NCBI GenBank assembly: GCA_002839825.1
Contig: PGYU01000005.1
Span: 62,001-126,000, forward strand
Direction: 5' to 3'
DNA: 64,000 nt
Source of the DNA: Ignavibacteriae bacterium HGW-Ignavibacteriae-1
GTDB taxonomy: Bacteria > Bacteroidota > Ignavibacteria > Kapaibacteriales > UBA2268
Part shown: piece after piece, positions 1 to 64,000 of the stretch
Position numbering within the stretch: the first letter of the stretch is position 1
Layout: each line of letters starts with the position of its first letter
Made by a program: the position numbers and the translations under genes
Notes under the pieces: generated by a model
The model's database searches: none
What the model saw: the letters and a program-made list of their open reading frames with translations, nothing else
Told to the model about the DNA's origin: nothing

Positions 1-1295
1 TCAGTATGTCCTTTGAGTTCAATTTTATAATGTGGATAAATTTCCAAAAAATCGCTGATGTTTGCGATAATATCAGCAAATGTATTGGCTACATGCATCT
101 CGGCAAAACTAAAAAGTATATTTGGGATATGAATCAAACTGTCAGACAATGGATTTAAAGCTATTTTAATCGTATCTGCAAGTTTCAAACCTGAATATTT
201 AATTTCTAATTTTGTATCATATGATTGATAATTTTCATAGTTAATTTTTAGATTGAATGTTGTAAATGGCAAATCAGCGTTGACTCTTCCCGTCATATCA
301 GTCTTCAATTCATATGATATTTTGTTATTTTCGTACAAGTTGATTACAGCATTCTTCAACGGAATGAACCTTTTTGCATCCGAAACCTTGAAAACAATAG
401 ATTTTGAAAGAATTGGCTGAGAACTTTTTTCTAATTCTATGTAGAAGATATTGCTTGCTGAATCAACTGATTCATTTGATGCGAAGTATGCTTGTTTGCC
501 GTTTCTTGTTAGCTTGAAATGAGCATCCCAACCGGCTGAGTTAATTTCTGGTCCAAGATTCTCGGGAGTAGTCCAATTTTTCCAAGTATTGTCTAATCTT
601 CGTGACATGAATATATCAGCTTCGCCAAAACCGGAATGACCAAACGAAGAAAAGTAGAGCGTAATACCATCAAATGCTAAAAATGGAGACAACTCATCAA
701 ATTCAGTGTTTATCTTTGGTCCCAGATTTATAGGTTGCGAATATACCCAATTTCCTTCCGGGAAACTGACATAAATATCAGTCCCACCATAGCTTTCTTT
801 CCGCTGTATTGTCATCAACAATATATTTGTTTCAAAACAAAGGTAGAAGCCGTTTACCTCGTTAAGGTTGTAATAATTCTTAATTTTTATAGTTTTGGGA
901 CGTGTCCAATCGCCATTTTTGCGGTAGGTGTAAGAAATTCCTTGCAAAGAATCCTTGTCATGGTCATAGATTGTTCCCAGAATCAAAGTATCACCTGTTG
1001 TAGAAACTCCACACACGAAGTTATTGAGGTCGTTATTCAAAGGTTGCCCCATATTCAATGCTTTTGTCCATCCACCGTACTTATCCAATTCCGAATACCA
1101 TATATCATCGCGTCCATAATTCAAAATATTTTCTGAACGACAAAAGTATAATCTTTTCATGTCGTGAGTTAGAATCGGTATCAAATCACTTACCGATGAA
1201 TTAACATTGCTGCTAAGCTTCTCTTTGACCAACGATAAAGCGTTATAATTTATAAACAATAATAAGAATAAAAATACGCTTAAAATGCTTTTCAT
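1..1295 (-). CDS. PD40 beta-propeller / OmpA-like envelope protein, 3' end cut by window edge
   Basis: Open frame from an ATG at 1295 running off the left edge with no stop, giving about 431 residues. It begins with a hydrophobic signal sequence (MKSILSVFLFLLLFINYNA). PD40-type (TolB-like) repeats follow, with recurring phrases such as 'LGPKINTEFDELSPFLAFDG', 'LYFSS' and 'LGPEINSAGWDAHF'. A carboxypeptidase-regulatory-like segment comes next, and the frame ends with the start of an OmpA C-terminal domain ('NILFSFAEMHV', 'IELKGHTD'). This architecture is common in Bacteroidota envelope proteins, where the OmpA domain binds peptidoglycan; some relatives are T9SS accessory proteins. It lies 27 bp downstream of the agmatinase gene on the same strand. 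The role is inferred from architecture only. Confidence 0.85.
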   Translation of the reverse strand, partial: MKSILSVFLFLLLFINYNALSLVKEKLSSNVNSSVSDLIPILTHDMKRLYFCRSENILNYGRDDIWYSELDKYGGWTKALNMGQPLNNDLNNFVCGVSTTGDTLILGTIYDHDKDSLQGISYTYRKNGDWTRPKTIKIKNYYNLNEVNGFYLCFETNILLMTIQRKESYGGTDIYVSFPEGNWVYSQPINLGPKINTEFDELSPFLAFDGITLYFSSFGHSGFGEADIFMSRRLDNTWKNWTTPENLGPEINSAGWDAHFKLTRNGKQAYFASNESVDSASNIFYIELEKSSQPILSKSIVFKVSDAKRFIPLKNAVINLYENNKISYELKTDMTGRVNADLPFTTFNLKINYENYQSYDTKLEIKYSGLKLADTIKIALNPLSDSLIHIPNILFSFAEMHVANTFADIIANISDFLEIYPHYKIELKGHT

Positions 1296-1322
1296 TTCAA
1301 ATCACTCGAAAACATAAATTTA

Positions 1323-2213
1323 TTAAAATTGTAAATTTAATATTTTGTAAATCAATCTGGCAGACGTCAAATCACAATGATGCAAAATTTCAACGGGAGC
1401 TAATTCGACAACATCAAAGCCGATGATTCTTTTATTGCGACGACGTATTTCCCTAAAAAGTTGAATAGTTTCGTTATATAAAAATCCATCCGGCTCAGGA
1501 GTTCCGGTTGCAGGCATTATCGATGGGTCGAAATAATCTAAATCGAATGTTACATAGATTTCGTCGGCTAAAGTGTCCACAACACTTTTTTGCCATTGCT
1601 CACCATGCAATCCTCTACCAATAGCGGAAGCATAAAAAGTCTTAACTTTATTTGCTTTGATAAAATTGTATTCTTCGATACACTGAGCTCTAATTCCCAC
1701 TTGTGTGATTCGTTCATTGGGGAAAAACTCCGCTACACGTGCCATCACCGAGGCATGAGAATATTTGGAATCTTGGTAAGTGTCGCGAAAGTCGCTATGA
1801 GCATCAAATTGTAGTACGCTCATATTTGGATGCTTTTTGAAATGAGATTTGATAGGCGCTGAAGATATTGTGTGCTCGCCGCCGATTGTTACCACAAATT
1901 TGTCCATATCTAAAAGTTGGTCTACAGTATCTTCAATCAATTGAAGAGCCACGTCATCTACTTTCCCGCTAAAATCCAAGGGCTCGATAGTAGCAATCCC
2001 CTTATCGTAACATAATTCTCTGGCAGTTTCATCATCGAAAAATTCGACAAATGCCGATGCTTTTAAAATAGCCTCAGGTGCATTAGCCGTACCACCACCA
2101 TAACTTACGGTATGTTCGTATGGCGCCGGGACAATAACAATTTTTGAAGATTGTAAATTCGAATATTCTTCTTCAATCGCTAAGAAATTTGATTCTACGT
2201 TCAGAGTTTTCAA
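1323..2213 (-). CDS. speB: agmatinase (ureohydrolase family)
   Basis: 296-residue arginase/agmatinase-fold enzyme, predicted to hydrolyse agmatine to putrescine and urea in the cytoplasm. The binuclear Mn ligands are visible: H114 in GGEHT, D137, H139 and D141 in DAHSD, and D224 and D226 in TFDLDYFDP. The length is normal for the family. The only plausible start is a TTG at 2213; an in-frame stop lies just upstream and an AGG precedes it at suitable spacing. It is followed 27 bp later by the PD40/OmpA gene. Ureohydrolases with other guanidino substrates share these motifs, so the family is certain and the substrate only likely. Confidence 0.85.
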   Translation of the reverse strand: MKTLNVESNFLAIEEEYSNLQSSKIVIVPAPYEHTVSYGGGTANAPEAILKASAFVEFFDDETARELCYDKGIATIEPLDFSGKVDDVALQLIEDTVDQLLDMDKFVVTIGGEHTISSAPIKSHFKKHPNMSVLQFDAHSDFRDTYQDSKYSHASVMARVAEFFPNERITQVGIRAQCIEEYNFIKANKVKTFYASAIGRGLHGEQWQKSVVDTLADEIYVTFDLDYFDPSIMPATGTPEPDGFLYNETIQLFREIRRRNKRIIGFDVVELAPVEILHHCDLTSARLIYKILNLQF

Positions 2214-2376
2214 GTTTAGCCTGTATTATATTATTTTTTTGTTTGATTTAATCTTCAAAAATACTAAAATGTTTGCTTTATCGCAATAATTTGTTTAAGT
2301 TTTAATATAAATTAAATAACACTTCAAACAAAACGTCACTTGCAATGATTTGTAGAATTTTTAACAAAGTAAACTA

Positions 2377-5300
2377 ATGATTGCCAATATCCTTTCGAAA
2401 ATATTTGGAAGTAAGCACGACAAAGAGGTCAAACTAATCAGACCGGTTGTGGATGAAATTAACAAGTATTACGAAGAGTATCAAAAATTAACCGACGATG
2501 AAATCAAAAATAAAACAGTTGAATTCAAAGAACTTATTCAGTCTCGAATCAAAGATTTAGAAGCTGAACGTGAAGTATTGCAGCACAGACTCCAAGAGGA
2601 AGAGCTTCATGCCGATGAAATCATGGATATGACCCAACAAATTAAAGCTTTGGGTGATGAAATTTTTTCTACTGTGAATGATACCTTAGATGAGATATTA
2701 CCACAAGCATTTGCCGTTGTAAAGCAAACCTGCAAAAGGCTCGTCGAACAGGACTTTGCTTATGAATATGCCGGACAACATGCAAAATGGGATATGATAC
2801 CCTATGATGTTCAGATGATTGGCGGCATTGTTTTGCACCAAGGCAAAATTTCGGAAATGACAACGGGCGAAGGTAAAACTCTCGTTGCAGTTGCTCCGGT
2901 TTACTTAAATGCTCTAGCTGGACGCGGCGTTCATATCGTAACTGTAAACGACTATCTTGCAAAACGTGACTCCGAGTGGATGAGTCCCGTTTATAATTTC
3001 TTGGGAATGAAAGTTGGCTCTATTCAATCCAATATGGATAATGATATGCGCAAAAAATATTACAATTGCGATATTACATATGGTACGAATAACGAGTTTG
3101 GTTTCGACTATTTGCGTGATAATATGGTTATTGATATCACTCATTGCGTCCAAAGGGAGCATTGGTATGCGATAGTTGATGAAGTTGACTCCGTTTTGAT
3201 TGATGAAGCACGTACACCGCTTATCATTTCGGGTCCTGTAGCACAATCAGACCACAAGTTTGCCCAAATGAAACCCAAAGTGGTGAAACTGATAGATGCC
3301 CAAAGCAAGCTTATCACATCATATGTGTCAGAAGTTGAAGCATTGCTCAAGACCGGCAATAAAGATGACAGAGACAAAGCAGGTATCCATTTGTTCAGGT
3401 CATATCGCGGTCTTCCTAAGCATAAAAAACTTTCAAAGTTACTCCAAGACCCTGAAAATCAAAAATTGAGACAAGAGACCGAGTTATTCTTTTTACGTGA
3501 CCGTGGCGTCCGTATGCACGAAGTTGACGATGAATTATATTATACAATCGAAGAAAAGAATCACCAAGTTGATATAACTGAAAAAGGTAGAGAAATACTT
3601 GGCGAAAGTGAAGCCGACCCGGAAATGTTTGTCATCCCCGACATTGCTGCAGAATATAGTGCAATCGAAGGTGATTTAACATTAAGCCCCGAAGAAAAGC
3701 AACTCCGAAAAGATACTGTGAATGTAATATATTCCGAAAGAAGCGACATAATTCATACAATTCAACAATTACTCCGAGCCTACACTCTTTATGAAAAAGA
3801 CATCGAATACGTTGTCCAAGATGGCAAAGTAATGATTGTTGACGAATTTACGGGGCGTATTTTAGACGGAAGACGCTATTCGGAAGGTCTGCACCAAGCT
3901 ATCGAAGCCAAAGAAAATGTAAAAGTCGAACGCGATACCCAAACTTTCGCTACCGTTACTTTCCAAAATTATTTCCGATTATACCGCAAACTTGGTGGTA
4001 TGACCGGAACCGCAGAAACTGAAGCCGCAGAATTTGAAAAAATTTACAATCTCGATGTGACCGTAATCCCTACTAATAGACCAATTGTAAGGGACGACCA
4101 AGAGGATTTGATTTTCAAAACTAAACGCGAAAAATACAATGCTCTTATCCAAGAAGTCACTGATTTGCAAAAACAGGGCAGAGCAGTATTGGTCGGTACG
4201 GCAAGTGTAGAGGTTTCGGAAGTTATCTCCAAAATGCTCAAGCGAAATGGTATCAAGCACAACGTTTTGAATGCCAAACAACATGCTCGTGAAGCAGAAA
4301 TTGTAGCACAAGCAGGACAAAAGGGAGCTATCACTATTGCTACAAACATGGCAGGACGTGGTACGGACATCAAACTCGACCATGACGTGAAGAAAAGCGG
4401 CGGTTTGGCAATTATTGGCTCTGAACGCCATGATGCCCGACGAATTGACCGTCAGTTACGTGGTAGAGCAGGACGTCAGGGCGACCCGGGTAGTTCCATC
4501 TTCTATATTTCACTTGAAGATGATTTGATGAGATTGTTCAGCGGTGATAAGATTGCCGGAGTTATGAGCAGACTTAAAATTCCCGAAGGCGAACCTATTC
4601 AACACGCAATGATTTCAAAAACTGTCGAAAGAGCTCAGAAAAAAGTTGAAGAGAACAACTTTTCGATTAGAAAAAGATTGCTCGAATATGACAACGTGAT
4701 GAACCAACAACGCGAAGTTATCTACAATCGTAGAAGACAAGCTCTTCGCGGCGAAAGATTGAAAGGCGAAATTTTTGAATTTGTCGAAGATACTGCATTT
4801 GAATGGGTGGAAAATTTCAAAGAAGAATTAGATTTGAAAGGACTCCAAGACACTGTTCGTGCTAATTTGCTGTGTGAAATTAAAATTACTGAAGATGAAT
4901 TCGATAAGCTGAAAACTGATGATATTGTTGCCAAAATAATTTCATCTGCCGAAGAATTTTACAAACGTAAAGAGGAAATGCTCGGCAAAGAATTTATGGC
5001 GAAATTGGAGCGCGTTGCCGTTTTGCAAACAATTGATGACAAATGGAAAGAACACCTCCGCGGAATGGATGATTTGAAAGAGGGTATCCATCTTAGGTCT
5101 TACGGTCAAAAAGACCCACTTTTGGAATACAAATCGGAAGCATTCAAATTATTCGTCGAATTAGTCAAGGACATCAACAAAGAAGCGATGTCATTTGCAT
5201 TCAGATATTTTCCGCAAGTCGTCCAACGCGAAATGCGTGGTAAGCGTCCAGTCACTTACAAAGCCGCTGTCAATGACGAAGGTGTACCGATTGTAACCAA

Positions 5301-5553
5301 CAAAACTCAATCTTCAAATTTGAAATTTGAGCACTCGACCCAAACGCCCGCATTTTTGGCAAATGTTCCGGAACAAAGCGGTCCCGAAGGTATTGCTACT
5401 TCAGTTTCAAAAACTTTCAAACGCGATATTAAAAAATTCGGCAGAAACGACGTCGTTAAAGTTAAATATACAAACGGTAAAATTGTCGAAGCAAAATTCA
5501 AAAAAGTTGAAAATGATATAATTTCACAAGCTTGTGAATTACTCGATGATTAA
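2377..5553 (+). CDS. secA: preprotein translocase ATPase SecA
   Basis: 1058-residue SecA, the ATPase motor that pushes unfolded preproteins through SecYEG at the inner membrane. Walker A is TGEGKT (163-168), the DEAD-type segment is DEVDSVLIDEARTP (from about 268), and helicase motif TNMAGRGTDI is at 656-665. It is longer than the E. coli protein (about 900), with insertions typical of Bacteroidota SecA, including a charged stretch at about 57-100. The tail lacks the Cys-rich zinc-binding SEC-C motif; after a GRND remnant it ends in a short Lys/Val-rich segment. The 3' end overlaps queA by 8 nt, so the two are probably translationally coupled. Confidence 0.97.
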   Translation: MIANILSKIFGSKHDKEVKLIRPVVDEINKYYEEYQKLTDDEIKNKTVEFKELIQSRIKDLEAEREVLQHRLQEEELHADEIMDMTQQIKALGDEIFSTVNDTLDEILPQAFAVVKQTCKRLVEQDFAYEYAGQHAKWDMIPYDVQMIGGIVLHQGKISEMTTGEGKTLVAVAPVYLNALAGRGVHIVTVNDYLAKRDSEWMSPVYNFLGMKVGSIQSNMDNDMRKKYYNCDITYGTNNEFGFDYLRDNMVIDITHCVQREHWYAIVDEVDSVLIDEARTPLIISGPVAQSDHKFAQMKPKVVKLIDAQSKLITSYVSEVEALLKTGNKDDRDKAGIHLFRSYRGLPKHKKLSKLLQDPENQKLRQETELFFLRDRGVRMHEVDDELYYTIEEKNHQVDITEKGREILGESEADPEMFVIPDIAAEYSAIEGDLTLSPEEKQLRKDTVNVIYSERSDIIHTIQQLLRAYTLYEKDIEYVVQDGKVMIVDEFTGRILDGRRYSEGLHQAIEAKENVKVERDTQTFATVTFQNYFRLYRKLGGMTGTAETEAAEFEKIYNLDVTVIPTNRPIVRDDQEDLIFKTKREKYNALIQEVTDLQKQGRAVLVGTASVEVSEVISKMLKRNGIKHNVLNAKQHAREAEIVAQAGQKGAITIATNMAGRGTDIKLDHDVKKSGGLAIIGSERHDARRIDRQLRGRAGRQGDPGSSIFYISLEDDLMRLFSGDKIAGVMSRLKIPEGEPIQHAMISKTVERAQKKVEENNFSIRKRLLEYDNVMNQQREVIYNRRRQALRGERLKGEIFEFVEDTAFEWVENFKEELDLKGLQDTVRANLLCEIKITEDEFDKLKTDDIVAKIISSAEEFYKRKEEMLGKEFMAKLERVAVLQTIDDKWKEHLRGMDDLKEGIHLRSYGQKDPLLEYKSEAFKLFVELVKDINKEAMSFAFRYFPQVVQREMRGKRPVTYKAAVNDEGVPIVTNKTQSSNLKFEHSTQTPAFLANVPEQSGPEGIATSVSKTFKRDIKKFGRNDVVKVKYTNGKIVEAKFKKVENDIISQACELLDD

Positions 5554-6778
5554 TGTTTCCGCAATTGATTTAGAGCAATATAACTACGAATTGCCGGATG
5601 ATAAGATTGCTTATTTTCCGGCTTTCTCTCGTTCAGACAGCAAATTATTATTTGTTGATAAAAAATCAGGGAAAATTAAGCATCACAAATTCACTGATTT
5701 AGCGGAATTATTGCCTCAAGATGCTTTATTAGTCAGAAATTCGACAAAAGTAATTTCTGCACGACTGCATTTTCGCAAACCCGCTGGAGCCAAAGTTGAA
5801 CTGCTTTTAATCAAGCCATTACAGCCCTCTGCCGACCCTCAAATAGCTATGCAAGCACTCAAATCTTGCTCGTGGGAATGTATCGTTGGTGGTAGAGCTG
5901 TTCGCGAAGGAATGACACTTGAAATTGATGCGCAACTCGAAAATAATTTCCATTTTACAGCTACCATTTTGAAAAGATACGAAAACAAGGCTTTGGTGCA
6001 ATTCAATTGGTCTGATGAGGCTTTAACATTTTCGCATATACTCGCAACTTATGGTCAAGTGCCTTTGCCACCGTATATCAAACGCGAAACGGACTCTAAC
6101 GATGTCGAAAGATACCAAACAGTTTATGCAATTGCTGATGGCTCGGTTGCTGCTCCAACAGCAGGTTTACATTTCACACCTGAGATAAATAAATCGCTAA
6201 ATAAAAAAGGCATCAACATTTGCGACTTAATTCTTCACGTCGGTCCCGGGACTTTCATTCCAATTGCCGATGACAAAATCGCAAATCATGTGATGCACTC
6301 GGAGCAATTTAGTGTCGGAATTAAGCAATTGAAGCAAATCAAAAACGCATTGGAGCAAAAGAAACCAATTATAGCTGTTGGGACGACATCTGTCAGAACT
6401 TTAGAATCACTTTTTTGGACTGGAAATTTAATTTCTGAAGGTATAAAAATTAACCTTGCAAAAGTTCGATTAGACCAATGGACGGCTTATGGACAATATG
6501 CAATCTCTGACCCTGCGATTGCAATTACAAATTTGATAGATCAAGCTGCGGCTCAGAAATTAGACTCTATAAGCGGCGAAACGTCACTTCTAATCATACC
6601 CGGTTATCAATTCAAGGTGATTTCCGGTATGTTAACTAATTTTCATCAACCGAAGTCAACACTCATTTTACTCGTGGCATCATTTCTCGGCAGAGACCTA
6701 TGGAAATCGTCCTACGACGAAGCACTAAGCTCGGATTATCGCTTTCTCAGTTATGGCGATTCATCATTATTACTGTAA
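5546..6778 (+). CDS. queA: S-adenosylmethionine:tRNA ribosyltransferase-isomerase QueA
   Basis: About 410 residues. QueA transfers the ribosyl part of SAM to preQ1 in tRNA, making epoxyqueuosine. Family signatures seen are the N-terminal YELPDDKIAYFP, SVAAPTAGLHFT, HVGPGTFIPI, GTTSVRTLES and the C-terminal NFHQPKSTLI. An upstream in-frame GTG at 5534 is possible, but the ATG at 5546, overlapping the secA stop by 8 nt, places the conserved N-terminus better. The stop is only 2 bp from the convergent M16 peptidase stop, and no terminator hairpin separates them. Confidence 0.95.
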   Translation: MINVSAIDLEQYNYELPDDKIAYFPAFSRSDSKLLFVDKKSGKIKHHKFTDLAELLPQDALLVRNSTKVISARLHFRKPAGAKVELLLIKPLQPSADPQIAMQALKSCSWECIVGGRAVREGMTLEIDAQLENNFHFTATILKRYENKALVQFNWSDEALTFSHILATYGQVPLPPYIKRETDSNDVERYQTVYAIADGSVAAPTAGLHFTPEINKSLNKKGINICDLILHVGPGTFIPIADDKIANHVMHSEQFSVGIKQLKQIKNALEQKKPIIAVGTTSVRTLESLFWTGNLISEGIKINLAKVRLDQWTAYGQYAISDPAIAITNLIDQAAAQKLDSISGETSLLIIPGYQFKVISGMLTNFHQPKSTLILLVASFLGRDLWKSSYDEALSSDYRFLSYGDSSLLL

Positions 6779-6780
6779 AA

Positions 6781-8049
6781 TTATCCTTTACTTTGGTAAT
6801 CAATTCTGATGCTTGAATCGAAATCCAGATATTTATCGCAAAATTCGATTATTGTATCCGGCGAACACGTTGTCATCATTTCAATCACATCGTAAAATTT
6901 CTTAGAATCGCCGTAAAAAGTTCTGAAATTCCCGATTGTATCCGCCAAACCTTGCGTGTATTGAATCTCGTTTGCGATTGCAGTCAACATTCGGTTCTTA
7001 GTTTTTTCAACGAGATAGACTAAATCAGTTCTTTTCGTGAGCAATTCAATTTCATTTCTCAACTCAGTTGCCAAAATTTCCGCCGTAACACTTGTATCCG
7101 AGGCTATTGCATAAAAAACCAACAATGATGAATATTGCCTTCTATCGGTAAATACTCCGGCTGAAGACGCCACCTGCTTGCCACGGACAAGGCTATCATG
7201 TAACAAACTGCTCCGTCCACCCGCTAAAATTTGCGAAATGAAATCCGCTGTATCGTTATCCGCATTCATATAATCGGGCAAATGAAATGCTATGAAAACT
7301 GCATCCAAAGGTACTTCATCAGGGCTAATGAATTGATGCCCCTTTTGTACACTCACATTATTTTTCCCATTAGAATGGGGGAGAGCACTCTCGGATTTCT
7401 CGCCAAAATATTTTTCAACCAGGTCAATTGTGCTTTGTGGCTCGCAATCGCCGCAAATCACCAAAGAAGCATTAGACGGTTTATAATATGTATCGAAAAA
7501 TTTTCGGGCAAGCTCCAAAGTCGAATTGTTTATATCATCAATATCGCCATAGACATCCCATGAATAGGGCGTATCAACTTTGTAAGCAAGTTCTGCCAGA
7601 TATTTTCTAAATGTGCCATAAGTGCGATTTTCAACATTTTGCGAAATTTCCTCAATCACAACGCTCTTCTGATTTTTCAAAGCGTGCTCTGTAATCTCCG
7701 AATTGTACATCCTGTCCGAATCTAACCACAATGCGAGTTCCAACTGATTCGATGGTAATACCATCAAATATGTAGTCTTGTTGTGGGTCGTATATGCGTT
7801 ATTCGAACCACCGGCAAGCGTACAAATCTTATCAAATTCTCCCTTTAGCACATTTTTCGTACCTTCGAACATCAAATGCTCAAACAAATGTGCAAAACCT
7901 CTGATACCCTTATACTCGTTGTACGAGCCCACGAAGTAAGTCAGATTGATACTGATTATTGGCGATTTCCGAATCGGCACTATTGTCAAATCCAGTTTAT
8001 TGCTAAGTCTGTGTGTTATTATCGGGATATTTTTTGTTAAATCAATCAT
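6781..8049 (-). CDS. M16 family zinc metallopeptidase (single-domain half)
   Basis: About 422 residues from the ATG at 8049; the open frame extends to a TTG at 8076 without good start signals. It carries the inverted zinc motif HLFEH (H54, E57, H58) followed by MFEGTKN, and the downstream acidic region VVIEEISQN that supplies the third ligand. Length matches one M16A/M16B half (PqqF/mitochondrial processing peptidase-like) that normally works as a homo- or heterodimer with a partner half. No partner is visible nearby. There is no signal peptide, so it is probably cytoplasmic, and the substrate is unknown. It is divergent from the EF-G-like gene. Confidence 0.9.
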   Translation of the reverse strand: MIDLTKNIPIITHRLSNKLDLTIVPIRKSPIISINLTYFVGSYNEYKGIRGFAHLFEHLMFEGTKNVLKGEFDKICTLAGGSNNAYTTHNKTTYLMVLPSNQLELALWLDSDRMYNSEITEHALKNQKSVVIEEISQNVENRTYGTFRKYLAELAYKVDTPYSWDVYGDIDDINNSTLELARKFFDTYYKPSNASLVICGDCEPQSTIDLVEKYFGEKSESALPHSNGKNNVSVQKGHQFISPDEVPLDAVFIAFHLPDYMNADNDTADFISQILAGGRSSLLHDSLVRGKQVASSAGVFTDRRQYSSLLVFYAIASDTSVTAEILATELRNEIELLTKRTDLVYLVEKTKNRMLTAIANEIQYTQGLADTIGNFRTFYGDSKKFYDVIEMMTTCSPDTIIEFCDKYLDFDSSIRIDYQSKG

Positions 8050-8213
8050 TTTTATCTTAAATATTTTTCTTATCAAAGAACAAAAGCGTATAAAACTGAG
8101 AAATATTACAAAATATGCAAAAAAAATTTTATTATCTCAAAAAAATTAGCTAATTTAAAGTTTATTTGATTAGCGAAATTGTTAAAAACAGTTTTTATAC
8201 GTGGAGCTTATAT

Positions 8214-10343
8214 ATGAAGGTTTATGAACCAAAAAATATCAGGAACATCGCATTAGTTGGACATGCGGGTTCGGGGAAGACTTCTATCGCAGAGGCTATG
8301 CTTTTTCATGCAGGTAGTATCAGCCGTAGAGGTACTGTAGAAGATAACAATACAGTATCGGATTTCAACGAACTCGAACACGAGAAAACCTCGTCTGTGT
8401 TTAGCTCAATTATGTTTGCTGAGTACAACAACACCAAAATCAATATCATTGATACTCCAGGGTATGATGATTATATCGGCGAAATGATTGCGCCGATGCA
8501 TGTTTGCGACACCGCAGTAGTGGTAGTCAATTCCGTCAACGGACTCGAAGTTGGCACTGAAAACGGAATGACTTATGCCGCAAAATCCAACAAACCGACT
8601 ATCTTTTTACTGAATAAGTTAGATATCGAGCAATCAAAATTTGACTCTGTTGTCGAAGATATTAAGGCTCAGGTCGGCAATAGTGCTACCATTTTCCAGT
8701 ATCCGCTCAATGCAGGTCCGGGATTTAATACAGTAATTGACATTCTTTCGATGAAAGCCGTCAAATATTCAGGAAGCACTGATCCCGAAATTTTGGATTT
8801 ACCCGCTTCAGAAGTTGACAGAGTTGAAACTCTCAGAAATGAGCTTATCGAATCTATCGCCGAAAGTGACGAAGATTTGATGAACCAATATTTCGAGGAA
8901 GGCAGTCTGACAGATGAACAAATTGCAAACGGCTTGAAAAAAGCATTGATTACACGTGAAATCATGCCGATTTTCTGCGTTTGTTCCAAAAATTTCATCG
9001 GTTTCAAACACTTCATGGATTTCATTGTCAAGGAAGTGCCATTCCCGAGCGAAATGCCAGTTGCAGTCGAAGAAGGCAGCATCAAAGTTGATAGCGACCC
9101 AACGGCTAAAGTTTCTCTCTTCTTTTTCAAAATGGTTTCCGACCCACGTCTTGGCGACATGACTTTCTTCAAAGTGATGTCCGGCAAACTGCATTCAGGC
9201 ATTGACCTTGTCAATTCCGACAGAGGTTCCACCGAAAGAATCGGGCAAGTTTTCGTCATCAATGGCAAAAAACGCGACGAAGTTTCCGAAATGCTCGCCG
9301 GTGACATCGGTTCGACCGTTAAATTGAAATCAACAAATGTAAACGACACTTTACACGAAAAGAATTTCAACGTTACTTTCCAAAAAATCGAATATCCAAA
9401 CCCGAAAGTCCGTACAGCCGTCGTTCCCAAAACTAAGGGCGAGGAAGAAAAAGTTGGTATGGGATTGCACGCCCTTCACGCCGAAGACCCAACTATCGTA
9501 ATCGAACATTCGCAGGAATTGCGCCAAACAATTGTATTTGCTCAAGGCGAATTGCATTTGGGCGTTATCAAATGGCGACTCGAAAATCGCTACAAGGTAG
9601 AAGCTGTGTTTATCGAACCGAGAGTGCCCTACCGCGAAACTATCCAGAAAAAAGCCCAAGGCAGTTACCGCCACAAAAAGCAAAGTGGTGGAGCAGGGCA
9701 ATTTGCTGAAGTTCATATGATGGTCGAGCCATGGTACGAGAATTTGCCCAATCCAGATGGAATGTCAGTCCGTGGGAAAGACCTCTACGACCTTGATTGG
9801 GGCGGAAAGCTCGAATTTGTCAACTGCATCGTGGGCGGTGTGATTGACCAACGTTTTATGCCCGCAATTTTGAAAGGCGTCATGGAAAAAATGCAAGAGG
9901 GACCATTGACAGGCTCTTACGTTCGCGATATTCGCGTTGCAATTTACGATGGCAAAATGCACCCCGTTGATTCAAACGAAGCAGCCTTCAAGACCGCAGG
10001 GATGATGGTTTTCAAAGATAATTTCACTCAAGCGAGCCCGAAAATACTCGAACCGATTTACGATATCGAAGTGAAAGTGCCCGAAGACTACGTTGGCGAC
10101 GTAATGAGCGACCTTCCTTCGCGTCGCGGAGTGATTTTGGGGATTGATTCCGAAGGTAAATATCAGAAAATCAAAGCACGTATGCCGCTTGCCGAAGTGG
10201 ACAAGTATTCGCAGGCTTTGCGTTCGATGACTCAAGCGAGAGCCACCTTTACTTCCGCTTTTTCCGAATACCAAGCTGTACCGCCAAACGTTCAAATCGA
10301 ATTGATGGAAGCCTACAAAAAGCAACAATCTGACGACGAATAG
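8214..10343 (+). CDS. elongation factor G-like translational GTPase (EF-G paralogue)
   Basis: 709 residues. G-domain motifs are GHAGSGKT (16-23), DTPG (80-83) and NKLD (134-137). EF-G domains II-V follow, including the domain IV region KKQSGGAGQFAEV and the C-terminal SRRGVILGID. The start is the ATG at 8214 with GGAG at 8203-8206; an upstream TTG at 8166 is less likely. The short G domain and divergence from canonical FusA suggest the EF-G-like (EF-G2/FusA2) subfamily that many Bacteroidota carry beside a ribosomal-operon fusA. It stands alone, ended by the terminator at 10373. Whether it translocates, recycles ribosomes or does something else cannot be told from sequence. Confidence 0.88.
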   Translation: MKVYEPKNIRNIALVGHAGSGKTSIAEAMLFHAGSISRRGTVEDNNTVSDFNELEHEKTSSVFSSIMFAEYNNTKINIIDTPGYDDYIGEMIAPMHVCDTAVVVVNSVNGLEVGTENGMTYAAKSNKPTIFLLNKLDIEQSKFDSVVEDIKAQVGNSATIFQYPLNAGPGFNTVIDILSMKAVKYSGSTDPEILDLPASEVDRVETLRNELIESIAESDEDLMNQYFEEGSLTDEQIANGLKKALITREIMPIFCVCSKNFIGFKHFMDFIVKEVPFPSEMPVAVEEGSIKVDSDPTAKVSLFFFKMVSDPRLGDMTFFKVMSGKLHSGIDLVNSDRGSTERIGQVFVINGKKRDEVSEMLAGDIGSTVKLKSTNVNDTLHEKNFNVTFQKIEYPNPKVRTAVVPKTKGEEEKVGMGLHALHAEDPTIVIEHSQELRQTIVFAQGELHLGVIKWRLENRYKVEAVFIEPRVPYRETIQKKAQGSYRHKKQSGGAGQFAEVHMMVEPWYENLPNPDGMSVRGKDLYDLDWGGKLEFVNCIVGGVIDQRFMPAILKGVMEKMQEGPLTGSYVRDIRVAIYDGKMHPVDSNEAAFKTAGMMVFKDNFTQASPKILEPIYDIEVKVPEDYVGDVMSDLPSRRGVILGIDSEGKYQKIKARMPLAEVDKYSQALRSMTQARATFTSAFSEYQAVPPNVQIELMEAYKKQQSDDE

Positions 10344-10372
10344 TCACGCTTTTATATAATTATTGTCTTGAA

Positions 10373-10404
10373 AATCCGGTTTCACACAAGCCGGATTTTT
10401 TTTT
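10373..10404 (+). terminator. Rho-independent terminator after the EF-G-like gene
   Basis: Seven-base-pair stem AATCCGG / CCGGATT with an 11-nt loop, followed by seven more T residues. It lies 29 bp past the EF-G-like stop codon. Confidence 0.85.
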
Positions 10405-10436
10405 CTTACAAATTTCACTTTTTTCTTGCACAGTAA

Positions 10437-10444
10437 AAATATTT
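10437..10444 (+). promoter_or_regulatory. candidate Bacteroidota-type -7 box (TAnnTTTG)
   Basis: TATTTTTG, about 47 bp before the ATG at 10491, matches the Bacteroidota -7 consensus TAnnTTTG. No clear -33 TTTG partner is seen, so this is only a candidate promoter for the large Ig-repeat gene. Confidence 0.3.
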
Positions 10445-10490
10445 TTGTATGTTGCAAAGTGAAGATTTAAAAAATGAAAAAGGTGTGATT

Positions 10491-13400
10491 ATGATTAACA
10501 AGCATGATACTCATTCCAAAATACAAGTTTTCTTACTTGTATTCTTTTTTCTTTCTGCGTACGGAGAGTTATTCTCCCAAAAAGAAGCATATAATTGGGA
10601 TTATGGTGGAAAATGGGTAATTACATTCGATACTCCCGATGGTGAACCAAAAGTATTAAGAGAAAGTATCAGCTCAGCTCATGAAGGTTGTTCATCAATA
10701 TCTGATTCAAGCGGAAAATTTCTATTTTCTACAGGCGGTGTGTCTGCATACTCATATACAGGAATACCTGATTCTATTAAATTGAGCAATAGTTTTTATG
10801 AACCTTTTTGTACTTTATTTGATAACGATAGTTATTCCAGAGCAGGTCAAACAGGATTAATTGTAAAACAACCTGGTAATAATAATAATTATTATATTTT
10901 TTCATCAATGTGTAAATTTGAAAATCATAATTATTTTACAACGAGATACAGCATAGTTAACATGGCCGGAAATAATGGAAATGGAGAGATGACAGTCACT
11001 GATAGAGATTTATTCAAAAATACGGGTGAAAAATTAATCGGAATAAAGCATGGAAATGGCAAAGATATATGGATTATTTCACATGAATTAAATTCTCGTA
11101 CTTTTCTTGCTGCTTTATTGACTGAAGATGGACTTGACCCAAACATTGTAAAAAGCACAACCGGAGTATTTCATCCTCTTTTTGGTCCTTTTCCCAATGC
11201 TTTAAGTCAAGCATTTTCAGGATTAATGACTTCAAATATTGAAGGAGATTTAATTTCGCTATTAGTTACACATACTAATAGTCTTGATATCTTGAGTTTC
11301 GATAAACTGACAGGACAGGTTAAGTCTTTACAAAGTTTTAACATTGGTGATTTATTTGTTGACTTGAATGGTAAGCAAATGAACTTATATGGAATTGGGT
11401 TTTCACCTGATTCAAAGAAATTATATGTCTCAACGATTGATGTATATAATAAATTAATACAATTTGATATTAGCATATTAGATTCAAGCATGATTTTAGC
11501 GTCAGCTTATGTAGTTTATGAAAATAATCATTCTATAAATGAAAATATAGCAGATGGAGCTATACAATTAGCTCCTAATGGTAAAATATATTTAAGGAAT
11601 ATTACTTCAATATTTGGAAATCCCCCAAGTTTAATTCAATCACTTTTCGTTATAAATAAACCGAATTTGTCAGGTGTAGATTGTAGTTTTATGGCTTATG
11701 ATAAATTTATCTTTGAAAGAATTAAATTTCATCTCGGTCTTCCGAATTTTGTTCAGGGATTAATTGATTTTTGGATTAGAATAATTCCTGATTCTGTTTG
11801 CGAGGGCGAAGATTTAGTCCTTCGTGTTGACGTCCAACCGGACATAACAACGAATAAATACATATGGCTCGCTCCCGATGGTTCGCAATATTCAGGCAAA
11901 ACACTCACAATTCGTAATGCAAAACTCTCCGATGCAGGGTTGTACAAAGTCACCGTTGATATAAATAGTACAATTCGCTCGGATTCGGTAATGATTACTA
12001 TTTTACCTAAACCGATTGCAAAAATTATCGGCGATACTCTTTTATGCGACGGTGCTACATTGCAGCTAGGTGCCCAACCAGGAGCTAATTATAAATATAA
12101 ATGGTCAACAGGTTCAACTTCAGACAGAATTACAATTAATAAAATTGGTCAATATATCCTAACTGTCGAAAATGAAAACGGATGCATCGCTCACGACACA
12201 ATAAATATTAAATTAGGTGATGAATTGCTTTTCTCCATCCTCGCGCCCGATTATATTTGTTTGGGTGATACAATTCTTTTGAAAACGAGTTTGACAGGCG
12301 AAGGTTATAAATATGATTGGTCAAGCGGCGAAAAAACTCCCGAAATTGTGATTACGCGAGGTGGTGAATATTCCGTCACAGTCGTATCTGATGCAGGTTG
12401 CACAGGCACAGAATCCATCATAATCGAAGAATTTGACAAGCCCGAAATAAATTTCGAGAAATATTTATACGAACTGTGCGAAGGGGAGACCGTCACTCTG
12501 CGCCCACTTGAAATTATTTCCGAAAATTATTACAAATGGAACGACGGATTAAACACTTCCGAACGCATTATTAGCGAATCCGGCGATTATTATCTCGTAG
12601 CAACGTCGCCCAACGGATGCACAGACACAGCTTTTGCCAAAGTCACTGTTTACGACTTGCCCGATGCTGAAATACTCGCATCGTCACTCTCTGCCTGCTT
12701 CGGCAAAGAAATCACATTATCAGCCAATAATTTCAATCCCGATTATAATTATTTATGGTCAACAGGCGAAACAAGCGAATCCATCAAGGTTTCAAGTTCC
12801 GGAAAATATAAATTAAAAATCACAAATAATATTTGTACCGACAGTACAGAAATTGACGTGACAATTTATCCCGATATGGAACTCGAATTAGTCGCTTCGC
12901 CGCTCTCCATCTGCAATAACGAACCGGTTGTAATTTCCTCAAAATTGAAATATGATGCATATTTCTGGTCAACCGGCGAAACTACGGAAACAATCACAGT
13001 CACTCAAGCCGGACTTTATTCCCTTCGAGTCGAAAATGCGGCAGGATGCACAGATTCAGCAACAATTGATATCCGCCAAAATAATATTTCACTAATTCCT
13101 GATAAAAATTCTATTGATTTCGGCGAAATATGCCTTGGCACAAAAGTCACCGAAAAATTAAAATTAACGGTTCAAACAGATTCCGATTTATCAATTAATG
13201 AAATTTATTTTCAAAATAATTATTTCGCAATCGGAAATATTAATTCATTTATCCGAACATATTCAAATGGCGAAGTAATAGAATTATCAATTAATTACAT
13301 CCCACAAAATATTGCAGACTTTTCCGATATATTAATAATTAAATCCGACTCACCATGCGAATTCACGCTTGAAATCCCGCTCTCGGTAAGCAGCAAGATG

Positions 13401-14084
13401 GATTTCATATTTTCGTTACCAGTGATGAAAGTCGAATCCGGTGCTTCAATTGCGATTCCACTTTATGCCAAACTTGCATGTCCCGATTGGCAGAGCATCA
13501 CCACAGATTATGAAATTACAATCGCATTCGATGCCGAGTATTTCTATCCTGACAGCGTACAATTCGGGCAAATCGTGAGCAACACTCGTCTCGGAGCCGA
13601 TAGAATCATCACAATCAAAGCCCCCGCAGCTGAATTTACGCCACAAAATAAAATAATTAATTATATTTACGGAAAAGCTCTCGTTGGTCGTAGCGAAGCA
13701 ACCGCTCTGAAAATTAATTCCATCACATTTTCCGAACCTAAATATTATTCCGAAAATATCAACGGCGAGCTCACTGTCGAAGGTTGCGTCAATGATTTGA
13801 GTGGCGTTCAGATGTTCAAGCCAACTGCCTTGTCAGTTGCTCCAAATCCCGCTCGTGACGAAATAACTTTGAGCATTTCAACTCAAGAGCAGGGCAATTT
13901 CCGCATCGAAATTTACGATATTCACGGTAAAATCGTCCACAAAGGCGACTTCAAGCGCGCCTCTAACACATTGGAAATTATAGAGTTCAACGTAAATACC
14001 AAATCAATCGGCAACGGCACATACACGATTCAACTCATCACCCCTTGGAACAAAGTCTCGCAACAAGTGATGATAATGAAATAA
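10491..14084 (+). CDS. large secreted Ig-repeat protein with T9SS C-terminal sorting domain
   Basis: About 1197 residues from the ATG at 10491 (AGGTG just upstream; an ATG at 10449 is in frame but less likely). A signal peptide is followed by a ~400-residue N-terminal domain resembling the WD40/PD40-like heads of gliding-type cell-surface proteins (phrases such as GKWVITFDTP and GIGFSPDSKKLYVST). About six Ig/PKD-like modules (about 430-860) share a YxWSTGExT...GxY...GCTD pattern, then comes a cohesin-like region (865-1100). A type A T9SS sorting domain closes the protein (about 1117-1197, SVAPNPARDEITLSI ... VMIMK). Predicted to be exported across the outer membrane and anchored or released; function probably adhesion. 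The N-terminal third is visibly more AT-rich in codon use than the rest. Confidence 0.85.
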   Translation: MINKHDTHSKIQVFLLVFFFLSAYGELFSQKEAYNWDYGGKWVITFDTPDGEPKVLRESISSAHEGCSSISDSSGKFLFSTGGVSAYSYTGIPDSIKLSNSFYEPFCTLFDNDSYSRAGQTGLIVKQPGNNNNYYIFSSMCKFENHNYFTTRYSIVNMAGNNGNGEMTVTDRDLFKNTGEKLIGIKHGNGKDIWIISHELNSRTFLAALLTEDGLDPNIVKSTTGVFHPLFGPFPNALSQAFSGLMTSNIEGDLISLLVTHTNSLDILSFDKLTGQVKSLQSFNIGDLFVDLNGKQMNLYGIGFSPDSKKLYVSTIDVYNKLIQFDISILDSSMILASAYVVYENNHSINENIADGAIQLAPNGKIYLRNITSIFGNPPSLIQSLFVINKPNLSGVDCSFMAYDKFIFERIKFHLGLPNFVQGLIDFWIRIIPDSVCEGEDLVLRVDVQPDITTNKYIWLAPDGSQYSGKTLTIRNAKLSDAGLYKVTVDINSTIRSDSVMITILPKPIAKIIGDTLLCDGATLQLGAQPGANYKYKWSTGSTSDRITINKIGQYILTVENENGCIAHDTINIKLGDELLFSILAPDYICLGDTILLKTSLTGEGYKYDWSSGEKTPEIVITRGGEYSVTVVSDAGCTGTESIIIEEFDKPEINFEKYLYELCEGETVTLRPLEIISENYYKWNDGLNTSERIISESGDYYLVATSPNGCTDTAFAKVTVYDLPDAEILASSLSACFGKEITLSANNFNPDYNYLWSTGETSESIKVSSSGKYKLKITNNICTDSTEIDVTIYPDMELELVASPLSICNNEPVVISSKLKYDAYFWSTGETTETITVTQAGLYSLRVENAAGCTDSATIDIRQNNISLIPDKNSIDFGEICLGTKVTEKLKLTVQTDSDLSINEIYFQNNYFAIGNINSFIRTYSNGEVIELSINYIPQNIADFSDILIIKSDSPCEFTLEIPLSVSSKMDFIFSLPVMKVESGASIAIPLYAKLACPDWQSITTDYEITIAFDAEYFYPDSVQFGQIVSNTRLGADRIITIKAPAAEFTPQNKIINYIYGKALVGRSEATALKINSITFSEPKYYSENINGELTVEGCVNDLSGVQMFKPTALSVAPNPARDEITLSISTQEQGNFRIEIYDIHGKIVHKGDFKRASNTLEIIEFNVNTKSIGNGTYTIQLITPWNKVSQQVMIMK

Positions 14085-14097
14085 TTGCAATATTCCC

Positions 14098-14133
14098 AAA
14101 ATCCGGATTGTAATTATGCAGTCCGGATTTTTT
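14098..14133 (+). terminator. Rho-independent terminator
   Basis: Stem AAATCCGGA / TCCGGATTT with a 15-nt loop, running into a T tract, 14 bp after the stop of the Ig-repeat gene. Confidence 0.8.
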
Positions 14134-14249
14134 ATTGCCAATTTGTTTTGAATTGCGATTCCCCATAGCACAAAATCGCCCGGATTTAATCAATTATTAT
14201 TACATTTGTAAAGAATTTTATTTGGTTCAACTATGAAACGATTTACAAA

Positions 14250-14747
14250 ATGAAAAAATATTTGCCTCTATTCAAGTTTTTTGGAATATTTTTGGGCGTG
14301 ATTGCCGCCTATTACGTGCTGATAACAGTTTTCCCCGATTCAATTGATTTCTACATCAACGCGACAGCCCAGCTTTCAGCATGGTTTCTTTCTATTTTCG
14401 GTATCAAAGCCGTCGCCCAAGGCGCAAGCATTATCACCGATGAACTCATAATAGCCCTGGCATTTGGTTGCGAAGGAAGCGAGCCGATTGTGCTCTACAT
14501 CGCGGCAGTTGCTGCATTTCCGGCATTGCTCAAAGCGAAATTAATCGGCGGGCTAATTGGGGTTCTAATTCTATATTTATTAAATTTGATAAGAATTATG
14601 CTGCTTTATTATATTGGATTGAGCGAAACATTAGATTTCGACCTTTTTCACGTTATTATTTTCCCGGTAATATTCATAATCATTGCATTAATCGTTTTTG
14701 TAGGATGGCTTAAATGGCAAAACAAGTTCCAAGCAAAAGTATCGTAA
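14250..14747 (+). CDS. exosortase/archaeosortase family transpeptidase (XrtH-like)
   Basis: 165-residue polytopic membrane protein. The three family catalytic residues can be assigned as Cys74 (AFGCEGSEPIVLYIAAV), Arg115 (NLIRIMLLYYIG) and His134 (FHVIIFPVIF), each at the edge of a membrane helix. Exosortases cleave a C-terminal signal-helix-basic tail and transfer the protein to a surface carrier. The short length and the following membrane protein resemble the exosortase H pair, but subtype assignment is inference. The partner gene overlaps by 34 nt. No ORF in the window ends with a recognisable exosortase sorting tail, so the substrate lies elsewhere. Confidence 0.82.
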   Translation: MKKYLPLFKFFGIFLGVIAAYYVLITVFPDSIDFYINATAQLSAWFLSIFGIKAVAQGASIITDELIIALAFGCEGSEPIVLYIAAVAAFPALLKAKLIGGLIGVLILYLLNLIRIMLLYYIGLSETLDFDLFHVIIFPVIFIIIALIVFVGWLKWQNKFQAKVS

Positions 14748-15379
14748 TTAAGCGACCAATTTTGTACTTCGTGGTAACGTTTACCCTCGTTTTCGGGCTG
14801 GGTTTGTATCTATATTCTGTGATGCAGAACGACATAATGAACCATTTTATGAATTCGGGGAACTCGTATTTCCGTTCATATATCAATACCGATTTGTCGC
14901 TGAATACTTCTGTAAATCTGTCGAGAGACGAAAGCAATGCAAATGTACTCATTGTTCAAACGATATTTTATGCGAAAAAAAATGCCGACGGAACGATTCA
15001 ATCCAAAGGCATACTCATCAATATTTTTAACGAAGCATATTTCCCGATTTTGTTTGTTCTGGCATTGGTAATTGCCACTCCAATTGTTTGGACGCGAAAA
15101 TGGATTTCATTCTTAATAGCATCAGTTTTGGTTTTTGCCTTTGTCTATTTCAAACTTTTTGCCATTGTAATGGATAATTATTCCTACCCCGAAATGGCAG
15201 TCAAGCAGCTTCCGATAATCGTTTCGCAGCTTGTATATTTTTATAATATGGCGCTCACAGCCACCGGCACGGGAACGAATTTGATAATCGGCTTATTTAT
15301 TTGGATAGCATCATCAATCAGACGGCAAGAAATGAATCTAATTATGGATTTTGTAAATAAAAAAGCTGTCCCAAATTGA
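14714..15379 (+). CDS. exosortase-associated membrane protein
   Basis: 221 residues. One N-terminal membrane helix (about 16-37) is followed by a ~65-residue extracytoplasmic region (about 38-103), two or three further helices (about 107-150, possibly 165-205) and a short basic/acidic tail. It overlaps the exosortase gene by 34 nt with a Shine-Dalgarno-like GGATGG inside that gene, so expression is coupled. Its place and topology match the membrane proteins that accompany exosortase H; no enzymatic motif is seen. The stop codon lies inside the loop of the hairpin at 15362-15388. Confidence 0.65.
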   Translation: MAKQVPSKSIVIKRPILYFVVTFTLVFGLGLYLYSVMQNDIMNHFMNSGNSYFRSYINTDLSLNTSVNLSRDESNANVLIVQTIFYAKKNADGTIQSKGILINIFNEAYFPILFVLALVIATPIVWTRKWISFLIASVLVFAFVYFKLFAIVMDNYSYPEMAVKQLPIIVSQLVYFYNMALTATGTGTNLIIGLFIWIASSIRRQEMNLIMDFVNKKAVPN

Positions 15380-15388
15380 GACAGCTTT
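15362..15388 (-). terminator. terminator of the cytochrome operon, overlapping the opposing gene's stop codon
   Basis: Perfect 9-bp stem AAAGCTGTC / GACAGCTTT with a 9-nt loop. Read on the minus strand it is followed by TTTTTTATTT, a typical U tract, and so serves the multihaem cytochrome gene ending at 15412. The left arm is coding sequence of the convergent plus-strand gene, whose TGA is in the loop. Confidence 0.8.
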
Positions 15389-15411
15389 AAATTTTAAGTG
15401 CAAAAGAGCTT

Positions 15412-16662
15412 TTAATTTCGCTTTGGTAATGTTAATTTCTTACCGGGTCGTTTATTCGGATAAGTGAAGTCATCATGGCAATCAGCACATTTTGGTGACA
15501 CTTCAAAATTATTAGCAGCATGACAATCAACACAATCCAATTCCACGTGCAGTTCGTCTAATTCGAAGCCAACATTGCTATGGTTAAACTTGCCGGGTTT
15601 GAAAGTATCGGAGTGGCAACTAATACAATTTGAATTCAATTTAACTTTGTAATCGTTTCCAATGTGGCACTTGTTACAAGCTATTTGGTCATGATATTTG
15701 GTCAAATCAAATCCGGTAATTTTGTAGTGGTTGAAACGCTCCATAACTGTATTCAAATGGCATTTGACGCAATTGTCCTTTTCGTGACAAGTGATACAAG
15801 GTTGGTGATGGTCATCAAATGACTTATGAGTTTTAACGGTGTAATCTCTGTCTTTAGGAGTACGTAATTTGTCTAAGCGTACATCGTGACATTTCATACA
15901 ATTCTCGTCATGGTGGCATGTAGCACAATCAATTTTGAACATCTTAACATGCTCATCATGGAAGAAAGTCACCTTGGGACCTTTTTCGTAGTCGGTATCA
16001 TAAACAACGCGTTCCGGTTCTAACACAGCAGGATGACCTTTTCCGGCGTATTTTTCCATTTTAATTTTGCGAGCTTTATCAGCGTCAATACCTTTTTCAA
16101 AGTGGCAATAATCGCAATCAGTGGTTCGACTCCATTGTCTGTGGCACGATAGGCATTGTCTGTGATATGCAGCTTCCAAATCCGGAACACTTATATCTTC
16201 ACGATTTCTTTTAGGTTCGTGGCATGTGACGCATTTCAAAACGGGTCCGGTTGTGTTATAGTGATGACAAGAGCCACATCCGCCTGACATTTCAGCCATT
16301 TCAGCATGAAGTTTATGAGTAAAAGCAACTGCTCCCCATTCTCCGGGTAACATATCCATAATCACGATTTCAGGTCCTTCTGAAGGGTCGTGGTGAACAG
16401 AAACCATATCAGTTCTCGGGCATGAAATCAAGCATGGGTTACTCACGGTTGGATATTCGCAGTAATGGCATGATTTACAATCAATTGCTTGCTTGGCATG
16501 GTCTGCCGGCATTGAACCCTCTGTGCCCTTCTGCACTTGCTTGACAGTTCCACCCATTGTAACAGGGTCTTTCTTTTTTTGCTCAATTGCCTCAGGAGCC
16601 AAAGCAAAAATAATTACTGCTCCTAAAAGCAATGCTGAAATCATTGTTATATATCTTAGCAT
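15412..16662 (-). CDS. membrane-anchored multihaem c-type cytochrome (13 CXXCH)
   Basis: 416 residues from the ATG at 16662 (AAGGAG 9 bp upstream; the frame opens 12 codons earlier). An N-terminal hydrophobic helix exports or anchors it. Thirteen CXXCH haem sites are present, in order CKSCH, CGSCH, CVTCH, CLSCH, CDYCH, CATCH, CMKCH, CITCH, CVKCH, CNKCH, CISCH, CVDCH and CADCH, with many extra His residues for distal ligation. The first haem site runs into CHYCEYPTVSNPCLISCPR, which adds three non-haem cysteines. Last gene of a three-gene set with an NrfD-like and a HybA-like protein; it probably takes or gives electrons in the periplasm, like HmcA-type cytochromes. Confidence 0.92.
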   Translation of the reverse strand: MLRYITMISALLLGAVIIFALAPEAIEQKKKDPVTMGGTVKQVQKGTEGSMPADHAKQAIDCKSCHYCEYPTVSNPCLISCPRTDMVSVHHDPSEGPEIVIMDMLPGEWGAVAFTHKLHAEMAEMSGGCGSCHHYNTTGPVLKCVTCHEPKRNREDISVPDLEAAYHRQCLSCHRQWSRTTDCDYCHFEKGIDADKARKIKMEKYAGKGHPAVLEPERVVYDTDYEKGPKVTFFHDEHVKMFKIDCATCHHDENCMKCHDVRLDKLRTPKDRDYTVKTHKSFDDHHQPCITCHEKDNCVKCHLNTVMERFNHYKITGFDLTKYHDQIACNKCHIGNDYKVKLNSNCISCHSDTFKPGKFNHSNVGFELDELHVELDCVDCHAANNFEVSPKCADCHDDFTYPNKRPGKKLTLPKRN

Positions 16663-16675
16663 TTTGTTTTTCTCC

Positions 16676-17896
16676 TTATTTATTACTGTTGTGAACACCG
16701 CTTGGTGCAGGCAAACTAATTACAGGAAAATTAATTACAAAAAATCTGTAAAGTAGTATTAAAAGCGACGCCGCACCGAGAGTAACTGAAATCTCACCGT
16801 ATGATGGTATATATGCTTCGACAGCGTATGGGGCATTATAGGCAATTACGAAATTATTAATCCTATTTAGTAGTACTCCAAATATTACCATTGATGAAGC
16901 CCAGAAAAGCCAGCTTACGGATTTTGAAGTAAGTGGCGTTAAAAATATAATCATTGGGATGACAACTCCGACAATCATTTCAATCAAAAACATTATCGCT
17001 GGTAAATCCATAGGTACTAAATTAACGAAAGATTCCCTTATCACCATATCGCCAATTTTGAATGAAAGATAAACACCGAGAATTGGTCCTACGTAATTTC
17101 CTAATCTCGAGAGTAGGCTGAATTCTGGTTTTAGTTTGAAAGAGCGAGCTGCCATGAGTGATTCGAAAATTACCATTGGCAAACCAACTGCAACTGCCGA
17201 AATCAAGAATAGTAATGGTAAAATTGGTGTTTGCCATAGTGGGTGCATTTTATCTCCTGCAATTATCATGAGTGTTCCCAATGATGATTGGTGCAATGAT
17301 GATAATACAACACCGGCAATAATGAATACAAACATAGTCTTCGAAAGTCCGCTATCTAAGACACGTAATAATTTATCCAAAGGTTTGTTCAAAAATCTGA
17401 AGATACCTTTCATATTTAACTTTCCGATGAATCTTTCAGCTACGATAGGTAAGAATTCAATATAAAGCACATTCAAATAAATTATAACGCAAATACCAAC
17501 TTCGAATAGTGCAGAATTCGGATTCCACATTACTAATGGATGCCAAATGTAGTACCAACGTCCAATATCAATGAAGACACCAAATGCGACAAAGGTATAG
17601 CCTAACATCGCTGTCAGCAACGCAGGTCTTACAATCGAATGGTATGCATCTTTGTGTAGAATGTGTCCGATGGCAGCCGAAATAAAGCCACCCGCGGCTA
17701 ATGCTACACCTGCAGCAACGTCAACGCCAATCCAAATTCCCCATGGGTATTGTTGGTCTAAATTTGTGACTGCTCCAAGCCCATACAGAAATCTTCCCGC
17801 AATAAAAATTATGCCGTTCAATGCTATTATGACTAATACTATCACTCCGGGAGTGAAAAATTTATGTTTGACTTGTTGAGGTATTTCGTGTTCCAT
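16676..17896 (-). CDS. NrfD/HybB/HmcC-type integral membrane quinone-interacting subunit
   Basis: 406 residues with about ten hydrophobic helices, in the PsrC/NrfD/HybB family whose members exchange electrons or protons with (mena)quinone. Recognisable features are the N-terminal GLGAVTNLDQQYPWGIWIG and LAAGGFISAAIGHIL segments. Its ATG overlaps the stop of the upstream ferredoxin gene by one nucleotide (TAATG), and the cytochrome start codon follows 13 bp after its stop, so the three genes form one transcript. The closest architecture is the Hmc/Hyb-like module: ferredoxin, NrfD, multihaem cytochrome. Confidence 0.9.
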   Translation of the reverse strand: MEHEIPQQVKHKFFTPGVIVLVIIALNGIIFIAGRFLYGLGAVTNLDQQYPWGIWIGVDVAAGVALAAGGFISAAIGHILHKDAYHSIVRPALLTAMLGYTFVAFGVFIDIGRWYYIWHPLVMWNPNSALFEVGICVIIYLNVLYIEFLPIVAERFIGKLNMKGIFRFLNKPLDKLLRVLDSGLSKTMFVFIIAGVVLSSLHQSSLGTLMIIAGDKMHPLWQTPILPLLFLISAVAVGLPMVIFESLMAARSFKLKPEFSLLSRLGNYVGPILGVYLSFKIGDMVIRESFVNLVPMDLPAIMFLIEMIVGVVIPMIIFLTPLTSKSVSWLFWASSMVIFGVLLNRINNFVIAYNAPYAVEAYIPSYGEISVTLGAASLLILLYRFFVINFPVISLPAPSGVHNSNK

Positions 17897-18804
17897 TATA
17901 TCTTCTCCTCTTTAACTTGTTTTGCATTCTTACGTTTACTAACCCACATTATGCCGCCTAACCATGCATATAGTGCAATCGGAGGGACAAAGTAAGCAAA
18001 TAAACCGTGTTGTATTGATTCTGACACACCAGGAGCAGTATTAGTGCCATGTTTGGGGAATTTCAAAGTCTGGAAGTCAACACCGGATAAGTACACCCAT
18101 GAGGTTCCGCCGACTTCATCTTCACCGTAAATATGATCGATATATTTTTTGGGTGTTCTTTTGATTCTGTGCCGCGCTACCCGAATTATTTCTGTTCTTG
18201 GTCCGTAAACCAAGGCTTCGACCGGGCAAATTTCAACACATGCAGGGAGTTTTCCTTCTTGAGTACGAGTATAACAAAAATCACACTTGTGAATATCAGG
18301 TTGAATCGCCTTGTGATAATCAAATGTCGGAACTTGGAACGGACACGCTACCATGCAATATCGGCAGCCAATGCACATATCAGTGTTCCATACTACACTT
18401 CCGTCTTCTTTTTTGGTAAAAGCTCCAACTATACAAGCTGATACACATGCCGGACGGTCACAATGCATACATTGATATTTAACATTGATGGGGAGCAATT
18501 CATTATTAGGATTTTCGAACTCATTGACGACTGTATATGAGTCATTGCTTGGTCGTCTGAACTCTTTGAAAACCTCTCTGTCATGGTAATCATGAATATT
18601 ATCAGCAGGTAAATCATGAGCTGTTTGGCAAGCCCATTCACAACTTCTGCAACCAATGCAATGAGTAGTGTCCACTAAGACGCCTTTTCTGTCATCAGAA
18701 AGTATGTTCTCAGGTGCTGCTTTTGCTGTCGAGCTTGCGCCAAGTGCAACGGTTCCTAATAGTGCACTCGTTTTGAAGAAGTTTCTTCTGTTTTTATCTA
18801 CCAT
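17896..18804 (-). CDS. HybA/HmcB-like periplasmic four-cluster ferredoxin subunit
   Basis: About 302 residues from the ATG at 18804 (AAAGGG upstream). A Tat-type signal (NRRNFFKTSALLG) indicates export in folded form. Four Cys groups for [4Fe-4S] clusters are seen: CIGCRSCEWAC, CMHCDRPACVSAC, CIGCRYCMVAC and CDFCYTRTQEG...CVEIC. A GGTSWVYLSGV motif and a C-terminal membrane helix (about 265-290) follow, as in HybA. First gene of the operon with the NrfD-like and 13-haem proteins. It probably forms the electron wire between the quinone-site membrane subunit and the haems. No catalytic molybdopterin or hydrogenase subunit is nearby. Confidence 0.9.
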   Translation of the reverse strand: MVDKNRRNFFKTSALLGTVALGASSTAKAAPENILSDDRKGVLVDTTHCIGCRSCEWACQTAHDLPADNIHDYHDREVFKEFRRPSNDSYTVVNEFENPNNELLPINVKYQCMHCDRPACVSACIVGAFTKKEDGSVVWNTDMCIGCRYCMVACPFQVPTFDYHKAIQPDIHKCDFCYTRTQEGKLPACVEICPVEALVYGPRTEIIRVARHRIKRTPKKYIDHIYGEDEVGGTSWVYLSGVDFQTLKFPKHGTNTAPGVSESIQHGLFAYFVPPIALYAWLGGIMWVSKRKNAKQVKEEKI

Positions 18805-19007
18805 TTGCAAAACCCTTTATTATAGTTTAATGCACGAATAAAAATAATTGTCACAAAAAAGCATAAAAATACTATTCCAAATTACATGAAAATTTGTTAA
18901 TAACCAAGAAAAAATGGAAAATATTGTATATTTTGTAACTATAACACAAGATTATGTCACATTAAATAAAAAGTTAATGTCAACAAACTTTGGTATGAAT
19001 TATATCA

Positions 19008-20444
19008 CTACTTAGTGTTAAAGACTTGTTTGAGTATTTGAGAGTTGAAATCTTCGAAGTTTTCAACGATTTCGGGGAATTCTGAGAGGTATTGGTATAA
19101 TTTGAGTTTGTCAAGCTTGAATGCTAATGCCAATTCTTTTTGCGAATCTTTCAATAATCCGCGAATAGCAAGTATCTTTGCTTTCAAGTAATAGCCATCA
19201 ACAGCATCGGGCTCTACTTGTATATATAGAGAAGTAAAATCGTAGGCTTTATCTAAATCATTTAGTTCGTAATAGGCTGAGGCGCAATCCAACAATGCTT
19301 CTGTATTGGTAGAATCAGATTCGAAAGAATCTTGGTAAAACTTAATAGATTGTTCGATTTTGCCCATATTGAACAACAAATCTGCTTTTGCGTATAAGAC
19401 TTCGGAATAATTTGGGAATGTTGCAAGCACTTTATCGTAATCTTCCATTGCCGAATCAAATTTTTCGATAGCATCGTAACATATACCGCGACCAAAGTAT
19501 GACTCGAAATTTTCAGGGTCTAAATCCAATGCTTTGCTAAAATGATCAATAGCACTGATATATTGGTTGTTATCTCCGTAAACACTTGCCAAATTGTGCA
19601 TTGTATCAACATCGTCCGGAACGACTCTTAATGCTTCTTTAAAACATTCAATTGCATCTGCGAGTCTGCCCACAGATGCGTATGAATTTGCTTTGTTATA
19701 CCATGCGGAGAAGAAATCCTCATTGATGACTAATGCCATTTCATAAGATTCGATAGCTTGATGGTACATCCTTTTGCTGTTATAAATCACACCCAAGTTG
19801 TACCATAGATGTTCATCATAAGGAGATTCGTCAATGGCTTTGTTGAAATATAGCACCGATTTATCAAAATCGTTCAAGCAATTATAGCAATACGCAATTT
19901 CCTGCATGACTTCGGCGCCGTAATACTCGGAGTCTTTGAGATAGTCTAAGATTTGGATGCTATCGTTGAAGATACCGAGAGATTGCAAGACCATAGCTTT
20001 TTGGAATAGTGCATCTTCGTTTGACGGGTCCAACATGAGTATGCTTTCGATTTGCTTGAGAGCTGATTTGGGGTCACCGGATTGTTCTAAAATCATAGCT
20101 TTATTCAAATTTGCATCGGGGTCGAATGGATTGTAGGACAATGCTTTCTCAACATATTCGAGAGCGTCGTCATTCATATCCAAGTTTGATAATATGAAAG
20201 CCTTTTTGTTATAGGCATCAGAAGAATTTGGAATAAGCTCTATCCACAAGTCACAAAATTCGAGTGCTTCTTTCAATTGGTCTGTAGAGATGCAATACTC
20301 TACAAGCGATTCCAGAGCATCGAACGGTGGGATATGTTCACTATTTTTGCGAGAAGAACGAAGATTGTTCAAGTAAAAATGAAGTTGCTCCTCCATATTC
20401 TCGAAATCGTCGTCAAATTCATCGTCAAAATCGTAAAAGCTCAT
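19008..20444 (-). CDS. TPR-repeat protein
   Basis: 478 residues made almost wholly of tetratricopeptide repeats, at least ten of them, with canonical phrases such as AWYNKANSYASVGRLADAIE and NFESYFGRGICYDAIEKFDS. The N-terminus is very acidic (DFDDEFDDDFENMEEQ). There is no signal peptide or membrane helix, so it is probably a cytoplasmic scaffold. It starts 8 bp after the stop of the endonuclease gene (AGGTTG serves as ribosome site) and is probably co-transcribed with it. Partner proteins are unknown. Confidence 0.9.
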   Translation of the reverse strand: MSFYDFDDEFDDDFENMEEQLHFYLNNLRSSRKNSEHIPPFDALESLVEYCISTDQLKEALEFCDLWIELIPNSSDAYNKKAFILSNLDMNDDALEYVEKALSYNPFDPDANLNKAMILEQSGDPKSALKQIESILMLDPSNEDALFQKAMVLQSLGIFNDSIQILDYLKDSEYYGAEVMQEIAYCYNCLNDFDKSVLYFNKAIDESPYDEHLWYNLGVIYNSKRMYHQAIESYEMALVINEDFFSAWYNKANSYASVGRLADAIECFKEALRVVPDDVDTMHNLASVYGDNNQYISAIDHFSKALDLDPENFESYFGRGICYDAIEKFDSAMEDYDKVLATFPNYSEVLYAKADLLFNMGKIEQSIKFYQDSFESDSTNTEALLDCASAYYELNDLDKAYDFTSLYIQVEPDAVDGYYLKAKILAIRGLLKDSQKELALAFKLDKLKLYQYLSEFPEIVENFEDFNSQILKQVFNTK

Positions 20445-20452
20445 TATTCAAC

Positions 20453-22132
20453 CTATTCAATTATAATAAATTTCTTAGAAACATTAAATTTGTTACCAAC
20501 AAATCTTATAATAAAAACGTTTCCAAATGATTTTAGTTTTTTTGTATCAAGAAAAATGTTTCGATTGTCCGTAATTCCAATTTGATACAGGCTCTTGTCA
20601 ATCATTTTTCCATTCACATCGTAAATCGAAATCTCTTTGACTAATTCCAATTCAATGTCAGTTTTGATTGTTAAACTGCTCGATGAAGGATTAGGGAAAA
20701 TTTCTATGTCGAAAGCTTCAGATTCATCATAATTTTCAACACTTGTCAGCCCATCAATCAATTCAATATCCCACGTAAAAAACGAATCATCTTCAAGAGT
20801 AATCGTAGCTGTTATCGTCGAATTGCTTTCTAAATATTCCGGCTTTATCAGCTCAAATGATGCTCTTTTATTACTTTTAGCCAAGATAATCTTATCAGAA
20901 GAAATCATTTGATCGATATACGGTTTTAAGTAATCCGGGTAATTAAGTTTGAAAGATTTTACTTCAACGTCCCCATTGCCTTGGTTATGAACCCATAAGT
21001 TCATATCAAACTTTTCATCAATTGTGTTAATATTAATGGTAAAGTTTGTACCAATATGATTTGGATCCGCTATCAATTCAAAGTTCGGGTCGGAACTTAT
21101 CGAATAAATTCGCTCTAAAAATGATGGGTGGTCAATAAATGGGTTGCGCTTTAGTTGATAAGCCGCTATCGAATCATTTCGTCTCATTTCCTTTTCGTCA
21201 GGAGGGTCAAGTATCACCCATTCTCTCAGAACCGCTTCTTGAGCATCAATAAATTTGAATGGATTATCATAACGGAGAGCAAAATAGAGCAATGCTCTGG
21301 CGATGTTTCCTTTAACTTCATTGCGTGGTTCAAAAGCTGTTTTGCCGGTAGGGTCAATACCAAGTTTCGAGCCGCCGTCTTGCCAACTTATTTGTCCTGT
21401 TACATAATTATACGGGAAATTTGCTCGTCGGTCGTTAGCAGTCTTAGAACTTGGGAAAATATGATTCATATCGCTCAATGGCGGTTCGTAATCGGAACCA
21501 TATGAACGGGGCCAAGAATGTTCAGTGTTGAAACCACTTTTGTCCAGCTCCGCAAAATCAGGTTCACCAACCACTTGAACTGTCTTTCCGGTATAAATAC
21601 ATTCAACTGTTCCCTTATCATTATCGAATGATGTCCAAAGAAATTCACGAGCTTTTTTGTATGTAAAACTGGTATGATTCTTTAAGTATGCCGAAAGTGA
21701 ATTAAGCAAATCACTTCCCCAGAGATTATTCGTGAAATCATATACACTATGGTTTGCGTGAGTTACTTTGGCAATTACCCTTGTAGCCACAGGATAGGCA
21801 TTATCCCAATGTTCGACAAGATTGTAGAGGTAAATTTCGTAATCAATGTTATGAGTTGGTGTGAATTTGTATAATATATAGGATGTGGAATTAGCAGCCG
21901 CGTTGATTGAGCGGTAAATCGGGGCTAAGGTATCCATAGTTGCAAATGCTTGAATTGTAGTGATTTTTGCATCCATAACCGAAGTATTAGTTACTCCGAC
22001 AGAAATTTCATATTCGACACCTGATGCAATCGTACCTAAGTCAATTTCCTCAACTACTTGAATCTGTGTTTGTGAAGCAAAGGCTACACTTACGTAAGCC
22101 CAAAAAATCGTAATGTTTAGTAAAAAACGCAT
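20453..22132 (-). CDS. secreted endonuclease I family nuclease with T9SS sorting domain
   Basis: 559 residues. A signal peptide (cleaved near AFA) is followed by a DUF1573-like Ig domain (about 24-125, DLGTIASGVEYEISVGVTN). The endonuclease I / BsnI core (about 150-330) shows FNTEHSWPRSYG, SDMNHIFPSSKTANDRR, EPRNEVKGNIARALLYF and the family spacing. A further Ig-like part leads to a T9SS type A sorting domain (about 478-559, IFPNPSSSSLTI ... KKFIIIE). Predicted extracellular DNase/RNase for nutrient scavenging. A TPR gene follows 8 bp downstream. The family call is firm; substrate preference (RNA or DNA) is not visible. Confidence 0.92.
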   Translation of the reverse strand: MRFLLNITIFWAYVSVAFASQTQIQVVEEIDLGTIASGVEYEISVGVTNTSVMDAKITTIQAFATMDTLAPIYRSINAAANSTSYILYKFTPTHNIDYEIYLYNLVEHWDNAYPVATRVIAKVTHANHSVYDFTNNLWGSDLLNSLSAYLKNHTSFTYKKAREFLWTSFDNDKGTVECIYTGKTVQVVGEPDFAELDKSGFNTEHSWPRSYGSDYEPPLSDMNHIFPSSKTANDRRANFPYNYVTGQISWQDGGSKLGIDPTGKTAFEPRNEVKGNIARALLYFALRYDNPFKFIDAQEAVLREWVILDPPDEKEMRRNDSIAAYQLKRNPFIDHPSFLERIYSISSDPNFELIADPNHIGTNFTININTIDEKFDMNLWVHNQGNGDVEVKSFKLNYPDYLKPYIDQMISSDKIILAKSNKRASFELIKPEYLESNSTITATITLEDDSFFTWDIELIDGLTSVENYDESEAFDIEIFPNPSSSSLTIKTDIELELVKEISIYDVNGKMIDKSLYQIGITDNRNIFLDTKKLKSFGNVFIIRFVGNKFNVSKKFIIIE

Positions 22133-22183
22133 AAGTTAACTCAAATATATTTACAAAGCTTTTGTAAAAGTAAACTAATAATA

Positions 22184-22215
22184 GCAAAAAAAAAAACGAC
22201 TCAATGAGCCGTTTT
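22184..22215 (-). terminator. Rho-independent terminator after the aminopeptidase gene
   Basis: On the minus strand, AAAACGGCTC / GAGTCGTTTT (one G-T pair) with a 3-nt loop is followed by a run of about ten T residues. It lies 14 bp past the stop at 22229. Confidence 0.85.
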
Positions 22216-22228
22216 CTTTAATTTTTTG

Positions 22229-23194
22229 TTAAACCGGTTTTTTAATCTTTCCATTTTGGATGATTAGCTTATCATCAAAAAATACATTTGGCTTGGTCAT
22301 AACCATCGAAAGCCTGAAATCGGTATTGACATTGCCGCCTAAGCCGATGTTACCGCCAAATACAAAATGAGCGTGCCCTTCGACAGTTTCGTCTTCGATG
22401 TTATTGCCTGAAAGCATCGCTTTTGGGTTGATACCAATTCCGAATTCTGCCAAATTACGAGCATTTTTGCCGGATTTGTTCATGATTTTTGCTAATAATT
22501 TCGGTTCTTCGCCATCGCCGGAAATTTTTGTCATAAATCCAGATGTTACTTCAACACCTACCGGATTTTCGACAACACCGATTTTGTCTATCGAACCATC
22601 TATCAAAATTACGCCTGTAGTTCTGTCATCAATTGGCGACACAAAGACTTTGCCCGAAGGTAAGTAACCAAATTCGCCGATTGTACGCATGATTCCTGTA
22701 GATGAAAATACTTCTCTGCCACGTATCGGAATTCTGATGTTCGTACCGGATTTTGTTTCTACTCTGATGATTGAAGTCTTCTTCATCAATGTTGAAAAGA
22801 ATTCAGCTTGCTCGGCAATTTTCTCATGATTGGCACTTAAACATCGAACCAATGATTCTTCATCCAAATTTGGAATCAGCCCTATTCTGACACCCATTTG
22901 CGTTGCTTTGAGTCGAGCTTGTGAGTTGATAAGAGGAATGTCGGCGGCACATATTATTGAATCTACTGTATTGATTGATTCAGCAATGATTTCCGGCAAA
23001 ATTTCTCGATTTTGGTTCGATTTTAACAAAATCATGTACGAATCTTCGCAAAAACTATTTAGGTTTTCGTAAAGTGCGTCTCCAATTTCTTTTGTCAAAT
23101 CGTCTGCTATCACAAGCACAATCTCACTTTCATCAATTCCCATAAAATCCTTTATCAAGGAATTGATTGCTTTATTTAATTTAGTTGAGGTCAT
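22229..23194 (-). CDS. M29-like leucyl aminopeptidase (aminopeptidase T family)
   Basis: 321 residues. The C-terminal half matches the family: GEFGYLPSGKVFVSPIDD, TTGVILIDGS, NLAEFGIGINPKA, EDETVEGHAHFVFGGNIG and the final DDKLIIQNGKI. These regions hold the Glu, His and Asp ligands of the dinuclear metal site. The N-terminal half is shorter and more divergent than in thermophilic aminopeptidase T (about 410 residues), as in the shorter bacterial branch. It is a single-gene unit with its own terminator, predicted cytoplasmic. Peptide preference unknown. Confidence 0.82.
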   Translation of the reverse strand: MTSTKLNKAINSLIKDFMGIDESEIVLVIADDLTKEIGDALYENLNSFCEDSYMILLKSNQNREILPEIIAESINTVDSIICAADIPLINSQARLKATQMGVRIGLIPNLDEESLVRCLSANHEKIAEQAEFFSTLMKKTSIIRVETKSGTNIRIPIRGREVFSSTGIMRTIGEFGYLPSGKVFVSPIDDRTTGVILIDGSIDKIGVVENPVGVEVTSGFMTKISGDGEEPKLLAKIMNKSGKNARNLAEFGIGINPKAMLSGNNIEDETVEGHAHFVFGGNIGLGGNVNTDFRLSMVMTKPNVFFDDKLIIQNGKIKKPV

Positions 23195-23420
23195 TAATTT
23201 TGTCTTTTGTTTAAAAAGTAAATTCGAGTTGCAAAAATATACAATTATTTCATATAAATACTACGTATTATGATGAAAAATATTTCATTTTGATTTTTCA
23301 TCTCGCAAATCAGCCATTGTAGCTTAATAATCAACAATTAGAATATCTCTAAATTAATTACAAATAATTTCCGAACCCGTAAAAATTAGCTTTCCTTAAT
23401 ATTTTATTATTAACTCGCTT

Positions 23421-23455
23421 AAAAAAAAGTGTAAATCAATTTGATTCACACTTTT
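23421..23455 (-). terminator. Rho-independent terminator after the MFS gene
   Basis: Minus-strand stem AAAAGTGTGAATC / GATTTACACTTTT (one mismatch) with a short loop, followed by about eight T. It lies 26 bp beyond the MFS stop. Confidence 0.85.
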
Positions 23456-23480
23456 ATTAAATTTTCAAACCTCTTAGCGA

Positions 23481-24866
23481 TTATACTTGCTTCTGAATGT
23501 TTGGTGATTGAAGCCCATAGCCTTTCTTCTTGTCTTCGATTTTCAAAAGGAAACCAAACAAAATTGCCAATAAACCAAAACTTGTAAATATCATCATCGG
23601 GAGTGTATAGTCGTATGTTGTGGAAGTCACTCCGTCAACAACAACTGTACCTGTTATGCAATAAGTATCTAATACCCATCCAATCAACAATGGTACGCCC
23701 ATCAATCCCCAGTTTTGAACCCAGAAAATCAATGCAAAAGCTGTACCTAATTGGCGTTCAGGAATGATTTTCGGTACTGAGGGCCACATCGCCGAAGGCA
23801 CTAATGAAAAACCGATTCCAAGAATCAACACTAACACAATTGCAAATATCCAATGATTGAATATTGGCACCGAAAATAGAAAATGCACCATTGTAATCAG
23901 GAATGAACCGATTATCATTATTGTTGCACCCTTGCCTTTACGGTCGTAAATTGTTCCAAAAATTGGAGTTAGCAAAATCGTCCCAAAGGGTAATAATCCG
24001 GGAATTACACCCGCCCAATACGCATCTACATCGAACTTGTTAATCATCAAGTCTGTAGCATATTTTAGGAATGGAAACACTGCTGAATAAAAGAGTACAC
24101 AAAGTATCGCAATATACCACCAGCCTCTGTTTTTGACGATGAACCAAATATCTTTCATTTGAAATTCGATTTCGGGTTCGACTTCTAAACCAATATTCTT
24201 TTCGATAATTGAAGCTTCTAATTTCTTATCCATGAATGTATAAATAAAGAATGCAATGAAACCGATACAAAGCATAATCAAACAAATTAGAATTGGAGCG
24301 GAAACTGTCCCGAATTGCAATGCTACCGGAAGAGATGTGGATAGGGCTAATGCCGTTCCAAGTCTGGCAATTGAAAGCTGCAAACCCATTGCAAGAGCTA
24401 ACTCTTTTCCTCTAAACCATTTAACGATGATTTTTGAAACGGTAATGCCGGCAACTTCAACACCTACACCAAAAATTGCAAATCCTAAAGCTGCTACCAT
24501 TACCTGAGCTTTCCACCCAAAAAGCATTTGCCCGTCGAGCGAACTTGTCGAAATTGCCCAATACTTAATCGCTGTTCCCAATACCATTATAGCCGCTGCT
24601 CCTAATCCTGTAAAGCGAACACCCATCTTATCGAGAATTATGCCGCCGATTATCAGGAAAAATAGAAAAACATTAAACCAGCCATAAGCACTTGTGAAAA
24701 AACCATATTCGGAACTACTCCAGGACAATTCGTTTTCGAGCAATCCCTTCAGAGGAGCCATAACATCAGCTAAATAATAGCCTGCAAACATTGTGAACGC
24801 AACAACTACCAAAGCTGTCCAGCGAGCCGCTTTCGAATCGCTTATCAAAGTTTTTATTTCTGCCAT
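23481..24866 (-). CDS. major facilitator superfamily transporter
   Basis: 461 residues with about twelve membrane helices and a central cytoplasmic loop (about 213-240, KKLEASIIEKNIGLEVEPE). The MFS motif A-like segment GGIILDKMGVRFTG follows helix 2, and the equivalent IFGTIYDRKGKGATIMI is in the second half. Helix 1 (TMFAGYYLADVMAPLKGLLE) and the wide periplasmic loop CITGTVVVDGV are distinctive, and overall resemblance is to OxlT/NarK-like anion porters. Single gene with its own terminator. Substrate cannot be read from context. Confidence 0.85.
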   Translation of the reverse strand: MAEIKTLISDSKAARWTALVVVAFTMFAGYYLADVMAPLKGLLENELSWSSSEYGFFTSAYGWFNVFLFFLIIGGIILDKMGVRFTGLGAAAIMVLGTAIKYWAISTSSLDGQMLFGWKAQVMVAALGFAIFGVGVEVAGITVSKIIVKWFRGKELALAMGLQLSIARLGTALALSTSLPVALQFGTVSAPILICLIMLCIGFIAFFIYTFMDKKLEASIIEKNIGLEVEPEIEFQMKDIWFIVKNRGWWYIAILCVLFYSAVFPFLKYATDLMINKFDVDAYWAGVIPGLLPFGTILLTPIFGTIYDRKGKGATIMIIGSFLITMVHFLFSVPIFNHWIFAIVLVLILGIGFSLVPSAMWPSVPKIIPERQLGTAFALIFWVQNWGLMGVPLLIGWVLDTYCITGTVVVDGVTSTTYDYTLPMMIFTSFGLLAILFGFLLKIEDKKKGYGLQSPNIQKQV

Positions 24867-24953
24867 ATCGTTAAAATTTGAATTAGAAAAAATGTTAGTT
24901 ACAATTTGATACTAAGTCTATTCAAAACATAGAAATTATCGCTTTTATACAAG

Positions 24954-24978
24954 AACCCCTCCCGATAAAGGAGGGGTT
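24954..24978 (-). terminator. GC-rich hairpin, probable terminator after pepD
   Basis: Perfect 9-bp stem AACCCCTCC / GGAGGGGTT with a 7-nt loop, 24 bp beyond the pepD stop. The T tract after it is weak, so it may instead protect an RNA 3' end. Confidence 0.6.
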
Positions 24979-25002
24979 TGAATTGTATAAGCTATATAAA
25001 CA

Positions 25003-26469
25003 TTATGCTTTAACGGGAATTTCTTCAAGAATCTTTTTCAATAATTTCCAGCATTTTGCTGTTGATGTTATTGAAATCATTTCATTTGGAGAATGTACTT
25101 CGCGTAGGTCAGGCCCGAATGAAAGCATATCCATATTGGGATATTTTTCACCTACAAGTCCACATTCCAATCCGGCATGAATTGCTTCGATATGTGGTTC
25201 TTTTCCAAATAATTTTGTGTAAACTTCGACAGCTTCTTTCAAAATCGGCGAATTTACATTTGGTTCCCAAGCAGGATAACCGTCACCAAATTTAACTTCA
25301 GCTCCACCTAATTCAAAAGAAAGTTGCACTACTGCAGCCATGTCTTTCTTTTCGGTTTCTACTGAGGAACGTTGGCTTGTCAATACTTCTATAGTGTTTT
25401 CTTTAGTTTCAACAATCGCAAAATTAGTTGATGTTTGGACTAAACCTGCAATATCGGGGCTCATTCTGTAAACGCCATGTGGCATAACATAGAATGAAGT
25501 CAACAATCTTTTTTGGAATTCCGGAGTCATAACTCTTGCCGGGATTGCAGTTGCTTCTGCTGTAATCGAAACGTTAGGTTCTTTTGAGCCGTATTCGCGT
25601 TTGTATTGTTGGTCGAAATCCGCGATAAATTTCAAGAAATCGCCTTCGGCAGCTTTTGCCACAACTACAGTTGCAAAACCTTCGCGTGGAATAGCATTGT
25701 GCTTGTTGCCGCTATTGAAATCAGCTACTCGGATATTCAATTTATTGGTAGCATTCCACAAAATCCTATTCAAAAATTTAGCTGCATTGCCGCGTCCGTC
25801 GTGAATTTCAATGCCTGAGTGACCGCCTTTGAGCCCTTTGACTGCAATTGTGTATGCAACTGTATCACCGGGAACATTATCAGCATGATAAGCGTAGATG
25901 CCTCTTGTATTCAAACCACCGGCACATCCAATTGTGAAAGCACCGTCTTCTTCGGAATCGAGATTGATTAATATTTCAGCTTTCAACAAATCTGTACCGA
26001 GTTGCATAGCACCTGTCAAGCCAGTTTCTTCATCTAATGTGCAAAGTAATTCGAGAGCAGGATGCTTTACACCTTCTGTGGTCATTACTGCCATTCCCAT
26101 CGCAACACCGATACCGTTATCTGCGCCCAATGTTGTACCTTTTGCTTTTACCCAATCACCATCAATATAAACTTGAATCGGGTCGTTTTCAAAATCGAAT
26201 TCTACATCAGCATTTTTTTCGCATACCATGTCAATGTGACCTTGGATACATACAGGTTTGCGGTTTTCCATTCCGGGGGTCGCAGGTTTGCGGACAACAA
26301 AGTTGCCGAGTTTGTCTTCTTGTAATTCGAACCCTTGGTCAACAGCCCAACCTTTGATATAAGCGGCTATTTTTTCTTCCTGTTTGGAAGGACGCGGATA
26401 CTTAGTGATTTCTTCAAAATAGTACCAAACCTCTTGGGGTTCTAGTGCTCCTAAAATTCTTTCTGCCAT
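25003..26469 (-). CDS. pepD: cytosol nonspecific dipeptidase PepD (M20 aminoacyl-histidine dipeptidase)
   Basis: 488 residues. Metal and catalytic residues of the M20C/PepD family are in place: H78 and D80 in GHIDMVCEKN, D117 in GTTLGADNGIG, E147 and E148 in CTLDEETGL, and D171 in INLDSEEDG. The C-terminal ligand lies in IHAGLECG. It hydrolyses Xaa-His and other dipeptides in the cytoplasm. Good ribosome site (AAGGAT). It starts 5 bp after the stop of the PqqD-like gene, so the two are co-transcribed. Confidence 0.95.
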   Translation of the reverse strand: MAERILGALEPQEVWYYFEEITKYPRPSKQEEKIAAYIKGWAVDQGFELQEDKLGNFVVRKPATPGMENRKPVCIQGHIDMVCEKNADVEFDFENDPIQVYIDGDWVKAKGTTLGADNGIGVAMGMAVMTTEGVKHPALELLCTLDEETGLTGAMQLGTDLLKAEILINLDSEEDGAFTIGCAGGLNTRGIYAYHADNVPGDTVAYTIAVKGLKGGHSGIEIHDGRGNAAKFLNRILWNATNKLNIRVADFNSGNKHNAIPREGFATVVVAKAAEGDFLKFIADFDQQYKREYGSKEPNVSITAEATAIPARVMTPEFQKRLLTSFYVMPHGVYRMSPDIAGLVQTSTNFAIVETKENTIEVLTSQRSSVETEKKDMAAVVQLSFELGGAEVKFGDGYPAWEPNVNSPILKEAVEVYTKLFGKEPHIEAIHAGLECGLVGEKYPNMDMLSFGPDLREVHSPNEMISITSTAKCWKLLKKILEEIPVKA

Positions 26470-26474
26470 TGTGT

Positions 26475-26843
26475 TTATCCTTTATTAAATTCGTGAAAAT
26501 CTATAAAACCGTTTCTATGTAATTGTGAGAGAAACATCGTAACTCTCTCATAAGCAGGGTTTACTTCCTCTCCCAACTTATCTTTAACTTTCATTATAAT
26601 ATTGTCAACGCTGGTTTTACCGTCAATTTCGAGCCATACGGCAGTACCTAACTTGTCAAAATTTGCTCTGATATAAGGATTTTTTAATTTTGGTTGGAAA
26701 ATCTTACCGAGTATCTTGTCATTAAATCTCGGTACCAACACATCAATTGTATCCTCATCTCTTGGCTCATGCGTATATTTCCTATATGGAGTAAGTTCCA
26801 GATAATTTATATCAGCAGCCTCTTGTTTCTTAAATAAGCCCAA
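26475..26843 (-). CDS. PqqD-like small protein
   Basis: About 122 residues from a TTG at 26843 with GGAG 7 bp upstream. The frame is open to another TTG at 26864, but an in-frame stop lies just before that. The N-terminal part (INYLELTPYRKYTHEPRDE ... VPRFNDK) is a conserved extension. The C-terminal 65 residues (ANFDKLGTAVWLEIDGK ... FLSQLHRNGFIDF) have the PqqD / RiPP-recognition winged-helix pattern. PqqD proteins present peptides to radical SAM enzymes, and here a KamA-like radical SAM gene lies 101 bp upstream with pepD 5 bp downstream. No precursor peptide is seen. Related stand-alone proteins are widespread in Bacteroidota and of unknown function. Confidence 0.75.
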   Translation of the reverse strand: MGLFKKQEAADINYLELTPYRKYTHEPRDEDTIDVLVPRFNDKILGKIFQPKLKNPYIRANFDKLGTAVWLEIDGKTSVDNIIMKVKDKLGEEVNPAYERVTMFLSQLHRNGFIDFHEFNKG

Positions 26844-26944
26844 AAACTTTCTCCATTTTTGCAAATTTTACAATATCCAATTTAAGAAAAAAAACAATCA
26901 TTTTTATGGAATTCGTGTAAATTTTCGAATGTTTTGTGAAATTA

Positions 26945-29158
26945 TTAGGAAACAGCCGGCAAAAGCTCTTTTGGAATGTCCAAATTTGTAATCTCATTTG
27001 TAACTTCGTAATCATATGTAGGATATTCATAAATGGGCATTCGGGCTTCGGTGACACCAACTGAATAATTCCAAATTGAAATGTATTCGCTTGGGTCTTC
27101 GCCCATTGATTCTAATTGATTAAGATACTCGCGGATAGATTTGGATTCGACAACAACCATTTTGCCCAAATTGTCAATTATCGGGCTATGCCAACGGGTT
27201 GAATCATGGTCGAACTCTATTATTCGCCTGCCGCTTCGTGTTATGCCGATAACGCGAAATGTCAAACTTTTTCCAACTCCGGGAAGATTTAGCACATTTC
27301 TGTCAGTTGCCAAAAATGGCATCTGGAATTTTTCTCTAATTCGATTGATATGTTCTACCATGTTTTTGGGTTCATGGGGTAGCGATGACACATCATTAAT
27401 AGCATTTTCTTCGATACACCCGAAAATTTTCTCTTCCATTTGCTCTTGGACAGCCCTTGCATTTGTAGCGAAATTATGCCTATTTTCACGATAGCCTTTA
27501 ACCGTGAATGTATAATAGGCGAGCACGCCAATATCATTCAATACCTTACGCAACTTGGCAGTGTGTCCGCGACGGGATGCTGAAGCTGTCAGCACTAATT
27601 GATTTGTCACAATCCAACCTGCTGAAATCAATTTATGGATTGCGTTCTGTGCTTCAGGCGTGACTTCCATAGCCGTTTGAAAATGTGTTTGAATGATAAA
27701 TTGCTTGATACCGATTTTGAGCGCTTTTTCTCGAAAATCGTTCAATATTTCAATTAAGTTGTCATTTATGCGTTGGGGCAAATAAGCAGGTAGTCTTGTT
27801 CCGAGCCTGACTCTCGTTATTTCTGCATACTTTTCATTACTTCCCAAATTTGCTTGTTTTTTCCGAACAGCCATATCATAAACAGCATTCAATATTTTGG
27901 TTAGCGAAATATTTTGGCTCATCAGAGCATCACCGCCGGTAATCAAAATGTCACGAAGTTGAGAATCATGCTCATAATACTCCATCAATCTTGTTAATTT
28001 CTGCTCCCAAGTTTCTTTTGGCTTCAAATTGTCGAAATTGAAATTCAAATTCCCGCGCTGAAAGTCGTACATCCTTTGGCACGACGAACACAATCCACCA
28101 CAAGCTCTGCCGATGGTATCGGGAATTAGTATCGCCACTTCGGGGTAGCGGCGGTGCATACTTTTATTTGAAGGCAAAATCCATCCCGCTGCATTAGGTT
28201 TGCCTTTTTCAACCAAATCTTCCATTTCCCAGGCTGAAATGTTGCCATATTCTGAGACCAAATCTTGCGAATAGATGATATAATCTCGAATTGCAAGGTC
28301 GGAGCCAATCGAATTTCCAAAATTTGATATGTTCAACAATGACAAATAGTATGGATTTACAAAAAATGGAATTCCTTTGCTCTCAGCTTCGTAGAGTAAT
28401 TCCATCGTTTCATTGTCTAATGAATTGTCGAGCATCTCATTCAGTACTTTCGGACTTCGAACGGCAAACCTAAGATGAAACCATCTGTCATTCCACCATT
28501 CATTTTTGACTAAATCAAACTTTTCATTGTGGTTCATTTCAGGTTCGAAGCTGTATTTAGCATTGTAAATTTCACCGGAATCAATTTTTTTAATGATTAT
28601 ATTGATGATTCTTTCACGATTTTTATCTCTCATCAGCACGTTTTCTTCGTCAAGTCCCGACGGATGCCTGTTCATCCAACTTTCCACTTCTTCTTTAGAA
28701 GGCTTTCTTGTTCTGTCGCTATCATTCAACTGTCTGAAAAGATGCAGCATATCCTCGAAATAGTACTCTGATGCACCGCCTCTGCCGTATTTGAAGGCTA
28801 ACCACAAGTTTTTGAAAGGATTGCTGACTAATTTTTTTCCGTGCAAATTCATATCCGTAAAAGTTTTGGTTTCATTTTCAGAATAATCTTTTAGCCTTAT
28901 GATTGCTAATTCTTTGTTGGTCAGTCGTTCAAAGGAAATTCTGCTGGGTTCTCTTTCATTGTAGAAATTTGAAGCAGAAGGATAATCCGACAATAAATTA
29001 TCAATAAATTTGCGCATTTTATCTATAAAAATCAATTCTGTTTCGGATATTTCGAGTAGATTTTTCAATTCTAAATTTTCGCTCAAAATTTTATTCAAAA
29101 TGATTTGAGATTTTGGCGAAATTGATATTCTATCCGGTTTATTTAGGATTTCGTTCAT
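26945..29158 (-). CDS. KamA-family radical SAM protein, long form
   Basis: About 737 residues from the ATG at 29158 (frame open to 29227). A ~330-residue N-terminal region has no obvious parallel in lysine 2,3-aminomutase. A KamA-type radical SAM domain follows, with the cluster cysteines C353, C357 and C360 in RACGGLCSSCQRMY, and ILITGGDALMS. LPGVGKS contains K630, which aligns with the PLP lysine region (PGGGGK) of classical KamA. The C-terminus (about 640-737) is an extra domain. Reaction unknown: either an amino-acid aminomutase or a relative acting on a protein side chain, as EpmB does. Head-to-head with a second KamA-like gene. Confidence 0.8.
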   Translation of the reverse strand: MNEILNKPDRISISPKSQIILNKILSENLELKNLLEISETELIFIDKMRKFIDNLLSDYPSASNFYNEREPSRISFERLTNKELAIIRLKDYSENETKTFTDMNLHGKKLVSNPFKNLWLAFKYGRGGASEYYFEDMLHLFRQLNDSDRTRKPSKEEVESWMNRHPSGLDEENVLMRDKNRERIINIIIKKIDSGEIYNAKYSFEPEMNHNEKFDLVKNEWWNDRWFHLRFAVRSPKVLNEMLDNSLDNETMELLYEAESKGIPFFVNPYYLSLLNISNFGNSIGSDLAIRDYIIYSQDLVSEYGNISAWEMEDLVEKGKPNAAGWILPSNKSMHRRYPEVAILIPDTIGRACGGLCSSCQRMYDFQRGNLNFNFDNLKPKETWEQKLTRLMEYYEHDSQLRDILITGGDALMSQNISLTKILNAVYDMAVRKKQANLGSNEKYAEITRVRLGTRLPAYLPQRINDNLIEILNDFREKALKIGIKQFIIQTHFQTAMEVTPEAQNAIHKLISAGWIVTNQLVLTASASRRGHTAKLRKVLNDIGVLAYYTFTVKGYRENRHNFATNARAVQEQMEEKIFGCIEENAINDVSSLPHEPKNMVEHINRIREKFQMPFLATDRNVLNLPGVGKSLTFRVIGITRSGRRIIEFDHDSTRWHSPIIDNLGKMVVVESKSIREYLNQLESMGEDPSEYISIWNYSVGVTEARMPIYEYPTYDYEVTNEITNLDIPKELLPAVS

Positions 29159-29455
29159 ATTTGTTACTTTTTGTGAATGTGTTGCAATCAAGACTTGCAA
29201 GTTACAAAATTTCTGTGGAAAAATCAAATCAACATCTTTGATTAAGAAAATGTAATTATTTAATATGCGAAATTGAGTGAATTTTGTTAAGTAATACGCC
29301 TAACTTCTTGGAATACAAATCAGTCATATTGAAAATTCACATTGTCTTCGCAAACTATTCATTAAAATTTATTTTAGCCTCACTTAAAATAAAAGTCAAA
29401 CATATTCCTTCACTATAAGTATAATGTTTTTTGTTTAATTCAAGGAGGTGTATCA

Positions 29456-30871
29456 ATGATGAACCCAATCAATGACACCGGTGTACTTTCATCACAACTC
29501 AGCAAGGTTTCCAATAAATATAAATCATTCACAATCAATAACTTTCGCAAGATTCCCCAAATAGCCGACAACTTTTCTGATGAAGAATTGTTCGAAATGG
29601 AAGTCGTCGCAACTGTTTTACCCTTCAAATCTAATAACTATGTTGTAAATGAGTTAATCAATTGGGACAAACCTCGAAAAGACCCGATTTTCAACCTTAC
29701 TTTTCCTAATCGCTCGATGCTCAAAGAGCACCACTTCGAAATGCTTGCCGAAAAAATGAAATATGGAGCCGATAAAGCCGAAATCGAAAAAACTGCCAGA
29801 ATCATTAGGATGGAACTCAATCCTCATCCAGCGGGGCAAAGCAAAATGAATTTGCCAAAAATCAATGGAAATGTAGTTGAAGGAATGCAGCACAAGTACG
29901 ACCACACTGCGCTCTTTTTCCCGAAGCAGGGGCAAACATGCCACGCATATTGTACTTTTTGCTTTCGGTGGCCCCAATTTGTCAGCACAGATGAATTGAA
30001 ATTCGCTACTAAAGACATCGAAAGCTCGATTGCGTATTTCCGAGCTAATCCCCAAATTACAGATATACTTTTCACCGGAGGCGACCCAATGGTAATGAGT
30101 CCGCGTCATTTCGCTCAATATATTGATGCCTTGATTGATGCAAAATTACCCAATTTGCAAAATATTCGTATTGGCTCAAAATCGCTCGCTTATTGGCCCC
30201 AAACATTCTTGGAAGAAGATGGTGATATCATTCTCGGTGCATTCAAAAAAGCAATCAGCGAAGGTAAACATGTTGCTTTCATGAGTCATTTCAATCATCA
30301 CGTCGAACTCAAAACTCCCGCAGTTCAAGAAGCTATCCAGAAAATTAATGCAACAGGCGCAAGAATCCGAACGCAATCTCCCGTTTTCAAAAACATCAAT
30401 GATGACCCTAAGGTTTGGTCGGCAATGTGGAAAGAGCAAGTTCGCCAAGGTTGCATACCATATTATATGTTCGTGGCTCGCGATACAGGAGCTCAACACT
30501 ACTTTGCAGTGACACTCGAACGAGCTTGGAAAATCTTCCGCGAGGCATATCAAAATGTTAGCGGATTAGCCCGAACTGTTCGCGGTCCGTCAATGTCATG
30601 TACTCCCGGCAAAGTTCAAATACTCGGCGTAGTAGAAGTAGCAGGGGAGAAGGTCTTTGCTTTGCGTTTCTTGCAAGGGCGTAACAAAAATTGGATTCAT
30701 CGTCCGTTTTTTGCTAAATATAACCCCGATGCTATATGGATTGACGACCTCGAGCCTGCTTTCGGCGAAGAAAAATTCTTTTTCGAGGACGAATTGGAAT
30801 CCAAGTATGAATCCATTCTCCGCCACGAAGATGTTGATAATTACACAGGCATCAGCTATTCGCAAAATTGA
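29456..30871 (+). CDS. KamA-family radical SAM protein, short form
   Basis: 471 residues, start ATG 29456 (or 29459), with a near-perfect Shine-Dalgarno AAGGAGGTG at 29442-29450. Cluster motif CHAYCTFCFRW supplies C162, C166 and C169. It is followed by TDILFTGGDPMVMSP, IRIGSKSLAYWPQTF, and SCTPGKVQI with K386 in the position of the PLP-binding lysine. Length is close to lysine 2,3-aminomutase (about 416-470), but the cysteine motif differs from the classical CxxxCRHCTRRR, so the substrate may not be free lysine. It is transcribed away from the longer paralogue; the ~300-bp spacer must hold both promoters. Confidence 0.82.
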   Translation: MMNPINDTGVLSSQLSKVSNKYKSFTINNFRKIPQIADNFSDEELFEMEVVATVLPFKSNNYVVNELINWDKPRKDPIFNLTFPNRSMLKEHHFEMLAEKMKYGADKAEIEKTARIIRMELNPHPAGQSKMNLPKINGNVVEGMQHKYDHTALFFPKQGQTCHAYCTFCFRWPQFVSTDELKFATKDIESSIAYFRANPQITDILFTGGDPMVMSPRHFAQYIDALIDAKLPNLQNIRIGSKSLAYWPQTFLEEDGDIILGAFKKAISEGKHVAFMSHFNHHVELKTPAVQEAIQKINATGARIRTQSPVFKNINDDPKVWSAMWKEQVRQGCIPYYMFVARDTGAQHYFAVTLERAWKIFREAYQNVSGLARTVRGPSMSCTPGKVQILGVVEVAGEKVFALRFLQGRNKNWIHRPFFAKYNPDAIWIDDLEPAFGEEKFFFEDELESKYESILRHEDVDNYTGISYSQN

Positions 30872-31106
30872 TACATCGAAATCTCTATTTGGATGATTTT
30901 GTTACACTACGTAGTCGAGACTAATATCATTAATGAAAAATTAATTGATTTTAATTCGAGATTTTTGCTTATTTTTGCATTGTGAATTTCGTATAGTTTA
31001 ATTATAGTTTTGTTGTTATTGTCTAACAATAATAATATTCAAAATATGAAAAAAAACAATCGAAAATATAATTCGATTTTGTAAAAATTAACAATTTTTA
31101 GGTGTA

Positions 31107-32423
31107 ATGATGTCAAAAACTAAAGTAATAATTATAGGAGCCGCCGGACGCGATTTCCATAATTTTAATACCGTTTACAGAGATAATGATGCAGTCGAAG
31201 TGATTGCATTTACAGCAGCTCAAATTCCCGATATTGACGGCAGAAAATACCCTGCTTCATTAGCAGGTAAATTATATCCGGAAGGAATCCCCATTTATGC
31301 TGAAGAAGAATTGGTTGGATTAATCCAAAAACACGAAGCAGACGAATGTGTACTTTCATATAGCGATTTGCCTTACGACAAAGTAATGCATCTCGGTTCG
31401 GTAGTTATGGCTGCCGGCGCAAAATTTTCTATGATGGGTTCATACCCCACAATGATTAAATCAACTAAACCGATTATCGCTGTTGGTGCAGTCAGAACCG
31501 GTTGCGGCAAATCACAAACTACTCGCGCTATCGTTCGCGTGTTGATGGAAGCCGGCAAAAAAGTCGTTTCAGTACGTCATCCAATGCCATACGGCGATTT
31601 GGAAAAACAAAAAGTTCAACGTTTTGCTACTATCGAAGACCTCAAACTTCACAAATGTACAATCGAAGAAATGGAAGAATACGAACCACATATTGCAATG
31701 GGAAGTATCATTTATTCGGGTGTGGATTATGAAGCAATTTTACGCGAAGCTGAAAAAGAAGCTGACGTGATCATTTGGGACGGTGGCAACAACGACATGC
31801 CTTTCTACAAACCTGATTTGAACGTGGTTGTGGTTGACCCATTACGCCCCGGACATGAAATCGGTTACTATCCCGGCGAAGTTAACTTGAGAATGGCTGA
31901 CGTAATCGTTATGAACAAGATTGATTCAGCTTATCCCGATGATGTTGATTTTGTATTGGAAAATATTCGCGAATATAATCCCGATGCTCAAATTATCATG
32001 GCTGCGTCTGCAATTATGGTGGACAATCCTGAAATCATCAAAGGTAAAAACGTTTTGGCAATCGAAGATGGTCCTACTTTGACTCACGGCGAAATGCACA
32101 TCGGTGCAGCTATCGTCGCAGCTCGCAGATTTGGTGCCGCTTCACTCGTTGACCCAAGACCTTACACAGTTGGCAAATTGACTGAAACATTCGAAAAATA
32201 CCCTGAAATCGGCACATTACTTCCTGCAATGGGATATGGCGACCAACAAATGAAAGATTTGGAAACAACGATTAAGAACACAGTTTGCGATTCCGTTGTG
32301 ATTGGTACTCCGATTGATTTGACAAGATTTATCAAAATTGACCAACCTCACACCAGAGTTTATTACGAATTATCAGAAATTGGCAAACCTGACATCAAAT
32401 CAGTTTTAGAAAAATTCTTATAA
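31107..32423 (+). CDS. P-loop GTPase/ATPase of the cyclic 2,3-diphosphoglycerate synthetase family
   Basis: 438 residues. An N-terminal Rossmann-like part (MSKTKVIIIGAAGRDFHNF) precedes a P-loop domain with GAVRTGCGKS (127-136), IIWDGGNND, and MNKIDSAY near position 270. The family is named after the archaeal enzyme that makes the thermolyte cDPG, but many mesophilic bacteria carry it and its role there is unproven. Start ATG at 31107 or 31110, preceded by AGGTG. Single-gene unit closed by the terminator at 32446. The family call is good; the reaction is doubtful. Confidence 0.8.
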   Translation: MMSKTKVIIIGAAGRDFHNFNTVYRDNDAVEVIAFTAAQIPDIDGRKYPASLAGKLYPEGIPIYAEEELVGLIQKHEADECVLSYSDLPYDKVMHLGSVVMAAGAKFSMMGSYPTMIKSTKPIIAVGAVRTGCGKSQTTRAIVRVLMEAGKKVVSVRHPMPYGDLEKQKVQRFATIEDLKLHKCTIEEMEEYEPHIAMGSIIYSGVDYEAILREAEKEADVIIWDGGNNDMPFYKPDLNVVVVDPLRPGHEIGYYPGEVNLRMADVIVMNKIDSAYPDDVDFVLENIREYNPDAQIIMAASAIMVDNPEIIKGKNVLAIEDGPTLTHGEMHIGAAIVAARRFGAASLVDPRPYTVGKLTETFEKYPEIGTLLPAMGYGDQQMKDLETTIKNTVCDSVVIGTPIDLTRFIKIDQPHTRVYYELSEIGKPDIKSVLEKFL

Positions 32424-32445
32424 TAATCTGATTCTATAAAATTAG

Positions 32446-32480
32446 AAAGCGAAACCGAGAAATCTGTTTCGCTTTTTTTT
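32446..32480 (+). terminator. Rho-independent terminator
   Basis: Perfect 10-bp stem AAAGCGAAAC / GTTTCGCTTT with a 10-nt loop, followed by more T residues, 22 bp after the cDPGS-like stop. Confidence 0.9.
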
Positions 32481-32497
32481 GTAGAGCGTGTCTCGTC

Positions 32498-32518
32498 CCG
32501 TCTTTGTTACAAAGACGG
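32498..32518. repeat. perfect palindrome related to the repeats flanking hicBA
   Basis: CCGTCTTTGT, one central T, then ACAAAGACGG: two 10-bp arms with no loop. The arm equals the terminal inverted repeat of the ~103-bp elements at 35982 and 36625, as if the interior had been lost. It lies between the terminator at 32446 and the convergent lipoprotein gene. Confidence 0.7.
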
Positions 32519-32560
32519 TTGGAGAGTATTGATAGAGGAGTCTTATGATTTAATTTTTTT

Positions 32561-33052
32561 CTACTTTATTGTCCTACAGGTCAGTCGTAATTTTTCATTG
32601 TCAATTAAATCGTTCAATTGTTTCTCAATGTCCGTAAAAGCTGATTTGTTGCCACAGTTGCAAAGTTCTGTAAGTGGGTCTTTGTCAATAATATAATTGT
32701 AAAGCTCTGTTAGAGTAGGTGGATTTGGAAGTTCGGAATATTCCTTATATGTAAGCTTAAGAAAAGCTACATTCTTTCCAATACCCCTGTTGTCTAATAA
32801 ATACCCATTATTTAAGATAGTTGGATTAGGGAATCCGTCATCTAACTTTAAATCATTTGGATGTGGATACGATACAATTTCAGTTTTGTCATCATTTAAG
32901 ATTACAGGTACAAGATTGTTATAATCATTCTTGGTTTTATACACTAAGGTCGGAGGTCCCGGAGTGTATAGCGGAACAAATTCTTGTTTCATGTTTTTAC
33001 ATGAATTACATCCTGCAATAGCAACAAGTATAATTAATATAACTATTCTCAT
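32561..33052 (-). CDS. small lipoprotein coupled to the C10 protease
   Basis: 163 residues. A lipoprotein signal peptide with lipobox VAIAGC puts the lipidated Cys near position 15. The mature part is rich in polar residues (LYTPGPPTLVYKTKNDYNN, YLLDNRGIGKNVAFLKLTY) and has paired cysteines near the C-terminus (CNCG, LTC). No known catalytic motif is seen. Its ATG overlaps the C10 protease stop by 4 nt (ATGA), so the two are translationally coupled. Adjacent genes of C10 proteases in other bacteria can encode proteinaceous inhibitors; that role here is only a hypothesis. Confidence 0.75.
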   Translation of the reverse strand: MRIVILIILVAIAGCNSCKNMKQEFVPLYTPGPPTLVYKTKNDYNNLVPVILNDDKTEIVSYPHPNDLKLDDGFPNPTILNNGYLLDNRGIGKNVAFLKLTYKEYSELPNPPTLTELYNYIIDKDPLTELCNCGNKSAFTDIEKQLNDLIDNEKLRLTCRTIK

Positions 33053-35661
33053 TTTTTAACAATAATTTTTTTGCTAATAATGCCTTCAGAAGTATGTATT
33101 TCAATAAAATATACTGCATCAGCAAGCCCTTGTAATGGCAATTTTATGCTCTTTCCAGTATTTGCTACATTTTCAGAGCTAATTATTTGACCTGTCACAT
33201 TAAGTAGGTTAATTTGCAATACTTGGTCTGCAAATTGATTCAAATCAATCGTTACAAAATCCTTTGCCGGATTGGGGTAAATTTTAATTAGGTCAGCGAC
33301 TTCAATATCTTCAATACTTGTTGTTGGTGTCCTGTTTATTGATAAGTCCAGCAGATAAGATCCTGTTTCACCTGCAAAGTAAGGTGCTACATGAAAATAA
33401 ACTATGCCGCCATTATTAATTTTGATATCTCCTGTCATATAATCATCATATGCGTCTGACCAAGTAGAGCCATCTGTTGAATAAGAAAACAAAGCATCTA
33501 CGGTATAGATGTCTTCATCTTCACTACTAAATGAATCAAAAAGTATCGCGGAAATAGTATAGTCATAACCGGAAGCTAAGTTGATGCTATAATAATCATT
33601 GTCAGCTCCGTTGTGAAGATTCGAGCCTTGTGTGTTTTTGGTAGCTGTATTGTTAGAAATATTAATTGGTAACGAATGAGACTGCACGAATGTGTCATTA
33701 TTCTCGTATTGGTCAGGCGTTAAAGAAGGAGCTTGTACAGTTACTCTTATCGGATTTTGAAAATAGCTTGAACCTGTGAGTTGCCAATCTGAATTGGGGT
33801 TATGCTGAGCCGCCAAAAGGTAAGTACCCGGACTTACACTTACTGAAGCGTTATCAAAAGTCAGGTAAGGTGATTGGTAAGTATATCCGGGTGGCAAACC
33901 ATTGCTTTCTTCAATTATGCCAATATCTTGAGCTAAAGTACCATCCAAGTTATATAAGCCAACACCGTAATAACCGGAAAAAGTATTTGTTCCGTCATTG
34001 ATAATATTATAGTTGACTGAAATTGATTGCCCTTGAGTTAAAGTAGTACTCGGAGTTACATTCATCGAAGAATTCAATTCAATATCATTAGGGTAGATTA
34101 CATTCATTTGTGCAAAGTTGGTATAACTTTCATTATTTGAAACCTGAATCCAATTACCATCTGCCGGTTTGTAATATATACCCACATAATATGTGCCTGG
34201 CAACATGCTTAATAAACTACTATTGCTAAAAACCAAATCGTTTTGGTAAGCATAACCTCCCTGCAAAGAGTAGCCTGTTAGGACTTCTACAAAGTCAATG
34301 AAATTATATTGGTCATCGAAAATAGCGGCACACAAATCACCATTAAAAGTAATTGTTCCACTGTTAACAATATTGGTCGTAATATCGAATGATTGCCCAT
34401 AATAGATAGTATTAGAAGAAGGATTGACATAATTATAAAGTCCAATATTCAATGTTTGTTCTACTTGAGGTGGCTCAATGCCTATTACCGCTTGTTGTCC
34501 GCTATTATAACCTCCGGTTCCACCACCGGTTCCTAATCCGCTTGGGTTAAGGGAATTAATTAGAAAATAGCCATCATAAGCACCACCCCAACCCCAATTA
34601 AAATGGAAAAAGTTACTATTATCGTAGCCATCACAAACGAAAGCGTGACCGCCTCCTGAACCAAAGCCTGCATATAAAATAGGGCGGCTCGCATCAAGTT
34701 CGCCTTTTAATAAATTAATCCATTGCGTATCGTTGTAGTATTCTCTTTCAACCCCCTGTAAAGTGTTTTTATAACCAAAATAGGTTTTAAGAGCATATTC
34801 GGAACAATGTTCAACAGCACTTTTGGCAGAAATAACAAAAGCCGCGCTTCCACCATTGTCAGCGATACCATAATCCATATCAACACTAACGCCAACATGA
34901 TACATCAAAGTTGCTACTTCATTATTTGAACTATTAACGTAGTTCGGCATTGCACTCCATTGAAAAGTCGTGCTCCCGATATTAGCGGCAAGAGTGCCAT
35001 AGGTATGATGGTCATAAGAGTGAAATCCCGAACCGGTCGCCGGATAATTCCAGAATTTCATGATTTGAGCCATAGCAGTTGCAACACAACCCGAAACAGT
35101 TCTTTCATTTGCTGTATAATCAAATGGGCATAAGTCATTATAATAAGGCGATTGATCCCACTTTGTTTGTACTAATGGATTTACGCTTGCAGCGACTTTG
35201 AGTAAATTATGGTTTGAACTCAAATAATTATTCCATTCCTCTTGTATTTCCTGTGTGGCAGCAATATTATTATCAATTACATAGCGAATTTGGCTTTTGT
35301 ATTCTTCAAACCATTTTTGGGCATTTTGTGGAATATTGCTAGGGTCAAAAGCCCCTTCGTCAGAATATCCCAAAATAGGAAATACTTGGTCGTCTGCGGC
35401 TACAATGACAAAACCATTTGTCCCTGCATTAAAAACATAAAAAAATGTAGTCTTCAGAACTTTTGCAGTAGTGCTTCTATTGCTCGAACTTGATTTATAA
35501 ATCAAGTCAAGATTAACAGAATTTTTGAAGGCAAGTGAATTTGTGGCACCGGTTAAGAAAGTCTGCCCAACCTGTTTGGCAGTAAATTCATCAATGGGTT
35601 TTGCAAATGTTGCGATGCTGAATGCAGTCAGCAGTACAGTGAGTAAGAGTATTTTATTCAT
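33049..35661 (-). CDS. secreted C10 (streptopain/SpeB-type) cysteine protease with T9SS sorting domain
   Basis: 870 residues. After the signal peptide (to about 20) comes an inhibitory propeptide (about 21-160), as in streptopain. The C10 catalytic domain (about 161-375) has Cys192 in SGCVATAMAQIMKFWNYP, His339 in GGGHAFVCDGYD and the NWGWGG loop. Two or more CARDB-like Ig domains follow (about 395-640), then a pre-peptidase C-terminal-like domain (about 655-775) and a T9SS type A sorting domain (about 795-870, IYPNPAKDFVTIDL ... KKIIVKK). Predicted extracellular protease. Downstream lipoprotein gene overlaps by 4 nt. Confidence 0.93.
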   Translation of the reverse strand: MNKILLLTVLLTAFSIATFAKPIDEFTAKQVGQTFLTGATNSLAFKNSVNLDLIYKSSSSNRSTTAKVLKTTFFYVFNAGTNGFVIVAADDQVFPILGYSDEGAFDPSNIPQNAQKWFEEYKSQIRYVIDNNIAATQEIQEEWNNYLSSNHNLLKVAASVNPLVQTKWDQSPYYNDLCPFDYTANERTVSGCVATAMAQIMKFWNYPATGSGFHSYDHHTYGTLAANIGSTTFQWSAMPNYVNSSNNEVATLMYHVGVSVDMDYGIADNGGSAAFVISAKSAVEHCSEYALKTYFGYKNTLQGVEREYYNDTQWINLLKGELDASRPILYAGFGSGGGHAFVCDGYDNSNFFHFNWGWGGAYDGYFLINSLNPSGLGTGGGTGGYNSGQQAVIGIEPPQVEQTLNIGLYNYVNPSSNTIYYGQSFDITTNIVNSGTITFNGDLCAAIFDDQYNFIDFVEVLTGYSLQGGYAYQNDLVFSNSSLLSMLPGTYYVGIYYKPADGNWIQVSNNESYTNFAQMNVIYPNDIELNSSMNVTPSTTLTQGQSISVNYNIINDGTNTFSGYYGVGLYNLDGTLAQDIGIIEESNGLPPGYTYQSPYLTFDNASVSVSPGTYLLAAQHNPNSDWQLTGSSYFQNPIRVTVQAPSLTPDQYENNDTFVQSHSLPINISNNTATKNTQGSNLHNGADNDYYSINLASGYDYTISAILFDSFSSEDEDIYTVDALFSYSTDGSTWSDAYDDYMTGDIKINNGGIVYFHVAPYFAGETGSYLLDLSINRTPTTSIEDIEVADLIKIYPNPAKDFVTIDLNQFADQVLQINLLNVTGQIISSENVANTGKSIKLPLQGLADAVYFIEIHTSEGIISKKIIVKK

Positions 35662-35845
35662 ATTTGTATTTATTAATGATTAAAAATTCATTTATATGCC
35701 ACTAATTATCAAAGCCACTCACAACTAATATATTTACGCAATATTGCTTAAATCTGATGCAAACATAATACAATAATTCTATATTTGCAAATTATCATTT
35801 TGGGAAAATTTGTAGGGACAAAACGCTGTTCGATCAAAAACATAG

Positions 35846-35963
35846 CCCACGAATTCATTCGTGGGGAAGGGAAAATGTTAATTCATCCGATGACTTGGAT
35901 TCAACAGATGAATTATCTCTAACAAATGTGCCATACTTAGGAGCTTGGAGTCATCGGATGAAT
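35846..35963. repeat. palindrome cluster in a 441-bp non-coding stretch
   Basis: The stretch from 35662 to 36102 has no credible gene. It holds a perfect hairpin CCCACGAAT / ATTCGTGGG (35846-35865, 2-nt loop), then a 15-bp perfect inverted repeat ATTCATCCGATGACT (35881-35895) and AGTCATCGGATGAAT (35949-35963) separated by 53 bp. The ~103-bp repeat at 35982 follows directly. It looks like nested remains of small palindromic elements. Confidence 0.7.
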
Positions 35964-35981
35964 ATGGCCTGTGGTGATTAA

Positions 35982-36084
35982 TGTCCCGTCTTTGTTATAA
36001 TTGACGGATAGGGATGAATCTGACCTATAGTCGTCTTTGTAATAATTGACGATACACTAAATTTGAACAAAGACAGGACGGGGA
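35982..36084. repeat. ~103-bp palindromic repeat element, copy 1 (left of hicBA)
   Basis: Starts TGTCCCGTCTTTGTT and ends AACAAAGACAGGACGGGGA, so the ends are imperfect inverted repeats. Its first 42 bases are identical to copy 2 at 36625, and the last ~30 differ by only a few bases. The interior holds a second, degenerate half-unit (CGTCTTTGTAATAATTGACG). It ends 18 bp from the hicA stop. No coding capacity: MITE-like or REP-like. Confidence 0.8.
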
Positions 36085-36102
36085 GTTTTCAAACCACTTA
36101 GC

Positions 36103-36327
36103 TTACTCTAATAGCTCATTAAACTCATCTAATGATAATCCGCTTTGTCTTATGATAGCTCTCAAAGTACCTCTATCTAAAGTTTTATGTTCCGGAACTG
36201 TAATTTGGCTAAAAGGTTCATCGCGGCGAATAATAATATGGCTTCCTTTCTGTCTGACGAACTTATATCCTGCTCTATTCAATGCATCTACACATTCAAG
36301 CCCCGAAATGGACGGTAAGCCTTTCAT
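36103..36327 (-). CDS. hicA: HicA family toxin (mRNA interferase)
   Basis: 74 residues with the double-stranded-RNA-binding-like HicA fold. GYKFVRQKGSHIIIRR contains the catalytic His, followed by ITVPEHKTLDRGTLRAIIRQ. It cleaves mRNA when free of HicB. It overlaps the antitoxin gene by 4 nt. The antitoxin comes first, the order reversed from many hicAB loci. The pair is bracketed by two ~103-bp direct repeats. Confidence 0.92.
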   Translation of the reverse strand: MKGLPSISGLECVDALNRAGYKFVRQKGSHIIIRRDEPFSQITVPEHKTLDRGTLRAIIRQSGLSLDEFNELLE

Positions 36328-36530
36328 ACTACTGCTAATATTGATTCAAAGTGCTCTTCAGGAACGGGCAAATTGTCATCAACAAGAGTTTCGATATAAA
36401 GTTCAATCGCTTCTTTGATGTTTTGCAATGCCAATTCTTTAGTTTCGCCTTGGCTGATACAGCCTGGTAATGAAGGACATTCGGCAACCCAAAATCCATC
36501 CAAACCCTTATTTAAGAATACTTGTCTCAT
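36324..36530 (-). CDS. hicB: HicB family antitoxin (short form)
   Basis: 68 residues with the partial RNase H-like HicB fold (GFWVAECPSLPGCISQGETKELALQNIKEAIELYIE). It ends soon after the fold, without the C-terminal helix-turn-helix or ribbon-helix-helix DNA-binding domain found in longer HicB proteins, so autoregulation may need another factor. First gene of the pair; its stop overlaps the hicA start by 4 nt. Confidence 0.92.
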   Translation of the reverse strand: MRQVFLNKGLDGFWVAECPSLPGCISQGETKELALQNIKEAIELYIETLVDDNLPVPEEHFESILAVV

Positions 36531-36624
36531 ATTATCTCCTCTTTTACATTTATCATAAGTATAAATGTATAATCATTCAAATTATTTTAGAATGTCTTGC
36601 TCATCCTCTAACAAGCGCAGTTCC

Positions 36625-36727
36625 TGTCCCGTCTTTGTTATAATTGACGGATAGGGATGAATCTGAATTATAGCCGTCAGTTGTAACAATTGACGATACA
36701 CTAAATTAGAACAAAGACGGTACGGGA
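36625..36727. repeat. ~103-bp palindromic repeat element, copy 2 (right of hicBA)
   Basis: Same orientation as copy 1 at 35982, giving direct repeats on either side of hicBA about 640 bp apart. The ends contain the inverted pair CCGTCTTTGTT and AACAAAGACGG (11 bp, perfect). One internal base is inserted relative to copy 1 and there are several substitutions in the middle. It lies 94 bp upstream of the hicB start. Confidence 0.8.
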
Positions 36728-36772
36728 AAACACGAATAATAAGCCACGTTTAAGCCACGAAGGTTTCCCCAC

Positions 36773-36809
36773 AACTCAAAAAACCCTGACATAGTCAAGG
36801 TTTTGAGTT
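36773..36809 (-). terminator. terminator of the rpsT / tRNA-Arg transcript
   Basis: Minus-strand hairpin AACTCAAAACC ... GGTTTTTTGAGTT with an internal TGAC/GTCA stem. It lies 18 bp beyond the tRNA 3' end. The right arm carries the T-rich stretch. Confidence 0.65.
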
Positions 36810-36827
36810 AAGAAATCTTGGAATGAG

Positions 36828-36901
36828 TACGCCCTAGAGGAGTCGAACCTCTAACCTTCTGATCCGTAGTCAGATACTCTATCCAATTGAGCTAAGGGCG
36901 C
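36828..36901 (-). tRNA. tRNA-Arg (anticodon ACG)
   Basis: 74 nt on the minus strand, from GCGCCCT at 36901 to the discriminator A at 36828. The anticodon stem is TCTGA / TCAGA with loop CTACGGA, so the anticodon is ACG, expected to be edited to ICG for CGN codons. The T arm AGAGG-TTCGACT-CCTCT is intact. The 3' CCA is not encoded. The first acceptor pair is G1-U72 instead of the usual G-C, a minor oddity. It begins 12 bp after the rpsT stop and probably shares its transcript. Confidence 0.95.
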
Positions 36902-36913
36902 TTGTATGTCTGT

Positions 36914-37180
36914 TTATTCAGCAGCTGGCTTGAGCTTGCTGACAAATTTCGCCAATTTCGATTTCTTGTTCGCAGCGTTATTTTTGTGCAATATGCCCTT
37001 TGCTGCTACTCTATCCAAAATTTTGGTAGCTTCGCTCAATTTTACTACTGCTACGTCAAAATCCGTAGCTTCGCGTACTGCTCTAATAGCTAATCTAGTA
37101 GCTTTCTTGAACTGTCTGTTGTACAATCTCAATTTGCGAGATTGTCTCATTCTCTTTAATGCCGATTTATGGTGCGCCAT
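36914..37180 (-). CDS. rpsT: 30S ribosomal protein S20
   Basis: 88 residues, highly basic and helical, starting MAHHKSALKRMRQSRKLRLYN, with ATKILDRVAAKGILHKNNAANKKSKLAK near the C-terminus, as in all S20 proteins. It binds the 16S rRNA 5' domain in the small subunit. The tRNA-Arg gene follows 12 bp downstream. Confidence 0.97.
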   Translation of the reverse strand: MAHHKSALKRMRQSRKLRLYNRQFKKATRLAIRAVREATDFDVAVVKLSEATKILDRVAAKGILHKNNAANKKSKLAKFVSKLKPAAE

Positions 37181-37309
37181 TTCAACCCAATATCAATTTA
37201 CAATTATTTTAGAACTACAAAAATAACTATACTCATCAAATAAACCAAATGAAAAGTAAAAATATATTTTCTTTCGATGATAAGACTATGATATGTTGCA
37301 TATTATTGT

Positions 37310-37317
37310 TAAATTTG
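37310..37317 (+). promoter_or_regulatory. candidate -7 box for mgtE
   Basis: TAAATTTG, a match to the Bacteroidota TAnnTTTG element, 30 bp before the mgtE ATG. The -33 element is not clear. Confidence 0.3.
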
Positions 37318-37347
37318 AGCTTTAGTAATTCACAATCAGGGAGCTAA

Positions 37348-38703
37348 ATGCTAAAAGAGTTACTCAAACCCGAAATCAAAGAGTTGATTGGGACAAGAAA
37401 TTGGACAGACCTCAAAGTGGTACTGTCTTCTTGGCCTGCTCCCGAAATTGTTGAGCTGTTTTTGGATGTCGAAAAATCTGACCGTGTGCTGATTTTCCGT
37501 GCTCTGCCACGCGAATTGTCGGCGGAAGTCTTTTCGCACTTGGATAGTCACCAGAAAGATGCATTTCTGCATGAGTTAACTGACCAAGAAACGCGTCAGC
37601 TCTTGGCGGATTTGCCTCCTGATGATAGAACTGACTTGCTCGAGGAGCTTCCCGCAAAGGTTACTACTCGTCTGATGAATTTGCTAAGCCCTGAGGATTT
37701 GCAGGAAGCGCGGCAATTGTTGGGCTATCCCGATGACAGTATCGGTCGCCGTATGACGCCGGATTTCGTTGCGATTCGCTCTCATTGGACTGTCAAAAAG
37801 GCACTGCATCACCTTCGCAAATTCGGCAAAGACAGCGAAACGATTAATCGTGTCTATGTGACTGACCGTGCAGGGAAATTGCTCGATGACATCAAATTAC
37901 GCAGCATAATCTTAGCCGACGAGAACAAGCTCGTCTCAGATTTGATGGACTACAACATGGTTTCGATTTCAGCTTTTGACGACCAGGAAATCGCCGTCAA
38001 AACTCTCGAAAGGTATGACTTGCCTGCATTGCCTGTGGTTGATTCCCAAGGTGTAATCGTCGGGATTGTAACTTTTGACGATATAATGGATATATCGGAA
38101 GAAGAGGTAACGGAAGATTTTCAAAAAATCGGTGGTATCAATCCGGTCGAGCAAAGTTATATTTCTGCGAGTATTTTCAAATTATGGTCCAAACGTGTGC
38201 CGTGGCTGATTGCTTTGCTTTTTGCGAATTTTTTGACAGCGCAGGCAATCGCACATTACCAAGGCGTTTTGGAGCAACTTATCACATTGTCAATATTTTT
38301 GCCCTTGCTAATCGGGACTGCGGGTAATTCGGGCACTCAATCGGCTACTTTGATTATCCGAAGTATTGCCGTTGACGGGCTATCCTTTTCGCACGTTCTA
38401 AAAGTTTTGAACAAGGAAATAGTTGTAGGATTGCTTTTGGGGCTTACACTTGGAGCAATTGCGTTTATCAGAGGCTTATTTGTCGAAACTGACAGCTTTA
38501 ATATTGCAATCGTTGTGGGATTTTCGATGTTGGTGATGGTGATTTGGGCAAATATTGTCGGGAGCTTGTTACCGCTCATGATTGATAAGCTCAATCTCGA
38601 CCCGGCGGTAATCTCGAGTCCATTTATGGCAACTTTGATTGACTTTACGGGCATCATAATTTACTTTAGCGTTGCGATATACGTCTTAGGTCTAACGATA
38701 TAG
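37348..38703 (+). CDS. mgtE: magnesium transporter MgtE
   Basis: 451 residues. The order is an N-terminal superhelical MgtE_N domain (about 20-130, with DRVLIFRALP and LLADLPPDDRTDLLEELP), two CBS domains (about 135-255), a plug helix, then five membrane helices (about 270-451) with GNSGTQSATLIIRS and LDPAVISSPFMATLIDFTG. Those are the Mg2+ pore signatures. The cytoplasmic part closes the channel when Mg2+ is high. Ribosome site GGGAG. The acyl-CoA synthetase gene starts 38 bp downstream on the same strand. Confidence 0.97.
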   Translation: MLKELLKPEIKELIGTRNWTDLKVVLSSWPAPEIVELFLDVEKSDRVLIFRALPRELSAEVFSHLDSHQKDAFLHELTDQETRQLLADLPPDDRTDLLEELPAKVTTRLMNLLSPEDLQEARQLLGYPDDSIGRRMTPDFVAIRSHWTVKKALHHLRKFGKDSETINRVYVTDRAGKLLDDIKLRSIILADENKLVSDLMDYNMVSISAFDDQEIAVKTLERYDLPALPVVDSQGVIVGIVTFDDIMDISEEEVTEDFQKIGGINPVEQSYISASIFKLWSKRVPWLIALLFANFLTAQAIAHYQGVLEQLITLSIFLPLLIGTAGNSGTQSATLIIRSIAVDGLSFSHVLKVLNKEIVVGLLLGLTLGAIAFIRGLFVETDSFNIAIVVGFSMLVMVIWANIVGSLLPLMIDKLNLDPAVISSPFMATLIDFTGIIIYFSVAIYVLGLTI

Positions 38704-38741
38704 TTTGGTGTCTAATTTCCAACTTTGATTGAGGTATTCTT

Positions 38742-40544
38742 ATGAAATACAAAAATATTCCCGATATGTTTTTTCAGACCGTTCGCTACCATTCATCTGA
38801 GAAGCCGGCATTCTTATATAAATCTGATGGAAAGTATAATGAATTAACTTATGGTGAACTTCAAGACAGAGTTGAAAAACTTGCTCTCGGTTTGCTGGAA
38901 TTAGGCTTTCACAAAGGTGACCGAATTGGCTTGATTTCGGAAAATCGAATTGAATGGATAATCGTATCTTTTGCAATCAATTTGATTGGTGCTATAGATG
39001 TGCCGCTTTTCCCGATTCTTTCCGCAAAGCAAGAAGAGGATATATTCACTGATTGCGGAGTTTCGGCAGTGATTGTGTCAAATCAATTTCAGCTTTCGAA
39101 AATTTTGCAATTTAAAGAGAATATCGCCTCACTTCGACATGTAATTGTGATGAACGATGATTATGATTCGAACGAACTCTATGTGAAATCATTGAAAGAG
39201 TTGGAGGAACGCGGAGGCAAAATCAAAAATGACGAAGCAAGACATGAGCATTTGCTGCAGAAAGCGGCAGCTATTCAATCTGAGGATTTGCTGACTTTGA
39301 TTTATACGAGTGGAACAACGGGCACACCTAAGGGAGTCATGCTCACTCACAAAAATATTTTATCCAACATTGAAGCAGTTTTGGAATCTATTGGCGATTT
39401 GTCCCAAGATATTCAACTTTCATATTTGCCACTTTGCCATACTTACGAGCGCACGGGTGGCTTTCTGGCATTGTTCTCGTGCGGTGCATTGATTGCTTTG
39501 GCTGAATCTGTCGAAACAGTAGCTACGAATATACAGGAAATCAAGCCAACAATGATGACAACGGTGCCCAAATTATTAGAAACTGTAAAGAAAAAGATTT
39601 TTCTTTCGATGGAAAAGGAGTCAGGTTCTAAACGTTTTATATTCAAAAAAGCTATTGACATCGGCTATCGCAAAGTTTTGACTGACCAAGAAGGGAAAAT
39701 CAATCCAATGTTAAATTTGAAATATAAAATTGTTGATAGATTAGTTTTTTCCAAAATTCGAGCAAAATTGGGCGGTCGAATGAACAAATTTATATCAGGC
39801 GGAGCACCTATCAGCGAAGATGTAGAAATATTTTTCAATGCCTGTGGTATTCGCGTCGTCCAAGGATATGGATTGACAGAAGCATCACCAATAGTAGCAA
39901 ACAACACTGTGAAAGATAATGAAATCGGAACCGTTGGCAAACCTCTCGACAATCTCGAGTTGCGAATTGCCGAGGACGGCGAAATCCTTGTTCGCGGACC
40001 ATCAATCATGAAAGGCTATTGGAATGATCCTGTTGGCACTTCACTTGCGGTTGACGAAGAAGGGTGGCTCTACACAGGCGATATTGGCGAGTTTACAATG
40101 AAAGGAAATTTGAAAATCACTGACCGCAAAAAGGATATTTTTGTATCTTCAGGTGGCAAAAACATTGCTCCTCAAGCTATCGAAAATTTGCTCAGCAGAA
40201 GCAGATTTATAGACCATTGCGTTTTGATTGGCGATAATCGCGAATTCATTTCAGCTTTGATTACTCCCAATTTTGACCAATTGAAGGATTTAGCGGTCGA
40301 ATTTGGAGTTGAGTATAACAATCTTACTGAATTAATCGCAAATGAAAAAATAATTGCCCACATTAAGAAGGATATAGACTTTTACCAATCGGATTTGTCA
40401 AAATATGAAAGAGTACGCAAATTTCAACTACTTTCTGAGGCATTTTCCGTTGATAGTGGTGAGTTAAGCCCTAAAATGAGCATTAAAAGACATGTTGTAG
40501 AGAGCAAATATTCATATCTTATAGAAATGATGTACGAAAAATAG
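38742..40544 (+). CDS. long-chain acyl-CoA synthetase (AMP-forming)
   Basis: 600 residues of the ANL superfamily. The adenylate P-loop is TLIYTSGTTGTPKGVMLTH (about 185-203), followed by GYGLTEASP (about 375), YTGDIG (about 444) and the hinge/thioester-domain motif DRKKDIFVSSGGKNIAPQ. The FAA1-type arrangement and length point to long-chain fatty acids: ATP-dependent activation to acyl-CoA at the inner membrane. Probably in one transcript with mgtE. Exact chain length is not readable. Confidence 0.92.
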   Translation: MKYKNIPDMFFQTVRYHSSEKPAFLYKSDGKYNELTYGELQDRVEKLALGLLELGFHKGDRIGLISENRIEWIIVSFAINLIGAIDVPLFPILSAKQEEDIFTDCGVSAVIVSNQFQLSKILQFKENIASLRHVIVMNDDYDSNELYVKSLKELEERGGKIKNDEARHEHLLQKAAAIQSEDLLTLIYTSGTTGTPKGVMLTHKNILSNIEAVLESIGDLSQDIQLSYLPLCHTYERTGGFLALFSCGALIALAESVETVATNIQEIKPTMMTTVPKLLETVKKKIFLSMEKESGSKRFIFKKAIDIGYRKVLTDQEGKINPMLNLKYKIVDRLVFSKIRAKLGGRMNKFISGGAPISEDVEIFFNACGIRVVQGYGLTEASPIVANNTVKDNEIGTVGKPLDNLELRIAEDGEILVRGPSIMKGYWNDPVGTSLAVDEEGWLYTGDIGEFTMKGNLKITDRKKDIFVSSGGKNIAPQAIENLLSRSRFIDHCVLIGDNREFISALITPNFDQLKDLAVEFGVEYNNLTELIANEKIIAHIKKDIDFYQSDLSKYERVRKFQLLSEAFSVDSGELSPKMSIKRHVVESKYSYLIEMMYEK

Positions 40545-40596
40545 TAAAATCGTAGCATAATACACGTTCAAAAATCAATAAATGCGATTTTTTTGT

Positions 40597-40604
40597 TAAT
40601 TTTG
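40597..40604 (+). promoter_or_regulatory. candidate -7 box for the histidine ammonia-lyase gene
   Basis: TAATTTTG, matching TAnnTTTG, 43 bp before the ATG at 40648. The -33 element is uncertain. Confidence 0.3.
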
Positions 40605-40647
40605 TAATCATAAAAATGTATTTATTTGTTATTGTTTGGAGAATAAA

Positions 40648-42174
40648 ATGGCTGTCGTGTTAAACGGGTCAGGACTAACCATAGAGAAAATGGTTCAAAT
40701 AGGTCGTTTCGGCGAGAAAGTCGAACTTAGAGAGCATTCCCTTGAATTAATAAAAAAATGTCGAGTCATGCTCGAAGATAAGGTCAGCAAAGGCGAAATC
40801 ATGTACGGTGTCAATACCGGAATCGGCGAGTTTTCGGAGATTGTCCTTAATGACGAGCAAATTAAAGAATTTCAAAAGTATTTGATTTATAATCACGCTG
40901 CGGGTATTGGCGACCCAACCCCAATCGAATATGTTCGTGGAGCTATTGCAGGACGCGTAAACGTTCATGCTCACGGCAATTCGGGATGTCGCCCGGAAAT
41001 TACTCTTACTTTGATTGATATGCTGAACAAAGGTGTTACGCCTGTTGTTTGCCAAAAGGGTTCCGTAGGTGCATGTGGTGATTTGGCTCCAATGTCCCAG
41101 ATGGCTTTGTCGCTCATGGGCGAGGGAGAATCATTTTACCAAGGCGAAAGAATGCCGACGTCTGTTGCATTCGAAAAAGCCGGAATCCCCGTTCCGGGAC
41201 TACAAGCTCGTGACGGATTGGCTACAATAAATGGTTCAAATTTGTTGACTGCAATGTCTGCAATTCAATTATATGATTATAATCGCCTTGTCAAACATGC
41301 TGAAATAGCTGCAGCAATGTCGCTTGAAGCTCTATTGGCAAATATGAAGCCCTATGACGTTCGTCTGCATCAATTGCGAGGCTTTGTCGGTGCAGTACGC
41401 TCGGCAAATGCAATCCGCAAATGCCTTGATGGAAGTGATTTGATGACCGGCAAGATGAAAACTAAAGTGCAAGATGCATATTCGATGCGTTCTACACCGC
41501 AAGTTCTCGGTTCGGTTCATGATGCTTGCCATTATGCTCGCCAACAAGTTGAAGTGGAACTTAACGGTGTTGGAGACAATCCGATTTTCTTACCTGAAGA
41601 TAATATTACACTTACAGGTGCTAATTTCCAGGGGACACCAGTGTCCTTGCCGATGGATATGGCAGGAGCAGCATTGACAATAGTTTGCGTGCTTTCAGAG
41701 CGACGTTTGAATCGTTTGCTCAATCCGGCACTTTCAGTCGGACTTCCGGCATTTTTGACAAAAGGTGCGGGAATGTTTTCCGGTATGATGCTAAGTCAAT
41801 ACACTGCAGATATGTTAATCGTAGAGCAAAGAATCTTGTCAAATCCTGCTTCAATTCAATCTATTCCTGCTGCTGCCGACCAAGAAGATTTCGTTTCGAT
41901 GGGCATGAATACTGCTATCAAAAACGGACAAATTCTCGATAACGCTTATGGTATTATTGGTATTGAACTTATGGCAGCTGCTCAAGCCTTAGACTTCAGA
42001 GAATTTACCAATGGTAGGGGAGTGACTCGTGCGCATGAAGTAATTCGCGAACATGTTGATTTCCTCGATATTGACAGGCCTTTGTTTAATGACCATAATG
42101 CAATGAAGGAACTTGTCAAATCAGGTAAAATCCTTGATGAAGTAGAAAAATTAGTTGGTAGTCTTGAAGATTAA
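40648..42174 (+). CDS. hutH: histidine ammonia-lyase with an Ala-Cys-Gly MIO triad
   Basis: 508 residues from the ATG at 40648, with GGAG 7 bp upstream. A TTG at 40636 would put that site inside the gene. Removes ammonia from L-histidine to give urocanate. Numbered from this ATG, key positions coincide with the Pseudomonas enzyme: Tyr53 (MYGVNTG), His83 (YNHAAG) and the MIO triad at 142-144. The triad reads Ala-Cys-Gly (GSVGACGDLAP; TGT at 41074-41076), not Ala-Ser-Gly. Cys at 143 is known from mutagenesis of the Pseudomonas enzyme to be compatible with MIO formation. No hutU, hutI or hutG lies near. Another aromatic amino acid lyase is possible, but His83 favours histidine. Confidence 0.88.
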   Translation: MAVVLNGSGLTIEKMVQIGRFGEKVELREHSLELIKKCRVMLEDKVSKGEIMYGVNTGIGEFSEIVLNDEQIKEFQKYLIYNHAAGIGDPTPIEYVRGAIAGRVNVHAHGNSGCRPEITLTLIDMLNKGVTPVVCQKGSVGACGDLAPMSQMALSLMGEGESFYQGERMPTSVAFEKAGIPVPGLQARDGLATINGSNLLTAMSAIQLYDYNRLVKHAEIAAAMSLEALLANMKPYDVRLHQLRGFVGAVRSANAIRKCLDGSDLMTGKMKTKVQDAYSMRSTPQVLGSVHDACHYARQQVEVELNGVGDNPIFLPEDNITLTGANFQGTPVSLPMDMAGAALTIVCVLSERRLNRLLNPALSVGLPAFLTKGAGMFSGMMLSQYTADMLIVEQRILSNPASIQSIPAAADQEDFVSMGMNTAIKNGQILDNAYGIIGIELMAAAQALDFREFTNGRGVTRAHEVIREHVDFLDIDRPLFNDHNAMKELVKSGKILDEVEKLVGSLED

Positions 42175-42202
42175 TTAATATTATCAGTTTGAATATAAAA
42201 TT

Positions 42203-42225
42203 AGGGAGCTTTAGGCTCCCTTTTT
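42203..42225 (+). terminator. Rho-independent terminator after hutH
   Basis: Stem AGGGAGC / GCTCCCT with a 5-nt loop and a T tract, 29 bp after the stop. Confidence 0.9.
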
Positions 42226-42397
42226 AATTATTAAATGAATTTTTAATGAAAAATTGGTCATGTATGATTAGTTAAATTTTATTAATTTGCATATTTGAGA
42301 TATTTTTTTTAGTTTTGCTAAAGTATTCTATATATAAAGGATTATAACAAAATCCATGAATTTGAAATATTCTTTTTAAATTTTATGGAGATATGTT

Positions 42398-43444
42398 ATG
42401 CGTCTTTTAACACTTTTTCTTTTGTCATTGCTCGCTGCCACGGTTGCAAATGCCGCTGTACGCACAGTCAGCAATAATGCTGCAATTCCGGCTCAATACG
42501 ATAATTTACAAACTGCTGTTGATGCATCTGCAGAGGGTGATACAGTTTATGTAAGTTGGTCAGCAACACCTTATGGAAATATAACACTAACTAAACGAAT
42601 TGTTCTGATTGGAGACGGTTATAATGGTGGTTTAAGTGGCAAAGCTGCACTGATTGCTGATCTAATTTACTCTCAAACAGACAATACAACGAATTGCTCA
42701 GGTAGCTTTATTTCAGGATTTAAGATAACAAATGTGCGTTCAGGTTTGGCGACCGGTAACCCAAGTATTGATGATATGATTTTTACAAGGTGTTGGATTA
42801 CATCTATCCTTTATTTTTATAATACTACCACCAGTGCTCATAATTTGCACGAAAATTGGTATATCAAAGACTGTATAATAAGTCAAATTAGTTTTTCTAA
42901 TGGGTTTTCTAACCGCTTCCTTGGAGTTTCGAATGTTCTGTTATCAAATTGTATTTTTACATCTCTTATGTTATATTCGGGTAATGCGATAACTTTTCGC
43001 AACTGCAACTTCTTCTTTAATTCAAGTATAACTTTCTCTAATTGTGAGAATATGACTTTGGAAAATTGTATTTTTTACGATGCAACCCCCCAAACATTAA
43101 CAAATTCAGTTTTCAATAATTGTTTGACCTTCAGTACCTTCAACGATAATATTCCATATGGTTCAAATACCGGTAGTAATAATATTGTAAATGAGAACCC
43201 TTCGTTTTTAGGTTATACAAGCCCATTTGATTTATTGGATGATATTAGGCTTGATGTTGATTCTCCGGCAAAGAACGCTGGAACTGATGGTACAGACCTT
43301 GGTGTTTTCGGAGGTTCAAAGCCACTGCCCGATTTATCGGGAGAGCCCAATTTGCCATATATCAAATCTCTGATAATTTTAAACTCAGAAGTAGGCAAAG
43401 ACGGCTCCTTGAAGTTCAAAGTTGAAGCTCAAAACAACGAATAA
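42398..43444 (+). CDS. secreted right-handed beta-helix-like protein
   Basis: 348 residues. A signal peptide (LLSLLAATVANA) is followed by a repetitive region with many short Asn/Cys/Phe-rich strands (NCIFTS, NCNFFFNS, NCENMTLENCIFYD, NNCLTF). This is typical of right-handed parallel beta-helices, solvent-exposed and often polysaccharide-binding. A short non-repetitive tail has FDLLDDIRLDVDSPAKNAGTD, a phrase frequent after such helices in Bacteroidota. No T9SS domain and no catalytic motif are seen. Its stop codon overlaps the next gene's ATG by one base (TAATG). Confidence 0.75.
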   Translation: MRLLTLFLLSLLAATVANAAVRTVSNNAAIPAQYDNLQTAVDASAEGDTVYVSWSATPYGNITLTKRIVLIGDGYNGGLSGKAALIADLIYSQTDNTTNCSGSFISGFKITNVRSGLATGNPSIDDMIFTRCWITSILYFYNTTTSAHNLHENWYIKDCIISQISFSNGFSNRFLGVSNVLLSNCIFTSLMLYSGNAITFRNCNFFFNSSITFSNCENMTLENCIFYDATPQTLTNSVFNNCLTFSTFNDNIPYGSNTGSNNIVNENPSFLGYTSPFDLLDDIRLDVDSPAKNAGTDGTDLGVFGGSKPLPDLSGEPNLPYIKSLIILNSEVGKDGSLKFKVEAQNNE

Positions 43445-45195
43445 TGAGAAAAATCATGAAAACAATCATTTTTTTATTATTCATAATACCAACATTGTTA
43501 TTATCCCAGGATATTGACAAGTATGAGTATTATGTAGGAACTGACCCGGGCGTTGGCAACGGTACAATTGTGATGGTAGGTCCCGATGAATCAGTATCAT
43601 TCTTAGATTCTATTCCAAGTTCCACATTTAGCCCGGGTTTGAATATGGTGTGTATTCGTTTTGGTAACGATGATGCTATTTGGGGTTTAGCAAAATGTAT
43701 GTTCATATTATATACACCGACATCCCAAGACAGTATTATAGTTTTGGAATATTTTTTCGACGATGACCCGGGACTTGATGAAGGTCAAAAAATAGATTTA
43801 ACTGAAGAATCTATAGACATAGACAATATTGAAGTCTCAATTGTTGGATTAGAAACCGGATTACACAAAATCGGGATGCGAGCAGGTAACAGTGCTAACC
43901 AGTGGAGTCCAACTGTAAGTCAAACATTTTTTATTGCCAAAGCTATTGACCCAATTGAATTGGTTTCAGGAGAGTATTACATTGATGAGGATCCGGGTTT
44001 AGGTATGGCAAATGAATTATCTATTGCTCCTTCTAACCAAATTTTTGATGAATTTGAAATTACTTTGAATGGATTGTCTCCCGGATTTTATACTCTTTGT
44101 GTTCGATTTCTGAACGAATTTGACGAGTGGAGCTCAACTCAATGTAGTCCATTTTTCATTCAAGAATTTTTCGATGGCACTCCCGGAATTGCTGCCGGTG
44201 AATTTTGGATTGGCACTGATCCGGGTGTAGGAAATGCTAATGACATTCGATTTGTAGAGCCCGGCAAAATGGCTATACTTTTCGACCAAGCAATGTTGAC
44301 AGGACTAGCTCCGGGCACACATACAATTTATTCCCGTGTGAAAGATTCTTCTGGTACTTGGAGCATGATTTACAATTTCGACTTCACAATTGATGCACAA
44401 GGAGTGCCTGTATTGGTCTATCCTGCTGATATGGCTACAGATGTGGAAATCATACCTAAAACTGACTGGAATGCAGTTCCAACCGCAACAAGCTATAACA
44501 TTGAGATTTCAACAGACTTTGTTGAATTTGACGATAATATAATTTTTAGTGAAAGTGTAGCTTTTCTGACCGAATTGATAATTCCGGAAGGCATTTTGGA
44601 TACAAATAAAACATACTATTGGCGTGTCAATGCAATTGTCGGCGGAAATGAAACGGATTGGTCAGCATATTATACATTTACTACTAAAGACGACCTTGTG
44701 AAATTCGTTATTCAACTTTCGCAAGGCTGGAATATGATTTCGTCAAATGTTGAATCCGATGTATCATCATTACCTTCGATAACATCAGCAATTTCCGATA
44801 AACTTGTAATCATAAAGGACAATGGCGGTAATATTTATTATCCCCAATTTGAGATTGATTTAATTGAAAATTGGGACATATCGCAAGGTTATCAAATCTT
44901 TATGAACGAAGCCGCGAATCTAAATATTTGGGGTAGCATTGTCAACCCGACTCAAGAAGTGATTAGTTTGAATGCAGGCTGGAACATGGTCAGTTATTTG
45001 CGAAATAGCAATATGGCTCCACCAACAGCGCTAAATTCATTAGTTCAAGCCGGATTGTTGGTCATCGTAAAAGATAATCTCGGCAACATCTATTACCCGG
45101 ATTTCGAGATAGATACAATTGAGTTGATGAAACCCGGGCAGGGCTATCAAATGTTTTTGATTAATTCATTCGATTTGACGTATCCCGCAAATTAA
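43444..45195 (+). CDS. secreted repeat protein with four DPG repeats, Fn3-like domain and twin GWNM modules
   Basis: 583 residues with a signal peptide (cleaved near LLLSQ). Four ~75-residue repeats start with a Y/F-rich strand and a DPG turn (DPG at 34, 108, 183 and 259; YYVGTDPGVGNG, YFFDDDPGLDEG, YYIDEDPGLG, FWIGTDPGVGN). A fibronectin type III-like domain (about 318-415) leads to two ~84-residue modules beginning GWNMIS and GWNMVS (428 and 512), each with a KDNxGNIYYPxFEID strand. No recognisable T9SS tail. It overlaps the beta-helix gene by 1 nt. Family name not recognised; probably a surface or periplasmic binding protein. Confidence 0.75.
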   Translation: MRKIMKTIIFLLFIIPTLLLSQDIDKYEYYVGTDPGVGNGTIVMVGPDESVSFLDSIPSSTFSPGLNMVCIRFGNDDAIWGLAKCMFILYTPTSQDSIIVLEYFFDDDPGLDEGQKIDLTEESIDIDNIEVSIVGLETGLHKIGMRAGNSANQWSPTVSQTFFIAKAIDPIELVSGEYYIDEDPGLGMANELSIAPSNQIFDEFEITLNGLSPGFYTLCVRFLNEFDEWSSTQCSPFFIQEFFDGTPGIAAGEFWIGTDPGVGNANDIRFVEPGKMAILFDQAMLTGLAPGTHTIYSRVKDSSGTWSMIYNFDFTIDAQGVPVLVYPADMATDVEIIPKTDWNAVPTATSYNIEISTDFVEFDDNIIFSESVAFLTELIIPEGILDTNKTYYWRVNAIVGGNETDWSAYYTFTTKDDLVKFVIQLSQGWNMISSNVESDVSSLPSITSAISDKLVIIKDNGGNIYYPQFEIDLIENWDISQGYQIFMNEAANLNIWGSIVNPTQEVISLNAGWNMVSYLRNSNMAPPTALNSLVQAGLLVIVKDNLGNIYYPDFEIDTIELMKPGQGYQMFLINSFDLTYPAN

Positions 45196-45204
45196 ATTTT
45201 TATA

Positions 45205-45227
45205 AACCGGCTTTCGAGTCGGTTTTT
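45205..45227 (+). terminator. Rho-independent terminator with TTCG tetraloop
   Basis: Stem AACCGGCT / AGTCGGTT (one G-T pair) closed by TTCG, then a T tract. It lies 10 bp after the stop of the DPG-repeat gene. Confidence 0.85.
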
Positions 45228-45293
45228 CTATAATAAAATATATGTCTATACATACGTCTTAGAATGTAAGTTTAATTAATTTAGGATTTCATT

Positions 45294-46010
45294 ATGGAAA
45301 AAATCATTCATAGAGCTGAAGATAGAGGATATGCGAATCATGGATGGCTCGAAGCAGCACATTCTTTTAGTTTTGCAAGCTATCATGACCCAAGTAAAGT
45401 TAGATTTGGTTTGCTGAGAGTTTTGAACGATGACATTGTTCATCCCGCGAAAGGTTTCGGCAGTCATCCGCACGATAATATGGAAATAATTACAATTCCA
45501 TTGAAAGGTGCATTAGCCCACAAAGACAGTATGGGCAATGCCTCAGTCATACGCGAGAATGAGGTGCAAGTCATGAGTGCCGGAAGTGGAATTATGCATT
45601 CTGAATATAATCATAGCGATGAAGAAAAGATCAATTTGCTCCAAATTTGGATTTTCCCAAATCAGCGCGATGTAGAGCCACGTTACCAGCAAAAAGTTTT
45701 TTTGCCGGATGAAAGGATAAACAAATTTCAAGAAATTGTGTCGCCAAATCCTGATAGTCCCGGTGTTTGGATATATCAAAATGCTTGGTTAAATCGTGTG
45801 ACATTAACTCACAATAATGAGTTAACTTACAAGATGAACGATAATTCAAACGGGCTGTATATTTTCAATATCGAAGGCATCTCAGAGGTAGCTGATGAAA
45901 CGCTGAAAAGACGCGATGCAATTGCGTTTACGAATATAGAAGAAATAAAATTATTCTCAGAGGGCGGTTCAGAGCTTTTGCTTTTAGAAGTCCCAATGAG
46001 ACAAATGTAA
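45294..46010 (+). CDS. pirin family bicupin protein
   Basis: 238 residues. The pirin N-terminal cupin is clear: RGYANHGWLEAAHSFSFASY, GFGSHPHDNMEIITIPLKG with the metal-binding His pair, and GSGIMHSEYNHS. Length and C-terminal half (VADETLKRRDAIAFTN) match the YhaK/YhhW branch, some members of which have quercetinase activity. It stands alone, between a terminator at 45205 and a bidirectional hairpin at 46034. Physiological role unknown. Confidence 0.9.
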   Translation: MEKIIHRAEDRGYANHGWLEAAHSFSFASYHDPSKVRFGLLRVLNDDIVHPAKGFGSHPHDNMEIITIPLKGALAHKDSMGNASVIRENEVQVMSAGSGIMHSEYNHSDEEKINLLQIWIFPNQRDVEPRYQQKVFLPDERINKFQEIVSPNPDSPGVWIYQNAWLNRVTLTHNNELTYKMNDNSNGLYIFNIEGISEVADETLKRRDAIAFTNIEEIKLFSEGGSELLLLEVPMRQM

Positions 46011-46033
46011 TTTGGTTGAATATTAAAAATTTC

Positions 46034-46066
46034 GGGGTTGGAATAATGTAATATTGCTCCAACCCC
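46034..46066. terminator. bidirectional terminator between pirin and hom
   Basis: Perfect 9-bp stem GGGGTTGGA / TCCAACCCC with a 15-nt AT-rich loop, placed between two convergent genes (stops at 46010 and 46075). T tracts are weak on both sides. Confidence 0.65.
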
Positions 46067-46074
46067 TTAATTAT

Positions 46075-47265
46075 TTAAGGATTAATATTCTTCAGAATAA
46101 CGCTATAATCGCTTTTGTGATTATTTATGAGTTGTTTCAGCGATTTAATACTGATTTTCCCAACCACATAGTTATTTTGCCTTGATTTATATTCTTCAAT
46201 AATTTCATCAAACACGCTATTATTAAAATTGATTTGACTATATCGGAGATAAATTTCAATCAAATGGTCATCTGTATATTGAAAATCGGGTGCTTGAAAA
46301 CGCTTTTTATACTCGTACTTATAATTGTAACTCAATGCAGACAAATCAGATAGCACTGCCGAAGCAGTAGGGAAGGAGCCTGCACCTTTGCCAACAAAAA
46401 AGTTCTTGTTCACGAAAGTATTTTCGGTTACAATTCCATTGAAAACGCCATCAACTTGAAAGAGCTCATTGCTCGAATCCACAAATTCAGGAATTACTAA
46501 AGCTATGATTTTATTGCCCTTTAGTTTAATCGCATGAGCAACAAGTTTAATTTTCAAGCCTTTTTCGGTAGCATATTTTATATCGAATTCGTTAATTTGA
46601 GTAATCCCGATATTTATGATATTCGCCGGGTCTATGACAAGACCAAAAGCGTGTGCCATGATAATATGCAATTTATATTTTGCATCGAACCCTTCTACAT
46701 CCATCGTAGGGTCAGATTCTGCATAACCTTGCGTTTGAGCAGCTGTGAGAGCTGTATCGAATGATATTTTGTTCGAAATCATTTCTGTCAGAATGTAATT
46801 GGTTGTACCATTAACAATTCCTTGGATAGATTTGAGCAAATCATTGTCATAATATTCTTCCAAATTTCTGAGAATTGGGATACTTCCACAAACTGCAGCT
46901 TCGTACAAAAGCGGCGTTTTCAGTTTATTTTGCAGATTTATCAACTCCTCGAAATTCTCCGAAATCATCTTTTTATTCGCACTTACAACAGCTTTGCCAT
47001 TATTTAGCGCCCCGACTACGATTTCCTTCGCAGCTTCAGCATCGTCAATCAATTCCACTATCACGTTGATGTCAGGATTATTCAGCAAATCATTTTTATC
47101 AAAAGTGAAATACTCATTCCCCAAGGGTCTTGATTTTTCGGAATTTCTGCAACAAATCTTCACGATTTCAGCTTTGAAACCGGGCGTCTGTTGCAATATG
47201 TCGTACAAACCTTGCCCAACGCAGCCGAAACCAAAAAGCCCAATTTTTATTTCATTTCTTTCCAT
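46075..47265 (-). CDS. hom: homoserine dehydrogenase
   Basis: 396 residues. NAD(P)-binding GLFGFGCVGQGLYD at the N-terminus, then VVSANKKMIS, the catalytic region IQGIVNGTTNYILTEM, and GYAESDPTMDVEGFDAKYK. It reduces aspartate semialdehyde to homoserine. No clear C-terminal ACT domain, so allosteric threonine control may be missing. It follows metB by 22 bp and thus sits under the SAM riboswitch at 48573, which ties this branch-point step to methionine supply. Confidence 0.93.
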   Translation of the reverse strand: MERNEIKIGLFGFGCVGQGLYDILQQTPGFKAEIVKICCRNSEKSRPLGNEYFTFDKNDLLNNPDINVIVELIDDAEAAKEIVVGALNNGKAVVSANKKMISENFEELINLQNKLKTPLLYEAAVCGSIPILRNLEEYYDNDLLKSIQGIVNGTTNYILTEMISNKISFDTALTAAQTQGYAESDPTMDVEGFDAKYKLHIIMAHAFGLVIDPANIINIGITQINEFDIKYATEKGLKIKLVAHAIKLKGNKIIALVIPEFVDSSNELFQVDGVFNGIVTENTFVNKNFFVGKGAGSFPTASAVLSDLSALSYNYKYEYKKRFQAPDFQYTDDHLIEIYLRYSQINFNNSVFDEIIEEYKSRQNNYVVGKISIKSLKQLINNHKSDYSVILKNINP

Positions 47266-47287
47266 TTCTTCCTCTTTCCGATTTCAT

Positions 47288-48430
47288 TTATAATTTATTG
47301 AAAGCTTGTTCTAAGTCGTCAATCAAATCTTGACTATCTTCCAAACCAATTGACAACCTCAGCAAGCTATCCACAACACCCGATGCACGGCGACTTTCGA
47401 CCGGAATTGATTTATGCGTCATCGTAGAAGGGCTGCAAACCAAGCTTTTCGTCCCGCCCAAACTTTCAGCGAGTTTGAATAATTTGGTCGAAGTAGCTAA
47501 TTTTACCGCATTTTCTTCAGTATCATTTTTTAACGAGAATGAAACCATTCCACCAAAATATTTCTGCTGTTCCTTTGCTACATTGTGGTTTACGTGGCTC
47601 TCCAACCCAGGGAAATAGACTTTATCTACTTCAGGTCTGCTTAATAAAAATTTTGCAACTTCAATAGCGTTTTTTGAATGTTCTTTCATACGAAGAGCCA
47701 ATGTGGATATGCCACGAATTACTAACCAACTGTCGAATGGTGATAAGATTCCACCGGTAGAATTTTGTATAAATTTGATTCTTTCGCCCAATTCATCGCT
47801 ATTCGTGACAACCAATCCGGCAATCAAATCGCTGTGTCCGCCCAAATATTTCGTAGCGCTATGAATAATGATGTCCGCACCCAAATCAATTGGTTTTTGG
47901 ATTATGGGAGTCGCAAAAGTATTGTCAACGCAAACGAGGCAACCGCGAGATTTGGCTAATTTTGCAATCGCAGCAATATCGGAAATTTTGAGCAGTGGAT
48001 TTGTTGGGCTTTCGAGCCAAATCAGCTTAGTTTTGTCGCTAATTTCGCGTTTAATGTTGCTTACATCAGTTGTGTCCACAAATTTGATTGTAATTCCAAA
48101 ATTGTTGTAAACTTGAGTGAACAATCTAAAGGCACCACCGTAAATATCATCAACGGCAAGCACTTCGTCACCCGGTTTAAGCAACTTCGCGACAGCGTCA
48201 ATAGCTGCTAATCCGCTTGCGAAAGCGAATCCGTTCTTGCCGTTTTCGAGTTCGGCTATCAACCTTTCCAAAATCGCTCGAGTTGGGTTGTTGGTTCTGC
48301 TGTAATCAAAGCCCTTGTTTACACCGGGTTGCTCTTGGACGTAAGTCGAAGTTTGGTATATGGGTACAGAAATAGCACCTGTGAGTGGGTCCACAGGGAT
48401 TGAGTGAATTATTTTTGTTGATTCGTTCAT
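47288..48430 (-). CDS. metB: cystathionine gamma-synthase / trans-sulfuration PLP enzyme
   Basis: 380 residues of the Cys/Met metabolism PLP family. The PLP lysine is K194 in HSATKYLGGHSDLIAG, D169 (CVDNTFATP) holds the pyridine nitrogen, and YSRTNNPTRAILE is the N-terminal signature. The SAM riboswitch upstream and hom downstream favour a synthase making cystathionine from an acylhomoserine, but cystathionine gamma-lyase has the same motifs. Ribosome site GGAG before ATG 48430. Confidence 0.9.
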   Translation of the reverse strand: MNESTKIIHSIPVDPLTGAISVPIYQTSTYVQEQPGVNKGFDYSRTNNPTRAILERLIAELENGKNGFAFASGLAAIDAVAKLLKPGDEVLAVDDIYGGAFRLFTQVYNNFGITIKFVDTTDVSNIKREISDKTKLIWLESPTNPLLKISDIAAIAKLAKSRGCLVCVDNTFATPIIQKPIDLGADIIIHSATKYLGGHSDLIAGLVVTNSDELGERIKFIQNSTGGILSPFDSWLVIRGISTLALRMKEHSKNAIEVAKFLLSRPEVDKVYFPGLESHVNHNVAKEQQKYFGGMVSFSLKNDTEENAVKLATSTKLFKLAESLGGTKSLVCSPSTMTHKSIPVESRRASGVVDSLLRLSIGLEDSQDLIDDLEQAFNKL

Positions 48431-48507
48431 AAAAAGTCTCCTATTATAAAAATATAAAATATTAATTTGCTGTTTTGCTTATCAATCAAGATTAGTAGCC
48501 AAAAGAG

Positions 48508-48543
48508 CAAAAAAATAAGCTCTTTTGACAAGTCAAAAGAGCT
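48508..48543 (-). terminator. intrinsic terminator of the SAM riboswitch expression platform
   Basis: Perfect 12-bp stem AGCTCTTTTGAC / GTCAAAAGAGCT with a 2-nt loop, followed on the minus strand by TATTTTTTT. It lies 29 bp after the aptamer and 78 bp before metB, so SAM binding would stop transcription before the operon. Confidence 0.88.
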
Positions 48544-48572
48544 ATAATAGGATTTTCTTATGTCTCTTTTCA

Positions 48573-48678
48573 CTCATCTTTCCTTCTGCACGCAGAAGGC
48601 AGGAATTGGCACCTTGCTAAATGGATAGCAGGTTGCCAAGGTTTCATAGGGCCCTTTCCCTCAACCTTTCTTGATAAG
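48573..48678 (-). ncRNA. SAM-I (S-box) riboswitch aptamer
   Basis: 106 nt on the minus strand. P1 is CTTATC / GATGAG. Conserved core pieces are AGAAAGGTTGAGGGA, GGGCCCTATGAAACC with the kink-turn/SAM pocket, TTGGCAACC, GGTGCCAATTCC, and the P4 hairpin CTTCTGCGTGCAGAAG before GAAAGATGAG. It binds S-adenosylmethionine and, with the terminator at 48508, should turn off metB-hom when SAM is plentiful. Confidence 0.95.
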
Positions 48679-48738
48679 TTATTTCCAAAGAACATTACAA
48701 TGCAAAAGTAAAAAATATTTTTGATATGACAAAAAAAA

Positions 48739-50226
48739 TTATTCGTCGTAGTTATCAATTTGTGCTCTTTGCAATCTATCGGAGAAGTCAACATAAACTG
48801 TTTTCCATTCCGTAAAGATGTCAAATACAGTCCAGCCGCCTTCGCGATGACCATTGCCTGTGAATTTCACTCCGCCAAATGGCATATGTGCTTCGGCGCC
48901 AATTGTAGGAGCGTTGATATATGTTATGCCCGCTTCAATCTCTCTCATGGCTCTGAAAGCTAAGTTTACATTTTTGGTATAAATCGAGGAAGATAGCCCG
49001 TAATCGCAATCATTTTGCAATTCTACGGCGTGTTCGTAATTATCCGCTTTGCTGATTGATAGGATTGGACCGAAAATTTCTTCTTGGAATAGACGCATTT
49101 TGCGAGTTACATCGGCAAAAATCGTTGGTTTGAAGAATGAGCCTTTTGCCAAAGCGCCATCAGTAGCAGGTTCGCCGCCACAAACAAGTCTGCAGCCCTC
49201 CTCCAAACCAATCTTCGAATAATTTACGCAATTTTCGAGAGATTTGTCATGTATAACGGGACCGACATCAGTTTTAGGTTCTAAACCATCGCCAAGTTTA
49301 AGTTTCGAGGCTCTATCTGCAATCATTTCAATAAATTTTTCATATACACCTTGTTCGACAATCACTCGCGAGGTAGCTGTGCAACGTTGCCCGGTAGTAC
49401 CGAATGCTCCCCACAATGCTCCGTCAACAGCCAGTTCGAGATTAGCGTCATCAAGGACGATTTGAGCATTTTTGCCGCCCATTTCGAGCGAAACTTTTTT
49501 GTTCATTCGACCACAAATTTCGCCGATTTTAGTACCAATATCAGTCGAACCGGTAAAGCCGATTAAATTTACATCGGGATGCTCTACAATCATATTGCCC
49601 ATAGAGCCTTTGCCAAGCACAAGGTTGAATACGCCTTTGGGTAATCCTGCTTCTTCGAGGATTTCGGCAAAAACTATACCTGAATGTGGTGATTCCTTAG
49701 ATGGCTTATAAACTATAGTATTTCCGGCAGCAAGTCCGGGTAAGATTTTCCATGATGGCACAGCCACAGGGAAATTCCAGGCTGTAATTATACCGCATAC
49801 TCCGATTGGAGTTCTGAAAGTCATATTTGTTTTGGCATCCATTTCCGAAGGTGCAGTGAAACCGAACATTCTCCGCGTTTCCGATGCTGCATAATAAGCA
49901 GTATCAATAGCTTCTTGGACGTCACCTTCTGTTTCAAAAGTGGGCTTGCCCATTTCGCGAGTCATAATCCGACCCAATTCTTTCTTGCGCGCTGTGAAAA
50001 TGTCGCCGGCTTTTTTGATGATATCGCCACGTTTTGGAGCGGGCATATTTTTCCATAGCTTAAATGCTGCTTTTGCTGCTGCTACAGCATCATTGACGTC
50101 TTCCTGATTGCTGTCGGGAAAGTCACCGATGATATCTTCATGGTTTGCCGGGGAAATATTCGGGAAGTATTTGCCTGATTTAGGCTCTACCCATTCGCCA
50201 TTAATATAATTTTTAAATTTTTCCAT
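48739..50226 (-). CDS. NAD(P)-dependent aldehyde dehydrogenase
   Basis: 495 residues. Catalytic Cys282 is in [12 protein letters not shown], general base Glu248 in LEMGGKN, and the oxyanion Asn151 in [20 protein letters not shown] is the cofactor loop. Full length for the ALDH superfamily. The [14 protein letters not shown] context resembles the ketoglutarate-semialdehyde and ALDH7-like groups, but the substrate is not readable. It is transcribed as a single gene; the SAM riboswitch 60 bp beyond its stop serves metB, not this gene. Confidence 0.92.
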
Positions 50227-50402
50227 AATTTTGACCTCTTATTAATAATAAATGCGAAAATTTTAATTTCACAACATTTTACTTTACAAATTTAAGGGAA
50301 TTTCAGCGATTTCACATATAATTGTTGAATTTTTGGTAAATTTACAAGCGAAAATTTTTGTAAATTGAATTTTGTTTTGAATTGAAAAATAAGTGAAAGA
50401 CT

Positions 50403-52472
50403 ATGAATAAATCTCTAAAAGTTGCGTTCCTTTGGCATCAGCATCAGCCGTACTATAAAATTGACAATGAATTTATATTGCCATGGGTCTTGTTTCACGG
50501 TACAAAAGACTACTATGATTTGCCGGAAGTGCTGTACGAATTCCCAAATATTAAGCAGACTTTTAACTTTGCTCCTTCGCTCAATTTGCAAATTGATGAT
50601 TACGTCCGCTCCAAAGGGACAGACAAAATTCGTGTTTTGACTGCAAAAAATGCCAAAGAGTTGACCGATGAGGACAAATCGGAAATTATAAAGTACTTTT
50701 TCCATTCAAATTTCGAGAATATGATTAAACCCAATCCTCGATTTCTCGAACTGTATAATCATGTTAAATATGATGCAAATGCTGTAAATAATTTTCAAGA
50801 GCAAGATTGGCGCGATTTGCAGATGTGGTACAATCTTTCGTGGTTCGGCTACTATTCATCTCAAATTGGTATCATAAATAGACTTAGAATCAAAGGGCGA
50901 GATTTTACTGAAGATGAGAAGATTATGATGATTCAGGAGCAAAATTTTTTATTAGCAAAAATCGTGAATCAGTATAAACGATTGCGAGATTTGAAGCAAA
51001 TTGAAATCAGCTGTTCGCCGATGTTTCACCCGATTTTACCATTGCTTTGCGACAGTCGCTCGGCTCTTGAGGCGAATCCTGACAATATGATGCCTGACCC
51101 CGTTTATAAATATCCTGAAGATGCTGATTTGCAGCTCGGTTCGGGGATTAATTACTTTACTTCAATTTTTGGCGAAAAACCCAAAGGGATTTGGCCCTCC
51201 GAAGGTTCCGTTTCAAATGAAGTGCTCAATCTTATGATTGACCACAGTATTAGCTGGTTCGCAAGTGATGAGCTTGTGCTGTTGCATTCGGTCGGAGATT
51301 CTTATAATCCGCTCGAAAAATATTTTCCACGCAAATTTAAAGGCAAAAATGGGGAAATCACAGGATTTTACCGTGACAATCATCTTTCCGATAAAATTGG
51401 ATTCCTATATTCAACGTGGAATGCATCCGATGCTGCGAGAGATTTCGAAAATTCATTACTCAAAATTCGGGATAAAATCATCAGACAGTATGGTGAATCG
51501 GCACTTGATAATGCAGTCGTTTCGGTAATTCTTGATGGTGAAAACTGTTGGGAATTTTACAAGGATAATGGAATTCCGTTTTTGCGTGAACTTTTCTTGA
51601 GATTGGACAAATCTGATAAATTGCAAACGGTTACTTTTAGTGAAGTGGTTAACAAAAGTAATGCGAATGAATTTTTCCCCGCCCTCACATCAATTAGAGC
51701 CGGTTCGTGGATTAATGCCAATTTTAATATTTGGATTGGTCACGAAGACGACATCAAGGCTTGGAATGTGCTGTCTAATGCACGGGCAACTTTTCAAAAT
51801 TTGCGGCACACATTGAATAGCGAACTCGAACGGGAGATTTTGAACGAAATTATGATTGCTGAAGGCTCGGATTGGTTCTGGTGGTATGGTCCGGAGCACC
51901 ACACTGAGAACAAGGCAGAGTTTGATTTGCTCTTTAGGCATCATGTTTCGCGAATTTATGAATTGCTGAAATTGGAAATTCCCGCCGAGCTAAATGTGCC
52001 GATTGCAAATCATTTCTTAGAGTCGGGCGTTAAGAAGCCTCTAGAAGACATTACGCCTGATTTGAATCTTTCGCCGCTTTCCGAATCTTGGCGTACATCA
52101 GGTAATATTGATTTGAACACCGACAACTCTTCGATGCATAAATCGGGGAGTGTGATTGAATCTTTCAAATATGCTTATGATGAAAATAAATTATATTTGG
52201 GAATAAAACTTTCCGAAAATGTAACCGATTTTGCGTTTAAAATTATTTTCGAAAATCATATAGAAATTAAATATTCGAGATTAAATAAATTATCAAAAAT
52301 TGAATTAGAAAATATTAGCGATGTAAATATTTATAATAATAATAATTTTGTTAATTTTGCATTGCAAATTGATAAAATAATTCAAAATGATAAATTATGT
52401 TATTTGAAATTAATTATCGAATCAGCAGGGGAGACTATTCAAATTCCGAGGGACGGATTTATGGAAATATAA
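50403..52472 (+). CDS. glycoside hydrolase family 57 protein (alpha-amylase/pullulanase type)
   Basis: 689 residues. GH57 regions seen are HQHQPYY at 12-18, GIWPSEGSVS with predicted nucleophile E267, DELVLLHS, and ILDGENCW with predicted acid D378. The ~150-residue C-terminal part (from about 540) is a beta-rich accessory domain, unlike minimal GH57 enzymes. No signal peptide, so it probably acts on intracellular alpha-glucan such as glycogen. The 3' end overlaps no gene; convergent recX ends 6 bp away. Last ~60 codons are very AT-rich. Confidence 0.88.
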   Translation: MNKSLKVAFLWHQHQPYYKIDNEFILPWVLFHGTKDYYDLPEVLYEFPNIKQTFNFAPSLNLQIDDYVRSKGTDKIRVLTAKNAKELTDEDKSEIIKYFFHSNFENMIKPNPRFLELYNHVKYDANAVNNFQEQDWRDLQMWYNLSWFGYYSSQIGIINRLRIKGRDFTEDEKIMMIQEQNFLLAKIVNQYKRLRDLKQIEISCSPMFHPILPLLCDSRSALEANPDNMMPDPVYKYPEDADLQLGSGINYFTSIFGEKPKGIWPSEGSVSNEVLNLMIDHSISWFASDELVLLHSVGDSYNPLEKYFPRKFKGKNGEITGFYRDNHLSDKIGFLYSTWNASDAARDFENSLLKIRDKIIRQYGESALDNAVVSVILDGENCWEFYKDNGIPFLRELFLRLDKSDKLQTVTFSEVVNKSNANEFFPALTSIRAGSWINANFNIWIGHEDDIKAWNVLSNARATFQNLRHTLNSELEREILNEIMIAEGSDWFWWYGPEHHTENKAEFDLLFRHHVSRIYELLKLEIPAELNVPIANHFLESGVKKPLEDITPDLNLSPLSESWRTSGNIDLNTDNSSMHKSGSVIESFKYAYDENKLYLGIKLSENVTDFAFKIIFENHIEIKYSRLNKLSKIELENISDVNIYNNNNFVNFALQIDKIIQNDKLCYLKLIIESAGETIQIPRDGFMEI

Positions 52473-52478
52473 TGAATA

Positions 52479-53114
52479 TTATTTAAAATATTTCTTGACA
52501 ACTTTGAAAACAATATTAGTATCAAATCCTAAATAAATTAGGTGATTTGCAAGCGATGATTTTTGTTTTTCGGGGATTTTATTCCTGATTGATTTCATTT
52601 TCTTTTCGGCTGCTTTTTCGGCAAATTCGATAATATCATCCTGAGGATAAAATTTATTTATTGCCTCGTCAGCCATTTGTGCATTTACGCCTTTTAACAT
52701 CAATTCCGATTTCATGCGCCTGATTCCGATTGACTTCCGAGCTAAAGTGCTGTTTATAAAAGTGATAGCAAATTTCATATCATCAATCAAGCCAAATTCG
52801 TCCAAAAAAGTCAGCAAAGTTTCATGAAAGGCTGCATCATGCTGTTTAGTGCGCATGTATTGGCGCATCTGCTTTCGCGTGCGGGGCTTCATTGCTGCAT
52901 AGCGGTAGCATTGTTGTTTTGCAGTCAGAAGTTTTTGAGCATTGATTAATTTCTCGATTTCAGCGGGTTCCAGTTCCAAATCTTTTCTCAATCCGCTATT
53001 GACCACGATATCCAAATGCACTTCAATTTTGTCGCGATTTTCGTAAAATTCAATCACGCAGAGATTGCTTCTCTGATTTTTCTGCTTAACGCTCCTGATT
53101 TTTGATCTTTCCAT
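52479..53114 (-). CDS. recX: RecA regulator RecX
   Basis: 211 residues. The C-terminal three-helix-repeat region has RecX signatures: MKPRTRKQMRQYMRTKQHD, FLDEFGLIDDMKFAITFI, ARKSIGIRRMKSELMLKGV and YLGFDTNIVFKVV. RecX caps or inhibits RecA filaments. The ~60-residue N-terminal extension is typical of Bacteroidota. recA is not in the window. Confidence 0.88.
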   Translation of the reverse strand: MERSKIRSVKQKNQRSNLCVIEFYENRDKIEVHLDIVVNSGLRKDLELEPAEIEKLINAQKLLTAKQQCYRYAAMKPRTRKQMRQYMRTKQHDAAFHETLLTFLDEFGLIDDMKFAITFINSTLARKSIGIRRMKSELMLKGVNAQMADEAINKFYPQDDIIEFAEKAAEKKMKSIRNKIPEKQKSSLANHLIYLGFDTNIVFKVVKKYFK

Positions 53115-53132
53115 AAAGTCTAAAATAACAAA

Positions 53133-53164
53133 AAATGCCGAAAACTATACAGTTCTCGGCATTT
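53133..53164 (-). terminator. Rho-independent terminator after the LVIVD lipoprotein gene
   Basis: Minus-strand stem AAATGCCGA / TTCGGCATTT with inner ACTGTATAGTT pairing, followed by TTTTTGTTATTTT. It also lies just upstream of recX. Confidence 0.85.
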
Positions 53165-53178
53165 AAATCGTAATAAAA

Positions 53179-54456
53179 TTATTTTACAATTGGAATCTTG
53201 CTAAGCAAAATCAAATTTTTCGGGTCGGCATAATCATATTGGAATAAGCCGTCTTCGCCAACCATCAGCAATGAAGAGCCGAGCGGAATCACATCGAATG
53301 TTTTGATGTCGCTTTGCCAATCCAACAATTTGATTTCTGCAGGATTTTCAACATCATAGACCTTCAATCCCGCAGGTCCGTCACACAAAAATAGAATATT
53401 ATTGTCCAAGCCCAATCCGGCAGGCTCTTGCATAGGATAAGTCTTAATCAATTTTGGATTAGTCAAATCGCTAATGTCGAGCACATCCAATTGATTTAGA
53501 TTGCCGACGCAGCGAGTACCGGTGCGAAGTGTTACGTAAGCGTACTTGTCATTTGCAACCACAGGGTCGCAACCGCGTGCATGACTGAATTGTCCCAATT
53601 GCTTCGGATGAGCCGCATCTGACACGTCGTAGATGAACATTCCTGTTGTAGAGCCGATAAAGAGCTTGTCCTTGAATGGAAATATAGTCTCGATTTCCCA
53701 CCCGATATTCACTTTCGACCAAACTTTTGGGTCGCGTGGAGTCGAAATATCGAATAATTGCAAGGAAGTCATATCCACCGAGTACAAATATTTGTCATAA
53801 ATCGTGAATCTTGCCATCGAGCCGCCTTTGCCAGTTTGGCTCGGGTTTGATTTGCTATTGTCCATGCTTATATCGCCGCCTTCAAATTCTCTTCTATATA
53901 TGTTGTCGTGATTAAGTGGACCATTACCGCAATCTTCAAAATAATATTTGTAAACAGTGTCTTTCAAAACATATTCGACCAACATGCCTTCCTTAGTCTC
54001 AGCTCCGCCCCAGAGCCCATCGGTGAGCATAGGGAAGATACCCTCAATTCTCTTGACTATGGTTGGCGAAGATGGATTACTGATGTCGAGAGCCACCAAA
54101 TCTATGTAGCTATTCGCAAATAAGATATTATCGCGCACAGCCATATCGCCATTGCCGGGAATCTCGATGAATGAAAGGTTTCTGGGCATACGTGGGTTGC
54201 TGTTGTCAATCACATGAATCCCTTCGTTACGTTCGTTGACAAGTATATACTTACCGTAAAAGTAGATTTTGCCCGGATTTTTCAATGTTCGGGCGGTTCC
54301 TGCTTTTACACCGTTGCGGATTGCATCTAAGTTCTTGTAAACAGGAACCCAGATTTGAGTTGGATATTCCACTACTTCTGTAGTGCAACAACTGCCAATG
54401 AAGGCGATTGCCAAAATCGAAAATACTACTGTTGCTAAGGCTCTCATGTTCATCAT
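53179..54456 (-). CDS. LVIVD-repeat beta-propeller lipoprotein
   Basis: 425 residues. A lipoprotein signal ends in AFIGSC, with Cys23 predicted to be lipidated. The mature part consists of ~40-residue LVIVD repeats (VLVNERNEGIHVIDNSNPR, LVALDISNPSSPTIVKRI, LQLFDISTPRDPKVWSKV, LKVYDVENPAEIKLLDW), expected to fold as a beta-propeller facing the periplasm or cell surface. No catalytic residues known for the family; ligand unknown. Single-gene unit. Confidence 0.9.
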   Translation of the reverse strand: MMNMRALATVVFSILAIAFIGSCCTTEVVEYPTQIWVPVYKNLDAIRNGVKAGTARTLKNPGKIYFYGKYILVNERNEGIHVIDNSNPRMPRNLSFIEIPGNGDMAVRDNILFANSYIDLVALDISNPSSPTIVKRIEGIFPMLTDGLWGGAETKEGMLVEYVLKDTVYKYYFEDCGNGPLNHDNIYRREFEGGDISMDNSKSNPSQTGKGGSMARFTIYDKYLYSVDMTSLQLFDISTPRDPKVWSKVNIGWEIETIFPFKDKLFIGSTTGMFIYDVSDAAHPKQLGQFSHARGCDPVVANDKYAYVTLRTGTRCVGNLNQLDVLDISDLTNPKLIKTYPMQEPAGLGLDNNILFLCDGPAGLKVYDVENPAEIKLLDWQSDIKTFDVIPLGSSLLMVGEDGLFQYDYADPKNLILLSKIPIVK

Positions 54457-54619
54457 CCCTGTATATTTACTGAAACATTGTCAAATTTCATATTTAGTAT
54501 TCAACATTTTCATTACTCAAACTTATCGAAAATCACGAAGCAAAGCAACAAAAATTTCAGGAAATTCCCATCTCCTAAACATATGACACATGAAAGTAGA
54601 AAAAGGAACAAAAAAATAT

Positions 54620-55582
54620 TTATTTTTTTCTTTGCATTATAAAACATGCCGAATCACCTTGTTGCTGGCGATTCAACTCTAAGGCTTGATTTCGGAAATT
54701 GCGGATTTGTTCGCGTGTAAAAATAGATTTGGAGGGATTTACGGCATAAGATTTTTCGTCTTTCAAGGGGATGTCTTGCAGGTATTGCTCGCTACCCCAA
54801 AACTGAATATCAGTCGAATCGTAGGTGACATCTGTGATTGTCAAATTTGCACTTTCTGCCATAATTTGCATACTCCGCACCGAGTGCAAATATAAGTGGC
54901 GGGGAGCGTCCAACTGAATCCAATCCGTGCCGTATTTTGTCCATGCGTACGAGGGCATAACCGGAATTCGGATAAGTGCATGAGCACCGGGTTTGAGCAG
55001 CCGCTGAATATCTTTGAGCGTTTCGAGCGGCTCCGGAACATGCTCGAAGGAGTGGTGCATCATAATCAAATCAAATTGTTTATCCAACTCGCTTGTGTAC
55101 TTTTTGTAAATGGTCAAGCTCTTGCCGTAATGAATGTCCGCCGCGATAAATGGGTCTGCACCGGTTAAATGCCTGAATCCGGCATTTTGCATATTCAGGA
55201 GCAACTGCCCCGAGCCACACCCGACCTCCAGAATCTCCGAATCATAGTCAACGCCCGCTTTCTTGAACCACCGAGCATCGAAAGGCACTCCGTACAGCGT
55301 TTTGAGCAAAGCACCAAACAAAGTCGGGCGTTTGAGCAGATGGTCTGCACGTCTCTGCTTGAAAAACAGCTTGAAATTGCTCTGATTTTGGATGTTCGAA
55401 TAAGCGTAATATTCATTTGCGGGATAGTATTTGTCAAGGTTTTCGGGAATTGTTGCTATTTGGAGGCATCCGCAATTATCGCATTCGATATACTCAAATT
55501 CGTCACGCATCCCGAACATCATCTCCTTAGCGACATGAATCCGATTATTTTCCACATTGCCACAAATTCTACATTCACTCAT
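54620..55582 (-). CDS. class I SAM-dependent methyltransferase with N-terminal zinc ribbon
   Basis: 320 residues. The N-terminal zinc-ribbon pair is C4/C7 (CRIC) and C34/C37 (CDNC). The Rossmann methyltransferase domain has EILEVGCGSGQLL (motif I, about 113-125), LIMMHHSFEHVPEP and LKPGAHALIRIP. This Methyltransf_23-like architecture is frequent in sugar or polysaccharide modification clusters, but no glycosyltransferases are nearby. Good ribosome site AAGGAG. Substrate unknown. Confidence 0.88.
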   Translation of the reverse strand: MSECRICGNVENNRIHVAKEMMFGMRDEFEYIECDNCGCLQIATIPENLDKYYPANEYYAYSNIQNQSNFKLFFKQRRADHLLKRPTLFGALLKTLYGVPFDARWFKKAGVDYDSEILEVGCGSGQLLLNMQNAGFRHLTGADPFIAADIHYGKSLTIYKKYTSELDKQFDLIMMHHSFEHVPEPLETLKDIQRLLKPGAHALIRIPVMPSYAWTKYGTDWIQLDAPRHLYLHSVRSMQIMAESANLTITDVTYDSTDIQFWGSEQYLQDIPLKDEKSYAVNPSKSIFTREQIRNFRNQALELNRQQQGDSACFIMQRKK

Positions 55583-55634
55583 GTTTTCTCCTTATATTCA
55601 TACCTACAAAAATAGGACTATTTCTGCTAAGTAC

Positions 55635-55677
55635 AAAAAGTGGGGAGAGGGATTAAACTTTTCATCTCCAATCCCAC
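55635..55677 (-). terminator. probable terminator after the hybrid histidine kinase gene
   Basis: Minus-strand GTGGGATT ... AATCCCTCTCCCCAC hairpin (with a bulge) followed by five T, 37 bp beyond the kinase stop. Confidence 0.5.
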
Positions 55678-55713
55678 GAATAAATTCATATTCTATACAT
55701 GTGTATTGTTAAT

Positions 55714-58011
55714 TTAATTTTTAAAATACTTTTGTATTAATTCAAGTAAAACAGCTTTGTTTATTGGTTTGGCGATATAATCGTTGCAGCCCACTGCAAT
55801 TGTCTTTTCTCGATCGCCGGAAAGCCCAAAAGCTGTTTGAGCAATTATGATAACATCTTTGTTGAATTGACGAATTTGACGAGTCGCGTCATATCCGTTC
55901 ATATCCGGCATTTGAATATCCATCAGAATTAAATCAATGTCCGGATTGTTTTGACAAATTTCAACTGCTGCAGAACCGGATTTTGCTCGTAAAATTTCTT
56001 TGCTGATACTTTTGACAGTAATTGAAATTAATTGTCCTGAAGTTTCATCGTCTTCGGCAATTAATATTTTCAGACCCGATAGTTCAGGTTTGTTTGAATT
56101 CTTGACACCGTTTGTCTGTTCAACACTATTTTCGTCCGGATCGGTTTTATAGGGTAAAGTGAAATAAAATGTTGAGCCAATTCCAACTTCACTGTTTACC
56201 CACATGTCTCCACCGAGTAGTTCTACAAATGCTTTAGAAATAGATAATCCCAAACCTGCTCCTTGGCGTGCCATTTTGTCATTTATGTCTGCTTGGATAA
56301 AACGTTCAAAAATCGCTTCCTGCCTATTCTTTGGAATCCCTATACCCGTGTCTTTAATATAAAATTCTAATTCCGAAGTTTCGTTTTTTGTTTTAACGTC
56401 ATAGCCAAATTCAATTGAGCCTTCATCAGTATATTTAATTGCATTTTTGACAAGATTGGTAAGAATTGCATATATTTTTTCACGGTCAGAATTAATTACA
56501 GCATCTTTTCCGGATAATGATTTTTTAGAAGAAAACTTTATATTCTTTTTATCCATCTCTGGTTTGAAGAATGTATAAATATAATCAATTTGTTCGTTAA
56601 TATTCGTTTCCTTGGAATGAAACTCCATTAGTCCCGATTCGATTTTCGAAATATCAACAATATCGTTAATTATATTTAGCATTCGAATCCCACTTTGCTC
56701 CATAAGTTCAAGATATTCATCTCGCTCCTCACCGGTAAGGTTAGCCTCTTTCAATATGCTTGCAAAACCTAAAATACCGTTCATCGGAGTCCGAATTTCA
56801 TGTGACATATTGGCTAAAAATGCAGATTTAAGTCTGTCACTTTGTTCAGCGTGTTCTTTGGATTTAATTAACTCTTGATGACTTTCGTATTTTTCAGTAA
56901 TATCTGAAGCAATGCCAACTCTTTTTAATATCTGTCCCGTATCATCAATTATTGGAAATGTTTTGGCATTTATCCAACGTATTTGATTTGCTGTTCGTAA
57001 TATCCGATATTCATAATTAAACAATCCTAAATCATTGAATTCGCTTGATATAACGATTTCTTCTACATTAGATTTGTCATCCGGGTGAATTCTATCGGTA
57101 AACATCTTAGGGTCTTCATATATATCCTGACATGGAATTCCCCAAATTTTTTCAAATGAAGGACTTATATAAATCATTTCACTTTTAGTTCGTAACCAAA
57201 AAACTTCGTCAATATTTTCAGCAATTTGTCTAAATTTATTTTCAAATTCTTCAGCCTTTTCCTTAGCGAGTATTAACTCAGCTGCTCGTTTTTCCTTTTC
57301 ATCATTTTGAAAAGCAAGTTCTTTGTTTGCAATGATTAACTCAGCTGCACGATTCTCTTTTAATATATTTTGATAAGCAAGTTCTTTGTTTGCAATGATT
57401 AACTCAGCTGCTCGTTTTTCCTTCTCCTCGTTTTGAAAGGCAAGCTCCTTATTGGCAATGATTAGCTCGGCTGCCCTTTTTTCTTTTTCATCATTTTGAA
57501 AAGCAAGTTCTTTGTTAGCAATGACTAATTCAGCTGCACGTTTTTCTTTTAAACCGTTTTGATATGCAAGTTCATTGTTAGCAATGACTAATTCAGCGGC
57601 GCGCTTTTCTTTTTCATCATTTTGAAAAGCAAGTTCTTTGTTAGCAATGATTAGCTCAGCGGCGCGCTTTTCTTTTAATTTATTTTGAAAAGCGAGTTCT
57701 TTGTTAGCAATGATTAGTTCAGCGGCGCGCTTTTCTTTTAATTCATTTTGATAAGCAAGTTCTTTGTTAGCAATGACTAAGATAGCCGCCCTCTTTTCCT
57801 TCTCATCATTTTGAAAAGCGAGTTCTTTGTTAGCAATGATTAGCTCCGCCGCTCTTTTTTCCTTCTCATCATTTTGATAAGCAAGCTCTTTGTTAGCAAT
57901 AATAAATTCTGCTTCTTCCTTTGCTATTAAGGATTTCAAAGTATTATTCTCTTGAATAAATGCTTGTAGCTCTTTTAGGAGCTCTTCTTTGGTCATGTCC
58001 TGAGTGTTCAT
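55714..58011 (-). CDS. cytoplasmic hybrid histidine kinase with ten-repeat coiled coil, PAS, HisKA, HATPase and REC
   Basis: 765 residues, no signal peptide or membrane helix. Residues 34-243 are ten consecutive 21-residue repeats (AELIIANKELAFQNDEKEKR and variants), exactly three heptads each, forming a long parallel coiled coil. A PAS domain (about 261-375) follows. HisKA has phosphoacceptor H404 in NMSHEIRTPMNG, the HATPase has the N, G1 and G2 boxes (NLVKNAIKYTD, DTGIGIP, GAGLGLSI), and the receiver domain has D698 in LMDIQMP. Phosphate likely flows from H404 to D698; an output partner is not encoded nearby. The sensed signal is unknown, presumably through PAS. Confidence 0.93.
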   Translation of the reverse strand: MNTQDMTKEELLKELQAFIQENNTLKSLIAKEEAEFIIANKELAYQNDEKEKRAAELIIANKELAFQNDEKEKRAAILVIANKELAYQNELKEKRAAELIIANKELAFQNKLKEKRAAELIIANKELAFQNDEKEKRAAELVIANNELAYQNGLKEKRAAELVIANKELAFQNDEKEKRAAELIIANKELAFQNEEKEKRAAELIIANKELAYQNILKENRAAELIIANKELAFQNDEKEKRAAELILAKEKAEEFENKFRQIAENIDEVFWLRTKSEMIYISPSFEKIWGIPCQDIYEDPKMFTDRIHPDDKSNVEEIVISSEFNDLGLFNYEYRILRTANQIRWINAKTFPIIDDTGQILKRVGIASDITEKYESHQELIKSKEHAEQSDRLKSAFLANMSHEIRTPMNGILGFASILKEANLTGEERDEYLELMEQSGIRMLNIINDIVDISKIESGLMEFHSKETNINEQIDYIYTFFKPEMDKKNIKFSSKKSLSGKDAVINSDREKIYAILTNLVKNAIKYTDEGSIEFGYDVKTKNETSELEFYIKDTGIGIPKNRQEAIFERFIQADINDKMARQGAGLGLSISKAFVELLGGDMWVNSEVGIGSTFYFTLPYKTDPDENSVEQTNGVKNSNKPELSGLKILIAEDDETSGQLISITVKSISKEILRAKSGSAAVEICQNNPDIDLILMDIQMPDMNGYDATRQIRQFNKDVIIIAQTAFGLSGDREKTIAVGCNDYIAKPINKAVLLELIQKYFKN
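57283..57912 (-). repeat. 63-bp in-frame tandem repeat, ten copies (coiled-coil region of the kinase)
   Basis: Ten 63-bp units encoding the 21-residue motif. Units have diverged at synonymous and non-synonymous sites (positions 3 and 12-17 of the motif vary most), so it is an old array, but long near-identical stretches remain that could recombine in frame. Confidence 0.9.
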
Positions 58012-58342
58012 ATCAAATTTGTTTTATATGATGAACTGTCTAATACTTTGGACTTTTTGAATTTTCCAAATGGTTTATCTACATCTATTCGATTAACTTA
58101 TTACAAAGATAAGCAACTTTGTTGATTTTCCAACCAAAAATTCCAACAAAATTATTACAGAGTGGGGGATGATTGTCAGGGCTGTGAATGTTGCATCATT
58201 GCTTCAAATCGCTATCAAATCTGTGTGGATTATATCGAGTTGATAATATGGTGCTTTTTGTCGCATATCTTATTTATATGTACCAAAAATACAAAATATG
58301 GTACAAATAGCAAAAAAAAAAATCGTAGACTATCATGTTTTC
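58012..58342. other. 331-bp intergenic stretch without a recognised gene
   Basis: It should hold the promoter of the kinase gene. A 69-codon plus-strand frame (58162-58371) is present but has no ribosome site, has unnatural composition and runs into the outer-membrane protein gene, so it is not called. A weak inverted pair TGTACCA / TGGTACA near 58279-58305 is followed by an 11-base A run. Confidence 0.5.
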
Positions 58343-59161
58343 TCAAAACCTATACTTTACACCTACACTAAATCCAAAACTATCATATGGAAATGACATC
58401 CATATGACTTCTCGAGCCTTATTTGGGTCAGGACTTGGGTCTTCATAGTATAAAAAGTTATTTGTTAATCTCAAGTTTTTATCTCTATAAGTTAAGTTAG
58501 GCAAAATATTACTTCCATTTACATAGTATTGTGTGATTTCTCCATTAGCGGGTAAATAACTCATACTAAGCGAATTAGCTTGAATGAAAAATGATAGATT
58601 CTCTTGAAATTTAATTTCCATTCCAAAGGCTCCGGTAATACCGGTGGGTGTGCCACCGGATGTTTCCAAAGTATTTCTATTGACGGATGATTTATGAGTG
58701 AATTCCATATTACCTATTCCAAATGCTACTCCCAATTTTAAGAAAGGGATGAATAATTTATCTCCTGCGGAAAGAACAAGCGATGGGTTGATTATAAACA
58801 TTTGACCGGAACTTACTACTTCAAATTTATTCGTTTCGCTATATTGTTTTTTGGTTAAGAATGATTTTTCAGGTAGATAAGAAAGTCCAATTTCAACAGC
58901 AAAATATTCGACAATATTGTAGCCAAAGTCCATTCCAAAGTTAAAACCCTCGCCAAAGGAAAATTCCTCAGTTCTCAAATGAGAGCCGCCATTATTTTCA
59001 TAACTGCTCAGAAACATTGTGGTATTATTGTCAACACCGCTTAAGCTAAAGCCATAACCTGCTTTTAATGAGGTGTAAAATGACTGAGAGGATGCCACAA
59101 TTGGCATAGCAAGCAACAATACAACAGATAAAATCCAAAATTTTAATAAGGATGATTTCAT
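58343..59161 (-). CDS. outer-membrane beta-barrel protein (OMP_b-brl type)
   Basis: 272 residues. Signal peptide MKSSLLKFWILSVVLLLAMPIVASSQS. The mature chain has alternating amphipathic strands with Gly/aromatic turns (FYTSLKAGYGFSLSG, GFNFGMDFGYNIVEYFAVEIGLSYLP, FLKLGVAFGIGNMEF) and ends with VGVKYRF; the terminal Phe is the usual Bam-dependent barrel signature. About eight strands expected. Function unknown. Confidence 0.82.
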   Translation of the reverse strand: MKSSLLKFWILSVVLLLAMPIVASSQSFYTSLKAGYGFSLSGVDNNTTMFLSSYENNGGSHLRTEEFSFGEGFNFGMDFGYNIVEYFAVEIGLSYLPEKSFLTKKQYSETNKFEVVSSGQMFIINPSLVLSAGDKLFIPFLKLGVAFGIGNMEFTHKSSVNRNTLETSGGTPTGITGAFGMEIKFQENLSFFIQANSLSMSYLPANGEITQYYVNGSNILPNLTYRDKNLRLTNNFLYYEDPSPDPNKAREVIWMSFPYDSFGFSVGVKYRF

Positions 59162-59230
59162 TTCAAGTTCAGTATGTCAATTAAAAAAGCAAATATATGA
59201 AAATTTTGATAATGCAACAAAAAATTGTTA

Positions 59231-59264
59231 TGTCCTGTTAGTTCTTTCAAAGACAGGACTGGAG
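59231..59264. repeat. degenerate copy of the GTC...GAC palindromic repeat
   Basis: GTCCTGT at 59232 and ACAGGAC at 59253-59259 form a stem, and CAAAGACAGGAC equals 12 bases at the right end of the element at 36062-36084. It lies in the 167-bp gap between the serine hydrolase stop (59329) and the outer-membrane protein start (59161). Confidence 0.5.
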
Positions 59265-59328
59265 TTAATAAATTCAAGTGATATTAATAACTAACAACTT
59301 AAAGGTAGGATTTGTTAGAAATAGTTTC

Positions 59329-60318
59329 TCATTCCACAATATTAAAAATATGTTCTAAAAAAACCGGTCCCATCCAACTCATATTTCGACTTGCCTGTGA
59401 CAAATCGCAAGACTGTCGTCTAACAAACACCAAATCCAACTCAGGAAATACAATAATCATTTGTCCTATATCACCTGTTGCAGCATAATTCCAGTATTTT
59501 GAATTTTTGTCTATCCACCACAAATAACCGTAATATGGAACTTTTGAATTTGGGGTAGTTGATTCTTTTATCCATTTTTGAGATACTATACGCTCTCGAT
59601 TAAAACTGCCATTCTCGAGCATAAGTAATCCAATTTTATGGGCATTTTGCACGGTAGTGGTACAGCCTCCAAAAACTACAATATTTCCAGCCGAATCCTT
59701 TGAAAAACTTGTCGAATCAATGTTCAGTGGCTGTAGCAGATATTTTTTAAATGCTATATCTGCCTTTAGTTCAGTAACTTTTTCAATAAGAATACCCAGT
59801 AGTTGAACAGACTCGTTAGAATATGCAAATCGAATTCCGGGAATTGTATCGGGTTGCAACTTCAATACAAATTGATTCATGTCAGCAGCAGAAAGTACAC
59901 CTTGTGCACCAAGTCGTTTAAATCCTGCGGTCATAGTCAATAAATGCTTGATTGTTATTTCATTATTACATCCAATTTTCCAATCAGGAATATATTGGCA
60001 TGCAAGGTCATCAACGCTTTTAATCAATCCTTTATCAATCAATATTCCTATTAGTAAACCAGTCCATGATTTGAGCATTGATGCCGTGTTCATGTAAGGG
60101 GACATACAATTTGAAAGTTCACCATTTCTTTGTATATTTCCAAAATCCGACCTCATCCAATGGGACAATATGACACCTTTATGGCTTATGAGGATTTCAT
60201 CCGCTTTTGTCGAATCGCAAAAATTTATCAATTTAACTAAATTGTCAGTATTTATTTTCTGTGCAAGTGTTTGTTGCTGAAAGCAAATAAACAAACAAAT
60301 AACAATATATATTTTCAT
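59329..60318 (-). CDS. secreted serine hydrolase of the beta-lactamase / DD-peptidase (class C-like) family
   Basis: About 329 residues from the ATG at 60318 (a GTG at 60327 is also in frame). A signal peptide ends near TLAQ. The SxxK motif is SMLK in NTASMLKSWTG (Ser at about 80, Lys at about 83), the Tyr motif is FAYSNES, and the third box is ATGDIGQMIIVFPELD. Members act as esterases, amidases or penicillin-binding-like enzymes in the periplasm. True beta-lactamase activity cannot be inferred. An upstream (TTTA)n microsatellite lies about 210 bp before its start. Confidence 0.87.
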   Translation of the reverse strand: MKIYIVICLFICFQQQTLAQKINTDNLVKLINFCDSTKADEILISHKGVILSHWMRSDFGNIQRNGELSNCMSPYMNTASMLKSWTGLLIGILIDKGLIKSVDDLACQYIPDWKIGCNNEITIKHLLTMTAGFKRLGAQGVLSAADMNQFVLKLQPDTIPGIRFAYSNESVQLLGILIEKVTELKADIAFKKYLLQPLNIDSTSFSKDSAGNIVVFGGCTTTVQNAHKIGLLMLENGSFNRERIVSQKWIKESTTPNSKVPYYGYLWWIDKNSKYWNYAATGDIGQMIIVFPELDLVFVRRQSCDLSQASRNMSWMGPVFLEHIFNIVE

Positions 60319-60526
60319 AGAGTTCACATTAATATTCCAAAATTACTGTCATCTTTTTTCTACCTCAAAAAAATTCACTTTTACAAACTTACAAAAATGA
60401 TTTGATTAAGCAAGAAGAAGCTTTCCTTCGCCCCGTCATTAGTTGCCAAAAAAAAGTTGATTATTTTGGTTCAGTCTTAATACCAAATACTGTGATTGTA
60501 TTTAGGATTTATAATATTATTATCAT

Positions 60527-60560
<34 letters not shown>

Positions 60561-60619
60561 CTACTTTATTTCTATTATAAATCAACATCATTTGTAACTA
60601 TCTTTGTCTCAAACACATA

Positions 60620-62038
60620 CTATTTTTTAGTTATTTTTCGAATCATTCCTTTGAAAATGAATCCATGTAGTGGAAGTACACTATACCAATACAATCTTCC
60701 AATCAAACCCCAAGGTCTGAATGTAGCCGTTTGTATTAATTTGTTCTCGACGATTCTGAATTCAAGCCAAGCTTCGCCGGGTAATTTCATTTCGGCAAAT
60801 AGCAGTAAGCGTCCCTCAATTTTATTAGCATACAATACTCTCCAAAAATCTAAGGCGTCGCCCACATTTAAGCTATTCGCTGAAGTTCGTCCTCTTCTTA
60901 ACCCTACTCCGCCCGCCATTTTATCAAGAAAGCCTCTAAATTGCCAAAGTCGGTTTGCATAATACCATCCATTTTCGCCTCCAATGCTCCAAATTTTGTT
61001 AATACAAGCATCTCTGTCGGCGAATACTTCTTCTCTTATATCTTTAAAACATCCATAAATTGGTACTTGGATAAACTCGGACACATCAAGGTTGAAACTA
61101 CTGCTTATGAAAGCATCTTTCCAACTTGAAACCACTTCGTTATTTTCTATTTTACTAAATGCTTTTTCCAAAGATGATTGGTAACTCATTGGTTCAATTT
61201 CTAATATTTTGTTTATATCATCATTTCGACATATAACTTCAACTTTCATACTACTAACTAATGCAATTGCAAGTTTGTAGGATATTGATGTAACAAAATA
61301 TAACCAGTATGAAGAAAGCTTTGGGGTCATAACAGGTACAATAAATATATGGCGTTTAAGATTTCTAATATCAGCAAATTTTAAAAGCATATCTTTGTAT
61401 GACAAAATATCGGGACCACCTATATCAAAATTTTGATTGAAGGTTGATGAGTTAAAGATGGTTTTTGAAAGAATTTTAATCACATCTGATATTGCTATTG
61501 GCTGACATCTGGTATTTAGCCATTTCGGAGTAATCATAATAGGAAGCTTTTCCACCAAATCCCGCATTATCTCAAATGATGCACTTCCTGAACCAATGAT
61601 AATTCCGGCCCTTAAGGTAGTTAAATTATAAGCACCTTTGCTAAGTTCGGTTTCGACGTTTTTCCTAGATGCTAAATGTTTAGACAAGGCTGATTCATTC
61701 ACTATTCCACTTAAATATACAACATGTTGCACATTAGTGTTAGAAATTGCAATTCTGAAATTTTCTGCCGATTGTTGTTCTTGTTGATGATAGTCAGAGG
61801 ATGATGACATTGAATGCACTAAATAAAATGCTCCATCAATATCTTGCGGAATACGCTCCAGCGTTACTTTGTCCAGCAAATCAATCTGGATGATTTCAAT
61901 TTTTGATTTTAGCGATTCAGGTGGTGTAAATCTTTTGATGTCCCGAACACAACATATCACCTCATGACCATTTTCGACCAAAATGGGAAGAAGTCGTTTT
62001 CCAATGTATCCTGAAGCTCCTGTTAGTAGTATTTTCAT
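60620..62038 (-). CDS. SDR-family NAD(P)-binding protein with C-terminal DUF2867 domain
   Basis: 472 residues. The N-terminal Rossmann domain has the atypical-SDR glycine motif TGASGYIGKRLLP and VVYLSGIVNE, plus DIGGPDILSYKDML. The C-terminal ~150 residues (about 320-472; WQFRGFLDKMAGGVGLRRGR, LPGEAWLEF, RPWGLIGRLYWYSVLPLHG) are a DUF2867 domain, related in fold to START-like proteins. This fusion is widespread in bacteria and of unknown function; a lipid- or quinone-related role is often supposed. The DUF2200 gene lies 46 bp upstream. Confidence 0.88.
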   Translation of the reverse strand: MKILLTGASGYIGKRLLPILVENGHEVICCVRDIKRFTPPESLKSKIEIIQIDLLDKVTLERIPQDIDGAFYLVHSMSSSSDYHQQEQQSAENFRIAISNTNVQHVVYLSGIVNESALSKHLASRKNVETELSKGAYNLTTLRAGIIIGSGSASFEIMRDLVEKLPIMITPKWLNTRCQPIAISDVIKILSKTIFNSSTFNQNFDIGGPDILSYKDMLLKFADIRNLKRHIFIVPVMTPKLSSYWLYFVTSISYKLAIALVSSMKVEVICRNDDINKILEIEPMSYQSSLEKAFSKIENNEVVSSWKDAFISSSFNLDVSEFIQVPIYGCFKDIREEVFADRDACINKIWSIGGENGWYYANRLWQFRGFLDKMAGGVGLRRGRTSANSLNVGDALDFWRVLYANKIEGRLLLFAEMKLPGEAWLEFRIVENKLIQTATFRPWGLIGRLYWYSVLPLHGFIFKGMIRKITKK

Positions 62039-62084
62039 TTTTCTATATTTAATAACGTTAAGTGTATTTGAGCAGTATCGGATT

Positions 62085-62450
62085 TTATCCCACTCTTAAT
62101 ATTTTTTCCATCTTCCTGCCTTTCGCCAATTCGTCCACCAACTTATCTAAATATCTGACTTGTTGAGTAAGCGGATTGTCGATCTCCTCTATACGGTAAC
62201 CACATATTACTCCGGTAATTAGGTGTGCATTTGGATTCAAAGTAGCATGTTGGAAGAAGGTTTCAAATGAGACCTTTTTATCAATTAAATCTTGCAACTT
62301 GTTATAATCGAAACCTGTTAGCCATTCGATTACTTGGTGCAATTCATCTTTCGTTCTACCTTTGCTCTCCACTTTTGTGACATAGTGCGGATATACGGAA
62401 GCAAATGTCATTTTTGCCATACGCTCATTATGTTCGGGTGTTATATTCAT
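62085..62450 (-). CDS. DUF2200 family protein
   Basis: 121 residues matching the DUF2200 pattern throughout: ERMAKMTFASVYPHYVTKVE, KGRTKDELHQVIEWLTGFD, FFQHATLNPNAHLITGVICG and a Lys/Arg-rich C-terminus (LAKGRKMEKILRVG). Small soluble protein with no known catalytic residues. It lies between the T9SS protease gene and the SDR gene on the same strand. Confidence 0.88.
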   Translation of the reverse strand: MNITPEHNERMAKMTFASVYPHYVTKVESKGRTKDELHQVIEWLTGFDYNKLQDLIDKKVSFETFFQHATLNPNAHLITGVICGYRIEEIDNPLTQQVRYLDKLVDELAKGRKMEKILRVG

Positions 62451-62516
62451 GTTTATTTCAATTTTAATTTATGATAACTATTTAACTGTTATAGTCACAC
62501 TGATTTTTTTTGGATT

Positions 62517-63734
62517 TTACTCACTTTTAATTATCGTCTTAACAATTCTATCCTTGCCGGAATAAGCAATCATTAAGTAAAATCCTTGCGGAAGATTTGA
62601 TAAGTCTAAACTTACCCTATTTGAAGGATAATTATGTTCAATAATTTTTCTTCCATTAATTTCAAATAATTCAATTCTGTGTATTATTTGTTCGTCTCGA
62701 CCAACGATATTCAAAAAGTCAATAGTTGGGTTTGGAAAAACAGGAATGCCAAGTTCTTCAAAGTCGTTAGAAACACTCATTCCCAGGTCATTGATAATAA
62801 TAGATTTGAATGCAAAATACTTCCAGTTTGTTAATCTAAGGTGTCGAAGATTATTTGTATAGGAAAGGACTCCATATGTTGTATAGATTTCATTATTCTT
62901 TACTTTAATAATTGAACTTCCACTCTCGCCCGGGATGCCATTCGTTTTAGAAATACGCAAGTGATGTTCTTCAGCAATATCTACAATTCCATAATTATAG
63001 TAAAGAGTATCGCCATTATAAACAGTTGAGTCAATTGCTAAAACTGTATTAGCCGGATAAGAAAATTTATAAAAAATCCCATCCATCAATGAATTATCAT
63101 CAGAGTCAAATCCTATGCTTACCCAACCCGTTTCTTCACCGACGGGTATCTCAAGTTCCAATACCGCAATATCAGTATCGAATAAATTCCAATTCTCGAA
63201 GATAAAAACCTTTTTCACCCAGGTGCAATCAAAATTTTGATTTGGCGAGCCATAATCGAAAACCGGACAGACAAAAAATGAGTCGTGTGATAAAATGTTT
63301 TTGTTGTTTACCGCAACACAATGGGCTGCTGTCAAGACGTGTTTTTTGCTAATCATTATCCCTGAGCATAAGTTCTTCAAAGAGTCATTTTGAAATTTAA
63401 AGAGTTTAGCGCTCGTTCTAATTGGAAAGCTATTTATATCAAAATCTATAGATGCATGTCTTTTTTGTGAGAAATTAGAATTCGGAAAAACATTTTCAGT
63501 TGGCGGTGTGCTGCTAAGATTGCAGTAGTTGCTATCGAAATTTCCAAAATTGAAAGTTGTTCGTTCATTCTGTAGCTCAACATCGAATTCGGGTATTTCT
63601 AAAGTGTCAACTACTCCGGTCATCAAATCAAAAGAGAGTATTCGCCGCTCTTGTGAATAGGATACTGAAGAAACAATGAACACAATGATAAATATAAATA
63701 ATTTCATTAACTTACCAAACATTTTTTTTACCAT
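62517..63734 (-). CDS. secreted trypsin-like serine protease with T9SS sorting domain
   Basis: 405 residues. Signal peptide to about residue 27 (VSYSQ). The chymotrypsin-fold catalytic triad is visible: His138 in LTAAHCV, Asp188 in FDTDIAVLELE, and Ser271 in GIPGESGSS. The GESGSS form and a disulphide-poor core resemble the V8/glutamyl endopeptidase branch more than trypsin itself. The T9SS type A sorting domain (about 325-405) has VFPNPTIDFLNI ... IVKTIIKSE. Predicted extracellular or surface protease. Confidence 0.92.
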   Translation of the reverse strand: MVKKMFGKLMKLFIFIIVFIVSSVSYSQERRILSFDLMTGVVDTLEIPEFDVELQNERTTFNFGNFDSNYCNLSSTPPTENVFPNSNFSQKRHASIDFDINSFPIRTSAKLFKFQNDSLKNLCSGIMISKKHVLTAAHCVAVNNKNILSHDSFFVCPVFDYGSPNQNFDCTWVKKVFIFENWNLFDTDIAVLELEIPVGEETGWVSIGFDSDDNSLMDGIFYKFSYPANTVLAIDSTVYNGDTLYYNYGIVDIAEEHHLRISKTNGIPGESGSSIIKVKNNEIYTTYGVLSYTNNLRHLRLTNWKYFAFKSIIINDLGMSVSNDFEELGIPVFPNPTIDFLNIVGRDEQIIHRIELFEINGRKIIEHNYPSNRVSLDLSNLPQGFYLMIAYSGKDRIVKTIIKSE

Positions 63735-63857
63735 AATAAAAATCTCTACAATAACAAACTTACAAAAAATATTAGTCAGTACAAAACAGTACTAGATTCT
63801 AAAGAGTATTTATATTTATAATCGTCCCATTCTATATTACAAATCAAAATTGCCTTA

Positions 63858-64000
63858 CTACAAAAGCTCTTTTACCATTTTATAGTTTACTATTTCAACG
63901 CCTCGAATTATATTTGTCTGTTTTTGAAGAGTCCTAAATCCTTTCTTCTCAAAAAATGCTTTTGCTGTTATGCTAACGTCTGATGTCAGAACTTTAGACT
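63858..64000 (-). CDS. GNAT family N-acetyltransferase, 5' part outside the window
   Basis: The last 47 codons of a minus-strand gene are present, ending at a TAG at 63860-63858. The translated end (FFEKKGFRTLQKQTNIIRG, VNYKMVKELL) is the final helix and strand of a GNAT fold (AxxFFEKxGF...). The acetyl-CoA-binding part lies beyond the right edge, so substrate and start are unknown. It reads in the same direction as the T9SS protease gene. Confidence 0.75.
   Translation of the reverse strand, partial: SKVLTSDVSITAKAFFEKKGFRTLQKQTNIIRGVEIVNYKMVKELL

Follow-up and report, generated by a model that had tools for sequence, protein, structure and literature searches.

The window, the whole 64,000-nucleotide stretch of DNA analysed here, contains a hicBA toxin-antitoxin pair on the minus strand between two plus-strand copies of a palindromic repeat of ~103 bp, which we call E. 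The hicA toxin gene (36103..36327, 74 aa) has a product matching PF07927 (HicA_toxin; E 7e-17, 61.7 bits against a Pfam cut-off of 27) and overlaps by 4 bp the hicB antitoxin gene (36324..36530, 68 aa), which encodes a short form of the antitoxin aligned to 46 of the 123 profile positions of PF15919 (HicB_lk_antitox; E 8.3e-10, 39.3 bits against a cut-off of 27). As predicted from these domains, hicBA is an intact, ordinary chromosomal toxin-antitoxin pair. A repeat search found a 12-nt inverted repeat (36542..36572, 92%) just upstream of hicB that may be its operator/promoter site, and the position of this repeat between hicB and the upstream E suggests that hicBA may own its operator.

The first copy of E (E1, 35982..36084) lies ~18 bp after hicA and the second (36625..36727) 94 bp before hicB. 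BLAST aligned the two in equal orientation with 91% identity over 102 bp (94% in the left part of 54 nt, 91% in the right part of 46 nt), and a 39-nt piece occurs twice in the window against an expected 0.00 from 100 shuffles, so the repeat is not a product of chance. The arms of the inverted ends are 20 nt long and 85% complementary in copy 1 and 25 nt and 88% in copy 2, and in DNA folding all four strands of the two copies beat 200 of 200 shuffles (z -3.6 to -5.0). These results agree with a sequence-only reading of this DNA, which had described two direct ~103-bp palindromic repeats with inverted ends bracketing hicBA at these spacings.

We compared the window's own source genome (G000) with two other species of the same genus (G001 and G002), all three being draft assemblies. 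Around the locus G000 and G002 are 93-94% identical, and G001, the more distant relative of the three, is 87% identical to either. From left to right the window carries a 'GTPase' gene (31107..32423, plus strand, 438 aa, labelled by inspection) that is the left anchor common to G001 and G002, a mini-palindrome that has the ends of E but lacks an interior (32494..32518, perfect core 32500-32516), a 163-aa gene, a C10 peptidase gene (33049..35661, minus strand), further repeats, E1 (ortholog G002:C8:1045-1150), hicBA, the second E, a tRNA gene (36828..36901, minus strand, Arg by orthologs) that begins a block common to G001 and G002, and rpsT, encoding ribosomal protein S20 (36914..37180, minus strand, PF01649). 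The peptidase also carries a Spi inhibitor domain and, by domain search, a Por_Secre_tail sorting domain of the kind typical of Bacteroidota; its gene has no DNA match in G001 or G002, and the mini-palindrome forms the other border of its region. A second dispersed element of 83 bp (35881..35963), unrelated to E and with 15-nt perfect inverted ends (ATTCATCCGATGACT), sits 18 bp from E1; it has more than 10 matches in G002, one of which stands right of the E copy beside hicB there.

A dispersed palindromic element and its sibling

BLAST of G000 with E gave 17 matches, of which 14 covered at least 90 query bases and so were nearly full-length, one was half length and two were short. Near-full copies made up 12 of 14 matches in G001 and 15 of 20 in G002, and one further copy each was later found at G000:C40:208252 and G002:C10:45490 (G002 total 16). 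This whole-genome count, a check that the sequence-only reading had suggested, shows that the repeats are not confined to the locus, and together with the inverted ends it bears out the MITE- or REP-type layout proposed there. Of 40 genomes (own included), five matched E: the three species of the genus and, among the 37 more distant ones, two from other genera that gave just 26-42-bp pieces. Blastn against phage and plasmid records and a degenerate exact pattern run on viral contigs found no E, and the same kind of pattern across genome contigs matched two contigs only, both equal in length to contigs of G001. Full-length E is, as far as searched, specific to the genus. A search of the open-licence literature by word rather than by sequence found no report of it, and E is a new family of a known kind of element.

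The core palindrome CGTCAGTTGTTACAACTGACG is commoner than E itself. With up to three mismatches it matched 31+34 times on the two strands of G000, 30+29 in G001 and at least 42+39 in G002, a single site being able to count on both strands because the core is palindromic, and its reversed control gave 0 matches. Mini-palindromes built of the ends of E alone also occur, including the one in the window. When 34 copies of E were aligned over 114 columns, the interior proved to be conserved, with a mean column identity of 81%. Copies occur on either strand, their surroundings vary, and some orthologous sites lack one. E has the terminal inverted repeats of a MITE and the many dispersed copies without a transposase gene, which 103 bp would be too short to encode. 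In G000, a plain count places four copies within ~300 bp of a tRNA gene (L003, L006, L014 and the window copy at 36625), these genes being Arg, Val and two recognised by eye in the flanks.

We also searched for the inner ends alone, letting the gap vary within a total of 76-106 bp. This recovered 8 sites in G000, 11 in G001 and 10 in G002, all 29 of which were 89-91 bp long; the control gave 0 sites. Four of the 29, together with a fifth copy in L172, are a sibling element, E', with the ends and length of E and an unrelated interior. E' lies, in a single orientation, around one gene, a type IIG-like restriction-modification gene of 942 aa on G000:C32 and 988 aa on G002:C15; the G000 protein has Eco57I, N6_Mtase and TaqI_C domains. 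The two genes (L172 1308-4136 and L173 3063-6029) match at 96% identity over an aligned 1847 bp of their first part and at 92% over their 3' end, and a mid-stretch of ~950 bp does not align, so the specificity region seems to have been exchanged. The G002 locus also holds a DUF5131 gene and a 300-aa gene. A 291-aa gene elsewhere in G000 (C12:39100-40392, L079) is likewise bracketed directly, here by a pair of long, nearly identical stretches that contain several CGTCAGTTGT palindromes and have a different interior again.

Gene order in three species and the right-hand repeat

The three species differ in what lies between the GTPase gene and tRNA-Arg. In G001, the next gene after the GTPase gene is a WD40 gene cut off by the end of contig C63, with no hicBA, and contig C23 starts with the rest of WD40, followed by X2, tRNA-Arg and rpsT; the end of C63 and the start of C23 have 270 identical bases in common. 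Neither G001 junction (GTPase-WD40 or X2-tRNA-Arg) holds a full E, and a short E-like remnant beside X2 is possible. In G002, copies of E are named E1, E2 and E3 by their place around hicBA and tRNA-Arg: contig C8 reads GTPase, E1, hicBA, E2 and the start of WD40 at the contig end, and contig C5 reads WD40, X2, E3, tRNA-Arg and rpsT. Identity between the WD40 copies of contigs C8 and C5 reaches only 85%, indicating that these are different paralogs and that the order in G002 is itself rearranged; the order E2-WD40-X2-E3 is thus a reconstruction and does not stand on one contig. The window lacks the WD40-X2 block, and its right-hand E connects the hicB side directly with the tRNA-Arg side. The X2 open frame runs into E both in G002 (C5; X2 stop, L115 4693) and at a G000 paralog (C40; L117 7267), so that E supplies the last codons and the stop of X2 there.

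When the window was aligned to E2 and E3 of G002, 101 columns left of 36677 were of E2 type and 3 of E3 type, and right of 36677 the balance turned to 106 of E3 type and 10 of E2 type. These columns are mostly flank, and some are gaps. Nine discriminating columns lie within the element: 36633, 36634, 36650, 36671, 36674 and 36725 are of E2 type, and 36625, 36642 and 36719 of E3 type. The left part of the element is therefore E2-type in five of seven columns (two of them adjacent, perhaps one event) and E3-type in two, and the right part is split 1:1. Since the interior columns are few and mixed, the argument for a seam rests on the flanks, and with an E2 left flank and an E3 right flank the right-hand E can be read as an E2/E3 junction.

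What was observed is the pair of repeats, the scatter of E through the genomes, the gene order in each of the three species and the E2-left, E3-right flanks of the right-hand copy. To account for this we lean towards a joint reading in which E, ~103 bp long, is a palindromic, MITE- or REP-like element that is dispersed and non-autonomous, and two of its copies produced a deletion. Host recombination would use copies of E as short stretches of homology. In the lineage of the window, it would have acted on two direct copies, E2 on the right of hicBA and E3 on the left of tRNA-Arg/rpsT, with loss of WD40-X2, leaving a single E as the junction, the present right-hand copy. As G001 is the more distant of the relatives, we infer from it which way the change went; the mechanism would be of RecA type, and a transposase working in trans on the ends of E may have spread the element itself. 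Recombination between direct copies of E is the likeliest cause of the missing WD40-X2 block, and we hold it to be rather probable. The E repeats thus probably mediated gene loss, of neighbours and not of hicBA. The sequence-only reading had suggested that hicBA could be lost by recombination between the repeats: a deletion of that kind apparently did happen, but it hit the neighbouring WD40-X2, with copy 2 as its seam.

Adjacent pairs of E less than 4 kb apart are direct in nine of nine cases (three in G000, four in G001, two in G002), against random expectations of 0.30, 0.18 and 0.27 adjacent pairs. This count left out E' and the short sub-palindromes (two in G000, one in G001, five in G002), among the latter a minus-strand one at G002:C22:28910 that lies 43 bp from a plus-strand copy. 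The four G001 pairs form two tandem arrays, which are probably local duplications. Of 11 G000 sites traced in relatives, four (L004, L006, L011 and L013) have flanks that stay together in G002, two (L003 and L007) have their flanks on separate G002 contigs and the other five are undecided; with at least 4 of 11 kept together, most copies of E are no obvious breakpoints.

G000 was also searched for the missing block. The G002 stretch beside E2, WD40 start included, gave many partial matches in G000 and no full-length match at G002-like identity (best 87% over 239 bp and 92% over 166 bp), which fits a real loss of WD40-X2, short of proof. On G000:C40, a WD40-X2 block lies between two copies of E beside tRNA-Val. 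A recent excision of WD40-X2 at rpsT with re-insertion at tRNA-Val was rejected, as the C40 copy is 75-83% identical to the others, compared to 93-94% for the surroundings in G000 and G002.

Mobility, misassembly and function as alternative explanations

G000 and G002 share 96% identity over the 542 bp that separate the two repeats, and the only G001 match to this stretch, 92 bp at 72%, lies elsewhere. Identity close to that of the neighbours (93-94%) and an unchanged position with respect to the GTPase gene in both genomes fit shared descent, and on this comparison hicBA is about as old as the split of G000 and G002, or nearly so. The suggestion of the sequence-only reading that hicBA is a moving cassette is therefore not borne out: the pair sits at one place, is conserved about like its neighbours, and showed no excision or move of its own among the three genomes. 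An allele without hicBA, which that reading had proposed to look for in relatives, does exist in G001, but as this junction lacks both copies of E as well as hicBA, it is not the single-repeat product of an E1 x E2 excision.

The G001 junction would also be expected if E-hicBA-E were a composite unit of 745 bp, moved or inserted whole by an enzyme recognising the ends of E, like MITE pairs, since hicBA and both copies of E are present in G000 and G002 and all absent at the corresponding place. Two further cases of gene bracketing point the same way, namely WD40-X2 between copies of E on G000:C40 and the restriction-modification gene between copies of E' (two in G000, three in G002). On the other hand, the stretch that G002 has in excess of G001 (L119 255-1427) is longer than E-hicBA-E, with other repeats on both sides, and so is not an exact inserted unit; both carriers hold the unit at one place; and the bracketing could arise by chance and repeat insertion. 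Neither a target duplication nor an enzyme was found at the sites and genomes examined, and we regard a composite unit as unlikely. Target duplications were sought at the L010 site and at X2-tRNA-Arg, where the unoccupied alleles are too divergent for clean alignments. At the L013 site, the flanks in G001 are ~2.2 kb apart, with a 473-aa gene between them and no full E.

The search for an enzyme covered Y1 transposases in the genus and the ends of E in G000 and G002, and found, within that scope, no transposase recognising these ends of the kind that the sequence-only reading had proposed to look for. Y1 matches numbered one in G000, none in G001 and three in G002, and an E palindrome lies within ~1.5 kb of none of these four genes. 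The G000 gene (C31:26142-26480, L042) is flanked by six AGACTTCSGAAGTCT palindromes, two G002 genes (L143 and L159) stand beside repeated palindromes of their own (CCCACG..CGTGGG; CCATAGGTGAAACCTATGG), and the third G002 gene has no repeated palindrome alongside. These Y1 genes with their own palindromes are apparent REP-RAYT pairs, and as other palindromes adjoin them, the Y1 transposases seen in the genus were rejected as movers of E. In another genome (G008), one E-type palindrome occurs ~0.5 kb after a Y1 gene that is itself hugged by a different repeat. Searching G000 and G002 for single ends of E yielded only E, E' and lone ends. The two wider-spaced end pairs that were read, on G000:C32 and G002:C15, hold restriction-modification genes and not transposases, and a long-spaced pair at G000:C33:117596 was set aside as chance because it lies within coding sequence.

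The junction at 36625-36727 could instead be an assembly error joining two copies of E. A ~100-bp repeat at many loci is a typical break or misjoin point of short-read assemblies, and the tandem arrays of E in G001 do sit at contig starts. This explanation is quite unlikely, given that the join places the GTPase gene near tRNA-Arg/rpsT, as in G001, which a random misjoin would not do, and that the G002 stretch beside E2 has no full-length G002-like match elsewhere in G000.

E might also be a structured RNA, a terminator or a protein-binding site kept for its function, its bracketing of genes being incidental. The strong fold and the conserved interior would suit such a role, as would the pairing of arm spellings: CTTTGTT/AACAAAG and CAGTTGTT/AACAACTG co-occur above chance (22, 3, 3 and 6; Fisher P 0.004, counting every copy, kin included). 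Among the nine copies with a left T-type arm, six have the matching right arm, but three do not. Occurrence on both strands, in varied contexts and with absences at orthologous sites also argues against a conserved function, and no Rfam family overlaps either window copy at E up to 1, by which a known RNA family was rejected. We consider a functional site improbable.

Two unrelated interiors occur at a length fixed to 89-91 bp, and direct pairs bracket hicBA, WD40-X2 and, in the form of E', the restriction-modification gene. A speculative possibility, to which we give little weight, is that the shared ends GTYCCGTCAGTTGTT/AACAACTGACGGRAC serve as sites at which an enzyme cuts and joins palindromes of ~103 bp whose interiors are interchangeable, and that direct pairs carry addiction and defence genes as cassettes. 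If true, this would be integron-like gene shuffling without an integron, with hicBA and the type IIG restriction-modification gene as its cargo. That E copies are actual integron attC sites and hicBA a gene cassette is highly unlikely and was rejected: hicBA-type pairs are common as integron cassettes, and direct ~100-bp imperfect palindromes with variable interiors resemble the attC layout, but none of the three genomes exceeds the TIGR02249 cut-off for an integron integrase (sub-threshold matches also occur in 14 of 14 control genomes), the ends of E have GTT within the left arm and AAC within the right, the sense opposite to the attC consensus, and the copies are scattered and form no cassette array by an intI.

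Relation to known repeat systems

For a lineage that is uncultured and represented by draft genomes, the locus illustrates in detail how dispersed ~100-bp palindromes edit gene content, in that three related species show a gene block as present, absent and post-loss, and the seam is a repeat with the flanks of two parents. It also raises two questions: what brings elements of equal ends and length and unlike interiors to both sides of a toxin-antitoxin pair and of a restriction-modification gene, and by which enzyme E and E' are spread.

In its inverted ends, lack of a transposase gene and multiple copies, E is like the prokaryotic MITEs, such as the Correia elements of Neisseria and the MITE pairs around Acinetobacter integrons. 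In the cited parts of PMC3898611 and PMC10969869, prokaryotic MITEs are about 100-155 bp long, act as recombination sites and can bracket genes, and E likewise offers homology for rearrangement. It differs in that two interiors share one pair of ends, and in that neither target duplications nor a partner transposase was found for E at the sites and in the searches covered here. The idea of a miniature element building larger units is also found in TIMEs, Tn3-derived inverted-repeat miniature elements that, by the account in PMC4133298, can build larger non-autonomous gene-carrying transposons; E is likened to them by description, the Tn3-family ends and 5-6-bp target duplications being features of the TIMEs themselves.

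As short dispersed intergenic palindromes, copies of E also resemble REP sequences and REPINs. REPs with a RAYT carry a GTAG-type tag at the foot of the hairpin, as described in parts of PMC3733652 and PMC6006769, and this tag is absent by inspection from the 34-copy consensus of E on either strand, so E was rejected as a GTAG-type REP. CGTC-tagged REPs, which the relevant part of PMC3733652 reports without a dedicated transposase and also in Bacteroidetes, have an unpaired CGTC and a stem of 8-9 bp beginning with A-T pairs; E was rejected as one of these too, because the CGTC of E and of the mini-palindromes is paired with GACG and is followed by AG. The Y1 genes of the genus, moreover, lie near other palindromes.

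A further parallel is to the neisserial NIME/dRS3 arrays and minimal mobile elements, described in part of PMC3898611, in which exchangeable gene blocks are changed by homologous recombination. Here too, repeats and conserved genes surround exchangeable blocks, although the sequence and the phylum are different and the genomes compared here showed no strain-to-strain exchange.
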